Source: Crossaster papposus (taxonomy: Eukaryota; Echinodermata; Asteroidea; Velatida; Solasteridae). Taken from it: 64,000 nucleotides of DNA. Position 1 is the first letter of the stretch, and every line of letters starts with the position of its first letter. The notes beneath the pieces were generated by a model. That model had not been told where the DNA came from. It was given only the letters and a program-made list of their open reading frames with translations, and did not search any database. The stretch is taken from NCBI GenBank assembly GCA_037893245.1, contig JBAIAA010000875.1, forward strand, positions 372,001 to 436,000, given 5' to 3'. Made by a program: the position numbers and the translations under genes. Below are positions 1 through 64,000 of this stretch, piece by piece.

Positions 1-80
1 TTTACGACAAGTAAGCGTATACGTGTTTGGGTTTGTTACTTTTTGGATATAGCTGCAAAAGATATCGTAAACTAAAGCCT

Positions 81-446
81 TTAAGGTAGAACACACCATT
101 GGTAATTGCTTGAATTATCATGATGTAAATATATAGTAAATATCATTTAACTGACCTGTCCAAAGTTTTACAATCATGGATGACGAGAAAAGCACGAAAA
201 ACAGCGTTTGTTTTCAACCGGCGTCGAGCAGTTCTTCTTATGTTATCTTTGTTTTCTCGCGATCGCCCTCCGGCGATCACGAATTCTTCTTTATCAAATT
301 CTATTTTTCGGAATAATTACAGGATATCTAGAGCAATCATTTTGCTGGATGCCTAGAATCATTATTTACTTTCGAATGAGTAAGATATTTCTTAGTAATT
401 CGGTAGTGAATATTTTCGATATCGGCAAAGGGTGTATCCTACTTTT
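81..446 (+). mobile_element. Family B TTAA-flanked MITE, copy 1
   Basis: A 366-bp non-autonomous DNA transposon-like repeat. It starts at TTAA followed by GGTAGAACACACC and ends in the near inverse GGTGTATCCTACTTTTAG. The same body recurs at 8651-9020 and, reversed, at 10324-10680, including the internal words TGACCTGTCC, GCGATCGC and CAGGATATCTAG. No transposase is encoded; the 105-residue open frame across it has no recognisable domain and is broken differently in the other copies. This copy is the most diverged at its ends. TTAA flanks are typical of piggyBac-type target sites, so mobilisation by such a transposase is an inference. Confidence 0.82.
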
Positions 447-1285
447 AGTTTTAAGAAAAACATTTTTTGGGGTCTTGCTGAATACCGAAACGTGTGTGTT
501 TCCGGTCAATCTGGTCAATGAATAAGCAGTTTGCAGGAGTTTAATTCGCTTTCAAATCTATCAAAATGCATAGCATGACAATGAGGGCGTCGTTATAATA
601 CCATCTGACAGCTGGGATTTATAACATAGTGTGGCCGTTTACGTCTAAGGTATGCATGGATGCTACAGAGAAGCCATTCGCGTTTCTTCTAATAACACCG
701 TTTGGATCTAGGTCACATCAACGCTAACGGAAACGCCGTGGTACTAGTCGCTAGACTGAACATCCAAACATCGAATCCCATCAGTTTAGTCCCACTTCAA
801 AGCGTGCAAAGGGCTCATAAAATATAACCCCAATACAATAAACGTTGGCCTTCGTGTGGCTACTTATCGTCTGATGATGTCTAACATGATCCGGGACACC
901 AAATTAACAGGAAGCGCGTTTCAAGGTATGCGTGCAAAGGCATAGCGGGTACCAGTAAATGTAAAGAGATCGTCGTGTTATAAAGTAACATAACCAAAAA
1001 CAACGTTTGTGTGTCCAAACTTTTGTTCGAACAAAAGCCTCCATCGTCTTTTTGATTGCACGAAAAAAAATTGCAGAATACGGGTTCAGTTTATACCACA
1101 TCACCATAGGTTTGTGTGTATTTATTTATCTGGGACCCATGGAAGATCAGTGCCATTATCATAGCACTGATTGCGATACCCAATATAAAGACGAAATAAA
1201 GAAATACAAATCTTTCTGCGTTTAACCCAAGAGAAACATTGTCGAATCTTGTAGTGACACCGATTGCCAGCTATCCAATCTATCT
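447..1285. other. Unassigned stretch between two MITEs
   Basis: About 840 bases with no convincing gene. Short open frames occur on both strands at 900-1225 and overlap each other, as expected by chance. No tandem repeat or clear inverted repeat was seen by eye. Confidence 0.4.
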
Positions 1286-1693
1286 TTAAAGGGATCGTAT
1301 ACGTTTGGTAATTACTCAAAAAATTAATGGCAATAAAAAAACTTACTTGGTAAGAAGTACAGCAGCTTTGGATAGTATAATGCATTTTTAGAAACTTTTC
1401 ACTTCGAAGTACTGCGGTTATGGAAAAAGATATAACTTTTTATCCCCAAAAATTTGAATCTGAGAAGCGTTACTGCAGTAACGTTTCCCAGATTGTGTAT
1501 TCCAATGCAGATTATTCTTCCTGCGTGGATATAACCGCTCCAGATTTTCGACAATATCTCAAAATCGCTACCACCTTTTGAAATTAAATTTTTACAGGTT
1601 AGTTTTATGGTATATCTCTATAACTCTATAGGATTGAAACAAATAGGATTGAAATAGTGGGTTCCAATTACCAAACGTATACCATCCCTTTAA
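1286..1693 (+). mobile_element. Family A TTAA-flanked MITE, copy 1 (full length)
   Basis: A 408-bp element bounded by TTAA on both sides, with terminal inverted repeats of about 28 bp. The left end reads AAAGGGATCGTATACG and the right end reads CGTATACCATCCCTTT. Two relatives lie at 17122-17376 (opposite orientation, internally deleted) and 55138-55493. All share the body words ACTGCGGTTATGG, AACCGCTCCAGATTTTCG and TACAGGTTAGTTTTATGG. No coding potential is seen. The TTAA flank suggests a piggyBac-like mode of insertion (inference). Confidence 0.85.
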
Positions 1694-2030
1694 GCTGTCT
1701 CAGTCGCAGTATGGCCGGTTAAAAACAAATACTGATGTTAAATGAACACTATTATGGGAGAAATAACACGAAGACACTTTAGGTGTAAGTTTTGCCGTCA
1801 CATGAGACACAGCCTACGATAAACCGTGGCCTTTTCGACCGGCAGTTGCCGAATAATGGTTGTACAGGTAATACACCATCAATTCCCTCCTCCCCGTTCC
1901 AAGTAACACTGTTCCATTTTGTATTCCAGTTCTATTTCAGATATGATCGGACCAAATGTCATGTCGGAGGTAAATAATAGCTTCGCCACGGGAGAAGAAA
2001 TTGGGTTAATACATTTGGAATCCAAACTAT
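1694..2030. other. Unassigned stretch
   Basis: Roughly 340 bases separating a family A element from a family D element. Nothing recognisable is seen beyond short chance open frames. Confidence 0.4.
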
Positions 2031-2396
2031 AGGTTTTCTCGGTCAAGTTTGTAAGAAAAGCATTCAAATTCGTTGTTTATTGTCCGAATTCAAGCGAGTG
2101 ATCAGGGTGCCAATTCGGTGGTTCGTATTAATTTTCAGGGCATTCAGTTTCTTTTAGGAAAATTCATATTCGTTTGACATTCAAAACTCGGTTGACATTT
2201 AAACTCATTTACAAATTTGAATGCGGCGTGAGTGCATGAATTGTTAAATTGGGTGGTTATTTTGCTTAAATAACATTTTTGCGCACTCAGCAAACGAAAT
2301 TGAATAGTGATTTGGAGCAGCATTTAAATTCACACGAATTAAAACGACGCGGTGTTCAATTAGACGCTTATTCGCCGAATTTGACCGAGAAAACCC
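2031..2396 (+). mobile_element. Family D AT-rich inverted-repeat element, copy 1
   Basis: About 366 bp bounded by AGGTTTTCTCGGTCAAG and the inverse TTGACCGAGAAAACCC. The interior is AT-rich and made of variations on words such as CAAATTCG and GAATTTGA. It can be aligned by eye in reverse orientation with 44515-44870, which shares the end motif, CACCCAATTTAACAAT and GAATTGGCACCCTGA. No open frame of interest is present. The family is non-autonomous and I cannot assign it to a superfamily. Confidence 0.7.
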
Positions 2397-2801
2397 AAAG
2401 TGACTGAGCGAATCTACCCCGTTCTTTTAAAAAACACAAATACAAATTACAACGGATTTATTCAGTTCCTCAGCAGAGTCAATCACGCTAATAATATGCA
2501 AGTATTTGTCCAACTAAGACGTTCAATGTAGGAACCACCTTTAAGGTGAGAATAATAAATAATGATAATTTGGGAGGCTAATCATCCTTACTGGCAGCTG
2601 GGTTGCTGAATTTCGAAGGATGCGACTACAAGGTTGTCGAGTCGATGGCACGTAACGGCGCCTCTATAGCACAAGCAGCCGGCCATACGACACATGTCTG
2701 CCCATCACGGAGCACGGCCAAAGATATTGATTATTTTTTGCGGAGAAAAGGAAGAACCAGAGAACCCCAGAGAAAAATCCTCGTGGCACAGGAGATAAAT
2801 C
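2397..2801. other. Unassigned stretch
   Basis: About 400 bases between two repeat elements. A 75-residue open frame at 2603-2830 runs into the end of the next element and resembles no family I know. Nothing else is supported. Confidence 0.35.
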
Positions 2802-3601
2802 GTCACCGTTTTCACGAAGAGGCAAATTGAGCCTTTCACGGTCTGAACAAACTTTCGAGATAATCGCTTGTAAAGTTTGTCCTTTTTTCGTTTGGCAGTT
2901 TGAAACATAAATATCCATAGAATATACAAGATTAAGGTATCATGGGAAAGAAGAGATTTTAATCTTCTTAAATATAGCAAACGTTAAGAAAAATAGGTGA
3001 TTAGTTTTGCAGAATTAATCAATTAATAGAATTGCCTCTTCGTGAAAACGAAAAAACCGATACATTAGCAAATTCGCCCGTGGCTGTGAGAGTCAGAATG
3101 TATACATTTCCCCATTGCACCCCCAATTTGTCTCTTCGTGAAAACGCTAAAAGCCACTTCGCGACCAATTCGCCCAATTCGCCTCTTCGTGAAAACGCTA
3201 AAGTGACTAAGCGCACCAAAGTGCCCTTCATAAACACGTTGAAGTCAACGCTATTTCGAATTTGCCTCTTCGTGAAAACGCTAAAAGCCACTTCGCGACC
3301 AATTCGCCCAATTCGCCTCTTCGTGAAAACGCTAAAGTGACTACGCGCACCAAAGTGCCCTTCATAAACACGTTGAAGTCAACGCTATTTCAAATTTGCC
3401 TCTTCGTGAAAACGCAAAAGGGCACTGGAGGACCAATTCGCCAATTAGTTAATTAGGTTAATTGTGATTTTAATGATTTTGTGGATGTATAACTTCACCA
3501 GGTTGTAGAAATTGCAATATTTAATCGTTTTCATCAAAAAAAATAATTTCGATAAATAGACGATTTTTCATGAAATTCGCCTCTTCGTGAAAACGGTGAC
3601 G
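2802..3601. mobile_element. 800-bp TIR element with its end motif repeated internally
   Basis: The left end, starting CGTCACCGTTTTCACG and continuing AAGAGGCAAATT, is matched in inverse at the right end as AATTCGCCTCTTCG and TGAAAACGGTGACG, giving TIRs of about 26 bp. AAAT occurs outside both ends and may be a 4-bp target duplication. The core CCTCTTCGTGAAAACG (or a one-base variant) recurs six more times inside, at about 3033, 3130, 3182, 3263, 3315 and 3399. Part of the interior is a tandem duplication of about 134 bp (roughly 3180-3313 and 3314-3447). No transposase is present. The structure is foldback-like. Confidence 0.7.
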
Positions 3602-3604
3602 AAA

Positions 3605-3700
3605 TAACTCTACCCACGAGCTGGGAATCGAACCCGAGCCACATTGGTGAGAGACTAGTGTTCTACACTCAGTGTCTCGGCTTTGCCACGCTTGCCACGG
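3605..3700 (-). other. tRNA-like Pol III B-box, possible SINE relic
   Basis: On the minus strand the segment contains GGGTTCGATTCCC (plus positions 3623-3635), which contains an exact match to the tRNA/Pol III B-box consensus. An A-box-like word, TGGCAAAGCCG, lies about 50 bases upstream on that strand. It sits directly between the 800-bp TIR element and the minisatellite. No complete cloverleaf is visible, so it is more likely a decayed tRNA-derived SINE head than a tRNA gene. A chance B-box match is possible. Confidence 0.35.
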
Positions 3701-4615
3701 TTTTGCCACCCTCGCCACAGCTTTCTACCCTTGACACGGCTTGCCACCCTTTTGCCAGCTATGCCAGCCTTGCCACAGTTTGCCACTCTTGCCACGGCTT
3801 GCCACGGCTTTTCACGGCTTTGCCACCCTTACCACGGCTTGCCACCCTTGCCACCTTTACCACGGCTTGCCATCTTTGCCACGGCCTTGCCACCCTACCC
3901 TTGCCACGGCTTGGCACGGCTTTGTCACCCTTACCACGGCTTTACCATCTTTATCACGACTTGCAACTGCGTGCCACCCTTGCCACAGCTTGCCACCTTT
4001 GCCACGACCTTACCACTCTACCCCTGCCACGGCTTGCCACTCTTGCTTTTGCTCTGCCACCCTTGCCACTATACTTGTCACTGCTTGCCACTCCAAATTA
4101 CCAAGACCCTACCACCCTATACCCCTGCCACGGCTTTGCCACCCTTGCCACGGCTTTGCCACTCTTGACACGGCTTTGCCACCCTTGACACGGCTTTGCC
4201 ATCCTTGCCACGGCTTTGTTGCCACCCCTGCTCCGGCTTGCCACACCTGCCCCGGCTTGCCACCCTTGCCACTGCTTGCCACCACAAATGCCACCACAAA
4301 TTGCCACGACCTCAACACCCTACCCCTGCCACGGCTTGCCATTCTTGCCACTGCTTGTCACTACTTGTCACCACAAGTTGACGACCTTACCACCCTACCC
4401 CTGGCTTGCCACCCTTGCCACGGCTTTGCTGCCACCCTTGTCCCGGCTTGCCACACCTGCCCAAGCTTGCCACCCTTGTCACGGCTTTAATTGCCACCCT
4501 TGCCACGGCTTTGCCACCCTGGTCACGGCTTTGCCACCTTTGCCACGACTTTTCACCCTTGACACGGCTTTGCCACCCTTTCCATTGCTTGTCACTGCTT
4601 GCCACCCCAAATAAG
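3660..4615 (+). repeat. Degenerate CCACGGCTTTG / TTGCCACC minisatellite, about 0.95 kb
   Basis: The plus strand is a run of variants of TTGCCACGGCTTTGCCACC with a basic period of roughly 9-18 bases. There is a higher-order duplication of about 210 bases: the block near 4214 (GCTTTGTTGCCACCC, CCGGCTTGCCACACC) recurs near 4425. All frames on both strands are largely open because the repeat contains few stop-like words, so the long His/Pro/Leu/Ala open frames (up to 249 codons) are artefacts of composition. The array is poor in A on the plus strand. Confidence 0.92.
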
Positions 4616-4619
4616 TCAC

Positions 4620-5141
4620 AGCTACAGCTGGTTCTCGTTCGTTTTAACAGGTGTATACACAACAAACGACAGAAAAGAGAATTCGTATCGCGTACCGTAC
4701 CGCCAGGCATCGAAGATCCGGCAGATGATGTATTATTCCACAGCTCCCCTAGGGGGTTGCGATTCAGCATGTTAGAAGAGTAGACATCAATTATCTTCCC
4801 CTCCTCGAACTGCCAAAAAACAACAACATAAAAACAAGCCCCATCGATCATCGTCAATACGAGGTGAAATCCTTGCTTGGGGGAAGGTATCCGCGGTGTC
4901 GTATGTCTGTTCAGCAGTTTTAGGCTTCACGTCAATGCTTACCATACCCGTCTCGTCGCTGACTAATCGCCGCGAGGACCAACTAACCCCGTTCACATCC
5001 CACCATTTCGTATCAACGAGATACGATACGGACGGCATCATATTTTTTACCTCGCTGGAAGAGCAACAAAATAGGTGCGTGCTGAACCAAATATCACTGA
5101 CGTATATTGCTGCCAATGTAACTCTTCTCTTTTATGTATAG
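4620..5141. other. Unassigned non-repetitive block with opposed open frames
   Basis: Just beyond the minisatellite, GC content rises slightly. A 109-codon frame on the minus strand (4787-5116) overlaps an 81-codon frame on the plus strand (4896-5141). The minus frame contains the stretch SYLVDTKWWDVNGVSWSS, which looks protein-like, but I recognise no family. GT/AG-like sites occur on both strands but none is decisive. It could be an exon of an unidentified gene or chance. Confidence 0.15.
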
Positions 5142-5179
5142 GTTGTATCTGTTATTTTAACAGTTATATGACACAAATT

Positions 5180-5545
5180 CCAAACTCAATGCTTCATTTC
5201 AATTTCAAAAATTACCAATGGGTTTTATTAAGGTGCAGTACAATTACAAATTGTAGCATTCTAATTCGTGCTAAATTCGTAAAATTCGTCTGATGGGGCG
5301 ATCGGCGTTGAATCCAAAAAGCAAATTGGTTTACTCTGAAACGTTACGAATAGGAAATGAACTAGAAATTACCAATTTGAATGATCTTATTTGGCCAGTG
5401 AATGCTAACTGCTTAAATGGAGTTACTCCTTTTGACTGTTGAATGCTGATGCAACGCGGCATTCATTTTCAAATGAAATTGAACGAGCCGGGTATTAAAT
5501 TGATTAATTTTATGTTTAAATTCGCCTGGAAAATCTATAATATCA
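5180..5545. repeat. AT-rich dispersed repeat, family D-like
   Basis: The sequence is dominated by AATTCG, GAATTTGA and CAAATTGG words like family D. TTGTAGCATTCTAATTCGT near 5250 is nearly repeated near 8573. The boundary TIRs are not clear, so this is called as a diverged relative or fragment. Confidence 0.4.
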
Positions 5546-5599
5546 ACTTTCTGACAAAGTCCAGGGTTGTGGACCAAACAGTAACAGTTAAACTAAAAC

Positions 5600-5885
5600 C
5601 GCTTCCGGGGTAAAAATGTAAAGGCCATATAACTAACTAACTATAATAAAAATAACAAAATTATATACCTACAATTTAAAAGGAAAATGAAACAGTCTGA
5701 AAATAAAAAAAGAACTATTAATAATAATAAAAAAAAAAAAATAAAAAAAAAAGGAAAACAAACAACAGCAACCGACAAATACATGTATTTAACTAATATA
5801 GATTAAAATTTTAAATAAATTTCTCAGTGAACATATTCAAAGAACGAAAATAAAATGGTAAAATAAACTTTAAAAAAACAACCCA
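5600..5885. repeat. A-rich low-complexity tract
   Basis: Sequence composed mostly of A with scattered T, including runs such as AATAATAATAAAAAAAAAAA near 5720-5750. No gene or structured element is seen. Confidence 0.7.
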
Positions 5886-5889
5886 CTAA

Positions 5890-6244
5890 CATATGTCAAC
5901 TATTTCATCCCGCCATAAAAGCGCTAATTATTTGATCACCATCATTCTTGCAATTGCCATGACGGCGACGCAGTATTTACAGTCCATTGACAACACGTGC
6001 CATCCGGAACTCGCGATGTTATGGTCAGTCGGGTTTCTTGGTCGTGCGTGCTCACCGTGCTTCATAGTCAGTGGGGGTGTTGGCACGCTTGTTGATTTAC
6101 AACTTCTATCCTTTTAACGTTTAGATCGGGCATGTGTGCAGCGAAGTGACTATGTACATGTACATGTGTTTGTCGAATAACATCCTGGGGAAGTTTGCGT
6201 TGACTATTACTAGGTGAGAGTTCGCTCGGGGGAGGGAGAAGGGG
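5890..6244. other. Unassigned stretch
   Basis: About 350 bases of unique-looking sequence before a poly-G tract. A 74-codon frame at 5893-6117 has no recognisable features. ACATGTACATGT at about 6152 is a short palindrome of a kind common in invertebrate DNA. Confidence 0.35.
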
Positions 6245-6314
6245 GTGGTTGTCCAACAATGGGTGGGGGGGGGGGGGGGGGGGGGTGGGGGGGGGGGTGG
6301 TTGTTGAACAATGC
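6245..6314. repeat. Poly-G tract between 17-bp direct repeats
   Basis: Interrupted runs of G span 6261-6299. On either side lies nearly the same 17-mer: GTGGTTGTCCAACAATG (6245) and GTGGTTGTTGAACAATG (6298). The tract could form a G-quadruplex. It may also be a spot where the assembly is uncertain in length. Confidence 0.85.
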
Positions 6315-6603
6315 AGCCCAACAATTTTTCTTTACCCTGTAAATGAGACAAAATGAATAGATCTAGACGATTCCCAAAGAAGAGAAAGTACGAAACTCTA
6401 GACGTGCCATCCAAGATCTTGCGATCCTGGCCAAACAAATTAACTTAGAATCACGGAATGACAAAATCCTGAGACAGTTTATCACGGGATGACGACATAT
6501 TTAAAAATATATGCCAACAGCCCCTCAGATATCACACATTTGAAAGTAGGACCCCGACATCGCGAGACAATATGCCAACGGAATGATTGCAAGCTCAAAG
6601 TAG

Positions 6604-6627
6604 AATGTCGACATGTCGACATGTCGA
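6604..6627. repeat. Three tandem 8-bp ATGTCGAC units
   Basis: The unit ATGTCGAC is repeated three times. Each contains the self-complementary GTCGAC, so the whole block is strongly palindromic. Confidence 0.85.
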
Positions 6628-6974
6628 CGTTTTTAAATAGGACGCTTTTTTTGTCGAAATTGACCGGGTTTTTTCTTGTGTGTAACGATTTCTGTGGAAG
6701 GGCGAGGGTAAACTTTTGACATTGTTGACGAAGCGGGAGATGAAAGAACTTGGCGCCTGAGACGCTTCGTCGATTACCAGGGACTGGAAGAGCCGTTACC
6801 TCGATTCGAGTTCAGCTGATGACAGTGAATCACCCTCAATAGGCGCGTTCGATTAGCTTCCCCGGTATTAAACAGAATTTCACCATGGGGAAGCAACGAA
6901 ATGAGTCTGTAATCGAACGCTGCCGTGTATTCGCCGAGATTTTGTTTTTCATTTTGAACGAAGTTTTCCTTATC
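6628..6974. other. Unassigned stretch
   Basis: About 350 bases between the 8-bp repeat and an inverted-repeat element. No gene is recognised. Confidence 0.35.
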
Positions 6975-6984
6975 GCGACTTTGC

Positions 6985-7215
6985 GGTCTAGTATTATACT
7001 CGTGTAAATGAGTCTCTTATAGTGTTTAAGGACACGTTTGGGAATACGCGGTTCTAGATTTCGGAACCAAGTTGGCAAATCTCCGGCCGAATATGGGGCA
7101 AATTAAAAATAAGTAACAGTATTTAGCCCGATATTTGCCGGCTCTGGTCCGAAATCTAGAACCGCGTATTTCCAAACGTGTCCTTAAACAATATACGAGT
7201 CTCGTTTACACGGGT
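6985..7215. mobile_element. Inverted-repeat element, core 7023-7190
   Basis: Core arms of about 46 bp (7023-7068 and 7145-7190) are near-perfect inverses, running from TGTTTAAGGACACGTTTG through ACGCGGTTCTAGATTTCGG and back. Weaker inverted similarity continues outside: ACTCGTGTAAATGAGTCTC on the left is opposed by GAGTCTCGTTTACACGGGT on the right. The loop is about 76 bases. The structure fits a MITE or foldback element; no protein is encoded. Confidence 0.7.
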
Positions 7216-7329
7216 ATCACGGGAAAACATTTTTTTTCTCAATATAAACCATGTTTTAATGTTTGAACATTTTAACCTCACTGTCAAATTTGTTTGGAAA
7301 ACCATCCTTTCCTTAATTAGGGAATAACA

Positions 7330-7460
7330 GGGCGATGACCCGGTCATTACTGCGTGATAATTGACCGGGTTGGGCGATGACCAATCGGTAATAGACCGAG
7401 CCGAATAAATACCTTTAATTTTTGAAAGCCCGGTCACTTACTGCGTGATAATGCCCTCCA
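7330..7460. repeat. Small repeat cluster around CCCGGTCA words
   Basis: CCCGGTCATTACTGCGTGATAA near 7340 (shown here in two parts: CCCGGTCATTACTGC, GTGATAAT) is nearly repeated near 7430. ACCCGGTCA (7338-7346) and TGACCGGGT (7362-7370) are perfect 9-bp inverses. It could be part of the neighbouring inverted-repeat element. Confidence 0.5.
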
Positions 7461-7929
7461 CGTGATCGAGTCTCGACCAATCAGAAGCTATGAACTCTCC
7501 TAGGTATTTATTAATGACTAACAAAATGGAGTGTCTGTATTTGAGTTTGAGTTTTGCGATCGTCATACCAATAATTTGTTTGGTTTTGGTTGTTTACATC
7601 ACGGATATTCTCATGAATTATGCATTTTATTTGAGCTGGTTTTGAAAATGGCACATGCGCAGACCTTTATGTCGCTTTACACAATAGCCGAAACAGCGGT
7701 GACACTGGGGCAGACAAGAGGATCACGTGATGGCCAGCCTCGACTCTATGGGTGCGTGCGCAAAGCATGGTGGGAAAACATGGCGCAGCAAGATCGTACC
7801 CATGGTAACGATGTTGCGTGCTTGCTATTCGAACGGTAACATGTAACATTCTGTATACACGTGTAAGCTAAACGAACGCACCTTAAGCTTGTTTTCAGTC
7901 AGACGATATAGGTTCTGCGTATAGACACA
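7461..7929. other. Unassigned stretch
   Basis: About 470 bases. An open frame of 102 codons at 7531-7839 is opposed by one of 60 codons on the other strand and has no recognised domain. GACCAATCAG near 7473 is a CCAAT-type motif, with no further support for a promoter. Confidence 0.3.
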
Positions 7930-7930
7930 G

Positions 7931-7969
7931 CCCCCCCCCCCCCCCCCCCCCCCCCACCCCCCCTCCCAT
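7931..7969. repeat. Poly-C tract, about 35 bases
   Basis: A long C run with one A interruption and a terminal CCCTCCC. The complementary strand could form a G-quadruplex. Confidence 0.95.
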
Positions 7970-8099
7970 TGTGCAGCTCCCTGCTTCATTGAATTAGCCC
8001 GACAAGAAATAACCATTAAACTTTTACCTCTGTACTCATTTATATCAGTCCGTACTGTTTGTGGGGAGTCGTACAGTGTAATCACCGAGGAAGCGCAGT

Positions 8100-8570
8100 C
8101 GTTTGTGACGGTCGCTGCTCTTATACCCAATCAGACATTCCAGGGGATGGAGGCATCCGTGCCGATTCCTCAAGACGTCCCGAGCAATTTACCTTCTAAA
8201 CAAGTTCACGCTGAAATGAAGTATCTCCTTGATTAATTCCAAGTGATTTATTTTTAGTAGACCGAAACGGTCGGATTGCTATCCGTCCATTTTATTAAAA
8301 GGCATACATTGTATCCGTGTATACCTGGCGCGTGTTAATAATGCGGGGTTTTGGTATTAAAGGGGAGTGGATTTTGGAAATGTGGGAGTCAATGAATTCA
8401 TGGTTGGTTTCTCCAATATTTATAGATTTTCCAAAGCTATAATTGTATCGCAGAGATTATAACGACACTTTAATTTCGTCCTTAATTGTCGCCGAGATCG
8501 ATTCTCAGTTTCAATTGTAATAATTAAAGCCACTAATGGATTTTGTTTGAGGCGCTGTATAAATCAACAT
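8100..8570. promoter_or_regulatory. Repeat-free stretch, speculative cis-regulatory DNA
   Basis: This interval shows no repeat structure. It has several homeodomain-like cores, including TTGATTAATTCC (about 8229), CCTTAATTGTCG (about 8480) and AATAATTAAAGCC (about 8519). Such AT-rich cores are frequent by chance in AT-rich DNA. Only cross-species conservation could support a function. Confidence 0.18.
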
Positions 8571-8571
8571 T

Positions 8572-8650
8572 TGTAGCGTTCTAATTCGTCCCAAATTTGG
8601 TAAAGTCATCTCGTGACGATCGGCATATCGTCACAAATTTGGAGTTTGGA
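8572..8650. repeat. Fragment of AT-rich dispersed repeat
   Basis: TTGTAGCGTTCTAATTCGT matches the block near 5250 closely, followed by a similar GATCGGC word. The fragment is interrupted by the family B insertion at 8651. Confidence 0.45.
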
Positions 8651-9020
8651 TTAAAGGTAGGATACACCATTGGTAATTGCTTGAATTATCATAAATGGGT
8701 AGATTTGGGGGGTTGTATTTTATAGTAAATATCGTTTAACTGACCTGTCCGAAGTTTTACAAACATGAATGCCGAGAAAGGCACGAAAAACAGTGTTTGT
8801 TTTTAAGCAGTTATTCTTATTTTATTTGTGTTTTTTCGCGATCGCCGTCCAGCGATCGCGAATTTGAAATTATATTTTTCAGAATAATAACAGGATATCT
8901 AGCGCAATCATTTTGCTGGATGACTAGAATCATTATTTACTTTCAGATGAGTAAGATATTTCTTAATAATTCAGTAGTAAATATTTTCGATATCTGCAAA
9001 ATGATGTATCCTACCTTTAA
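8651..9020 (+). mobile_element. Family B TTAA-flanked MITE, copy 2 (best preserved)
   Basis: 370 bp including TTAA at both ends (8651-8654 and 9017-9020). The left end reads AGGTAGGATACACCATTGG and the right end reads GATGTATCCTACCT. The body matches copy 1 and, inverted, copy 3. It lies directly against a fragment of another repeat. No transposase is encoded. Confidence 0.87.
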
Positions 9021-10323
9021 GATTACATTTCCGGGTAGTTCTGCGTTTTCTTGTCATTTGTCTTCGAGACTCGATTTTTGAGGGAAAAAAATGGTTGTCA
9101 ATGCTGGAGTTCAGAGTGGCAGAGACTATCGAACAGAAACCATGAGCCTTTGAAGGAGAACAATTTAATCATCTGGTTGTTGGTGACACTAGGCGGATCG
9201 AAGCGTCTTACTGCTCGTAGCGGCATGCTTACGCTTACGCGAGTCGTGAGAACAAGATAATTGCACTTTCTTGACCAAATAATGTTATTATTCAAACAAT
9301 TCCACGATACAACTTAGATTTTGTACAAACATAAGTGAATAATCGCATTACATCTCCTTTCTTATTAAAATTTCGAAATCATTCATGGGAAATCCTGACT
9401 TCATCACGGCATGGAAAGCTGAATGTAAAGCTGAACCACGACAATACCCAGTTTGTAGCATTTTGTACTCTATGTGTAATTTAATGTACTGGTTCTTACT
9501 TCATTCATTGTTGTAAATTGCAAATTTGCAGTTACTATGGCAACCTTAGCTAAATTTCAGCAGCGTATTGGATTAGTTTTGTACCCTGTTTTTTTACAGG
9601 AATAGCTAGAATAATCAAACGGGACAGTAACGTAAACCGACAGTATTCGAAAGTCGTTAAAACAGTTCGTCCAGGTAATATTTTTACCAATTTTTCTTAA
9701 AAACAGGATAGTATTGGCGTCCAAAATGCCAGGAATTTGCCGTAAAAATCACGATTTTGTTTTTACAGTGAACAGCACGAGACTTTATACTGTACACTTG
9801 TTCGTTTGTGTACATGCTGCACATCCAGTTGTAGGTCATTAATTTTTTGAAACAGCTTTTGTTTTCATTGCCTTGATTTTCACTTCTTTACTCAGAAAAG
9901 TTTTTGTGTCACCGCACCTTCCAATTTGTCTACCGATCAATATGCAGAAAAGGTCACCCGGACCTCTACAGCAACCGGTACACGAACAGCCCCCTAGCTG
10001 AGTCCTGCAATATCTCACGAAATGGCGATAACTGATGTTTGTGATGACTATAGTATAAACACTCTATTACCAAAGACAACCGTTAAAAAAAGTTCATTGC
10101 GATGGCCAATATAAACTCCAGGAACCTCTTATCTGACGACGATGTAGATTGTATGTCATCTATAGGTTAGGCATACACCAGACGTATACAAGATACTGTC
10201 TGAAAACCTCTCTATGCTTATTAACAAGCACATGGGCCTTACGCGGACTCGCGAAATACACTCCCTAAAATCTGCATCTGATGTATCGGTATTGTAAAGA
10301 AAAGAATGGAATAAAGGTGCACC
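9021..10323. other. Unassigned 1.3-kb stretch
   Basis: No gene, tandem array or clear inverted repeat was found. Open frames are short and overlapping. Local composition is ordinary for the window. Confidence 0.4.
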
Positions 10324-10680
10324 TAAAGGTAGGATACACCATTTGCAAATATCGGAAAAATTTACTACCGAATTATTAGGAAATATCTTACTCATCTGAA
10401 AGTAAATAATGATTCTAGACATCCAGCAAAATGATTGCGCTAGATATCCTGTAATTATTCTTTTAAAAAAAATTCAGCCAAAAAACACAAATAACATAAG
10501 AATAACTGCTCGACGCCGCGGCGGTTGAAAACAAACGCTGTTTTTCGTGCTTTTCTCGGCATTCATGATTGTAAAACTTCGGACAGGTCAGTTAAACGAT
10601 ATTTACTATGAAATACAACCCCCCAAATCTACCTATTCATGATAATTCAAGCAATTACCAATGGTGTATCCTACCTTTAA
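10324..10680 (-). mobile_element. Family B MITE, copy 3 (reversed)
   Basis: About 357 bp in the opposite orientation to copies 1 and 2. It starts AAAGGTAGGATACACCATTTG and ends GGTGTATCCTACCTTTAA with TTAA at 10677-10680. The left TTAA has decayed to CTAA. Body words CGGACAGGTCAG and CGTGCTTTTCTCGG confirm the family. Confidence 0.85.
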
Positions 10681-10944
10681 ATGAAAAATGGTCAGATTTT
10701 TCATCCGGTAAACTATCGGCAATTTACTTCTCAAATCAAAATGTTGAAATGTATATTGTAAGACTGACGAAATGTGTATTCGAAACGGAGATATCGCTAT
10801 TATAGAGATATCTCTATTCCCAGTTTAACACATTATTAGAAACAGAGATAATCTCCATTATTATTGTGAAGTATGTACGCCATATTCATTCAATCATTGA
10901 ATTGTGGTTCCATAAATAAATCGGTCTTCGTGCCATTCTTATAT

Positions 10945-11480
10945 ACATAAGAATGACCATGACACGACCTGTCGCCATTGACCCCTTAAAAGAATGACCA
11001 TGACACGACCTGTCGCCATTGCCCCCTTAAAACAATGACTATGACACGACCTGTCGCCACGGTCCCCATAAAAGAATGACCATGACACGACCTGTCGTCA
11101 TTGTCCCCTTAAAAGAATGACCATGACACGACCTGTCGCCACGTTCCCCTTAAAAGAATGGCCATGTCACGACCTGTCGCCATTGACCCCTTAAAAGAAT
11201 GACCATGACAAGACCTGTCGCCATTGTCCCCTTAAAATAATGACTATGACACGACCTATCGCCACGGTCCCCATAAAAGAATGACCATGACACGACCTGT
11301 CGCCATTGTACCCCTAAAAGAATGACTATGACACGACCTGTCGCAACAGTCCCCTTAAAAGAATGACCATGACACGACCTGTCGCCATTGACGCCTTAAA
11401 AGAATGACCACGAGACGACCTGTCGCCATTGACCCCTTAAAAGAATGACCATGACACGACCCGTCGCCATTGCCCCCTTT
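10945..11480. repeat. 41-bp minisatellite, about 13 units
   Basis: The word GAATGACCATGACACGACC recurs at 10951, 10992, 11033, 11074, 11115, 11156 and onward, always 41 bases apart, to about 11443. Each unit continues TGTCGCCATTGACCCCTTAA. Units differ at a few positions, for example CCATTG against CCACGG. There is no unique spacer, so this is a tandem repeat and not a CRISPR array. It is not a coding repeat, because 41 is not a multiple of three. Confidence 0.96.
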
Positions 11481-12227
11481 TACTAAAATGCCGAGCTCGT
11501 TTGTTGTTTCGAAGGAACAGAATGACAACTTCCACAAAGCTTTCCTGTGCATCTAACCTTTATTATTATCAATTTGGCATCGAACAAATTCATCTTCATC
11601 CCGTTCCCTTGTGGGAAGACGTCGCCACTGGGTTAATTCCTACTTTCAAGCTCCTTATATTTATCTGATGGACTTCACTCAAAATAAAGTCCCTCGTTTC
11701 CCTCCCCCGTGGAAAGGATCTTCCCTTCCATGATCATCGGATGAGACGGGGGTTACAGACGGCAAGTGCTCCTTCTACGTGTTGTCATGCAAAAGGTTAA
11801 AGGAGACGAAACACTCTGGTAGCCATTTCTTCTTCTTCCCTTTTCTTCATTTTCATTAAGCAAACTAGACTCTTATAAAATAAACCTGAATACAAGGCTG
11901 CGCTGTTTGCAAGGCACTGCCCCGTGAGACTACAACCCGCGTGACTCGTCAGGAGCACAGCCTTGACTAGTCTGTAACTTTCAGGTTTTATGTTGTTTTG
12001 CTTTTAAGTTTGTTTTGCGAATCTGAGGCGAAAAGGAGGTAATTCCCATGCACGTCTATAAATTGCTCTGTTTTGTCTGAAGGAACCAGAATACAAAAAC
12101 AGTATTACATTTCTTGGTTTCCAGCGTCTATGAACACAACATTTTGAGATGAGGTCAGCGTCACAATATTTATAATATATAATTCATATGTATAAATATA
12201 GGCTCCTAACCCATCAATTTTAAAAAT
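11481..12227. other. Unassigned stretch after the minisatellite
   Basis: About 750 bases of apparently unique sequence. No gene is recognised. Confidence 0.35.
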
Positions 12228-12264
12228 TACAGCAAAAGCAAATGGTGTATATACTACCTTTAAA
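12228..12264. mobile_element. Terminal fragment of a family B MITE
   Basis: GCAAATGGTGTATATACTACC followed by TTTAA matches the right end of family B (shown as GCAAATGGTGTATATA and CTACCTTTAA). Only the end is present. It lies next to the broken 3' edge of the Gypsy fragment. Confidence 0.55.
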
Positions 12265-12289
12265 TCTACATACACATGATTCTATTTGT

Positions 12290-12502
12290 TCAGTATTGCA
12301 TATACTGTACTGTCAAGGTATTTTGTACGACTCCTTTCCTATAAAGTCTCGGTCCTTTTAATCGAAGGCCCAAAGCTAAGGCTTTTTTGTCTGAAGCGAA
12401 ATCTCGCAATTTAGCGTGTATATCAAATCTGTTGAGAAAAAGATCAAGATCTTCCGTTCCTGAATATGTGTCGTCAAATTTACATTCATATTTACTAGTC
12501 AT
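12290..12502 (-). pseudogene. gag: N-terminal Gag fragment of a Ty3/Gypsy-like retrotransposon
   Basis: From an ATG at 12502 (minus strand) the frame encodes about 70 residues. These include KYECKFDDTYSGTEDLDLFL, followed by a segment with FDIHAKLRDF and ALALGLRLKGP. The pattern of an acidic start, a short 'FSG..D...FL..F' motif and a downstream 'KA..L...L.GPA' motif is typical of the Gag N-terminus of Ty3/Gypsy elements. Similarity is lost after the LKGP motif and the frame stops at 12290, far short of a full Gag of several hundred residues. No protease, reverse transcriptase or integrase follows. It lies about 170 bases downstream of a candidate LTR in the same orientation, which supports the call. 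The assignment is by pattern recognition only. Confidence 0.6.
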
Positions 12503-12672
12503 AGTGAAATATAAATACAGAGTACGTTTGTTTGTTTTTTTGTTAAGCAACACTTACGCTGGTCAAACAAAATTATTACAATATTTACAATGTATGTAGC
12601 TACCTATACAAACCAGCGGGTCTGTGGTCCGCGTGTGGTCGCCCATGCTATGTATCCGGATCTTCCACCATA

Positions 12673-12939
12673 TGTGATGGACGAAGTTCGGCCATCATTC
12701 CGGGATTCGACTTACGAACAAGAACTCGGAAATAAAGACAATAAACAGAGAGGATTTCCGTACTCTCAATAATTTATTACGTAGCCAACATGACAACAGA
12801 AAATATACAGGGAGCAATGGCGACCACACGACTCTGGATCACAGAACGACCAATGCAAGGCAAAACCATGGCTTTTATACAGCAAATAACTGGACTGTTA
12901 TATAACCTAATCCAAATCGGATTACAATAGTGTGCTACA
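12673..12939 (-). mobile_element. Candidate 5' LTR of the Gypsy-like element
   Basis: Read on the minus strand, this 267-bp block begins TGTAGCACACTATTG and ends CCATCACA, giving the TG...CA ends expected of an LTR. Inside are a TATAAAA box (plus 12873-12879) and, further along, an AATAAA signal near 12774. Immediately after its end comes TATGGTGGAAGATCCGG, placed where a primer-binding site should be, with a TGG start. The Gag-like frame follows. No second LTR is seen in the window, so the 3' part of the element is lost. Confidence 0.6.
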
Positions 12940-13778
12940 TTTTTTTCTACATTGATTTATTTTAGTTCAATTCACAAGTCTTTTTTGTGTAATGGCGCAC
13001 TATAGACGGGTCCTGGTGGGTGCACCCATGCATACAAAGTCACATAGACACCAGTGATAAACGCCCATACTTAATTACTCTAAACTCTCACAGCCGTTCA
13101 AGCTCTGCAGAAAAATGTGGATCAAGATCTCATCATTCATTTTCTTTTCAATGTTTGGTGGGTTGACCATTAACTTAAAAAGAGAAAGATATTCGCATGC
13201 ACTCAAACAAGAATACCCCTAAGACTTATGATGTTTCCCAAACTGAAATAAATTGTCATCTTGACAAAGGATCCCTCTACAACATGGCTAAATAGCGTCA
13301 CTTTCGGAATCAATTGCAGCCAAAATACTCAACATCGGAAGACCCAAGTCCGGGCCAGAGGCACATTGCGATATTTCTTCAATTACCCAATTTTATGGCT
13401 CTCAGAACTCTCTAATATAGAGTAATTTTAGAGTCTAACTTTTATTCATGAAGTCGGCGGACGGATTGTTGTCCTTTTTTTACAAGGTTGAACCTTTACT
13501 GCAATTTAAGACCGGTCATTATCGGCACACCTCCTGTATTTGCCGCCGTAATCGACCGCATTTTTTTGCAGTTGACGACAGCGGGTATGGTCGTACGGGT
13601 ATTTACCCGCGTACTTGAGGGATCACTTTGGGTTTTATTAGTGCTCCGTGCTATATCGGTACTGACGATCTGCTGGCCTTACAGTAGGCACACTGATGAC
13701 TTCAAGAGTCTCCCGGCGGTACACTTTTGGTGGAAATGGGGAGTCGTTATAACCAACGTGGACAACGTATTATGTGAC
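12940..13778. other. Unassigned stretch
   Basis: About 840 bases with no recognisable gene. A 108-codon frame at 13488-13814 shows no known domain and runs into the next inverted-repeat element. Confidence 0.35.
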
Positions 13779-14013
13779 CCAGCACATCAAAATAAGGAGC
13801 AAGTCGCAAAATGAGTTATGTACATAAGATTGGACATTCCATAAGCTTTCTAATGATACCCACCACAAGCTTGTACCATATAGCCAATAACTCCTATAAG
13901 CTATAGGCTTGTAATGGGTATCATTAGAAAGCTTATGGAATTTTAAATCTTACTATGTACATATCTCAAAAAGTGATTCTCTGACTTATTCCTGAGTTGA
14001 TGTGCCGAGTACC
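13779..14013. mobile_element. 235-bp inverted-repeat MITE
   Basis: Arms of about 80-95 bases face each other. CAGCACATCAAAATAAGG on the left is opposed by the inverse of CCTGAGTTGATGTGC on the right. Nearer the centre, CCATAAGCTTTCTAATG (about 13839) is matched by CATTAGAAAGCTTATGG (about 13924). Only about 60 bases separate the arms. No coding content is present. The family is unknown to me. Confidence 0.72.
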
Positions 14014-14265
14014 GCGACTGGCCTTGAATGTTAATAGGCCTACATGTATTGAGATGCTTTGAGGAATATAGACTGTGTCATGAAACCTTGAACATTAAAC
14101 GGTGGAGCCATTTTTACTCATGCTTCCTGAATTACATACGGGATTTTGTCGAGCGATAATATCCGCGTAATTTATAGACGCGCGTATTTATACAAACGCA
14201 TAAATCAACGAACGCGTTTACATTACGCAACAAAGTTGTACGCCTTATATCGCGCTAATAATTTC

Positions 14266-14500
14266 GAAAGTCGACATTGTGATGGTGCCAGACTATTTAC
14301 GCGTTCCAATCCTCGCTTTTTTTTTTTTTAATGTTGCTTAAAACTTTAGCATATTAATAAATAGCAGATTTCAGAGCAGACTGGTATTAATTTGTAATTT
14401 ACTTTGTTTCATTACTTTCATTTCTATTTTCAAGTTCCAAAAATGAAGTTTTACTTTCGTGTCAATTTAAGATGGCCGACCCCTGTATAAGGTGTATGGT
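14266..14500 (+). mobile_element. Partial copy of family C
   Basis: GATGGTGCCAGACTATTT, then GGTATTAATTTGTAATTTAC and ATTTAAGATGGCCGACCC, match the family C bodies at 18590-18841 and 55000-55636. The 5' TIR is missing. A T13 run (14317-14329) interrupts it. The 120 bases upstream are unusually rich in CGCG words and are not part of the family. Confidence 0.6.
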
Positions 14501-14559
14501 TTTGTTTTATATATAGGTAATGCCAGACGGTTCAATTTATCTTTCGAACTGAAATTGAT

Positions 14560-15240
14560 GTAATTGTAGACTAAATGTCGATGGAGGTGTCGATATGTTG
14601 ATAATGGCGTTCCTTATCGAAATGGGCTTATTTAGTTCGCCATAGAGACACGGGCAATTTAGTGACATTTAGACAAGACTGTGTTTATCGGAGGCACAAG
14701 TACACATTGCCCAGCTGTACCGCGCTGTGTTTATTATTTTATAAAAGAGCAATCGGACTGGGGGTAATATTTTACAAATTGTTATTCCTCTTCGAAGCAA
14801 TCACGCACGGTCTGGGAGGAAACATGACGTCCCCATAGGGCAACGAGGGCCGGCACGAGTCTCGGGAAGAGATATTGGCTTGTTACCGCTTGTGTGGCCG
14901 GGATTGGACCTAATTACATGGACTTTGTGAGCGGGGTGTAGCACCGGGGAAAGGAACGGCCCCGAGATACGACCAATACCGATCAATACCGAAGAACTCC
15001 CGGGAGAGCCGAGTTATGCGCGCACGGTCGGTGGGCTACCGTCGGCGGTGGTGCTGCTGCTGCGGCACGCGGCGGATGTACATGTAGACTACACTTAGCT
15101 ACGCGTGGCTGACAAGGGCTTCTTCAATTCGATCTAGAGATGACATATCTGTGCCCAGTTATCACCGTGGGGCCCTGGTTTCGGCCCACCGTTTTTAATC
15201 GAAGAAAAGGGGAAGTGAGCGCGAGCCGCGACTAGATTGC
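14560..15240. promoter_or_regulatory. GC-richer repeat-free stretch, speculative regulatory DNA
   Basis: This block is more GC- and CpG-rich than its surroundings and shows no repeat. It contains a GCTGCTGCTGC microsatellite-like stretch near 15050. No exon is evident on either strand. Its composition would fit a promoter or CpG-rich element, but no transcription start signal is decisive. Confidence 0.15.
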
Positions 15241-15640
15241 GGTCGTCGGGGGATTGCTTGAGATCAACTTCCGGATTCGATCGCCGAGCTTGGTTTGGGA
15301 CGGGTTATGCGAGCCAGACACTCGAGTCAGAATTGCATCTCTATTTATCGTTTAGGGAGACGGAACCTTTGAATGTAATAATCTTATCATTTATCTGCAT
15401 TGTGCAGAGGGAGGCTCAGGATTGCCTAATGTCACAACATCTTCATCACGGTCCAATAAATACACTGGCAGGTGTATCAGGTGTCCTAACTTGGTACCAT
15501 CACACAGTGTTTTCTGAAAAAGGGAAAACCGGTGGATTTTCATAGTGAATCGCTCAATAATTAACATTTTTTTTTATTCGTGTTCACTACATTTCAAAGT
15601 TCAGTTTGTATTTTTTGTTTATATATACATAACATAATGA
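15241..15640. other. Unassigned stretch
   Basis: A 102-codon frame (15237-15545) shows no recognisable domain. Nothing else is supported. Confidence 0.3.
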
Positions 15641-15647
15641 TAGGTGA

Positions 15648-15905
15648 ACTGTTCCAACGAAACCCCGACAAAGTCGCACAATGTTTTTTATTACAATGTA
15701 TTTCGGGGTGTATTTCACTATTTTAAGGTTTTGGGTTTTCCTGAATCACTAACTAATAATCTACAAAATCCCTAAATTTGAACATATTCTGTCGCCCACA
15801 AGTGTGTTGTTTTGTCGATTTTGTGAAACAATTATGTATACAAATAATACGCTTTTCTGAACTTCAAAGCTGTTTATCTCATAATTAGGTTGTCGGGGTT
15901 TTATC
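15648..15905. mobile_element. Possible diverged inverted-repeat element
   Basis: CGAAACCCCGACAAAGTCGC near 15659 and GTTGTCGGGGTTTTATCAC near 15889 are approximate inverses. The left motif resembles CGAAACCCGACATAAGTCGC at 52074 in the better-preserved element at 52057-52431, suggesting the two are related. Confidence 0.4.
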
Positions 15906-16255
15906 ACTAAGTCCTTCCCCCAGGAGAGATAGGGTGGGAGTACATTAATTTTGTAAACGATACATCATTTTAAAGCTTAGAACTTTAAAGCTGAGAATTG
16001 GAAGAACAAATATTTAAATTAGAGACAACCACAGACTGAATTGGTGACTTTATAGTTGGCTTTGTCCTGGATAAGGGGGGTCAACGATGTTGCATAATCA
16101 TTTCAGGCACCTTGGAAGAATACGGAGGTTTGTGTATGCCTATACACTTTATATAATGTCATCTCTCATTTTGGCATCGGAACAAACACAACTTAAGCTT
16201 CCAGAAATAACCCCAGTGTATTTAAACGTGTACCGCAATTCCCTCCATAGTAGCC

Positions 16256-16437
16256 CTTTTGACGCAGGGTTGACGCAGGGTTGAAGCAGGGTTGACGCAG
16301 GGTTGACGCAGGGTTGACGCAGGGTTTACGCAGGGTTGACGCAGGGTTGACGCAGGGTTGACGCAGGGTTGACGCAGGGTTGACGCAGGGTTGACGCAGG
16401 GTTGACGCAGGGTTGACGCAGGGTTGACGCAGGGTCA
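16256..16437. repeat. 11-bp minisatellite, about 16 units
   Basis: The unit TTGACGCAGGG is repeated about 16 times with only two or three single-base variants (AAGCAGGG, TTTACGCAGGG). Because 11 is not a multiple of three, the unit cycles through all frames. An open minus-strand frame reading CVNPASTLRQP over and over is therefore an artefact with a 33-base period. Near-identity of units implies recent expansion. Confidence 0.97.
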
Positions 16438-16466
16438 AATACAATTCACTGCCAATTGTTCGTGTC

Positions 16467-16493
16467 AATCAGAGTTATATTCGAGTCCCTGCA
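16467..16493. repeat. Short fragment of the 38.6/41.7-kb repeat
   Basis: CAGAGTTATATTCGAGTCCC followed by TGCAG is nearly the same as CAGAGTTGTATTCGAGTCCC at about 38606 and 41679 in the duplicated block. The match is about 25 bases. It begins about 30 bases after the 11-bp array ends. Confidence 0.45.
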
Positions 16494-17121
16494 GGTAAGT
16501 CCCTAATGTTTTTCTCTATCACTCTTGAATATTAATTATGTTGGCAAATTTGTTTAGGGTTAGCTAATGTTTCCCATTGTCTACCTTGTAAAAATTTAAT
16601 CTGTCCGCCAACGATTTGAAGGTTCGCTAATGTTTGTATCTATATTATTACCACAAATGAGCACTTAGGGAGACAAATTAGCGTACGTTTTTAGGTAATA
16701 AGGAGACAGTTAGGGAGACATTTCAGTGTCTCCCTAAGTGTCTAGCTATCCTAAAAAAACCGATATTTTTGCTCATTAACTTGGACCCAGCACACTACTT
16801 TCGTACAAGTTTCATTCCCCGCTAGCATTCGCGACGACATGAACGCCTCGTTGTTGGAATCGAGTTTGTGGGCGTGGCATAATTATGAAGGCTTAGTCTC
16901 TGGTACAAGGCGTTAAATGGCTGAAAAAACTATACATGTATACTCAGGGTATTCAATTCTTATATTAATTTTACGGCGCTGCGGTCAACTTATCAGACCA
17001 GATACCCTTGCTGATGTCCATATGGCAACAATACAAGTGAAAACTGAAGGCAACAATATCCCCATGATGATTGAATTTGATTAAGGATATGGATCCGTGC
17101 CCAAGTACCCCTGGCTTCTAT
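16494..17121. other. Unassigned stretch with an AGGGAGAC hairpin
   Basis: No gene is seen. Around 16668-16745 the words TTAGGGAGACA and TGTCTCCCTAA occur in both orientations and would form a small hairpin. The rest is unique-looking. Confidence 0.35.
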
Positions 17122-17376
17122 TTAAAGGGATTGTATACGGTAATTGGAACCCACTGTTTGTTTCAATCCTATATAGTTATAGGCCTATACCATAAAACTA
17201 ACCTGTAAAAATTGTTGGGGATAAAATGTGATATATTTTCCCATAACCGCAGTACTTCGAAGTGAACAGTTTCTAAACATGCATTATACTATCCAAAGCT
17301 GCTGTACTTCTTACCAAGTAAGTCTTTATTGCCATACATTTTTTGAGTAATTACCAAACGTATACGATCCCTTTAA
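17122..17376 (-). mobile_element. Family A TTAA-flanked MITE, copy 2 (internally deleted, reversed)
   Basis: 255 bp with TTAA at both ends (17122-17125 and 17373-17376). Ends are AAAGGGATTGTATACGG and CGTATACGATCCCT. Compared with copy 1, read in reverse, about 150 bases in the middle are missing, from after the ATCCCCAACAATT region to the TTTTTACAGG region. The TIRs are intact, as expected for an internal-deletion derivative. Confidence 0.85.
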
Positions 17377-17494
17377 GTGTCTGGTTCCCACTATAATAGC
17401 GCGGACGTGGATTTCAGACGGATAACGACGAACGCCTTGCACAAGGCTAAAGAAGGATATGATTTCAACAACAGAATTCCAAAATCACGCACCC

Positions 17495-17617
17495 AAATGC
17501 TCCAAATTAACATCCTCAGTCCAAACTCACATCCTGGGTAAAGTCGTTAATACTCAAATTCACATCCACTTATACCCAGGATGTGAATTTGAACCGAGGA
17601 TGTGAATTTGGAGCATT
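17495..17617. repeat. Hairpin with TCACATCC words
   Basis: Arms of about 45 bases: TGCTCCAAATTAACATCC and ACTCACATCCTGGGTA (17498-17542) are opposed by TACCCAGGATGTGAATTTG and GATGTGAATTTGGAGCA (17572-17616). The loop is about 30 bases. CACATCC words in both orientations continue to about 17705, so the hairpin may be the core of a larger foldback element. Confidence 0.7.
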
Positions 17618-17709
17618 GAGATGTGATTGTGCAAATCGTTTGTTTTAATCACATCCTGCTAAAGACCGTATACGTGTCCGCTTTAAATGCACAATCACAT
17701 CTGATGCCC

Positions 17710-18589
17710 TTTCTATAGTGTAATCAGCGTCTGCATCCTAGACGGAGCTGGAAATCACACCTTGGTTTGCATGCGATTTGGTAATATTCCGCTTAGGTAG
17801 AAGAAGCATATTAATGATATCGCTATACGAAGCCAGTGGCTCATGTGGCACATCACTGATGAGTTTACACCTGCTGCCGTTTACATTTGGACGCGAGTAA
17901 TAACGAGAATGTTGACTGAACATAATGTGTACATATACATGTACATTGTAGAATAGAATGGGGGCCGCTGCCTTCATTTATTTTCAATGCAAACAGAACG
18001 TCGGGATAAATTATGATGTGTAGTGCGATCGATATGTTTTTGTTGTTGTTGGAGGGGGTGCAAAAAAATAGACAACAATTAGGTGTATCAGTGTCTTGTG
18101 TGATAGAACGAGGCCACACCCCTCGACAAAGTGACGAATCACAGTGCATGATTTTCTGGTCAAACAAACTGCCGCCATTTTGGCCGACAACAATTCTTCA
18201 CTTTAACATAGTTTACCGCATACTATTTGTTGATTTAACTTTTGTTTCACTTGTATATACGCGCCAACTATACCAACCTGCATGGTTTTGATCATAAGGT
18301 TCCACGCTAGATTAACACAACTTGCATGCAGAGATGTGCGTTGGGCATAACATATGCACAGTGTGACGGCGCCCTGATGCGACATTTGATTTGATTTATT
18401 TTGTTAGTTTAGTTCACAACGTTCCGCTCGGAGTGGATTTCGACATGAGACAGACTTTACAAGACAGATGTTGTCTGTTTCTTACTTCTTAAAGGCACTG
18501 GGGGACTCCGTGACACCCGATTTCCTGCGCAAAAGTTGAGACTCGAAGAACTACAGAATCGACTAGTTAAAGCTGCTTCAATGAACCTT
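17710..18589. other. Unassigned stretch
   Basis: About 880 bases. Several overlapping frames of 60-100 codons occur on both strands at 17738-18385 with no recognisable domain. TACATATACATGTACATTG near 17930 is a short palindromic word. Confidence 0.3.
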
Positions 18590-18841
18590 ATTCACGAGGA
18601 AGCCATTTTGGTCGTGTTCCCTGAATGTATTTTATAAATTGTGATCTGCTGAATGTGATGGTGCCAGACTATTTTTGCAATCTAGCCTCACAAATCATTA
18701 AATCATTAAGTATGTTTAATCCCAAGTTTTAAATTATTAACAAAAAATGGTATTAATTTGTAATTAACTTTAGGTCATTGTTTCAAAATTGAAGATTTTA
18801 CTTTACTTTAGATTTAATATGGTCGACTCGTGAATAAAGCC
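18590..18841 (+). mobile_element. Family C MITE, uninterrupted copy
   Basis: About 252 bp. The left end ACCTTATTCACGAGGAAGCC then ATTTTGGTCG is opposed at the right by ATATGGTCGACTCGTGAATAA, giving TIRs of about 25 bases (the right end shown here as ATATGGTCGACTCG and TGAATAAAGCC). The body words GATGGTGCCAGACTATTTTTG and GGTATTAATTTGTAATTAAC recur at 14.3 kb and, reversed, at 55.0-55.6 kb. This copy serves as the empty-site reference for the family A insertion at 55.1 kb. Confidence 0.75.
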
Positions 18842-19090
18842 CATTTGAGGAAATGCACAAATTAAAAAAGGAACATCTTGTTTAGTAAACAAAATTTCAT
18901 GTTTCAGAATAAAACAAATTTGATTGTATTGGTGGAGAAAATATAAAAGCCGAAAAATTCAAAAGTAATTGGCTGTGTAAAAATACTTTTATTGTGTTTT
19001 TTTTTATAATTTTTTTTATTGTAGTAGTCACATGAATATCAAAATGATACAAATTAAATGTTTAGCCGAGAAAAACAAAATATATAAAAG
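18842..19090. other. AT-rich unassigned stretch
   Basis: About 250 AT-rich bases with a T9-type run near 18999. No structure is resolved. Confidence 0.4.
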
Positions 19091-19095
19091 TTTTT

Positions 19096-19628
19096 GGCTA
19101 TTTTAAAACATCTTGCATTCAAATGCACCAACTCTCACATTCAATTTCGTTCGAGAAATAATGCCACACGCTATTACCAAACCAATTTAGTCATTTGTCA
19201 TTCAATTTCAACGTTTTCACTCTATTTAAACATTGGCTGGATAATATTTGTCCTTGCAGATCAAATTAGTCTAGGCTGTTGCCGAACCACATTTTTCACA
19301 GATCGAATTCGTCTAATATCCATCGACTCATGTTAAATACATGTGTATGTTGTGGGGTTGACTTAGGTCCTATTTATCATAAGTTTAAAATTGATAGATA
19401 TTAGAACATTTATATCTCCGATTGCCGCCTTTCGCCAACAGCTCAGACGAAATGTGATCTGTAATTACGAATATTATTGACCATGGGTTTTAAAAGGGTG
19501 ACCAAACGTTAAAAATGAATGTTAAACGACTAAAATGGTTTGGTAAAATCGTGTGATTGTTTTTACTCGGACAAAATTGAATATGAGAGTTGATGAATTT
19601 AAATGAAAATTCTGTTTTAATATTGCCG
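19096..19628. mobile_element. Family E long-inverted-repeat element, copy 1
   Basis: The left end GGCTATTTTAAAACATCTTG faces CTGTTTTAATATTGCCG on the right. The arms are long, about 190-230 bases each. For example CCAACTCTCACATTCAATTTC (about 19127) faces AAAATTGAATATGAGAGTTG (about 19573), and GCCACACGCTATTACC faces GGTAAAATCGTGTG. The central section of about 110 bases is unpaired. Copy 2 is at 52766-53142. No protein is encoded. Confidence 0.72.
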
Positions 19629-19639
19629 TGAAAACCTAT

Positions 19640-20067
19640 AAATAATCAACCTTACTGCATTCAATTTTTTGAAGAATACTTTCCTTTTAATTTTTTTAAA
19701 AAGCCTATCTCATCACACGAGTGACGTTGCAAAATCAATCTACATTGATTTACAACAACTGAGCCATACCATAGTACTTTCTCACACTGACGTCCACTCT
19801 TTTCTATGTGGAAAGCTCGGTATTATTAGAAACAACAAACTTAAGTGCCGGTGGCTCGCTAAAGTATTGTTATGAGGCAAGACGGGTGAAAGCGTCTGCC
19901 AACTTAGAAGAAAAAACCCAACCTCGCCTGGTTGGCAAGTTGACATAGCGTCGCCTAATTCTTCCGGACCGAAATTAAATTCATTCTTGCTCTAAGTCGA
20001 AGCCCTTTCGTTGAGTGAATAGGGAAAACACTCGTCTTTTTTAATACAATCCGGTGTATTGTATTAC
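19640..20067. other. Unassigned stretch
   Basis: About 430 bases. No gene or repeat is recognised, although CCTCGCCTGGTTGGCAAG near 19922 makes a small hairpin-like word. Confidence 0.3.
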
Positions 20068-20466
20068 ACGGAAGCCCGTTAGGGCCAGATATCTTTGTCT
20101 CTCACAGCGGTGCGCTTCTCTTTCACAGTGGTGCGTTACTCTTTCACTGTAGCTCATCTCTCTTTTAGAACGTGTGGCTCTCTCTCTTACAAGGGGCAAG
20201 TCCGGTTTTTTTTTCCCAGGTGTGTATTTCTCATTATATTGTGACTAAGTCGCGGCCGCGACGTTATTATTTCGCGGCCGCGAAATCATTATCTCAGGCA
20301 GCGCCTTGGAGAGATCCGCGATGGGGGAGGGGCGATCCGCGATGGGGGAGGGGAAATCCGCGAGGAGAGGGGGAGTCGTGGCCGCGAAAGAGAAACAAAC
20401 CGCTGTGAAAGGTAAAACGCACCTCTGTGAAAGTAAAAAAGGTACCTGTCCATAACGGGCTTCCGT
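20068..20466. mobile_element. 399-bp foldback element with ACGGAAGCCCGTTA ends
   Basis: Exact 14-bp terminal inverted repeats: ACGGAAGCCCGTTA (20068-20081) and TAACGGGCTTCCGT (20453-20466). Inside, CTTTCACAGTGGTGCG-type words on the left are answered by GCACCTCTGTGAAAG words on the right, so much of it can fold. The centre is GC-rich with two GCGGCCGC palindromes (about 20253 and 20274) and GATCCGCGATGGGGGAGGGG repeated in tandem (20315-20352). No protein is encoded. Confidence 0.75.
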
Positions 20467-20469
20467 AGT

Positions 20470-20604
20470 ATTGGCTGTCCGGTCACGGAATCCTGTTTAA
20501 TCGCACTAATGAAAGGATAACACCAACTCGCGGCCAACGAACTGCCACTTTAGTCAACGATAATGAACTCCAAACTTAGACCTTTCTTCCCCTTCGAAAC
20601 AACT
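20470..20604. other. Short unassigned spacer
   Basis: Unique-looking sequence between a foldback element and a family D relic. Confidence 0.3.
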
Positions 20605-20905
20605 ATAAGTTTGCGCCGTTTAATTTCGGCAAATAAGCGTCTAATTGAATCAGCGCGCGTCATTCGGTTTCGCGCAAATTTCGCTCCAAAGCATAATTTA
20701 ATTTCGTTTTCGGAGTTCGAGTGCGCAAAAAATACTCTTGCGTCATTCGAAGAAAAAAATAACGCCAAAACAGTTCATGTACTCAAACAGCATTCAAATT
20801 TGCGAACGAAGCGAATTGAAGTGAATTAGAACCAAATTTGGCACATGGCCAAAATCGCTTGAATACGTACATTCAAAAACAAATTTGAATGGTTTCTTCG
20901 GAACT
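20605..20905 (+). mobile_element. Family D element, copy 3 (diverged)
   Basis: TAATTTCGGCAAATAAGCGTC and TCATTCGGTTTCGCGC (first word shown in part: TTTCGGCAAATAAGCGTC) match the end-proximal blocks of the 44.5-kb copy and, inverted, the 2.0-kb copy. The TTTTCTCGGTC terminus is not preserved. It ends near ACAAATTTGAATGG. Confidence 0.55.
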
Positions 20906-21049
20906 TAATCATTGGGGGCAGGGGGCGGGGCTGGGCCACTTCTCAACATTTTGGATTCTAGATTCGTTGTGGTACGGTGCAATCTGACGTGATTTACATC
21001 GATTTTTGCACATAAAAAACTTTGCTCAGCCCAGGGAAGAAGGGGGAGA

Positions 21050-21087
21050 GGGGAGGTGGGGCGGGGGGGGGGGGGGGGGGGGGGGGT
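21050..21087. repeat. Poly-G tract, run of 24
   Basis: An uninterrupted G run at 21063-21086, preceded by GGGGAGGTGGGGC. G-quadruplex potential on the plus strand. Confidence 0.95.
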
Positions 21088-21530
21088 GCAACCCACGCAA
21101 CACCCCCACCTTCTATGTGTCACATCTGACACGAGCATGAGCAATAAGATTTCTCCAGGTTTAAATTACTCCTGGGATTGTCTCCAAACATCTCAGATGT
21201 CCCCCTGTGATTTGTCAATCAGTAGAGATCTTTTACTCTGCGGATATCACACTTTTTTTCTGAATACTACCCCTCCCCCACCGTCCAACATCTAACTGTA
21301 CTTAAAGACAGGGCCTAGCTCAATATCTGGTGCCGGAACTACAATTATCTTCGAAGGTAAAATGAACGAAATCGAACCTACTTGAGATGCATGACTCTAT
21401 GGAATACCAGGCTGATCAGAATACAAACCGTCCTTATAGACTAATCAGGGGAAGAAAATTGGAAGCTATTTTGGGGTAGCGCCTCCGGCCGCACACACAA
21501 TACACGGGGTTGCGAAGGTTGCAACCCCCT
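21088..21530. other. Unassigned stretch
   Basis: About 440 bases of unique-looking sequence between a poly-G and a poly-C tract. No gene is seen. Confidence 0.3.
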
Positions 21531-21531
21531 A

Positions 21532-21549
21532 CCCCCCCCCCCCCCCCCC
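21532..21549. repeat. Poly-C tract, run of 18
   Basis: An uninterrupted C run preceded by GGTTGCAACCCCCTA. Confidence 0.95.
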
Positions 21550-22462
21550 TTTGGGCTGCTGTGAAAAGTTTATTTCATTTCAAAGAAAACCGAAACTCCC
21601 TTCGCCGTAATTGGCTTCGCGCTACGCGCTCGATGGAGTCAAGTTGAATGGTATATACAACCCCCCCTCCTAAATGAAAAGCTACATCCGCCCAGGAGCC
21701 TAGTGCCACGACAGTAAATGGCTGTCGCTGGACTAGTCTGCTGCTCAACTACATTATGAATATTCATGAATACATGAGACAGTTTTCCATTCCTATTGGT
21801 CGAAAGGCGAACACGGGGTCGTATGTTTTAAAAAAATGGCCCAGCCAGTTTTAAACGTCTCCTCGGTGTCCCTTTCATTAGTTGAATTACTTTACACAGC
21901 AATGCGCAATACAATGTACAACAAATTAGTCCGTATATTTTTAATCTCAACGACAATTTGTTGACTTGTTTTGAATTTTTCACCGGAAGGTATTCATGAA
22001 TGGGAATACAAATGTGGTTGGTCGTATTAAAAAAGTATGTTTATAACCGGCTCAATTTTTTTCAATTAACATTTATTCAACGTTGTTTTGTACACAGTGA
22101 TTCTTACTCTAGTTTCTTAAGTACATATCTACCAAAATAGGATATTATTCTACTAAGTGTAATTTATCAGAATACATAAATAAACAACAACGTTATGTAG
22201 GCTATAGGGCTCATGGACCTGAACAATTAACGAGTATATATAAGACCATGAGCCAATTTCAAACATACTTTTGATTCCCTTAATGCGCTGGTTACTGTCG
22301 ACGTTGAACGGTACAATTTCCAAAATCTAAAGTGATTATCTGGACTTAGAGACAAGGGTATGTGACAACATCAATCTGAACTGCTCCAAAACAGTCTGCC
22401 TGGAAATGTTTGCCAAACCACGCGAAATACGCATTGGTTGCTTCAGGTTCATTTGTACATTG
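21550..22462. other. Unassigned stretch
   Basis: About 900 bases with no gene recognised. Contains ATGAATATTCATGAATAC (about 21755), a short palindromic word. Confidence 0.3.
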
Positions 22463-22499
22463 TTGTGAATAAAGGAGATAGTAGCTCCTTTATTCACAA
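22463..22499. repeat. Perfect 15-bp stem with 7-base loop
   Basis: TTGTGAATAAAGGAG (22463-22477) and CTCCTTTATTCACAA (22485-22499) are exact inverses, separated by ATAGTAG. It stands alone in otherwise non-palindromic sequence. A small structured RNA or a recent snap-back duplication are both possible. I see no family match such as the histone mRNA stem-loop. Confidence 0.8.
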
Positions 22500-24580
22500 A
22501 CTTTAAGATTTCGTTTTTCAAATGCGTTTCTCCATTAAAGGTTATATACGTACAACGTTGGTTTTTGCTGTAATTTTCAGAAATAGATGGATATTGGAGG
22601 TTAGTATTTTATAGCAAATATTTTTACACAATTTTTTTTTAAAAATGCAAATCGCCCATCACAAGGCCAAAGGCCACTCGAGGTGTGTGCTACAAAAGGA
22701 AATGTGCGGAAGAACCAGCCCCTCACACTGAAACAAGACATTCTGATCTCTTCACAGCACGAATAGGGTTGGGATGGGTAACTATAGCCCACAGCAAGGC
22801 ATTACTAATGCCTCTATATACCCATATTTTGAGTTAGAACTATACCATGTGCAGAACTACCCGCAGACCACGAATTCAATGCTCCAGACAACTAGGCCAC
22901 GGCACTTCTACTTGTACACTGAACAAAAACCTGTTCTTGTAATATTGTTGCCCTTTTCGGCATTTCTTTAAGATCCAAAGCTTTAGGGCCATACTAGACA
23001 TTTCCGTACACGGCATGTACTCGACATATATACCAGGCCTACATGACGCCTCACGACACAGCGCAGCGCAAGATAAATACATTTAAATGTTCTGAACTCA
23101 AGAAAAGTAAAGACATCGTCCTTAGCTTCTTCTCTTTTTTTTAAAAATCACAACCTACGCATCTATTGAGTGTGACACGTTGTTTTTACACCAAACAAGT
23201 CTGGAGACAAGCAATGTGACCGACGTTTATTGTCGCTCCAGTTGAAGCGGGGGCCGCTGTCTGACTGTAAAAACAAAAAGAAAAGCCAACGGCAGTAGTG
23301 CGTAGGGCAGGGATCGATTCGAGAGGGAGAATAAACCAGGTCCCGGTTGTAGGCCTATGTCCTACCCCCATTTGCCCGTGTTGTGCAGTGAAGGGGACCG
23401 ATTTTTAACCGTCACACAACTCGCCAAGGATTGGCGTGGACGCGTTGTCGTAAAAATAGGTGAACGTATTTTCCGTCGTTCTGCGCGTGCCTGTAGCATG
23501 CACAGGTATTTTTTCCCCAGGCTTTGGTTTGTGTATTATTGTATACAGCATGCCTCAAATGGATACAGTACAGCCGCGGGTTCTAGTCAATTACGTGCTA
23601 ACGGATTTATTACTTTTTACACTTCGTTAATTACGAACGACCCACAGACAAAACGAAATAGAAGAAAGGGAAAAAAAGGGGGGAAAAAGGAAGCGCTTCC
23701 TGATAAACGACGGGTAAAAGGACGGCGCGTGGTTTTTTTACGAGGGCATCATTTAAGAGGACGGACTAGGATATTGTTGTCAATTTGTAATTGAGGCGTA
23801 ATCATTATAGCGGATAAATGGGAATTCATAGGTGTTTAATTTAACACTGACTTCGCCAGAAGAGAGTACAGAGTCCGGATTTATTAAGCAGGCATGAAGA
23901 ACCATTAACAATTCTAACAAGTTTCGGCTTTTGACGACTTACAATTTGAATCACGCGGGAAAAAAATATGAGGCGCCAGGTTGTCTAGGGAAGCTTCACG
24001 ATGAAACCAGCGACGGGGAGAAATAAGGGAAAGGGTAATGATCGACATTGGAGAATAGACTGGTCAGGAGGTGATTTTGTTTTGGCGTCTTTAAGACACC
24101 AAGCGTCTGTCTCGAGCGCAGAGTCCTCGTCACTCAATGTCACCCGCCGTGACTCGTGTGCTGAAGAGGGTGTTGGGTTGGTTGGAGTGGCCGTATACCA
24201 CCTGCCTTGTTGAAGGGTCCATATCTAAAGAGGCTATAGACGGCCACTTCTAGCTCCTCGGCAGGCAGTCGTCGCGCCTAGGACTGGCTGGTGCGGTAAG
24301 GTGAAGCCCTGGTACTGGTCCGGGTCCGTATTATACGTGACCCGGTAGGTCACGCGTGCCTCCCGTGAGACTCCTATCCCGCGTGAGGGGGACGTGTGGA
24401 CGTGGGGAGAGTACAGACGAGCTGAGCGACTCATCACCGGGCTCCTTGTCTATCTCATTGCCGCATCGCAATCAACAAACCAATCGAACCTTCCGAGGAC
24501 ATCGATCTAGCGTGTGTGGCAAAAACTTGAGTCCGGTCTTCGGTGGGACTGACTTCTTCTATTTTCTTTTAGTTCCTTTT
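22500..24580. other. Unassigned 2-kb stretch with one 145-codon open frame
   Basis: No repeat is evident. The frame at 23357-23794 (plus) is 145 codons, with a basic tail rich in Arg, Lys and Gly. I recognise no domain and see no convincing splice sites. GTGACCCGGTAGGTCAC (24339-24355) is a perfect 6-bp everted GGTCAC palindrome around CGGTA. The interval 23990-24450 is slightly more GC-rich. Confidence 0.25.
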
Positions 24581-24585
24581 TGTGT

Positions 24586-24610
24586 GGGTGGGGGGGGGGG
24601 GGGGGGGGGG
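24586..24610. repeat. Poly-G tract, run of 21
   Basis: G run at 24590-24610 with one T just before it. Confidence 0.95.
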
Positions 24611-25339
24611 TTGAAGACTGAGAAGAGACGATAGGGCTTGAGAAAATAATACCACTCTCCAGTAGCTAGAGATATTCCATGCAACTGTCAACCTTCCTTC
24701 CCTCAAGCATGCAACGTTACACCGTCAAGTACGGAAACTCAAGACGTTGCCTACTTATTAAATTTGTGGATCATGGCAAAATAAAGCCTCTTTTTTTTCT
24801 CTCTCTCTGCTCTGATGTCGCTTTTGCTTCTACTAAAGGTGAGCTTTCGAATAACCCGGCCCTAAATATTAAAAGCTGGCGTCTCTACAATAATGGTACC
24901 CGTTTTGTATTTTTTGTTTAGCAGTGGCGAGCTATTCAAGCGCATTAGAACGTCAGATCTAGCGCCCTTCTCAGGTATCTGAGTATCTGGGTGTTATTAG
25001 TGCGATAGTGTGAGCACCGCACGGTTTGAATTTCCATCGATTTGTTCCTTTGTAGTTTTTGGTTTTGTTTGAAAAAGTGGCTTCCAATTCGTCTATTCAG
25101 TGCAATAGATGTTGACAATCGCTATACGGGAAACAAGGGGTGAACGTGCGCGAATACAAGAGAACATCTTGAGGCGTCCACAAAAAGCTTCCAAAACAGT
25201 GAATACATCGATTAGAAAAACGCAGCCAAACTGAAACTTCCCGTCAGGTACAATGACCAACTCCTCCTGCGCGACGTCGAATCCAGTTAGGCCAGAATTA
25301 TACAAGCTTGGTTAACTTTCCTCCGCCTTAAACTCGCGC
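24611..25339. other. Unassigned stretch
   Basis: About 730 bases. An 80-codon frame at 24679-24921 has no recognisable domain. Confidence 0.3.
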
Positions 25340-25800
25340 GTAATGACCATAATAAGCTCGCGCCCGCAGAGGCATGCCCCGCGGCCCGGAATGCAAATTG
25401 AGAGTTTGTACTTTCCCACCTGATCCCCAGACTAATAATTTGCCAAAAGCATGTCGGTTATGGGCGGTCGACCACAAATCCACATCACCACGCAACGCAA
25501 TCAGGTTTAATTGATGGAGAAACAATCTCACAGCTCGCTCCACTGCGCTGCGTGGGCAGAAAAGAGAGAATTAGCAGGTTTTTTGGCTGACTATCCAATT
25601 ATTCAATCAAAATCACCGGGCAACTCAAGATGAATGATTATGACAAGAAGGGCTGTTTTGTAATTGAAATAAAAAAGCGTCACATCGTGCACCAATTCCC
25701 TTCAGGACGCTCGAACACAAATTGTAAATATTCATCATTCCGTAATTGAGCGGAACAGATGAAATAAGATGTAGCCTACACCTCATAGCATCTTGTAGAA
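25340..25800. promoter_or_regulatory. Repeat-free stretch with homeodomain-like cores, speculative
   Basis: No repeat structure is seen. TTTAATTGATGG (about 25505), CAATTATTCAATC (about 25597) and TGTAATTGAAAT (about 25659) are homeodomain-like cores close together, and GGGCGGTC occurs near 25466. This is compatible with an enhancer but not evidence for one. Confidence 0.18.
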
Positions 25801-26910
25801 TAAATTAGTACAGGTGTCCCACCAACAAAAAGCAACACTTTGTGTCGAGGACCATCGGGAATTAAGCTCGATACCACCTATACCACAAACCCACCTCGTA
25901 TAGACATTATAGTCTATGGCATGTAATCTTTAGGAAATCGTTCTGTTCCTTGTACGCGTGCGCACCGAACTCTGCAGCTCTTAAACAACAATGGCGTCTA
26001 CGACGAGTAACGTTACGTTCTGTCATTGACTGACAAAGAACTTGAGTATCTTGAGTGTTATGAGGTGTAGTAAAACAAACACAGCATGGTTTATTTCTGG
26101 AAAACATTGGGAACCGTATCAAAACAAAAATCATGTTACCGTTTATTGTTTTTGTAGATACCACATGCCGTTCAACAGATCAAATATTAAGCCATAGAAT
26201 CACGGACGATTTCTGCCCCAGGCGGCATATCAAAATAAAACGGAGGTCGGATACGGGGTATTTTCAATTACCAGTCATGTCATTGTTGTTTTTATCAATT
26301 ACTGATGGCCGTAACCATGGCAGCGTTGGTGGTCTCTTTTTCCGTGTGCAATGCCGGTTTTATAATTGTGCAAACAGTGATCAGGTGAATTCGTGGGGGC
26401 ATAGCAACGGAAACAAAATGCACCCAGTGTGCTTGTTGGCATTTGTTATTTATTAGAAGAGATTGGAAAAGTTCGGTAAAGAACCACACATCTCACTAAT
26501 GAGTATTACCGTGATGTCACCGCAAACTACTTATCTTATTTGTTATATCAACACGATAACACATACGGAAGCAGGATTAGTTTGAAGCCATCCACTTGCA
26601 CGCGGTGGCTGTCAAAAGCCATTCAAGGATTTGACGATCGCATCAGAGTCACTGGTGATTAGGTGCCGCGTAAATTAGACGGTACGTAATTGAAACTGTC
26701 GCATACTGATTCAATCTAGCAACAACAACAAAGAATACCCGGAAACAAAACACAAGTCGTGGTTCAGAAGAACTTCAAGGTAATTTTGGAGAGCAAACTT
26801 GCGAACTTGCTTCGAAATAATAACAACATGGTTTTGGGATCAGGAGACGCAATAGTGAACTGTCAAAAAAATGCAATTTGTCGTCGTCATCTTCAAAATG
26901 AAGACTAATT
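25801..26910. other. Unassigned 1.1-kb stretch
   Basis: A 107-codon frame at 26133-26456 has no known domain. No repeats were detected by eye. Confidence 0.3.
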
Positions 26911-27746
26911 TAAGCCGTGTTCCCATTTGACTTTTTCTTCCGCGGACTCGCGGTAACTTACCGCGACATTCCTTCGTGTAATTCTACCGTGCGTTCCCAC
27001 TTGGACTTTGTATACCGCGACGTAACGTACATTATCAGTGCAAGATTGGCAGAATGTCACACATTATGGGTCACTTTTGACCTTAAGACAGAGGTTTTCT
27101 CGTAAGTCCGACGCCTCATAGGCCTGATTCCTCATAGGTTCGATTCCTCATAGGTTCGATTCCTCATAGGTTCGATTCCTCATAGGTCCGACAAAGTCTC
27201 ACCCACAAGGATAAAGGATCTTCAGTCCGACGCCTCATAGGTCCGACGACCTATAGGTCCGACAATCTATAGGTCAGACAATCTATAGGTCCGACGCCTC
27301 ATAAGTCCGATGCCTCATAAGTCCGCCAATAAGATTGGCTTTTTTGACCGACGTCGGACTTATGACGGGTCGAAGCTATGAGGTTGAATACTATAAATCC
27401 GGTGTCCCATAAATCCGACGCCTCATAATTCCACAATTTCGGACTTCTTATGAGGCGTCGGACGTATGAAGCATCGAACTTATACGATACGGCCTCGAGA
27501 TAAAGCAGTTTACGCGTTGTCGTGGTACTTCTACAGGGCGAGACTGTTCCCATTGGACGTTTCAGCGTCCCTGACAACTTACCGCGGCCAAGCGGAAACT
27601 AGCCGCGACCTTAATTCAGCCTTTTAGTTTTACATCATCGCCGCGGTACGTTGACAAGGACGTAAAAGTCTACCGCGCGTTCCCATTATATTTAATGTTG
27701 TCATTCTACAGAAATAAATAAAAGTCCAATGTGAACACAGCTTTTA
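26911..27746. mobile_element. 836-bp foldback element, GTGTTCCCATTTGAC ends
   Basis: The left end AAGCCGTGTTCCCATTTGAC and the right end GTCCAATGTGAACACAGCTT are approximate inverses over about 25 bases. Shortened versions of the end word recur inside (GCGTTCCCACTTGGAC near 26990, TGTTCCCATTGGACG near 27549, GCGTTCCCATTATA near 27676), along with many TACCGCG words. The middle (27105-27480) is an array of CCTCATAGGTCCGACG variants that switches orientation near 27340, so the two halves can pair. No transposase is encoded. Confidence 0.6.
27105..27480. repeat. CTCATAGGTCCGACG word array inside the foldback element
   Basis: Variants of a 15-16-base word follow one another. CATAGGTTCGATTCCT is repeated exactly at 16-bp spacing, with GGTTCGATTCC at 27137, 27153 and 27169. 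From about 27346 on, the inverse word GTCGGACTTATGA predominates. The change of strand in mid-array is what makes the region self-complementary. Confidence 0.85.
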
Positions 27747-27843
27747 CTAGCTTTTTGCCATCGAAATTTAGTAGAGTTTGAAATTGGGTAGAGTAAGAAA
27801 CAGAGCTATAGATAAATACAATTCATTGGCAATGTTATCATTT

Positions 27844-27904
27844 GTCCGAGACCTAGCTCTCGCACCCGAAGCGAGAATCATCATACCACTGGACCACCCA
27901 CGCC
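27844..27904 (-). pseudogene. tRNA-Pro-like pseudogene (anticodon CGG), T arm lost
   Basis: On the minus strand the block carries an A-box TGGTCCAGTGG and then a perfect anticodon stem-loop, CTCGC TTCGGGT GCGAG, as in eukaryotic tRNA-Pro, with anticodon CGG. The D-arm side matches GTGGTATGATTCTCGC apart from an extra GAT. Downstream, the T-arm B-box that should follow AGGTC is missing and the sequence goes straight to TCGGAC, a deletion of about a dozen bases. The acceptor stem does not pair. It therefore cannot be a functional tRNA. It could also be the head of a tRNA-derived SINE. It ends only 13 bases before the TA of the adjacent foldback element. Confidence 0.72.
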
Positions 27905-27917
27905 TCACCAACGGGAC

Positions 27918-29069
27918 TAATGGCCCTGTCACACCAGAACGTTTTAGGCCAACGCGTGAGTAGCGCGTTAAACATAGTTTATACGCTGGCAAACGCTAAA
28001 CTTCCACAGAAAAAGTCAAGTGGAACCGTGATTTCCGCGTGTCCATAACGCGTTGATAACGGGTTCATTTGCGTTCACCAGCGCGTGAATAACTCGTTAG
28101 TAACGCGCTCGACGACTGATGAACGACTGCCCAGCGCGTGAGTAGCGCGGTCCAACGCGCGCCAGCGTACGGCAACGACCACATGATTAGTTGTACAAAA
28201 ATATGACGCGCTACTACAGTAATGGCCCTGTCACACCAGAACGTTTTAGGCCAACGTGTTGGAATTTCGGCAACACGCGGGTAAACGTTGACCAACGCTA
28301 GGCCAGCGTTCGCAACGCGCTGAGCGCGTTACCCACACGCTGAAACACGCTGAGGCAAAAATACATTTTTCAACATACCTAAAACATTTCAGCGTTTGCC
28401 AGCGTGTGACTGCACACGCTGGCGGCGCGCAGGAAGGCCGTTACTCACGCGTCGAACGCGCTAGACGATCGTTACCAACCCACTACTCACACGCTGGGGA
28501 CCCGCTGTCGTATTTTTACTATAAATCAGTGATGCGTTCCTTACACGCTGAGCGCGTTCCTCACACGCTACTCACGCGCTGGCATACGCTATGAACCCGT
28601 TATCAACCTGTATGGACACGCTAAAATCACGGTTCCATTTGACTTTTTCTGTGAAAGTTCAGCAATTGCCAGCGTATCAACTATTTTTAAAGCGCTACTC
28701 ATGCATTGGCCTAAAACGTTCTGGTGTGGCAGGGTCATAACCAGCGTGTCGCAAGCGTACGCCAGCGTACGCCAGCGTGTGAGTGGCGGGTTGATAACGA
28801 TCGTCTAGCGTGTTCGACGCGTGAGTAACAAACCTCCAACGCGCCGCCAGCGTGTGCAGTCACACGCTGGCAAAGGCTGGAAATTGTAGGTATGTTGAAC
28901 AAAATATTTTTTCCTCAGCGTGTGACAGCGTGTCCCAGCGTGTGAGTAACGCGCTCAGCGTGTTGCTAACGCTGGCCTAGCGTTGGTCAGCGTTTGCCAG
29001 CGTGTTGCCAAAATTACAACACGCTACTCACGCGTTGGCCTGAAATGTTCTGGTGCGACAGGGCCATTA
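27918..29069. mobile_element. Interlocked double foldback element (arm order a, b, a', b')
   Basis: Four copies of the terminal sequence ATGGCCCTGTCACACCAGAA (or close variants) occur: at 27920 and 28222 pointing inward, and inverted with ends at 28738 and 29067. Three of the four junctions have TA next to the end (27918-27919, 28220-28221, 29068-29069); the fourth has AA. Arm a (27920-28206) pairs with a' (about 28507-28738): both carry CACAGAAAAAGTCA and GGAACCGTGATTT. Arm b (28222-28505) pairs with b' (28741-29067): both carry the hairpin CCAGCGTGTG/CACACGCTGG and CAACATACCTA. The order a b a' b' is interlocked, not nested. The interior is almost entirely made of CAGCGTGTGAGTAGCGCG-like words. 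No protein is encoded. Confidence 0.8.
28399..28422. repeat. Perfect 10-bp stem, 4-base loop in arm b
   Basis: CCAGCGTGTG and CACACGCTGG enclose ACTG. The partner arm b' has the same stem at 28847-28870 enclosing CAGT. Each arm can thus form its own cruciform besides pairing with the other. Confidence 0.9.
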
Positions 29070-30308
29070 GATAATGGTCATCGCGCGTATCTCCACACGT
29101 AAGTATTCGGATCATGCTTTTAAAAGCCATCACCGCTCGCCAAGAGGCATTCCCAAAACTTCAAATATTGGCCCCTGTAGCTATTATACTGTGCTGATGA
29201 TCAATACTTCTCGTACCTTCCGTGTAAATTACCTCCAGGACTAGCAAGGTTGTCATGCTCGGCTCCCATTAGCGAGTTGACGTGTTTATCCGCGTTCTTC
29301 TGTTTAACTTGCATGTTTGGATTTCAGCTCTGAAGCAATGTGTAGTACGGGAATGGCGTTTTTTTCTCTCCTTCTGTAATCAGTAGTAAAAGCTGTCAGT
29401 ACAAGCGCTCACGTCACGTAGCCACTCGGCACTCTCCCGTCGAGCATGAGGTGTGCTGGAAATGTCAGGGGTGGCGAATTCGCCATCGTGTTTTTCATTG
29501 CCGCCGGCTTAATGACAATGAAGGTGGCGAGTCATAATACGCGGGTAAATCCGCCAAAGTGCGACAAAATTGGCCTCCTGTAATGCGCGCCGCGTGAGGT
29601 GATCACTGCTGATCCGCAGTGAGGAGTCTCATGCCGTATAGCCGCGGTGGTATACGGTGCTAAATAAGAGCGGGACTATACGGGACCGCGTCTTTCGGTG
29701 CCGGTTGATGGGCCGGGTCGGGCGACCGGAGAATTAATAGCTTCCCTTATCGCTTCCCTCTATATCCTGCCAGTATTATCGCGGTCACGACAGAATGCGG
29801 CATTAAGCTGGGATTTGTTTCCAGTTGCTTGCCGTTTTGGACCGGCGTGATTTTGAGGAAAGGGATGAGCATAGAGAAAGGAATCTCGACATTACAATTA
29901 TAATATTATTAAATTCTGCAGCCTTCCAATGGTGTAATGAGAATGTAAGGCACGGTGTGACACATGGGGTTTCATGGGGTACCAGGAACAAGGGGTAGCA
30001 ATAATTATAAACTGTGCTACCCCGCAAGTAGTTAACGTCATGTATTTTTATATTTCTATATAGGAACAAAGGAGAATGATAGAGGGTGCAATGAAGGTAC
30101 CCCGTAACTATACCCATAATGTGCGGTTAGGTTCATTTATGAACCCTGAGGTACATTGTACAATGTAATAGGTTTAGGGCACACTCGCTGCAGAAGGTGT
30201 TGTGCAAAATCCCGGTCGGTCATGGAAAATTCGAAAAAGGGGGAGAGGGTTTGGACACCGGGGGCGGCGCTCACTACAGAGATCCGATAGGTTATCCCAA
30301 TGGTAATA
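29070..30308. promoter_or_regulatory. Repeat-poor, GC-richer stretch, speculative regulatory DNA
   Basis: No tandem or inverted repeat is visible over 1.2 kb. The part 29400-29830 is richer in GC and CpG than the average of the window. CGGGTCGGGCGACCGG near 29717 and TGATCACTGCTGATCCGCAGTG near 29600 (the latter shown as CACTGCTGATCCGCAGTG) are small palindromes. A 104-codon minus frame (29803-30117) has no known domain. A promoter or enhancer is possible but unproven. Confidence 0.15.
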
Positions 30309-30310
30309 GG

Positions 30311-30348
30311 GTGGGGGGGGGGGGGGGGGGGGGGGGGGGGGTGGGGGT
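30311..30348. repeat. Poly-G tract, run of 29
   Basis: G run at 30313-30341, then TGGGGG. It is the longest uninterrupted homopolymer of the window. Confidence 0.95.
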
Positions 30349-30357
30349 CCCTCTTCC

Positions 30358-30752
30358 CGCGGGATTTACACCTTATGAAACTCACTCACATTACAAACAC
30401 CGGTTTCAGGTAAACTATCAAATTAAATGTTTGATACATTGTTGTGCAGTCTACCTCGACATTTCAATCGTGTAATAGCATTATATTAACGTAAATCTGA
30501 CAACCCTTGTTCCCGACAAATCACATCAAGTTTCGTAAAAACACGAACATACTTAGGCCTAAGTCTCACTGCGGGATTTACACCCCTGAAACTCACTTAC
30601 ATTACAAACACCGGTTTCAGGTAAACTATCAAATTAAATGTTTGATACATTGTAGTGCAGTGTACCTCGACATTTCAATCATGAAATAGCATTATAACGT
30701 AAAACTTCCCGACAAATCACATCATGTTTTGTAATAACACGAACATAAGTCT
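30358..30752. repeat. Tandem duplication, unit about 213 bp
   Basis: GCGGGATTTACACC followed by ATTACAAACACCGGTTTCAGG starts one copy at about 30358 (words shown in part as ACAAACACCGGTTTCAGG) and again at about 30571. Both copies then run through AACTATCAAATTAAATG, TACCTCGACATTTCAATC and CCGACAAATCACATCA. The second copy is shorter by several small deletions. The first begins next to the poly-G tract. Confidence 0.88.
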
Positions 30753-30799
30753 CCGGTGTGTAAAGCTAATGAACAGGTGGACATTTTTTATTTTTTTAA

Positions 30800-31210
30800 C
30801 AAAAACAAAGACAAACTTACAAAGTGTTTTGCAGATTCGCCTCAGCTGCATGTCCCCCACGGCACATTACAACATGGTATATAAGTTTGTATTCTCAGCG
30901 AGTACGGGACATCTTTCAACCAAACAGACCTCCCGTCCATGCAGCGCTAATGTGATTCGTGAACGGTTTAGGTTTCGATTTGTTTGCATATCTGATGGAT
31001 GGCGTGCCATCCTTAATTCGCTGGATAAGCCTTCCAAACACGCTGCTTTCACTCAATTTGCATAATAGCCTGAATCCTAAAAAAAGAGGAAAAATCCGCA
31101 GGAATCGCTTAAAGGGCCCGTGCCGTGCAATTTGTAAAATACAATTCTTGATAATGCACTTTATGCAACGGTCAAAGTGACAGCATATTTGTTTAAAGAG
31201 AGTCATTGTC
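30800..31210. promoter_or_regulatory. Repeat-free stretch with POU/homeodomain-like motifs, speculative
   Basis: Contains an exact octamer ATTTGCAT (31056-31063), TGTTTGCATATC (about 30990), TTGATAATGCAC (about 31147) and TATGCAACGGTCAAAGTGACA (about 31162; shown elsewhere as CGGTCAAAGTGACA). Open frames on both strands stay open over the same interval (30724-31206), which can occur in conserved non-coding DNA as well as in exons, but none has a recognised domain. I regard it as the best candidate of the window for a conserved non-coding element, still weak. Confidence 0.22.
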
Positions 31211-31339
31211 TCGGCTTAAATTGAATTAAACCAAGGGTGTCAAACAAAATTTCCACCTGTCTGAAACAAGAAAACATGAATCAATAGCACTTTCAAATTT
31301 TTAAGGGTCCATTATATACAGTGTCAAAAAGGAGGAACC

Positions 31340-31700
31340 CTATATTTGATCCGTTTTACCCTTTCGCTTTCGTTGGCGTTCAAATTTATCTTGATAGTGG
31401 CCAATTTGAAGCGAAATAGCTCTCTGCTGTCGTTCCCGTGGTTCGTATTAGATTTCAAATTCATTTTCATACCTGCCATATTTATGTTTTACTCATCCTA
31501 CGTTTTGAAATTTGTGGCATTCGATTTAAGTGGTCATTCCATTTAGCAGTCGGTTCAGTAAAAACTTATTTTCATTTTCGCTCAATTTATTTAGCACTTT
31601 CTGCATCCAAAATTAAGCGAAACGACTTAGGCAAGATGCGAAGTTTTAAATTTGTTTTAACTTTTAACTTTTCACTTTTAACTAACCCAAAGACGTAAAT
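31340..31700. repeat. AT-rich repeat resembling family D
   Basis: Repeated words such as GATTTCAAATTC, CAAATTTATC and TTTCATTTTCGCTC give the same texture as family D. Terminal repeats were not found. Both overlapping plus-strand frames (31346-31698) are by-products of the composition. Confidence 0.35.
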
Positions 31701-32034
31701 TATAAGTTAGCAATACGGGGAATTACATGTTTTGTGAAAGTAGACATACAAACAATAAACTTCGGCAACATTAAACTTAGGTAATCATTTCCCCGCTTGT
31801 TATCACGTATACACATACTTTTTGTATGTTTTTACTTGTTACCTTTTGCTCTCTTATCTTCTGTACTGAATTGAAATCTGTGTTTATGATATACCTCTGT
31901 TTTTCATGCTTCTTTTTTTCTAACTGATTTTTCTTTTTGATGTGTAAAAAAATGAGAAAAAGTTATCAATTTTGTTATTTTGTCGCTGCTTCGTTGTGGC
32001 ACAATTTTGTGAGAAAAGTTATCATTTACCTAAT
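31701..32034. other. T-rich unassigned stretch
   Basis: About 330 AT-rich bases, nothing recognised. Confidence 0.35.
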
Positions 32035-32357
32035 CAAATTAAGTGTAATTCTAAAGAACTGAACCGTTTTCGAATTCCTTTACTTATATATTCCATAAAT
32101 ACTTGGCGAGTGGGGAATTCGAATGACCAAAAATGGCGCAACTTGAAGCTCGAGCGAATTCGAATGACCGAATGTGAAATTGTAATTTGAATGCCTCATT
32201 TCTGAAAATGAATCGTTGCAAAATGCAGTTGCATTCGTACGGAAATGGGTGATCAATTTGGCTGCCAAAATGTATTCAACAGACCGAGAAAACATGTGCG
32301 AAAATGGGTGATCAATTTGACTGTCAAATGTGTTAAACCGACCGAGGAAACCTGTAG
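32035..32357. mobile_element. Family D-related element with a doubled terminus
   Basis: The right end contains two tandem 58-bp units: GAAATGGGTGATCAATTTGG to CAGACCGAGAAAACATG, then GAAAATGGGTGATCAATTTG to CGACCGAGGAAACCTG. Each ends in a variant of the family D terminus GACCGAGAAAACC. The interior has TTCGAATGACC and GAATTCGAATG words. Confidence 0.55.
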
Positions 32358-33235
32358 TATTCCTTTATTGCCCAGTGCCCACCTCCGCCATACTCCCAAT
32401 TCCAAACACTCACATAAACCCCCCGACAGGCAGCGGATACACGACTTTTTAAAATGTTTACATTCACAACGTTAGTGTGACCGATACGCTATCCCCCGTT
32501 ATACGAGGTTGGTCCACGTTGTTGGTGTTGCTGCGCAGGCGGTGCAACCGCCCGTGTAGCCCTGAGCACGGGTAAATAACTCTTACCCAGACATATTTTT
32601 CAAAGGATTGCGTGTGAGCATACTGCGCTATGCAGAAACATAATGTAATCAAAATAGATTTTGTTTTTTACCCGCGGGAGTCCCAATATTATCAGATATC
32701 AAGTTAAGGTGGTCTGTCACTACCTTCATTATGATGCATGAGGTGTAATGGACAACTTTGATCAGACTAATGTTTTTGGGAAAAAAGAGGTTTACTGACT
32801 GATATTATTAGTTCGTTGAAAGGTTTAAATCCTTAGGCCGCCAACATTCAGCATAACCTCGGGTACCCGAGGTTTTATATGCCGGTAAGAGAAATTGTCA
32901 AAACAGTATCTGACATAGAATCTTGAGATATAAAATATAAGTAAATATCGCATCATATCAATTCTATTAGCTAGAGAGTATACAGAACAAAAAATCAGGA
33001 AAAAACTCGCTAGGTTTTTCCCGGCTTTTTGCGCAACGTGAAAACCCAATTTGTAACGATTCTTCCTTCATCGTGTTAGTTATTTGATATTCCCGTCTGG
33101 TCGATGTTTAAGGAAAAACCAATGTCTCTAATGTCCAGGCCAGCTTGTTTGTTTTATTTAAAGAATTTCCCCATGCCCTATTTTTTTGTACCGGGTGCTT
33201 TTATTTCACCAAGCTGAAAGACAGACGAATAATGT
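32358..33235. other. Unassigned stretch
   Basis: About 880 bases with no recognised gene or repeat. ACCTCGGGTACCCGAGGTT (32857-32875) is a perfect 18-base hairpin-like palindrome core (ACCTCGGGTACCCGAGGT). Confidence 0.35.
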
Positions 33236-33238
33236 TGG

Positions 33239-33270
33239 TTGGTTGTTGTTGTTATTGTTGTTGTTGTTAT
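33239..33270. repeat. (TTG)n microsatellite
   Basis: GTTGTTGTTGTTATTGTTG-type repeats over about 30 bases. Confidence 0.9.
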
Positions 33271-33279
33271 CTATGGTCA

Positions 33280-33602
33280 TCTTATCCATTTGTTATGATG
33301 CGTATCATCTTAATGAGGCAAATCTTATTATTACAGAATGTCAAATTTGATGTTGAGGTTACGTAAGATCAGTAATTTGCACCAAATTTATTGCCGAATT
33401 TGTTCCAATGGACTGTAGTCTATAACCAAGACATGTGTACAACACACATAAAGGAAGACAACATTGTTCGTATACTACACATGGCTTTAAAATAAATGTA
33501 TAATCATGTACAAACTTATGCTTCTCATTTATCGTTTACTACACAACAGCTCCACCTCGTATTTGTACACATTACCAGCTCCACATCATTCTAGTCGTTC
33601 AA
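33280..33602. other. Unassigned stretch
   Basis: About 320 bases, nothing recognised. Confidence 0.3.
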
Positions 33603-33965
33603 GGCCGATATTCATTAGAAAAAACACCTGCTAACTTAGCAGCCAACTAGGCCTTAGTAGCCCACTAAATCCATAGTTTGCTGCTCCGTGGTTACCAACT
33701 AATGTTGTATTCATAAAACCTTTCTAAGGATACCAGCTATAGCTGACAGCTAGAAATTTTAAGCACGCAGCTGGGACATCATCCAGGCAAGTTGCCAGCT
33801 AGTGACTTAGAGACACCCCAGACCAACCCTAATGGCAGTTAACTTAGCAACCAAATAAGCTTAGCAAAGTTTTATGAATATCACTTAGGTTCCAACTAGG
33901 CTTAGCTGTCAACTGGGCCATTTTAACAGCCAACTAGGCTTAGCAGGCTTTTATAAATATCGGCC
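33603..33965. mobile_element. Foldback element with GGCCGATATT ends
   Basis: GGCCGATATTCATTAGAAA on the left is opposed by TTTATAAATATCGGCC on the right. The interior is filled with CCAACTAGGCTTAGC-type words, and ATTCATAAAACC (about 33711) and GTTTTATGAATATC (about 33871) are further inverse words. End motifs of the form GGGCC(G)ATATTTATAAA are, to my memory, common among invertebrate MITEs, but I cannot name the family. No protein is encoded. Confidence 0.68.
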
Positions 33966-34440
33966 CTGGTCTCCGGTCTGCTAATCAACAACTCCTTTCG
34001 GTGCCGAGATCTTACCGATCCTGGGGGAACAGATCTTTTTGTGTAGCTGCCCCCGTCTATGGAACAGTCTCCCGGTTAATACCATCAGATCTAGCACATA
34101 TCTCAGCTCATTATAATTGGCTCTAAATACACACTACATGTACTATAATCTAGCCTACACCACCTAATATTGAATTCTCCTGATTGTCAGACTGCATGTA
34201 CATAGTGTAGAGCGTTTGTTTGTTTTTCTGATGCAGCGCCATGAGCGCCTTATTTTAGTATGGATGTGTGCGCATTGTAAGTATTCATTATTATTAAAAT
34301 AAAAAAAACAAAAAACAAAACAAACGCTAACTCATCAGACACACTACAATGTGCTGTGGTATTTTGTCTCAGCGTATCGTAATTATACACCTATATATAG
34401 AAAGGGCGGAAGCTGTCTTGATAACCAAGCAGCCCACGGG
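33966..34440. other. Unassigned stretch
   Basis: About 470 bases. A short A/C-rich run (AAAAAAAACAAAAAACAAAA) occurs near 34300. No gene is seen. Confidence 0.3.
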
Positions 34441-34464
34441 TACCTTACCCTAGTTGTTGACTCA

Positions 34465-34555
34465 GAATACTCGAATACCGGATACCTGCCGGATACCTAT
34501 AGGTTAGGTCCGGGATACCTCCCGGCTACCTGCCGGATACATGCTATAGAAAGAG
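34465..34555. repeat. Small GGATACCTGCCGG word cluster
   Basis: ACCGGATACCTGCCGG, CCGGGATACCTCCCGG and CTACCTGCCGGATAC follow one another irregularly over about 80 bases. Confidence 0.6.
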
Positions 34556-35390
34556 AAACAACCTGGTATACTGGGCGTCCATGGTACAACGTCGGTACAG
34601 CGGTGATATCTCCTACCCATATGAGCCGATACAATCGGCCAGGCCATAGCGTATAGCTTTAACAGTCTACGACCAGTTGCGCTAATTAAAGCGATTCATC
34701 AACTAAGGCACGGTGATATCAACAGCAAAATCACGGCCAATACCGAGCCGGAATATTGGCTGAGGTATAAAAGGTTTATAAAGACCATATAGTGACGCGG
34801 GCAACGGTGAGAATTACCCAGAAGGGAATGCATGCACCGCCACCGAGACCCGGTTCTGGACGAATAGAACACTAGGAAAATAGAGGCGGTCAGGGAAGGA
34901 ATATTGGATGAAATTACAGACGGTTGAGGGAGGTTTAGAGGGTAAAGAAAGAGAAGAAGAGGGAAAACACACGGTGTGTGCATCTGTGGGGATAGGGACA
35001 GGGGCAATTCTTAACTGCGACCATTTTCGAAATTAAAGTCCGTTGTTTGCAGTAAGTGGTTGCCCTATACGGACAATCGAGTTTGTGTATATATCTGCGG
35101 GCGGTGGCAGCACCAGTCTATAGTGCTTTTCACAACAAACTTTGTTTGCAAGTGTGTCAAAACGACTTTATCACACCGGCGTTCTGTTCCATGGATATTT
35201 TGGCCGCGGCGACTGCAAGTATAGTTCGTCTCGGTGAGCAAAATCGTTCGGGTTTAATACCGAGGTAACATCGGCTTGTTGATGGTGGTATATCGGAAGG
35301 AACTCGTTGGGGGAAGTCTGCATGTAGAGTACTTTGGCGGCTGAACTTAGAAAGTAAAGTGATTTTAAGGTGAATTGTTAGACCTATTTC
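34556..35390. other. Unassigned stretch
   Basis: About 830 bases. A 102-codon minus frame (34699-35007) and a 70-codon plus frame (35056-35268) have no recognised domain. Confidence 0.3.
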
Positions 35391-35394
35391 GGAT

Positions 35395-35710
35395 TGTTGA
35401 ATTTGTTACCATCAACCTGCAAGTTGTAATAAAAATGGCTGCCAATTTTGATGACGAAACATTCATTTTTGCACGAAATTGGTTGCATATGTACATGTAG
35501 TATATGTTTTCGCATTCAAGTTCGTAAAAAAAAAACCATTCAAATTCGTATTTCAATATACATATTCAAGGTTGTCATCACGGTGCCAATTCTCGCTTAA
35601 CTCAAATTGTGCATACTCATAAAATAACATTAAATTCGCGAAACCAAATAACGAGGTGATTAAACTGGATGCCTATTTGCCGAAATACTAAATGGAATAC
35701 GGTAAAATAT
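35395..35710. repeat. AT-rich repeat resembling family D
   Basis: Words such as CATTCAAATTCG, GGTGCCAATTCTCGC and TTTGCCGAAATAC parallel family D. Clean termini are not visible. Confidence 0.4.
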
Positions 35711-35809
35711 AAACTAAAATAAGAACCTTATAGAAAAGACCAACTAACCAACCCGACTACTAAATTGAATAACCCATATTAAACCGAATGGCATATAACT
35801 TCAACGTAG

Positions 35810-36580
35810 AATGTGTTGAACATGCAATTGTCAGGTACGAAAACAAACTTTTGAAATCCAATATGAACCATTAGAACGAAAGAAGAGAGCCAATTCACTT
35901 AAAATTGACTATTATTATCGCAAGATAAATGTGAATGGTAAATGTGTTAAACATGCAATTGTCAGGTACGAAAACAAACTTTTGAAATCCAATATGAACC
36001 ATTAGAACGAAAGAAGAGAGCCAATTCACCTAAAATTGACTATTATTATCGCAAGATAAATGTGAAAGGTAAATGTGTTAAACATGCAATTGTCAGGTAC
36101 GAAAACAAACTTTTGAAATCCAATATGAACCATTAGAACGAAAGAAGAGAGCCAATTCACCTAAAATTGACTATTATTATCGCAAGATAAATGTGAAAGG
36201 TAAATGTGTTAAACATGCAATTGTCAGGTACGAAAACAAACTTTTGAAATCCAATATGAACCATTAGAACGAAAGAAGAGAGCCAATTCACCTAAAATTG
36301 ACTATTATTATCGGAAGATAAATGTGAAAGGTAAATGTGTTAAACATGCAATTGTCAGGTACGAAAACAAACTTTTGAAATCCAATATGAACCATTAGAA
36401 CGACAGAAGAGAGCCAATTCACCTAAAATTGACTATTATCAATATAAATGTGAATGGTAAAATGTGTTAAACATGCAATTGTCAGGTACGAAAACGAACT
36501 TTTGAAATCCAATATGAACCATTAGAACGACAGCATGGAGCCAATTCACTTAAAATTGACCATTATCAATAAATGTGAAT
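35810..36580. repeat. 131-bp satellite, about six units
   Basis: CATGCAATTGTCAGGTACG recurs at 35821, 35952, 36083, 36214, 36345 and 36472, giving spacings of 131, 131, 131, 131 and 127. Units are nearly identical in the middle (for example GAAAGAAGAGAGCCAATTCACC) and more diverged at both ends of the array. It abuts the duplicated block at 36581. Confidence 0.96.
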
Positions 36581-36846
36581 GGTTAATTGCATGGCCGGAA
36601 AAACCTATACCGTGTCCACCCAAATCATCTGCAGCGCCAAACCTATAAAGCCGCGAGCTGTTATTGAAATTGAAGAAGAAATCAACGGAATAGGGGGAGG
36701 GGAGAGGGAGGGAAGGGGGAGGGGAGACAATAATAGGCATACAAAACATACAAATTCAATAGTCTGGCATTAGCCCACACAAACATTTGTTGCCTTTGGA
36801 GCTTGTGGAGCCATAGTCCCTCAGTTTCTAAGGCGTGATCTGTATT

Positions 36847-38416
36847 GATAGAAGGGCCTTGCTGAATTAGTTCCAAGCTTCATTGTGGCAAGGGGATCGT
36901 TTCATTGTCCTTGTGTTGGGCTTTCTTGATTTAATTAAAACGGAGGACAGCGTCAAGGAATGTTTGTTTCTCTTTGGAGTACTAGACTCACATTCATCAA
37001 TGCACGGTACAGCTATAACCACAAATACATCTATAACCAATTCTTTGAGCAAAAATGCACATAAGAGGTAATGTGTATTGATAGAAGGGCCTTGTGGATT
37101 AGTTCCAAGCTTCATTGTGGGCAACGTCAAGGAATGTTTGTTTCTCTTTGGAGTACTAGACTCACATTCATCAATGCACGGTACAGCTATAACCACAAAT
37201 ACATTCATAATAGTCAAACATCTAACCATCTCATTGAACAAAATTGCACATAAAAGGTGATGTGTATTGATAGAAGGGCCTTGTGAATTAGTTCCAAGCT
37301 TCATTGTGGCAAGGGGATTTATTCAATTTCCTTTTGTTGGGTTTTCTTGATTTAATTAAAACGGAGGACAACGTCAAGGAATGTTTGTTTCTCTTTGGAG
37401 TACAAGACTCATATTCATCAATGCACGGTGCAGCTATAACCACAAATACATCTATAACCAATTCATTGAACAAAATTGCACATAAGAGGTAATGTGTATT
37501 GATAGAAGGGCCTTGTGAATTAGTTCCAAGCTTCATTGTGGGCAACGTCAAGGAATGTTTGTTTCTCTTTGGAGTACTACTAGACTCACATTCATCAATG
37601 CACGGTACAGCTATAACCACAAATATATAATAGTCACACATCTATAACCAACACATTGAACAAAATTGCACATAAGAGGTAATGTGTTTTGATAGAAGGG
37701 CCTTGTGAATTAGTTCCAAGCTTCATTGTGGCAAGGGGATTTATTCAATTTCCTTTTGTTGAGTTTTCTTGATTTAATTAAAACAGAGGACAAAGTCAAG
37801 GAATGTTTGTTTCTCTTTGGAGTACAAGACTCACATTCATCAATGCACGGTACAGCTATAACCACAAATATATTCATAATAGTCAAACATCTATAACCAT
37901 CACATTGAACAAAATTGCACATAAGAGGTAATGTGTATTGATAGAAGGGCCTTGTGAATTAGTTCGAAGCTTCATTGTGGCAACGGGGTTGTTTGATTTT
38001 TCTTCTGTGGGTTTTCTTGATTTAATTAAAACAAAGGACAGCGTCAAGAAATGTTTTTTTCTCTTTGGAGTACTAGACGCACATTCATCAATGCACGGTA
38101 CAGCTATAACCACAAATATATTCATAATAATAGTCAAACATCTATAACCATCTCATTGAACAAAATTGCAAATACAAGGTGATGTGTATTGATAGAAGGG
38201 CCTTGTGAATTAGTTCCAAGCTTCATTGTGGCAAGGGGATTTATTCAATTTCCTTTTGTTGGGTTTTCTTGAGGACAACGTCAAGGAATGTTTGTTTCTT
38301 TTTGGAGTTCTAAACTCACATTCATCAATGCACGGTACAGCTATAACCACAAATATATTCATAATGGTCAAACATCTATAACCATCTCATTGAACAACAT
38401 TGCACATAAAAGGTAA
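36847..38416. repeat. 170-250-bp unit array, first block
   Basis: GATAGAAGGGCC marks unit starts at 36847, 37080, 37269, 37501, 37691, 37940 and 38191. Unit lengths are about 233, 189, 232, 190, 249 and 251. Short units lack a segment of roughly 60 bases around TTCCTTTTGTTGGGTTTTC. Each unit contains CAAGGAATGTTTGTTTCTC and ATCAATGCACGGTACAGC. The repeated minus-strand peptides (such as VPCIDECESSTPKRNKHSLT) simply reflect the repeat. Confidence 0.95.
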
Positions 38417-39065
38417 TGTTTACACAGGTAATGACTGAATGTACAATAAATAAGTCTCAGTAAACAGAGAGACATAAGATAGGGTCTTTATTGGACAATT
38501 TCAGTTTAACAAATTGCATTTAAAGAAAAAGTAGTTTTGCAACTATCCACAAAGTATTCATTACTAAATTATTGTTCAAAAGCTTACTTGATGTAAATAT
38601 ATTCAGAGTTGTATTCGAGTCCCTTCAAGTTCTTTCACAAGTCTCAAGTCCAGTCATAAAGCCAGTCGTAAGTAACTGGTTGAACAATGACAAAGGAATG
38701 CTTTTGTCAAAGCTCATTTGAATAGCTTGCGATTTGAATTGGAACTGGACGACTTGTGATGGACTTGCAGGGACTTACAGGGACTTACATGGACTTGTGA
38801 TGGACTTGTGACTACACCCCTGAATATATTGTGACTGAAATTATTCCTTCTGGCATGATTTAATTCTGATGAAAATAATAAAAGAAGTCTCAGGAACGCA
38901 TTGTTATAAATTTCAATTAGAATTTTATTTTACATTTTGATAGCTTTTGCTGCTTCAAACGATAAAAGTGCAAAACTGACAAATAGTATTATATGACTTT
39001 GAATACAAAATAGTTATTTTTTCCAAGCAATGGTTGTCAAATATTGCAAAAAAATGTAAGATATT
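38417..39065. repeat. Tail of duplicated block, copy 1
   Basis: AATGTTTACACAGGTAATGAC to CAAATATTGCAAA (first word shown in part: TTTACACAGGTAATGAC). It contains a local run of GGACTTG/GGGACTTAC words near 38750-38812. It includes TATTCGAGTCCC, also found after the 11-bp minisatellite, and TTTTGCTGCTTCAAACGATAA, also found near 53797. Confidence 0.8.
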
Positions 39066-42000
39066 GGTTAATTGCATGGCCGGAAAAACCTATACCGTGT
39101 CCACCCAAATCATCTGCAGCGCCAAACCTATAAAGCCGCGAGCTGTCTTGAAATTGAAGAAGAAATCAACGGAATAGGGGGAGGGGAAGGGCAGGGGAGG
39201 GGAGACAATGAATAGGCATACAAAACATACAAATGCAATAGTCTGGCATTAACCCACACAAACATTTGTTGCCTTTGGAGCTTGTGGAGCCATAGTCCCT
39301 CAGTTTCCAAGGCGTGATCTATATTGATAGAAGGGCCTTGCTGAATTAGTTCCAAGCTTCATTGTGGCAAGGGGATCGTTTCATTGTCCTTGTGTTGGGC
39401 TTTCTTGATTTAATTAAAACGGAGGACAGCGTCAAGGAATGTTTGTTTCTCTTTGGAGTACTAGACTCACATTCATCAATGCACGGTACAGCTATAACCA
39501 CAAATATATTTATAATAGTCAAACATCTATAACCAACACATTGAACAAAATTGCACATACAAGGTGATGTGTATTGATAGAAGGGCCTTGTGAATTAGTT
39601 CCAAGCTTCATTGTGGCAAGGGGGTCGTTTGATTTTTCTTCTGTGGGTTTTCTTGATTTAATTAAAACAAAGGACAGCGTCAAGGAATGTTTGTTTCTCT
39701 TTGGAGTACTAGACGCACATTCATCAATGCACGGTACAGCTATAACCACAAATATATTCATAATAGTCAAACATCTATAACCAACTCATTGAACAAAATT
39801 GCAAATACAAGGTGATGTGTATTGATAGAAGGGCCTTGTGAATTAGTTCCAAGCTTCATTGTGGACAACGTCAAGGAATGTTTGTTTCTCTTTGGAGTAC
39901 AAGACTCATATTCATCAATGCACGGTGCAGCTATAACCACAAATACATTTATAACCAATTCATTGAACAAAATTGCACATAAGAGGTAATGTGTATTGAT
40001 AGAAGGGCCTTGTGAATTAGTTCCAAGCTTCATTGTGGCAAGGGGATTTATTCAATTTCCTTTTGTTGGGTTTTCTTGAGGACAACGTCAAGGAATGTTT
40101 GTTTCCCTTTGGAGTTCTAGACTCACATTCATCAATGCACGGTACAGCTATAACCACAAATATATTCATAATAGTCAAACATCTATAACCAACTCATTGA
40201 ACAACATTGCACATAAAAGGTAATGTGTATTGATAGAAGGGCCTTGTGAATTAGTTCCAAGCTTCATTGTGGGCAACGTCAAGGGATGTTTGTTTCTCTT
40301 TGGAGTACAAGACTCACATTCATCAATGCACGGTACAGCTACCACAAATATATTCATAATAGTCAAACATCTATAACCAACACATTGAACAAAATTGCAC
40401 ATACAAGGTGATGTGTATTGATAGAGGGACTCGTGAATTAGTTCCAAGCTTCATTGTGGCAAGGGGGTCGTTTGATTTTTCTTCTGTGGGTTTTCTTGAT
40501 TTAATTAAAAATTGAGGACAGCGTCAAGGAATGTTTGTTTCTCTTTGGAGTACAAGACTCACATTCATCAACGCACGGTACAGCTATAACCACAAATATA
40601 TTCATAATAGTCAAACATCTATAACCAACACATTGAACAAAATTGCACATACAAGGTGATGTGTATTGATAGAAGGGCCTTGTGAATTAGTTCCAAGCTT
40701 CATTGTGGCAAGGGGATTTATTCAATTTCCTTTTGTTGGGTTTTCTTGAGGACAACGTCAAGGAATGTTTGTTTCCCTTTGGAGTTCTAGACTCACATTC
40801 ATCAATGCACGGTACAGCTATAACCACAAATATATTCATAATAGTCAAACATCTATAACCAACTCATTGAACAACATTGCACATAAAAGGTAATGTGTAT
40901 TGATAGAAGGGCCTTGTGAATTAGTTCCAAGCTTCATTGTGGGCAACGTCAAGGGATGTTTGTTTCTCTTTGGAGTACAAGACTCACATTCATCAATGCA
41001 CGGTACAGCTACCACAAATATATTCATAATAGTCAAACATCTATAACCAACACATTGAACAAAATTGCACATACAAGGTGATGTGTATTGATAGAGGGAC
41101 TCGTGAATTAGTTCCAAGCTTCATTGTGGCAAGGGGGTCGTTTGATTTTTCTTCTGTGGGTTTTCTTGATTTAATTAAAAATTGAGGACAGCGTCAAGGA
41201 ATGTTTGTTTCTCTTTGGAGTACAAGACTCACATTCATCAACGCACGGTACAGCTATAACCACAAATATATTCATAATAGTCAAACATCTATAACCAACA
41301 CATTGAACAAAATTGCACATACAAGGTGATGTGTATTGATAGAAGGGCCTTGTGAATTAGTTCCAAGCTTCATTGTGGCAAGGGGATTTATTCAATTTCC
41401 TTTTGTTGGGTTTTCTTGAGGACAATATATATTCATAATAGTCAAACATCTATAACCAACTTATTGAACGACATTGCACATAAAAGGTAATGTTTACACA
41501 GATAATGACTGAATGTACAACAAATAAGTCTCAGTAAACAGAGAGACATTAGATGAGGGGTCTTTATTGGACAATATCAGTTTAACAAATTGCATTTAAA
41601 GAAAAAGTACTTTTTGAAACTATCCACAAAGTAACCAATATTAAATTATTGTTCAAAAGCTTACTTTATGTAAATATATTCAGAGTTGTATTCGAGTCCC
41701 TGCAAGTTCTTTCACAAATTCAGTCTCAAGTCCAGTCATAAAGCCAGTCGTAAGTAACTGGTTGAACAATGACAAAGGAATGCTTTTGTCAAAGCTCATT
41801 TGAATAGCTTGTGATTTGAAGTGGAACTGGAGGACTTGTGATGGACTTGCAGGGACTTACGGGGACTTGTGGTGGACTTGTGACTACATCCCTGAATATA
41901 TTATGACTGAAACTATTCCCTCTGGCATGATTTAATTCTGATGAAAATAATAAAAGAAGTCTCAGGAACGCATTGTTATAAATTTCAATTAGAATTTTAT

Positions 42001-42125
42001 TTTACATTTTGATAGCTTTTGCTGCTTCAAACGATAACAGTTTAAAACTGACAAATGATATTCTATGACTTTAAATACAAAATAATTATTTTTTGCCAAG
42101 CAATGGTTGTCAAATATTGCAAACA
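39066..42125. repeat. Large tandem duplication, copy 2 (about 3.1 kb)
   Basis: Starts again at GGTTAATTGCATGGCCGG (39066), followed by the same lead, a longer unit array (39326-41487) and the same tail (41488-42123). The extra length relative to copy 1 comes from array expansion. Confidence 0.93.
39998..41425. repeat. 670-bp higher-order repeat within the second array
   Basis: Unit starts at 39998, 40232 and 40420 are repeated at 40668, 40902 and 41090, each exactly 670 bases later, and a third partial copy starts at 41338. The copies appear identical where I compared them, including private variants such as GATAGAGGGACTCG and TTTCCCTTTGGAGTTC. This is either very recent expansion or an assembly duplication. 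Confidence 0.93.
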
Positions 42126-42297
42126 ATCAAAATATTGTGTCTATGTTGAAAAATGCACCAATCGGTATACCATTATGGTGTAAATATCAACACTGATTTT
42201 TTTTTGCAGTTAATGGACATTTTGCCAAAAAACAAACAATAGCATTTCGGCAGCCTACAGTGTGTCAAAAAAACCCAACCCAATTCAAACAAACTCT

Positions 42298-42845
42298 AAC
42301 GAAATGCCACACGTAGATTGTGTACCCAACATAAATAATATAGATATGGTTTCAAAGATACACCATTCCACTTTAAAATGAGGCATTTAACGTCCGAATT
42401 TGATAATGTTTGACAGAGTTATTTTCCAAGAGAGGTCAAATTGACTATGGGACCAAGTTTTTCAATTTTGTTTGGATGTGCAAGTGTTGCAATGTGGATG
42501 AGCTGTTGGTGATTAGCAGCTAAACGCACGTGTCCAATTCCAAAACATCAATGTTCATTGGCTAAACACTATCCATCCTCATGCTAAACATGTTTAGTAT
42601 GTAAACATGTTTACAAACATGATTTTTGTTTACTCGCTTTTGCCGTGTAGGCCAGGCTATCACCCACACAGAGGCAAGTAGGCTACTTTTGCTTTAATGC
42701 CTAAAATCGAAAAACTTAGTCCCATTTGTCCTCTATTAGAAGATTACTCATGACTCTGTCAAAAAGATTTGGACGTTTGATATCTCATTTTAAAGTGGGA
42801 AGGTGTACCGTTCAAACCATACATATCTATGTGTAGCATTCCATT
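42298..42845. mobile_element. About 550-bp inverted-repeat element
   Basis: Arms of about 135-150 bases face each other across a loop of about 230 bases. Left words CACTTTAAAATGAGGCAT, TTTGACAGAGTTATT and GGGACCAAGTTTTTCAATT are opposed on the right by AATCGAAAAACTTAGTCCC, GACTCTGTCAAA and ATCTCATTTTAAAGTGGG. Outer words AAATGCCACACGTAG and ATGTGTAGCATTCC also pair. The loop contains ATGTTTAGTATGTAAACAT. No transposase is encoded. Confidence 0.75.
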
Positions 42846-42849
42846 ATAT

Positions 42850-44510
42850 TCAATTACATTGCTGATCTACACTATGTACTATGGCTTATGGTGTCCATAG
42901 CAACTAGCCAGGTTCTCAGGGTGCGGTTTATTATATTAAATCATAGTATTCCGATTAAAAACAAAATGTTATCTGTAACAAACCGCAGTCACCGAAGCGA
43001 TCAGTTTGTTGGCTTTCCCGATCAATGAAATTATGAAACCTAGTTGGCCCAATGTGCTGATGTCATCTGGGAAAACATGAATTGGTCACACTGTTGGACA
43101 TGTTGTCTCAAAGTCCATATGATATACGACTAAAGGTTGCAATATCATTCGAATCTTGGTTGAAATAAAGAGTGTCGAATTGGAATCATAAATGTGGAAG
43201 ATAGGGTCAATCGTCCCGAAATCAGAGAGGTTAATCAAAAAACCGAAGAGTATCTCAAAAAAATTTGCATCCACAAAACGGTAAAAGGTCTTGTATACGG
43301 ACAACAGAATGCTTTGCAGCGTTGTGGTTATAAGGTCATAAGTCTACGTAGCCGTAAGGAGACTTGTTATTAGCTGAGAGTTTGCCGAGCGTGCCTCGCT
43401 GGAAACATCGGGTGGTTTTAGAAAGATGTTTTCATTATTGACAGACTTTTTAAAGAAGATATTCGGCGAACAACCTAAGGGGGCATTCAAAACTGTCAAT
43501 TTTTTAAATGTCTTTTTTTTTTACTCGAAAATGTGGGTGGGTAAGTGGGTCACTGAAAATATAATCAAAATATCGAAATTCACTTTTTAATAACACAACA
43601 AATAAAGAAATTAGGTCTTTTGACGTGCCTGTATACCACTCCCGGCGTTCAAATGTTTTCAACACTGTGCCCATGAGCACCACTTGGCGGGGTTGGTTTT
43701 TATTAGGGTAACCCGTTAAAAAAGACTTGATTTCAGGCTAAACATGTGTGAGCAGTGTAGGCCTTGTAAAGGTAGTATCATACACGCCACCAGGGTCGAT
43801 TACCAACCACGTCAACGGAATAAGCCTGCTTGAGTTGAAGACTATTAGGGCAGTCTGCATGGTGTCCGCCTCTACGTTACATGTACTTGATGATAGACGG
43901 AAATAACACACAAGTCTATGGGAAGCGGCTGTATAGCCACGTCAATAGGCCCGTGTAGATCTGCCGTATAGCCAAGAATTACGATCATAGCTATTGTGAT
44001 AGACATGGTCGCCATTATGACATGTGATATTTGCGGTATAGCATCGTGTGGCAAATATGCTTTATTTTGAAAGGTAGATCAATATTTTATGATCAAAAAA
44101 TGGGGTGGGTTCGTGTGGAGGGTTGGGGTGGGGGTTACAAACAATGAACATTTAGAATGGGTCCTTAAGTCAGCACTAAACTGGCACGATATATTCCACA
44201 CCCGATCTCCCGTATAACGTTCAAGGAAGATTGGAGAATCTTGTCCAAACCGTCTCATGTAATATAATCTAGATCAATTGCTCTTCGAACTAGTCCATTT
44301 TCTTTTTTTCTTCCTTATTTTTTCTTCTTTTTTTCTTCAAGCAAGGCAGGTGACGTGGTGTTTGCACAGGCTCAAGTTTGGCAATCACCCCCTTGTGGCT
44401 AAGATCTAACCAGAAGCCTCGTGCTGTACTACCGTTGCATCTACATGTACAGTCACACACACACCATCGATTACTGTTATCTTTTAATTAATTGTTATCT
44501 TTATCTCGAT
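42850..44510. other. Unassigned 1.65-kb stretch
   Basis: No gene is recognised. Around 43880-44040 the word GTATAGCC recurs a few times in both orientations. A T/C-rich run lies at 44298-44340. Confidence 0.35.
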
Positions 44511-44514
44511 AACG

Positions 44515-44870
44515 TATAGGTTTTCTCGGTCAATTTCGGCAAATATACAGGCGTCCAATTTAATTACTGCGCCATTCGGTTTCGCGCTAATTTGAATGCT
44601 GCTCTAAATCATCATTATGCAATTTCGTTTCTTGCTTAAGGAAATTATGCTCTTGCGTCATGTAATTTAAACAAAATACAATGTTACCACCCAATTTAAC
44701 AATCTGTGCACCCACAAAATTGATTGTCCGAGGTAAATTTGAACGAATTTGATTGTCTCTAAACGAAACTGAACGCCCTGAATGTGAACTAAAGAACAAC
44801 AGAATTGGCACCCTGACCAAAATACAAATGTTAATGTTTTTCTTTCGAATTCAATCAAGAAAACCTATAC
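44515..44870 (-). mobile_element. Family D AT-rich inverted-repeat element, copy 2
   Basis: Ends are GTATAGGTTTTCTCGGTC and the inverse CAAGAAAACCTATAC. The body aligns in reverse with 2031-2396: GAATGCTGCTC, CACCCAATTTAACAATC and GAATTGGCACCCTGACC occur in the corresponding order. It is the clearest copy for defining family D termini. Confidence 0.72.
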
Positions 44871-45000
44871 GATCTTTATTTTTCTTCGGAGTTATACAGT
44901 TGCCGGAACAGGACTTTAATCAACTTTATGTTGTACAAAGGAAATAACTAAGAGTTAAGCCACCCAAATGCAAAAGCATATGTATATATGTGTTTTATAT

Positions 45001-45020
45001 GTGCGGTATATATACCGCAC
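45001..45020. repeat. Perfect 20-bp palindrome
   Basis: GTGCGGTATATATACCGCAC is fully self-complementary with no loop. It sits in an AT-rich context. Confidence 0.95.
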
Positions 45021-45232
45021 CCCTTTTTCATCAATTTAATACACTCCATATCGCTTAGTATCTGGAGCTATACAATACTGGCCCGAATCGCGATATCGAT
45101 GGTATCTTCTTTTTTTCTATAAAGATTCTCCATCCATTGGTATAAGTATAGTGTTTTCCTCAAGGGAGTGCAAGATATAATTTGTCTGTTTTGGGGAGAC
45201 ACCCTGTATATTTTTACCTCTAAATGTTTACC

Positions 45233-45425
45233 TCGGTTCAGACAGGCGTTCCACAGTCGCGCCGAACCAAATTGAAATCAAGTCGCTCCTGAGTCGCTCT
45301 ATAACAACTCCAGCAGTCGATCGTTCGCCGTCTGGCGAGCCTTGTCGCCCTTATTCGTTTCAGACGTCGGACTCATTTCACTCATTTGGTTTGGAGCGAC
45401 TGTGGAAAGCCTGTCTGAACCGAGC
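45233..45425. mobile_element. 193-bp inverted-repeat element, CTCGGTTCAGACAGGC ends
   Basis: CTCGGTTCAGACAGGC and TTCCACAGTCGC on the left are opposed by GCGACTGTGGAA and GCCTGTCTGAACCGAG on the right, giving TIRs of about 40 bases. Inside, GTCGC and GAGTCGC words recur. No protein is encoded. Confidence 0.78.
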
Positions 45426-45429
45426 TTGA

Positions 45430-46270
45430 AGAGCGAGTATCTTAACAACTCTAAACAGAGTGTAATGGAGTTTTTAAGCGTGAAAACAACTCCAAAAGGA
45501 GTAATTGTTTACTCCTTTCATAATTATGAAAGACATGGGGGCCTGTTGAGGGCCTGGCCAATTATGTGAGCGTGATTACCACACACAATGGTGATGATTA
45601 TAATAACATGTCTTGATCTGCATGTGGACAATTCCATTCAAACAGTGTAAATCATAATTATACAGATTTATCTCTGCAGACTAGCCACAGAACTGTTTCA
45701 GCATCTCCAAAAAAATAACGAAAACGATGAGAAAAAGTTCTGACTTGTGACAACTCCCGTAAACACCCTCCCCTTCCCATATAGAATGAGTTCTGATTCA
45801 CTGCAGCTAACTCTAGGATTGATCAAACAAACACAAACAAATAAACTGATCATTCCTTGAAGTATGCCTGCATAAACCGGTTTTTCTGTGCTACCTTCTT
45901 GCAAAAGCACTCCATTTGAATTGAAAAAAACCTAATAGTCTCACAGAAAAAGATTTTTTTCCACAGAACCCAGTGTTACACGTCCTTCAATTGAATGTCC
46001 TTCCCATACGGTGACCGAGAATCATTCTAATAATTAAAAAAAAAGGAAGCTACATGTATGATTACGCTCCTTCCCAATAAACACAACTTTAGACAAGAAT
46101 TTTACATTTCAAGTGCAAATAGCATGCATATACACAAGCTCATTGATGTGAACAAAATGTTGCTGCTGCTACTGCTACTGTAGCCTTGAACTATCAAGCT
46201 TGTTTCATGAACGAGCCGATTGCCCGCTTGTACCGGTGTAGCATGAATTTCAGACTCGATGAAATACGGA
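45430..46270. other. Unassigned stretch
   Basis: About 840 bases. AAAGGAGTAA and TTACTCCTTT near 45496-45520 form a 10-bp stem with a short loop. A (CTG)-rich stretch occurs near 46160. No gene is seen. Confidence 0.35.
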
Positions 46271-46274
46271 CTCA

Positions 46275-46700
46275 TTGGTAGTTTTGCGCATGCTCAATAA
46301 TGATGATGAATCACTAATAGTGAGTATGCAAATCAGCACTATAAATTTCGGTGTGTTTCCCAACCGCCAAACACAGATCACAGACTGTTGGTTTGCGTCA
46401 TGCTTCATTTCTGAATGTCCAATCAGCTACTTGGAATTTGCACATGTTTTTCAATTTGACCGTTCAATCAATGACCAATCAGATCTCGTGGATCGAAAGC
46501 AGCGCATTCTCAATAACATAACCACCGTGAAACCAGAAAGTCATGTTCAAGTCGTGCTATCATTCCCCTCGTGTACATTATGGTATGAATGTACGTGCGT
46601 GAAAGCTAGCGTGCGCGGCGCTGTGTGCTGGTATTCCATATACAGAGACGGATCGGACAGCTCGCTCGTTCAGAAAACAAAGCCACAAACTAGACCCTAG
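46275..46700. promoter_or_regulatory. Open frame of 141 codons with promoter-like motifs, unresolved
   Basis: The plus strand is open for 141 codons with no domain I recognise. The same interval holds TGCGCATGCT (46285), an exact ATGCAAAT octamer (46326-46333), TATAAAT (46340-46346) and two CCAAT boxes (46419, 46475). The order of motifs does not fit a standard promoter on either strand. Chance is a fair alternative. Confidence 0.17.
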
Positions 46701-46704
46701 CGAA

Positions 46705-47245
46705 CCATTGGTCCATTATTGAACTTGCTCTAAGCTAACTTTTCCCAAGGGTTTTCTCGTTATTCATCCTACTTAAATTGCTTTTGTGCATCCAACGAAA
46801 ACCCCAAAACGCACACACAAAAAGAAAACGACCATGCGTAAACCTTTAAATTGGTAGAGTCTTCTTGGCAGACTTGTGAAGTCGAACTTGTCACCTTTAC
46901 TTTACGATGGTATCATTTTGCGCGAGTGATCCTATAATGCGTGTGTGATACTGCGCTGTCCCCTAAAGGGTAAAATAATACAGCCGAAAACACGGTTAAT
47001 GCATGCAACTGGACCAAACATTGACACTACACCGACAATATGGGATATTTAAATGATAAGAGAATGGATGAGAAGACGTTTGACGTGACACGTAGTGCTT
47101 TGCAGAAAACCAATCATCTGCTGGAATACACCCTCCGCGCAGTGCAAGCAAGACAGTTTGAAGAGAAAAAACCACCGCGTGCCGGGAATTGTTGATAGAT
47201 TCGTCCGCGCAAGTGGCGCAGCCGTACGATCGAATTTTCTTTGTG
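46705..47245. other. Unassigned stretch
   Basis: About 540 bases. Nothing recognised beyond overlapping short frames. Confidence 0.3.
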
Positions 47246-47249
47246 TGTG

Positions 47250-47274
47250 TTTTTTTTTTTTTTTTTTTTTTTTT
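47250..47274. repeat. Poly-T tract, run of 25
   Basis: Uninterrupted T run preceded by TTTGTGTGTG. It could be the A-tail of a minus-strand retrotransposed sequence, but no retrocopy is evident beside it. Confidence 0.95.
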
Positions 47275-47657
47275 AACAGCAGACGCAGCTCTTTCCTAAC
47301 GTCAAGGTTGACGTATACAGTGTACCTATCAGACTGGCGAAGGTGTTTTCCCGAGGGACCTTGTGTAAATAACGAGTATTGGGGATTTAATTTACGCGGT
47401 AGAGCCAAGGTCGCATTAACGGCAGCTATATCGGCAATTGCTGCGAAAAAACTGATTTCGCTCTGCAGTTATTATACTGGCTCTGCCTTGAGTTGACTGA
47501 TGACAGCTTGGCGGGACCACATTTTTTTTAACGTTTTATTTCTTAAAACCGGGATATAACAAATACTTCGATAATAAATTCTAGCCATCAATTTATTATT
47601 ATGTGGAACATAATATGTTAACTCATATTTTCAACAAGAGAGCGTATTGATATTTCA

Positions 47658-47676
47658 CCCCCCCCCCCCCCCCCCC
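47658..47676. repeat. Poly-C tract, run of 19
   Basis: Uninterrupted C run between AT-rich flanks. Confidence 0.95.
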
Positions 47677-47679
47677 AGT

Positions 47680-48090
47680 GACTTGATTTTAAATATTAAA
47701 ACAAAAATTCGCAATATTCCATATTTCGAGATATTCGTATCATAGCTTTGCGTGCAGATTGCACTGTGGAACTAATTTATAGTCAGTGTTTTCAATATTA
47801 TTGAGAATATGACTGATTGGTCTTCATTTCACGCAAGATCTAGTATGAAATTTGATTAAACTTCATTCGGAAGAACCACGACACTTAAAAGACTGGAGAA
47901 TCCGGCAGATTTAATTATCAGTGACAAGCAAAAAGAGATTCGTAATAAACAGACGGTTTTAGACAAAACACACACCAAAAACACGTCACTGCAGACATCT
48001 CGCAGTGTCTCTGTGCATGCAGTCTCCCAAATTATGCCGATACAGCCACATGTATGTCAACGCCATGGTCAACGTAAGTAGACGAAGTCT
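47680..48090. other. Unassigned stretch
   Basis: About 410 bases, nothing recognised. Confidence 0.3.
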
Positions 48091-48099
48091 ACTCCGATA

Positions 48100-48860
48100 A
48101 CGCGCCTGTTAATTCACCAGTCATATCGAGAGGAGAACCCGTCCGCATGAGCGCGCGCCTCCGCGGGAATTATTTAATAAAGGACCCTCGTTCGGGAACC
48201 GTATAGTGAAACCCGACCGGGGTATAATGCCGGCTTCTCCGTGTGCAAATGCATGAAGAGGGACCCAGCGCAAATTGTACTAAAAACGTCACAGCGTCAC
48301 ATGCACTCTCGTTACCGTGTCAAGAGTTTTATAGCAATGAGCAAGTTCCGTTCTTACTATAGGCGACATTGAGTAGCGTCGCGAGCCGCTTATCCTCACT
48401 TGGAAATCACGGCGCTGGCTCCGCATCATATAGTCATGGACAGCAGAGAAAATAATTGGAGCATGTGTCTCAACCTAAATACATTAATCAGTCGGAATCT
48501 CATCCGGAAAATCAACACACAAGAGCTTACACAGTCGCCAAAGCAGCTGCCGCTATCCGCCGACATCGTTTTATTTGCATATAGCTTAAACTAATATTAT
48601 TGCAGGTATTCTCTTTTCGTTTCATTCATCGCTGGCCTTTTAGCTCAATTAACGCCGGATAGTGGCTGTGGCCGCGGCCCGCTTATCCGTCCGCACTGAT
48701 AGCACACGGCCTGTGTCACAGCTACACGCTCAAGTCCATTGTGCAATTGATATTGAAATCACGCAACGCATCGTCACGGCTATCTGTCGAGAGTGAAAAA
48801 TTGAAAAAAAAGACGTGACGTTACCGATATTTCATATCACATTCCTTACAAGACACGTGC
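48100..48860. promoter_or_regulatory. Repeat-free stretch with octamer, GATA and E-box motifs, speculative
   Basis: No repeats. Exact ATTTGCAT octamer at 48573-48580, GCTTATCC (GATA-type) at 48388 and 48681, CAGCTG at 48544, and CTCAATTAACG near 48636. GC and CpG content are above the local average. A developmental enhancer or promoter would look like this, but so might ordinary unique DNA. Confidence 0.2.
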
Positions 48861-49280
48861 ATACTAACCGAAAGTGTTGTGGTTGTCGCAATTTGCATCC
48901 GTCCTGTATGTCAAATCCCAGGACCCTGCGTTTGAAGCCCAAGCTTTGCATATACAAGGTGCTACAAAATTATAACAAATAGTGGTTATAGCACCCCCTA
49001 GCGATATATTGGGTGCCGAAATTGCTGTTCTGAGAAGACCCAAATTACCCCAATCCTTATTGGGTTTATTTGAGCGCAGAATTATTTAACAACAAATCGA
49101 CGTGTTTTTTTTAAGTCGTCAGATTCTTGTCTATTCCGGAAGACACGTACAAAATATCGCATGCAGCATCAGATCAACTGAAGCGTTATAATTCTAAGTA
49201 CAAACTTGTTTCTAAAGAAAACCTCTTCCGCAGCAGATTTGCCTGATACTGACAACTTGGGTTTAACTTAGGTCGATGTA
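48861..49280. other. Unassigned stretch
   Basis: About 420 bases, nothing recognised. Confidence 0.3.
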
Positions 49281-49281
49281 A

Positions 49282-49299
49282 CCCCCCCCCCCCCCCCCC
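49282..49299. repeat. Poly-C tract, run of 18
   Basis: Uninterrupted C run followed by ACCCTTCCC. Confidence 0.95.
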
Positions 49300-49572
49300 A
49301 CCCTTCCCTTCACTAATGCCGGCGCTCTGTACAATTGCATTAATTCCAGAGAACGCACTGCGGATTGGGCAACGTTCAGTTTACATTCTGTCTCGGCCCT
49401 GGAATTAACAGAATAGCGATGAATCCGCTGCAGCCGGAGCACCTTATACTCAACTCAGGCGCATCGCTGTCAAACAAATTGACAAGCCTGCGAATTTCAA
49501 CGTTTCCGATTCAGTTGGCTCGCACTTCGGGAAAAAGCGCAATTTGGGGAAAGGTGCATGACACGCTGCTAA

Positions 49573-50718
49573 AGTGGCACTCACACCGGCCTTACGGGGT
49601 CGTTACGACGTTTACTGCGGCGTTGCGGTGGACAAAAAAATTGTGTACAACCGGGAGTATTCCTTGTAGCACCTGGGATATCCTCAACGCTTCCTGGAGC
49701 ATTCGTTTGGATCTTTAAGCGTCCGGGAGGGGTCGTAATTTCTTACAAGAGTTTTGGTTCGGACCAAAACTCTCGTAATAAAATTACGGCAGTGCTACGG
49801 AAATCTAGACCGCAAAGCTTCCTTAACGCCTCCGCAACTGCCGTAACACCACCGTAATGCTAAGTTCCCCACTGTCGTGCGATCCGTTACGAACGCCACA
49901 ATTGGCCATTCGTAGCCGATCGTAGCTGATTCGTAGCTGATTCGTAGCTGACCTCGTATGGTTATCTTAACCATCCGAAAGGATTCGTAACAATTCTCCC
50001 TCTCCCGGTACTACGGCTGCGTCACGATTCCCGAAGGAAGCACGGTCCCTTACGTTTCCTCACGATTACTTACGAAAGCGTTGCGGTGTGTTAGGTATTA
50101 ACAATAATGTACAGTGATATCCTTACGGAAGCTCAACGGTTCCTTGCGTATACACTGCGGTTTCTGCGAATACACTGCGGTTCCTTACGTTTCCTTGTGA
50201 TCTCTTACGGCGGCTTTGCGGTGCCACAACGGTCCTTGTGATTCGTTATGATACCTTACGGCACCATTACGGTGGCGTTGCGGTGCCTGCGGCGGACCTA
50301 TACAAACCCTGCGATTCCAGAAACGACATTCCAATCGCTGCTTTTGACGAGTCAACCGCAAGCAAACGTAGAGGCACCGTATCTCCGCCGTGTATATCCG
50401 CAACGAAGCCGTAGCAGTCCGTACTAAACCGTAATAAACCGCTGTGAATCGGGGATATCCTCAACACCACCGTATTTCCTCCGTAGGGTTCCGAAAGGAA
50501 CCCGCAAGCAACCGGTGCGCAATCGCGAGGGTCCGTATGGAATCGGGAGGTGAACCGTGACGCTACCATCACGTCCCCGTTACGCAGCCGTACAAAGTCG
50601 TAAGAGCCCTTTGTACCAACGTAACCACACAATTCTCTCTTAAAAACCGCAACGTAGCCGTAGAAAGAACATCCGTGGACGTCCGCGTAAAAACAATTGT
50701 TTTGGTGTGAAGTGGCCT
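49573..50718. mobile_element. About 1.15-kb foldback element of TTACGG/TGCGGT words
   Basis: Approximate terminal inverted repeats: GTGGCACTCACACC on the left, GGTGTGAAGTGGCC on the right. To about 50280 the plus strand is full of CTTACGG, TTGCGGTG and TTCCTTACG words. From about 50350 the inverse words ACCGCAA, CCGTAA and GCCGTA predominate, so the halves are broadly self-complementary. AGAGTTTTGGT and ACCAAAACTCT (49748-49773) form a perfect 11-bp stem with TCGG loop. A 269-codon minus frame (50267-51076) overlaps the right half and extends past it; it has no known domain and is probably a by-product. Confidence 0.58.
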
Positions 50719-50880
50719 CAAAGGACGGGCGTGTGGTAATCGATCGCGCGAAAAACATCGTTGGGCACAAAAAGTGAATGTCAATTTCTTCTCTATTTCC
50801 CTGACCGAACATTTTACAGCGGAACATTGTACATGTACATATGTGCCTTAATGCGTAAATAACGTTTGAAAGGAAACATC

Positions 50881-50910
50881 CCTCCCCCCTCCCCCCCCCC
50901 ACCCCCCCCG
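50881..50910. repeat. C-rich tract
   Basis: C runs of 6 to 10 broken by single T or A. Confidence 0.9.
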
Positions 50911-50919
50911 GTACCTTAT

Positions 50920-51805
50920 CCGAAAAATCGTGAGATTGGCAGCACACCGAGCGTGTAGAACAACTTGATAACACGCAAAAAAAGACACGGCATTTTAAAT
51001 TGTGCGAAAAATGAAGCATGTAATTTACATTTACCTCGTCAAAATATCTGGAGTTAAAATGCCGTGCCACTGTCATCCGCTTCAGACGTCAAACAACCTT
51101 ATCTTAATACTGTTTGACGTTTCATTTCTAAGTAGCGCCCGTTTTAGTAAAAACAAGATATATTGTCAGTTTTGAACTGACCGTATCAAACTCCAGCTTA
51201 GTTATGCCATTAATCATTAGAAATCATTTGTCAAAACTATGACTTTATTTGACAAACGTTGACCATAGTGGTTTTCAATCAAATTGAGCATATCAAAACT
51301 GAATCAATATACACCGTCGACATTGTAACAGCCGTTGTGTGAATATTGACAGCATTCAGAATTCAAAAACAAATTTAAAAATTTAAAAAGCAATTTAAAC
51401 TTTCAATGACAATAATTTACCTCACCGAAGTTCCAAATTATTGGGACCCTTTACAAATACGATTGCAAGAATGTTGCTGGTACTCAGTGGTAGCTACATG
51501 CAGCAGACAAATAAATGACAAAGTACACTTAAATTTAGAATACACATTACCACATTTTATTAAACTTTATGCTGCTTTGCAGTACACAATTCGCTGCAAT
51601 GGAGTTTAAAGTGCCGTAAACATTTCATGTCCCTAATGCACAATATTCCGATCAATAATATTCAGTTATTAACTACTTGCGGACACAAAAAGTCGTGATA
51701 CTGTCGACTGGCAAGGAGAACAGTCGAAGGCTACTACCGTGAATCAAACAGTAATACACAAACACTGTTACATAATGAATGTACAGTCAGGCAGATCAGC
51801 GCACA
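50920..51805. other. Unassigned stretch
   Basis: About 890 bases, AT-rich, no gene recognised. Confidence 0.3.
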
Positions 51806-52015
51806 ATATGATAGAATTGTTCACTTGATGATAAAAGCATGAAATTTGGCACAAAGTCAGATGAGAAAGATATTTGGCAGCCATTTTGGAAATGTTGAAG
51901 ATTGCTCGGTATTCTACCAATCTGCCATGGTCCTATAGCTGAATATCTTTCTTATGGCATACTTTGATTGTGTGTCAGGCTTTTATCATTTACTTGAAAA
52001 TGTTGTTCACCAAGC
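51806..52015. mobile_element. About 210-bp inverted-repeat element
   Basis: TTGTTCACTTGATGATAAAAGC and AGAAAGATATTTGGC on the left (the first shown in full as TTGTTCACTTGATGATAAAA) are opposed by GAATATCTTTCTTATGGC and GCTTTTATCATTTAC on the right. Arms are about 65 bases with scattered mismatches. No coding content is present. Confidence 0.6.
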
Positions 52016-52056
52016 TGCCTGCTGTGTAATAATCATTACACAAAAATAAGTACATA

Positions 52057-52431
52057 TGTGACCCGTTCCTACGAAACCCGACATAAGTCGCACAGGCTAT
52101 TTCGAGATACAGCTCATTAAAGTTGAAATGGGGTGAACAATCTGGCGGACATCGATTTTTGTTTTTCGTTATTTTTTATTTTTTTAATAATGAATACTTT
52201 AAACAAAATCAACTTTATTGATGAGAAAGTACAACAATCATGCATGTATTGAGACAAACTGTGTCCTAAAAGTGGTAATTTGTCTCCCAAATACATCGAA
52301 ATAAGTATGTAGGGTATAAAGGTGGTTTTGGTACCAAATGAAAGCTGACGATGTGTACTAAATGGAAACAACAATATCTCACAATAACAAAAAAACACTT
52401 ATGTCTGTTTTTGTGGGAGCAGGTCACATAT
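52057..52431. mobile_element. 375-bp TIR element, TATGTGACC ends
   Basis: TATGTGACCCGTTCCTACG with ACCCGACATAAGT is opposed at the right by ACTTATGTCTG and GTGGGAGCAGGTCACATA. The TIRs are about 33 bases with several mismatches. TA at both edges would fit a TA target duplication. A possible relative lies at 15648-15905. Confidence 0.7.
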
Positions 52432-52439
52432 AAGAGCTG

Positions 52440-52760
52440 CACATATAACTCTATTGAACAGCTTTTTTTTTTACCGAAAAACACAATATTTTACCGCAAC
52501 AAAACACACCACTTTGAAGCTAACAACTTAAGAAGAGTATTTGTTTACATCAATAATTATTGTCCAGGTTCGTAAATCAATATTTAGTTTCTGTATAACT
52601 TATAAACAAAACACACTCGGCCGACTAAAGCTATTTATACATTATCACTGTTAATCTGTGGTCCGAATTACATCACCAAAGCAGATACCATGACAACAGA
52701 GTGCGAGAGACACATTTTAGGTAAAATAGTTATTATATACAATATTATTTTTTTAATAAT
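52440..52760. other. Unassigned stretch
   Basis: About 320 bases, nothing recognised. Confidence 0.3.
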
Positions 52761-52765
52761 GCGTT

Positions 52766-53142
52766 CCCGGCTATTTTAAAACATGTTTTATTCACATTTA
52801 CCAACTCTAACATTCAATTTCGTCCGAGAAAACATTTCACACGCTTTCACCAAACAAATTTAGTAATTTACCATTTTATTTCAAATGTTGGTCACTCTAT
52901 TTCAAACATTGTTAAAAAAAAAAATCTGGAATATTTCGTCTAAGCTGTTGCTTATTAGACGAATTTGATCTGTAATGACGAATATTTTCGACCTGGTGTT
53001 TCAAAAGGTTAACCAAACGTTGAAATTGAATTATAAATTACTGAATTGGTTGGGTGAAAGCGTGTGAATATTTTTTTTCTGTGACGAAATTGTACGTGAG
53101 AGTTGGTGAATTTGAATAATAAAATGTTTTCAAATAGCCGGG
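52766..53142. mobile_element. Family E long-inverted-repeat element, copy 2
   Basis: Left CCCGGCTATTTTAAAACATG faces ATGTTTTCAAATAGCCGGG on the right. Interior arms match: ACCAACTCTAACATTC faces ACGTGAGAGTTGGTGAA, and CACACGCTTTCACCAA faces TTGGGTGAAAGCGTGTG. It is shorter than copy 1 and lacks most of its centre. The better-preserved termini define the family. Confidence 0.78.
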
Positions 53143-53144
53143 AA

Positions 53145-53790
53145 AATCGGTACAACATAATTTAATGTTGCCGCCCAAGTTCTCTATCAGGGCATACTTA
53201 TTCATAGAGTAATGTATAACGGCATATATTACAATGTTCGTCTTAGTCACAAAGTAACCACTTATAGGTATAACCTGTTAGTCATTTTAAGTACTGTCGT
53301 GCACATTCGAATGTAAACTTCGAAGTCACAGACCGTCGTGTCATTAAAAGTGGTCAGTGACGTGCAGCCAGTAACCTGACAGTTGCCTGTGAGCTTCGCC
53401 CTGTTATCTCAAGTACAACGGTAAGCAGGTTTTTTCACCGTCAATCCCTGACAAAACGAAAACCCCCAAATGAAAAAAAAGAAAAAAAGTCACGAAAATC
53501 GACGCACTGCCACGACGATCAATATTGTCATTACTCTTAAGAAAACCGCGGGAACCTTGAGCGCTCGTCCCTTTCGCTCAGCGGGAAAATTAATCAGCGC
53601 TGAGCCGTGAAAGAATCGCACAAAACGCGCGCGCCGAGAAGAAAGCAGTAAAGGCGGCAGTATATCTTTTTAAGGTATAGGGACAGGTATATAGGAAATT
53701 GCACATGTAAACAAAGCGTGACGTCATTAGGTCTTAGGACGATTGAAATTGCGACTCGGCAAATTTTGAACATACAGCATTCATATTTTG
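53145..53790. other. Unassigned stretch
   Basis: About 650 bases, nothing recognised. An A-rich run (GAAAAAAAAGAAAAAAAG) is near 53471. Confidence 0.3.
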
Positions 53791-53792
53791 AG

Positions 53793-53837
53793 CACTTTTG
53801 CTGCTTCAAACGATAATAATATAAATGCACAACTGAC
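53793..53837. repeat. Fragment shared with the tail of the 36.6-42.1-kb duplication
   Basis: ACTTTTGCTGCTTCAAACGA, then ATAAATGCACAACTGAC, nearly matches AGCTTTTGCTGCTTCAAACGA and AAGTGCAAAACTGAC at about 38943 and 42006 (second copy AACAGTTTAAAACTGAC). About 45 bases are shared, suggesting the tail contains a dispersed repeat. Confidence 0.55.
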
Positions 53838-53839
53838 GA

Positions 53840-54300
53840 CACGTACACGTGATCAACGATCCACCATTCAAATGACGAGGATTTATTCAGGTGTTGTAAT
53901 AATCATTACCGTTATTATTTGGGTCATATTTCTTTAACCCGATCCCTCCTTCCCTCCCCCTTCTCCCACCCCGATATCGTCGTCTAGCTCCACGGTGCAT
54001 GTTTAAACCGCGACGATCGTAAACTCGTAAAAAAACCTATTAAATCAATTAAAGAGCAATCTATTTCAATCAGAAGTCGTTCGGGTTCTCGCCTCTGCAG
54101 TTCGAGCGCTTTTCATTGAACCGTGTGGTAAGGGATGCCGGTGGCATTTGAGACTTAAAGCCGGTCGCACCGGATAGTACGGAGCCTAACGTCGATCGGT
54201 CGAAGTATAGGGCTGAATAAGTGGCATGCTAAACCGGCGGAGTGCTGCACCAGAGGGACCAGACGACCAGACTTAAGCATTTTCATCCATCTCTCCGCCT
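53840..54300. other. Unassigned stretch
   Basis: About 460 bases upstream of the LINE fragment. No reverse-transcriptase motifs are visible in any frame, consistent with 5' truncation of the LINE at or near 54316. Confidence 0.4.
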
Positions 54301-54315
54301 TAAAAAGTTCGACAC

Positions 54316-54726
54316 GTGAGGGGTTTTGACTGTTTAGATCTCTTCGTAATACTCGCCAACTTGTACAATATCCTGATAATCCTACTTACATTCAGCTCTT
54401 TGAACTTTTCAACTTACCCACTTCATCATAGGAGAACCGTTAACGACTGCTCATTAATGTATAAACATATTCACAATCACTTCAGTCTAACATATGTCAA
54501 CCCATTTACTCTTAATGTCCCTAATCGGCGTACTAGGTCAGCTCCTGAACACATTTTGCATGTTCCATGGAGTCGGGTTGAGGCGACTAAACGAGGTTTT
54601 ATCTCAAGAATTAGTCGTCTGCCTACAACCAACTTCATGAAAGATGCGATGTGTTTGGAGCCTCAACGCTAAATTGTCTTCGTAGTCAAGTATACAAAGC
54701 TTTGAAGTGTGATTATCCAGTTTAAG
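54316..54726 (+). pseudogene. C-terminal remnant of a LINE ORF2 (reverse transcriptase)
   Basis: The open frame 54316-54672 encodes the typical end of non-LTR reverse transcriptases of the Jockey/CR1 type. It has a leucine-rich lead, then LHHRRTVNDCSLMYKHIHNH ('RR..D..lmYKi..n'), then NPFTLNVPNRRTRSAPEHI and a 'GFISRISRLPTTNF' segment that stands for the usual 'f..R....wN.LP' motif. It stops at 54672, but in another frame the next bases read NCLRSQVYKALKCD before a stop at about 54726, so a frameshift near 54660 has broken the terminus. The catalytic RT core and endonuclease are absent. Confidence 0.8.
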
Positions 54727-54998
54727 TCTATTGTCGAATTTTAAAACTCATGATACACTCACTGTAGGTTGTTAATTTGTTACATGTATGTACATAATCT
54801 TTTTCTAGTTGTTTGGTTTTACTGTCTTAATGTTTGGTGTAATTAAATATTTTAATCTGTAGCAAATATTTTATTCATTTTGATACCAAATTCTACTTTG
54901 TTTTCAATTTTGATTTTTAACTGATGTCTGTAAGTGGCGGTTCACCGCTGTTGGTTTTTTAGGAATAAATAAATAAATAAATACAAATAAATAAAATG
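54316..54998 (+). mobile_element. 5'-truncated LINE with (AATA)n tail
   Basis: The ORF2 remnant is followed by about 235 bases of 3' UTR, ending GCGGTTCACCGCTGTTGG, TTTTTTAGG and then an AATAAATAAATAAATAAATA microsatellite tail (54963-54996). A short simple-repeat 3' tail of this kind is usual for CR1/L2/Jockey-like LINEs. The tail abuts the outer end of a family C element at about 55000. Truncation at the 5' side is the usual product of target-primed reverse transcription. Confidence 0.8.
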
Positions 54999-54999
54999 C

Positions 55000-55636
55000 A
55001 TGATTCACGAGTTTATGGGCTTTATTTTTTTGGAATTTGCGAATAGAAATGAAAGCGATGGCTTAACATTAATTACAAATTAATACCAGTCTTCTCTGAT
55101 GAATAATTCAAATTGTTGTGATTAAAAATACCATAACAGGGATCGTATATCCGTTTGGTAATTACTCCAATGGCAGCTTTGGATCGTATAATGCATTTTT
55201 AGAAACATTTCACATCAAAGTACTGCGGTTATAGAAAAAGATATCACTTTTTATCCCGAACAATTTGAATCTGAGAAGCGTTACTGCAGTGACGTTTCTC
55301 ATATTGTGTATTACAATGCAGATTATTCTTCCTGCGTGGACATAACCGCTCCAGATTTTCGGCCATATCTCAAAATCGCTACCACCTTTTGAAATGAAAT
55401 TTTTACAGGTTAGTTTTATGGTATATATCTATAACTATATAGGATTGAAACAAACAGTAGGTTCCAATTACCAAACGTTTACGATCCCTTTAATGATTTA
55501 TGCCATAACAAAAATATTAAAAGGCAGTCTAGAATGCAAAAATAGTCTGGCACCATCATATTCAACAGGCCACAATTTATCAAATACATCCAGGAAACAC
55601 GACCAAAATGGCTTCCTCGCGAATAAGGTTCACTGA
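55000..55636 (-). mobile_element. Family C MITE split by a family A insertion
   Basis: Read on the minus strand from 55636, GTGAACCTTATTCGCGAGG, GATGGTGCCAGACTATTTTTG (in part: GGTGCCAGACTATTTTTG), then after a gap GGTATTAATTTGTAATTAATG and ACTCGTGAATCATGC follow the order of the uninterrupted copy at 18590-18841. The gap is exactly the family A element at 55138-55493. GTTATGG occurs on both sides of it. Confidence 0.75.
55138..55493 (+). mobile_element. Family A MITE, copy 3 (nested in family C)
   Basis: 356 bp, starting GGGATCGTATATCCGTTTGG and ending AACGTTTACGATCCCTTTAA. The left TTAA is absent (ACAGGG), while the right TTAA is at 55490-55493. The body agrees with copy 1 (GAATCTGAGAAGCGTTACTGC; in part AATCTGAGAAGCGTTACTGC). 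The short segment TTACTTGGTAAGAAGTACAG of copy 1 is missing. Confidence 0.85.
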
Positions 55637-55639
55637 CAC

Positions 55640-56640
55640 GAATTGGTATAATCGATTACTGGGCGGCACGGAAATATGTACCTGTTTGTCATTCGACTGC
55701 TAACTGAATGCATTGTTAACCATTACTCATCATTAATACCTGATATAACGACTTGTCGTCGTCGTGTACTAATGCTTTTCAATAAAATCTCCACTCAACG
55801 TTGGTTACGTACTCTATGATTGAAACTGGCGTGTCGGAATCATGAGGGGAAAAAAGATATGAAACTCGCCTATAAATAATATTCAAAAGGAGTTTCCGTT
55901 GACAATTCATATTTAATATCGTTTCATCGACGTATTTTAGTCTTGGTAGAAACTCCAGCTTTTGCGATACAAAAGCCGTAAAAACCGTTAAAAAAAACCG
56001 TAAAAAACGTACTATAAACTGCGCCGAAATTTATATGGAATATTTTAACATGAACTGGAGTCTATAGTTTGACACATACAGCTGCATTTCGTACGCCATT
56101 TTTGAAGCATTCTTTTTAATATTATGACACTTGAAATTATGCTGATTCGGCATTTTTAGATGACTATTTGCTCAAACGTATTTGCCGCATCCGGGAGCCG
56201 CAATTATAACGACCGGTGTATTACCATAGCAACAAATTGTTAGCTTTTCCTTGACACCCTACCTTCCCGGTTGATTGTTGTGTGTCTTTGTCGTATAATG
56301 CGTCAGTCGTCGGTCTTGGCTGTATAGTTACGTGTTAACATAAAATGTAAGGTCGGGTTTCGGTAATTATTGTTACCCCCCTGACATGGATTTTACCACG
56401 AGCACAGCAATAATGTGGGGCAGACTGGCCTATAGCTATGTGCTTGATTATTAAAAGGCACGGTTTCGATCTCTTCTCAAAAGCACACAAAAACATTGTG
56501 TTAAATCAGTTGTTGAATCAGAAAAAGAAAAATGTTAAGAACAAAAATGGCGCATACAATAAATTCAACACACAAGGGAGTTTTTGTGTAATTTAGGGAA
56601 TACAATTCTAATGACATGCAGAGAAACAAGGATGTTTCTC
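55640..56640. other. Unassigned 1-kb stretch
   Basis: No gene recognised. AACCGTTAAAAAAAACCGTA words near 55982 form a very short tandem motif. Confidence 0.35.
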
Positions 56641-56649
56641 GAACCACGA

Positions 56650-57010
56650 GTCTCGCCTACTTTCGAGATTACCCTATTTTACAACTTGACCTCAAATGAC
56701 CTTTGACCTCAGTATGTGACCTTTGATATCACAATCACATATAAGTTTCTATATCTAGAATGGAAATTGGATTGAACGTTTTCAAAGGAGACCATTTTTA
56801 CAATTCCAACCTTTTTTAAACAACTTTTTACACCTTAAATGATCTCTGGGATCAGTATTTGATCTTTGACACGACCTTTATGTACATGTTACAATAATGC
56901 ATGACCCAAATTGGACTTCAACTTGACATCAAATGACCCTTGACATCAGTACTTCATACCACGGTTGTTAAAGGCCTTTAACACAACCACGATATGAAGG
57001 TCACACTATC
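56650..57010. repeat. TGACCT-rich repeat with DR1-type half-sites
   Basis: TGACCT occurs at 56687, 56697, 56704 and 56717, and TGACC/TGACATC variants go on to about 56950. TGACCTTTGACCT (56697-56709) is, on the minus strand, AGGTCAAAGGTCA, an exact DR1 arrangement as bound by HNF4/RXR-type nuclear receptors. The words CTTGACCTCAAATGACC and CTTGACATCAAATGACC show an irregular long-range repetition, so this is probably part of a dispersed repeat. Regulatory use is only a possibility. Confidence 0.5.
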
Positions 57011-58665
57011 GCATCGATGACCCAGGGGTTTAATTGAAATTGTGCTTCAACTTTGCATATAAGACCAATTTTTCGAATCATTTACCAAAATGACAAACAC
57101 ATGTATACAAGTGTGAACATTCCCTTGAATTCGTGTAGTTAAGAATCCTGGACCAAATTTCACCAAAAGACCCATTTTCCTCACACTATTAAAAACTTTT
57201 CAACCGACATTTGTGACTGCGAAACCCTAAAGTGTTCCTCTTCACTTTCCCCAAATATAACCCTAACCAATTTAAAAGCTCTAGACTTCTATAGCCCTTT
57301 ATCAAAAAGGTAAAAACCTTGTGTGGACGTTGCCTAGTCCGCACAAGGTTTTCAGTTTGTGTATTCTGTGGACATATTTTGATTGCAACAGCGTTTTCAC
57401 ACAATTCCACACGGCGTTTGCAAGGTTGATACACAACTACCGACACACAAGTGCGTACATAGAAATAGTGATTGTATAGTCTTTTTCTGAACTTCATTCA
57501 GTCGAGAGCGAAAAGTAAGAAAATGCACTTGATACCTAAATTCAAAGGTTGCCCTTCTGCTTCAATATGGTTTGCAATGACGTTTTGATTCATCATTCTG
57601 GCTCGTCCCAGATTCGGCTAGGTCAAACATTAAGCTCAGGAAGGCATTCATTAGACGCTGCAGTGCAAACATGGTCGAACGGTTCAGTGGCGTCCCAGCG
57701 AGAACGAGAAAAACAAATTCACGTTTTTTTCTCTCGTTCTATAGTGACGCAAATTGGTTAACTCGATTCAAGACGTGATGACCGCACTCGACCATGCATG
57801 CACAAGTCATCCCGACCGTCCCACGTGGAGACACGAATAATGACAAGTAATGGAAAATGTCTGGGCTGGTCTGTCTACAAACAATAATTTACTCAATGCT
57901 TGAAGAAAAAACCTAGTTTCCCTTTCCCCCCCAAACATCCTCATACATTATCTGAAGAGGGTGAAGCGTAGTTCATTATGTTAAACGTCGTGAGGAATAT
58001 TGCTGTCAAAAAGGTCTGTCTTGTTCTGTCATTGTTCTGTGTCGTCGTGTCCTAAAAAACCCGTTACATACGGAGATAGTGTTATTTGCTCTTCGGAATC
58101 AGCAATGTTCGCTCGATTCAGGGTAAACAACTAAATGGTATTTTAATGGGACGATAACCACGGATCTAGTCTGGGCATCAGACATTATACCCGTACAAGA
58201 TAACGTCCGATATATCTGGATGTGTTAATTTTATGGTAAACACTTAAACAGAGAGAGAGAAACCAATGACAACCCTAACCCTAGCCTCACCAGGGCCAAA
58301 TATTTGATTTTGAAAGTATGGACAAATACCCATAGGTTGACGCAATATAGGAAAGCGCCTGCTGAATGGGCAGAATCTTAAGGCCAACACGCAGAGGCTT
58401 GTTTTGCCTAATCACTGAACTTGCCCGTACATCATAGACGCTCATGCATCAAATCACAAGTAGAAGCTTCGTTTTGTGAAACCCGTCAAATAGCTTTTCC
58501 ACATCTCTATACCCTAAAACGTGTCCTGTCACCCTCCCTGTGATGGATTAAGAATTCCATTTTCGCCAGTCCAGAAGCTTGTTTGCCGTTCGGTCGCAAA
58601 CCGTCAAGTGTACGTTTTGGTAAATGTCCCGCCAACAGAAAAAAACAAACACATACAGAATGTCC
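57011..58665. other. Unassigned 1.65-kb stretch
   Basis: Open frames of 60-102 codons occur without recognised domains. AAACCTTGTGTGGAC (57309) and CCGCACAAGGTTTTC (57339) are inverse words forming a 12-base stem. The rest is unique-looking. Confidence 0.35.
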
Positions 58666-58886
58666 TTGACCCCTTGACGACGGTATTACCGGCGTCCAGC
58701 TTCACCCTGCACAGGATTATACGCATGATTGCACAGCAGCGTTTGTCCAATAGCTGTACTGCACAATGGACCGAGCGTGCAGCTGCCACACAGGCCGTGT
58801 TTGACGGCATATAGCACCGCTGCGCAAAGTATTTCGGCTGGATAGTGGGCCGCGGCTATAGCCGCTTCCCGTCGTCAAGGGGTTAA
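58666..58886. mobile_element. 221-bp MITE with CCCCTTGACGACGG ends
   Basis: TTGACCCCTTGACGACGG on the left and CGTCGTCAAGGGGTTAA on the right form TIRs of about 18 bases. The right edge is TTAA and the left TTGA, one base from TTAA. A TTAA target with CCC at the element end is the arrangement of piggyBac-type transposons. The interior has no protein; GGCCGCGGCTATAGCCGC near 58848 is a small hairpin. Confidence 0.72.
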
Positions 58887-58889
58887 AAA

Positions 58890-59305
58890 AGGTGACATTT
58901 AGCATTCCAACAATCAGTTATGCGTTTCGGTCTGGTCTCGTCACGTCGGTATCGGTCCGTTACGGAAGGTAGGGTTGCCATAGTAAACACTATCCAACAA
59001 TATAACATCACGGCGTCTTCTTTAAAAAAAAATGTATTTATGCCACTGGCGGTCGCTGCCTTCTGTTAATTGTCTATTATCGTCTAATTTTAGGCTACCA
59101 GTGGTTTTTTTAAACCACCCACTATATATTTTAACCGGGTCATTATAATACGTGTCAGTCCGTGCCTATATTTAGTATAAGTACAGCGAACCGCGCATAC
59201 ACAGGTTCAGACGGCCATTAGTATATCCTTTGATGGTCTAAGCAATCACAATCAAAATTCAATTTTCAATTTCAGTACTGGGAAGAATAAAGCCGGGAGA
59301 TCCAA
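58890..59305. other. Unassigned stretch
   Basis: About 415 bases, nothing recognised. Confidence 0.3.
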
Positions 59306-59887
59306 ATGGATTTTCAATTCCCCCAATTAGGCTACCCACCGCATTTTTTTTGTATACCTTCTCTTTTGGCGTGCCAAGGCAAGAAGCGTGCACGCGGCGA
59401 GTCTACAGTCATAGCGCATTTTGCGTCGGTATACAGACTCGGAGTTGTATCGAAGCTTAGAATCGAAGAGAGCAATACGGTGTATATACGGTGTTCTCCC
59501 GTTATTTTTAGAGACAGGCGAGATCAGCTTAGTAAACGACCTCCCAGGGCAATACTACAGGTTTGCATTAATAACTTCTCCTTCGGTAGCACTGTGTTAG
59601 GTACTTCACTACACACAGCGTCCTTACCCATGGGGTTGTACCGCACACGCGTCGCAGTTTCGAACGCGGACGAGCCATATTTTATTCGGCACATTGTGCT
59701 TCAGTTTTCATTAGGCACTAACTCCGTCGAGAGAGTGGTTGTACCGGCACACCCAATATATCGACTCGGCTTACATTACCCGCCATGGAGATCTTATTAT
59801 AAACGGGGAAGCCGGGAAGGGGAAGAAAACCCCCAGGGGTTGTATACGGCAACCTTCCAAATTTCTGGATTGTGTGACCTACACTGA
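59306..59887 (+). other. 193-codon open frame of unknown meaning
   Basis: The longest open frame of the window not lying in a repeat. The translation starts MDFQFPQLGYPPHFFCIPS and contains no signal peptide, membrane segment or domain I recognise. By rough reasoning a frame this long is unlikely but not excluded in 64 kb of such composition, and the region has somewhat higher GC. An acceptor-like TTTTCAATTTCAG lies at 59261-59273, about 30 bases before the ATG. It could be an exon, a decayed element or chance. Confidence 0.18.
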
Positions 59888-59889
59888 CC

Positions 59890-62385
59890 TCACTAAGTAC
59901 CCTCACCCAAACTCCAGGATTTTGTTTATTGTGTGGACCTATAAACGATTGATAACAAAAATACGGTTTATCAACGTGGTCGAGAAGGTTGCACAATTTA
60001 CTGTGTACAAAATATACGGTGCTAATACCATCCATAAACAGGATATTGTTGGAATCTTTCACGTGGTTGGTTCCTAGTAAGGACCGTTTTAATATCAGGA
60101 GTCGGATGTCTAGTCCTCAGCTAGCGGCGGGGCGGGACCTTTTGCGTGAAACATTATCCCCGATCAAGCCCCTCATGATCCGGGATGCGTGTCGCGGTTA
60201 AACCCTGACATTTTCGGACTCACAACGATTGCATAAACACCCGCCTGCAGGCACACGTACAACAGGACCACTAGCTGAATTATGTCTACCTCATTTCTTC
60301 CCGGTCCGTTCTTATTAATCTCGTGTTATGGTACACTTTGTATTTCCAATAGGTAGCCAATTTTGGGTTTAACAAGGTAAGTTCCTTTTTATGCGGTCAG
60401 GGAAATCGGTGAGCCGTGTGTATCAAAGCTGAGTCAGTACCCGGGAGCAAGAATGGATATAGGTCGAGCAAGATAGTCTAAACTCGCGGACAGCCGTTGG
60501 CACTTACATAGTGTCTTACACCCTACCTGGTGTCTCAGAGAATTGAAGTGTAAAACCTCAATTTCCTCTTTCTGTCGAAAATGCAAACCATGCAACGTAT
60601 AACACAAAACAAAGCATGTCTCTGTTTTATCTTTGTGTGTATGCGTGCATATCTCTGTTTTATCTTTGTATGTATGTGTGCATTTGCCGCGGACACCGGC
60701 AGCCTGACAGCATTCATATTTGCCAAGGGTACCGGCAGAGATCCGAGCAGACAGTGACGAGACCGGATTAAAAATAAACGTAAATAGGAGCGATTAAATA
60801 GCAAAAAAACATTTACTAATAACTTATATCTCGTGCAACGGTATACAGATCCGAACAAAGATAGGTTCTATCTATATCGATTGAGGGTGCTGTTCTTTTC
60901 ACGCGTAGCATTAAACTTGCCAAAGTGCTTTGATCGCTGTAATCCGCCCGTTCGGTTTCCAACATGCACATTTTGAACGGGCACTGCACTAGCACAGCCA
61001 AACAAGGTTATAAAAGTGAAACGATTCGCCGAGAACATGAAACTAGACGCGAAATCAGTAAATCTTCTGATGTAACCGATGGGTCATATCGAACCCAAGC
61101 ACACTGACAATCGACTGGCGTTTTTTTAAAGACTGGACATGAGTATATTAATAAAACAGCCTTTATAATATATGGCATTTTGTTGGCCACAGTGGAACGA
61201 AATTATCGCACCTACATTCGCTAGCTTTAGCCTGCCTCTTTATTTTCTCGTTTTATGTATATGTAGAATTATTGTGTTGAAAAAACCTTTAAAGTATTTT
61301 ACACAACATGAATATAACTTAATCATGGTGAATCTCACTTTCAGACAGTTCAGCCATCCCTATTAGTCGAGAGCTCGTCATGTATGGGTGATTTTAAACC
61401 GCGGATAAAACACCAATTGGTTTTAAACACTTTTCGGTGTCACATTACATTTAGATTCTTATGAAGTTTGGTCCACATGACCCTGTTATTGGTTGAAAGC
61501 CTCACGTGACATGTGCAGTGCTACCAATTAATCCACATTTCATAGTCCGAAATACACACTTCACCGGTGCCGCTGCATGCGTTCTTCGCCACAATACCCC
61601 ACACCATACCGAGCAGATAACGCGCGCGTCAATCTCCATAAAAGGATATTTTGTTGAAGTACCGCGTAAGGCACATAGCTAGAGGGGTGTTTCACAAAAC
61701 ATGAAGTAACATTGATTTTGGTTAAACTTGATTTGACTTTCTGATCGAAAGGTATTGATAAAGGAAAGAAATCATGAGTTGGCGAGTTTTATTCAAGTAC
61801 GTTTAAAACCAACCAGCACACACATTGCCGACCCTTATTCGTATATTATTAACTTAGTAGTAGTATTCCCTTATTAACACCAACTGAAGATTCTTTATTA
61901 ATTTTTAACTTCTCTCCTCAAATTTGAAGATTCAATTCAAATCGAACGCCCACACTAACGGCAACCCCGTAACATTTTAGCTAATTCAAATAAACGGTTG
62001 TGTAATTTTATTGCATTCAGTAATGTTACACTATCGTCCGTGAAATTGCACGTTGTTTCCCGTATATATAAAAAATAAATAAACAAATTTCCGTCGACCA
62101 GCGATTAAAAAAATGAACAATTCGCAAGAATGACACGTCCGAAATTTTACGAAAATGGTGAAGATAACGTGCGCAAGACATCTCAAAACTATAGTATGGG
62201 GAAACATTAATGTCATCTTTCATGTTCAAAATTTCATTAACGTGTTTGTGTAGCCTACTTATTGAAATACAATTTTCATTCCTCACTAAATTAGATTCTA
62301 TATCGACAAGACTGTAGTGGTAAATTACAAGCCGAACGCATCTGTCGGATATTTGTTTTCTTCGTGTTGATTACGGTTTAACTAC
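59890..62385. other. Unassigned 2.5-kb stretch
   Basis: Short frames on both strands, none recognised. The only structure seen is the small tandem duplication at 60614-60684. Confidence 0.35.
60614..60684. repeat. Two tandem units of about 36 bp
   Basis: ATGTCTCTGTTTTATCTTTG with GTGTATGCGTGCAT is followed by ATATCTCTGTTTTATCTTTG with TATGTATGTGTGCAT. Confidence 0.88.
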
Positions 62386-62623
62386 TGGGGCCAATTTTTT
62401 AAAACATGTAAGCACAACAAATTGCTTAACAAAAAAATCTTGCTCAGTCAAAACAGGTTACCGGCCAAAACTCTATGTGCTGTTCAAGCAAAAAACAACT
62501 GAAAACCAGTCACAAACAATATACATCACCTACAAATTGGTTTGGTAACCCTGTTTTTGCCAAGAAAAAAATTGTCAGACTAAGCAAATTGTTGTGCTTT
62601 GTAGCTTCATGAAATTGGCCCCA
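62386..62623. mobile_element. 238-bp MITE with TGGGGCCAATTT ends
   Basis: TGGGGCCAATTTTTTAAAAC on the left is opposed by GCTTCATGAAATTGGCCCCA on the right. Deeper, AAGCACAACAAATTGCTTA faces TAAGCAAATTGTTGTGCTTT. Inverted arms extend for about 65 bases with mismatches. End motifs of the form TGGGGCCAATTTCATGAA are, from memory, found in MITEs of many aquatic animals. No protein is encoded. Confidence 0.78.
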
Positions 62624-64000
62624 GAAGGCGTGTTGACATGGTTCGTATGATCCATTAAAATAAACGGGGGTTAATTATTTATGGCCATGGCATGCAGTAT
62701 GTTTACCGTCTCCCGTCCGTTAATGGAGCTTCACGCTTCAATAAGGCCACACGGACCGACCAAACTTCCAAACCATACTTTCGGGTGAACACTAATTGTA
62801 CGGGTTTTGGTTTTTTAGAGTCGCTCTTATTCGCCGAAGATGAAGAAAGATGGCATCGGAAATGATGTCTTCTTATTTTTTTTTCTTTCTCTGCGGTTGC
62901 CGCTGCTGCACTGCTTACGTGTCGAGTTTGACACGGCACTTTTGGCGTCGTTTCCGTATTTCGTGTCCTCGGGATAAAAAAAAGATAATAAACTCGTCGT
63001 GCACTCTGCTTGGAATGCGCATTTCGCCGAAGGTTATTGTGTCTGTGGGTTGAACAACGCGGTGCCTCGTTAGTTCAATGGTAACTTAATACATGTACGC
63101 CCTTGTGTATTTAACCCTAAAAATATGCATGGACAATTTGATAAAATATCCACAGGTCTTTATCAGAAAATCTGATACCCGAAAAATACAAAACGGCTGT
63201 ACATAAAACTTGATTTCAAAAAATACCTGTGTCGTCATTAAACATGTACAAGGTTTATAATGATGACACGGTTTATTTTGGTTATGTTTTTGTTATAAAA
63301 CGAGCGCATAACAATGCGTAGCGGTGGCAGTATACGAGCAATTTTAGGCAGACGATATTTCTTTATAGTGATTTACTAAACTGAATCCCAAGACCGTTAT
63401 GGCGAGAAATCAATAAACAAATCATATGAGACCAACCCCAACAGTTTGGCTGCCCAGGGGCCGTACCCCGCCCTGGTGATCTTGTTGTTTACTGGACTGT
63501 ATGCAGTCCAACCCGATTTGATGTTTTACTGAGTACAAACAAAAACACGATAAACTCTTCTTCTGACTGCATCGCGGGGCTACGCTCTCAAAGTCCAAAC
63601 AAATTCATCGGTATTTTGTATACAACTGTACTACAATTGCCGCATTCGTATAAGGGTCTTGTTCTGTATATCTGCGTATATCTGCCTATACCGTCCTATT
63701 CAATGTGATGACAAATTAGCGTGTTTGTCGGGACAGATGCTCCGCTGCTCAGTTGCCCGAGTGATATGAATTCATCATTTCGAGCCAAGGATGGATCTAC
63801 TGATGTTGTCGAGCGTAAAAGGTTAAAAGCTTGTCTCTATCCATTTATTGGAACGGCCCTCCATCTCTCCCCGGAGGCTTTATAATATGAAAGACGTACG
63901 TTCAGCGCTCAAGGCCACTTTTCGCAAGGCTCACATCCGCCGCGAGCTCTTATTTGATAATTCTTCGTCAACGAAGATGATGAAATGGCTATGAAGTGGT
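62624..64000. other. Unassigned end of window
   Basis: No gene recognised in 1.4 kb. CCTGTGTCGTCATTA (63225-63239) and TAATGATGACACGG (63259-63272) form an imperfect hairpin. The last 160 bases look unique and GC-richer. Confidence 0.35.

What the first reader, a model, noticed from the sequence alone, without database searches (positions are those of the whole stretch)
27918..29069. Two pairs of inverted arms interlocked in the order a, b, a', b'
Seen directly: four copies of one terminal motif (two facing inward at 27920 and 28222, two inverted ending at 28738 and 29067), with arm a (27920-28206) matching a' (28507-28738) and arm b (28222-28505) matching b' (28741-29067). Simple insertion of one foldback element into another would give a b b' a', so the interlocked order needs another event, such as swapping of adjacent arms, transposition using ends from two different elements, or replication-based rearrangement. 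As single-stranded DNA or RNA it could adopt two mutually exclusive hairpins or a pseudoknot-like fold. I know of no described family with this layout.
Basis: partly seen in the sequence, partly recalled or inferred. Interest (0 to 1): 0.78.

Follow-up and report, generated by a model that had tools for sequence, protein, structure and literature searches.

The report
Jumping DNA nested inside itself
The odd a, b, a', b' order is what results when a small mobile DNA element jumps, turned around, into another copy of itself; this nested pair has since spread as one unit to roughly 1,500 places in the host genome assembly.

Summary
In detail: four copies of one terminal motif and crossing arm pairs a/a' and b/b'. 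The inference that simple insertion cannot give this order is wrong. Pair the outer arms as one element D (a+b'); the inner pair (b+a') is then D inverted. The two align end to end (87%; consensus 89%), and the inner copy has both terminal repeats and a TAA on each side. So a miniature inverted-repeat element inserted, inverted, into a copy of itself. The compound then moved as a unit: its inner junctions occur 1,625 and 1,550 times in the 1.02-Gb assembly, the predicted uninterrupted junction 0 times. Empty sites show TNA targets with 3-bp duplication, pointing to PIF/Harbinger transposition; no partner transposase was identified. Unexpectedly, the middle base of the duplication differs between the ends in 20 of 50 insertions. 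In 7 of 7 readable empty sites, one end keeps the target base and the other has a foreign base, as if a donor base were carried along. Nested MITEs are a known kind; whole-unit spread and base carry-over are the interesting parts.

The parts
27918..27920 (+). left flanking TAA (target-site copy)
   Evidence: 50 of 54 distinct insertions have TNA on both sides; empty sites
27921..28219 (+). left half (a) of the outer element D, starting with the terminal repeat TGGCCCTGTCACACCAGAACG
28220..28222 (+). TAA, left target-site copy of the inner insertion
   Evidence: sequence; this compound junction is found 1,625 times
28223..28737 (-). inner element C (b then a'), an inverted copy of D with both terminal repeats
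   Evidence: its reverse complement aligns end to end with D, 452 of 519 aligned bases
28738..28740 (+). TAA, right target-site copy of the inner insertion
   Evidence: sequence; this compound junction is found 1,550 times
28741..29066 (+). right half (b') of the outer element D, ending with the inverted terminal repeat
29067..29069 (+). right flanking TTA (target-site copy; its middle base differs from the left TAA)

Best explanation
[quoted passage not shown] A roughly 0.52-0.63 kb non-coding element D, with terminal repeats TGGCCCTGTCACACCAGAAC..., received a second, inverted copy of the same family at an internal TAA. This gives a [b a'] b' with TAA on each side of the insert (supported by collinearity and junctions). 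The compound's outer ends stayed usable and it spread as one 1.15-kb unit to roughly 1,500 sites by insertion at TNA with a 3-bp duplication (shown by distinct flanks and empty sites). The enzyme is most likely a PIF/Harbinger-type transposase supplied in trans (inferred).
For: D (27918-28219 joined to 28741-29069 in a script) and the reverse complement of 28220-28741 align end to end, 452 of 519 aligned bases. With consensus sequences 463 of 520, score 702, against 143 for swapped halves, 179 for the unreversed insert and -15 +/- 14 for 100 shuffles. TAA lies on both sides of the inner copy. Left compound junction 1,625, right 1,550, control 0 each. Full compounds at 54 sites with distinct flanks out of 72 rows; 50 of 54 have TNA on both sides against 0 of 54 at shifted positions. 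Empty sites carry a single TNA. Further self-insertion is visible: in L033 a compound sits inverted inside another compound at the TTA between its b' and a', with TTA on both sides; L055 and L041 show copies abutting at one TNA. The genome holds many DDE_Tnp_4 domains, many in open frames.
Against: The uninterrupted D junction was sought and not found (0 at up to 3 mismatches in 26), so the pre-insertion element is inferred, not seen. D and C differ by about 100 bp of mostly central indels. No autonomous partner with this repeat was found: 0 of 2 transposase loci examined carry it. Discordant flanking trinucleotides in 20 of 50 insertions are unusual for a plain 3-bp duplication. Junction counts may include allelic or duplicated contigs (L015/L016 and L031/L032 share flanks).
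Confidence: 0.93

Rival explanations
1. Two separate foldback elements (a-a' and b-b') became interlocked by arm swapping, transposition with ends of different elements, or replication-based rearrangement.
For: The arms do pair a/a' and b/b'. Derivatives with b a' b' (L091-L093; only L093 reaches the far end of b') or a b a' with a b'-like end (L062, L074) exist.
Against: These are 5 of 90 painted loci. L091-L093 are 99.8% alike with their flanks, so one event, and all five lie at one TCA of what looks like the same host repeat (by eye). Deletion between the directly repeated terminal motifs would produce them. The centres of a+b' and b+a' are collinear, which arm swapping does not predict. 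The inner pair has its own TAA/TAA.
Confidence: 0.03
2. The compound arose by ectopic recombination or template switching between two neighbouring inverted copies rather than by transposition of one into the other.
For: Abutting or inverted neighbouring copies occur in this family (L033, L041, L055), so substrates exist.
Against: Both ends of the inner copy are exact and flanked by the same TAA on each side, the signature of transposition.
Confidence: 0.04
3. For the discordant flanking bases only: later mutation or gene conversion, not transposition, changed the middle base at one end.
For: The family has many members that could exchange sequence (inference). Paralogous, not allelic, empty sites were used, so some differences may belong to the paralogue (L073's left neighbours differ, and one of four L071 paralogues reads CTA).
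Against: Discordance is 6 of 18 among copies at least 98.5% like the consensus. Only the middle base differs in 20 of the 24 insertions whose flanks do not match. In 6 of 7 readable sites the bases next to the trinucleotide match the empty site.
Confidence: 0.35

Closest known systems
PIF/Harbinger (Tourist-like) MITEs such as mPing of rice
   Same: Non-coding, short terminal inverted repeats, 3-bp TWA/TNA target duplication, high copy number. Work on mPing finds several bases acceptable at the middle position and proposes a cut staggered across the 3-bp duplication with a 5' overhang (PMC4561436, passages read); [quoted passage not shown] Insertion of longer elements of this superfamily into themselves has been proposed (PMC10288884, passages read).
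   Different: This family is a nested double element, and 20 of 50 insertions have different middle bases at the two ends; in the mPing study non-matching duplications were built artificially (PMC4561436, passages read).
NuwaII group of the PHIS superfamily
   Same: Target TNA; most terminal repeats start with GG; present in amphioxus among others (PMC4482050, section 8 and passages read).
   Different: NuwaII prefers C|TNA|G. Here the flanking bases are only weakly C/G-biased (left C 19, G 15, T 15, A 5 of 54) and the repeat starts TGG.
Nested MITE multimers of rice
   Same: [quoted passage not shown] that paper is not held).
   Different: Here one particular inverted self-insertion appears to be the dominant form of the family; the simple form was not found.
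Foldback (FB/TU-like) elements
   Same: Long self-complementary arms (group named from recall).
   Different: The outer ends a and b' match each other over only about 53-82 bp; the long arms come from the nested copy.

Membership tests
MITE (non-autonomous DNA transposon) | short, no coding capacity, terminal inverted repeats, many dispersed copies | tested here: met
   1,146 bp; no stop-to-stop frame of 110 aa or more within it; terminal repeats; 1,625 and 1,550 junction matches
PIF/Harbinger (Tourist-like) | 3-bp TWA/TNA target-site duplication, single copy in empty sites | tested here: met
   50 of 54 insertions with TNA on both sides; empty sites; but 20 of the 50 differ in the middle base
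PIF/Harbinger (Tourist-like) | mobilised by a DDE_Tnp_4 transposase whose own element shares the terminal repeat | tested here: inconclusive
NuwaII | target C|TNA|G | tested here: not met
   -4: C 19, G 15, T 15, A 5; +4: G 20, C 18, A 10, T 6 of 54
Foldback element | the element's own two ends are long inverted repeats | tested here: not met
   a against b': 53 nt at 92%, or 82 nt at 84%, of about 300-nt arms

The most novel reading that the evidence does not exclude
PIF/Harbinger-type elements can carry a base of their donor site into the new site. The excised element keeps the 3-nt TNA 5' overhang; its T and A pair with the target's TNA gap, the middle base mismatches, and repair fixes the donor base at one end. 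Insertions would then have non-identical duplications and each would be a partial record of its donor.
Probability: 0.4. Interest if true: 0.6.

Novelty: new variant of a known kind. Interest (0 to 1): 0.38.

Why it matters
It resolves an apparently paradoxical layout into one ordinary transposition event, a caution against calling new foldback architectures from arm order alone. It gives a clear case of a self-inserted MITE whose nested form became the abundant form. It also supplies a natural data set (target base at one end, foreign base at the other) that makes the fate of the element's overhang during PIF/Harbinger integration testable.

Tried and rejected
Rfam at gathering scores: 0 matches in the window. 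Assembly error: rejected by recurrence. Solo D: 0 with the predicted junction. L095 (a 1-279 joined to b' 132-326) looks like a solo, but its deletion spans the site and so proves nothing. L094 is only an 84-bp fragment of a. Autonomous partner: the C349 and C412 transposase loci lack the repeat. The paralogues of L009/L051 read AAA at the site and could not be scored. L012: left CAA, right TAA, paralogues TAA and GAA. Literature: the string GGCCCTGTCACAC occurs in 3 papers whose listed titles concern mouse lung cells or embryo genes; none was opened. The listings for MITE self-insertion, nesting, multimers and mismatched duplications show no title or abstract start that describes this layout. 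Beyond the papers cited, those listed were not opened, apart from PMC2997013, PMC5907723 and PMC2213677 (passages only); Repbase and most subscription papers could not be searched. Ten window frames against Pfam: 0 families.

Full report
What is there. The window 27918-29069 holds four copies of one terminal motif, two pointing inward and two inverted (4 matches, none in 100 shuffles). The long arm pairs cross in the order a, b, a', b'.

What it is. Regroup the arms. Call the outer pair D = a+b'. Its reverse complement has the order b+a', which is the inner pair. A script that joined the outer halves and compared them with the reverse complement of the inner segment found end-to-end collinearity, 452 of 519 aligned bases, with about 100 bp of mostly central indels. 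With consensus sequences it is 463 of 520, score 702; swapped halves score 143, the unreversed insert 179, 100 shuffles -15 +/- 14. The inner copy begins TGGCCC and ends GGGTCA in the window (GGGCCA in the consensus), has both terminal repeats, and is flanked by TAA on each side (28220-28222 and 28738-28740). A copy of the family therefore inserted, inverted, into another copy.

It spread as a unit. The host assembly (1.02 Gb, 1,841 contigs, no name given) contains full compounds at all 40 scored places, the window included, out of 2,079 first-look candidates. The terminal motif occurs exactly 3,020 times. The left compound junction occurs 1,625 times and the right 1,550 times with up to 3 mismatches, controls 0; allelic or duplicated contigs may inflate these counts. 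The predicted uninterrupted junction occurs 0 times. I painted 90 fetched loci (L001, L009-L097; some are one place fetched twice): 67 are plain compounds and the other 23 are compounds with extra pieces, truncations and deletion derivatives. After removing shared flanks there were 54 distinct insertions among 72 rows. Eighteen copies that I chose as the young group (98.5% or more to the consensus, one per flank) differ pairwise by 0-2.9%, mean 1.75%; the other 16 rows by 1.7-6.5%. The window copy is an older one (95.7% to the consensus). A search with a 523-nt contiguous form scored 40 places; 30 of these were fetched and painted, and all 30 hold the inner copy next to an a arm. No solo D was seen.

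Self-insertion recurs. In L033 a compound lies inverted inside another compound, at the TTA between its b' and a', with TTA on both sides. In L055 two compounds, and in L041 a truncated copy and a compound, abut with a single shared TNA. TNA next to a terminal repeat is evidently a usable target. L091-L093 (b a' b', 99.8% alike with flanks, only L093 complete) and L062/L074 (a b a' with a b'-like end) fit deletions between directly repeated terminal motifs; all five lie at one TCA of what looks like the same host repeat.

How it moves. 50 of 54 insertions have TNA on both sides; at shifted positions the count is 0 of 54. Paralogous empty sites carry one TNA: L025 is TAA/TAA and both paralogues read TAA. 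This is a 3-bp duplication at TNA, as in PIF/Harbinger and relatives (PMC4482050: passages and section 8 read). The genome has many DDE_Tnp_4 domains: 150 matches scored, every listed row over the cut-off. The two loci I could fetch do not carry this terminal repeat, so the partner is inferred.

The unexpected part. Among the 50 insertions the middle base agrees at the two ends in 30, more than chance (reached in 0 of 20,000 permutations), but disagrees in 20: TAA/TTA 13, TTA/TAA 3, TAA/TCA 2, TGA/TTA 2. Empty sites were sought for 6 insertions (4 gave a match across the junction) and for 18 of the 20 discordant ones (6 did). Seven discordant sites could be read. L028, L026 and L071: target TTA, left end reads TAA. 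L052, L049 and L037: target TAA, right end reads TTA. L073: target TAA, right end reads TCA. Two cautions: L071's paralogues read TTA in 3 of 4 and CTA in one, and L073's paralogue also differs in the bases to the left. An eighth, L009/L051, was ambiguous. So one end keeps the target base and the other has a foreign base, in 6 of 7 the base most common at that end among the 50 (A on the left, T on the right). The published mPing work proposes cleavage staggered across the 3-bp duplication with a 5' overhang, and found artificial TAA/TTA combinations better repaired at the donor site than TTA/TAA (PMC4561436, passages read). Here TAA/TTA also outnumbers TTA/TAA. I infer that the overhang leaving with the element is sometimes sealed into the new site. 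This is a hypothesis; gene conversion after insertion is the main rival.

Folding. As single-stranded DNA the window unit is predicted to pair the inside of b with b', closed by pairing of the outermost repeats of a and b' (-412.5 kcal/mol, no shuffle control at this length). The a-a' and b-b' pairings do exclude each other, but nothing here shows a function.

Verdict. A real and abundant mobile unit with an ordinary origin. New as a family as far as I could search, not as a kind.

Noticed in passing
54 distinct insertions of the family; L026, L028, L037, L049, L052, L071, L073: The middle base of the 3-bp flanks differs between the two ends in 20 of 50 insertions; empty sites show one end foreign in 7 of 7 readable cases.
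   Followed up: partly
L080:816-1333: Another element or pair of elements (ends like GGGGCCAATTTCATAGAGCTGCT and AGCAGCGCCGTGAAATTGGGCCC) is inserted inside the b terminal repeat of one compound.
   Followed up: no
window 10867-11563: Tandem array of a 41-bp unit, about 13 copies, 87% alike.
   Followed up: no
window 36841-41584: Complex higher-order tandem array with interleaved units of about 188, 234-248 and 408-436 bp; neighbouring pieces also repeated at 38535-39022 and 41612-42094.
   Followed up: no
window 1337-1646, 17139-17327, 55173-55472: Dispersed repeat of up to about 285 bp in both orientations, 88-95% alike.
   Followed up: no
window 133-448, 8651-9000, 10323-10680: Dispersed repeat in both orientations, 88-96% alike; two copies share a similar open frame (184-525 and 8740-9081, by eye), the latter without a Pfam match.
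   Followed up: no
window 16259-16435 and 27099-27325: Short-unit arrays: TTGACGCAGGG x 16 (97%) and a 16-bp CCTCATAGGTTCGA-type unit, the latter about 600 bp left of the compound.
   Followed up: no
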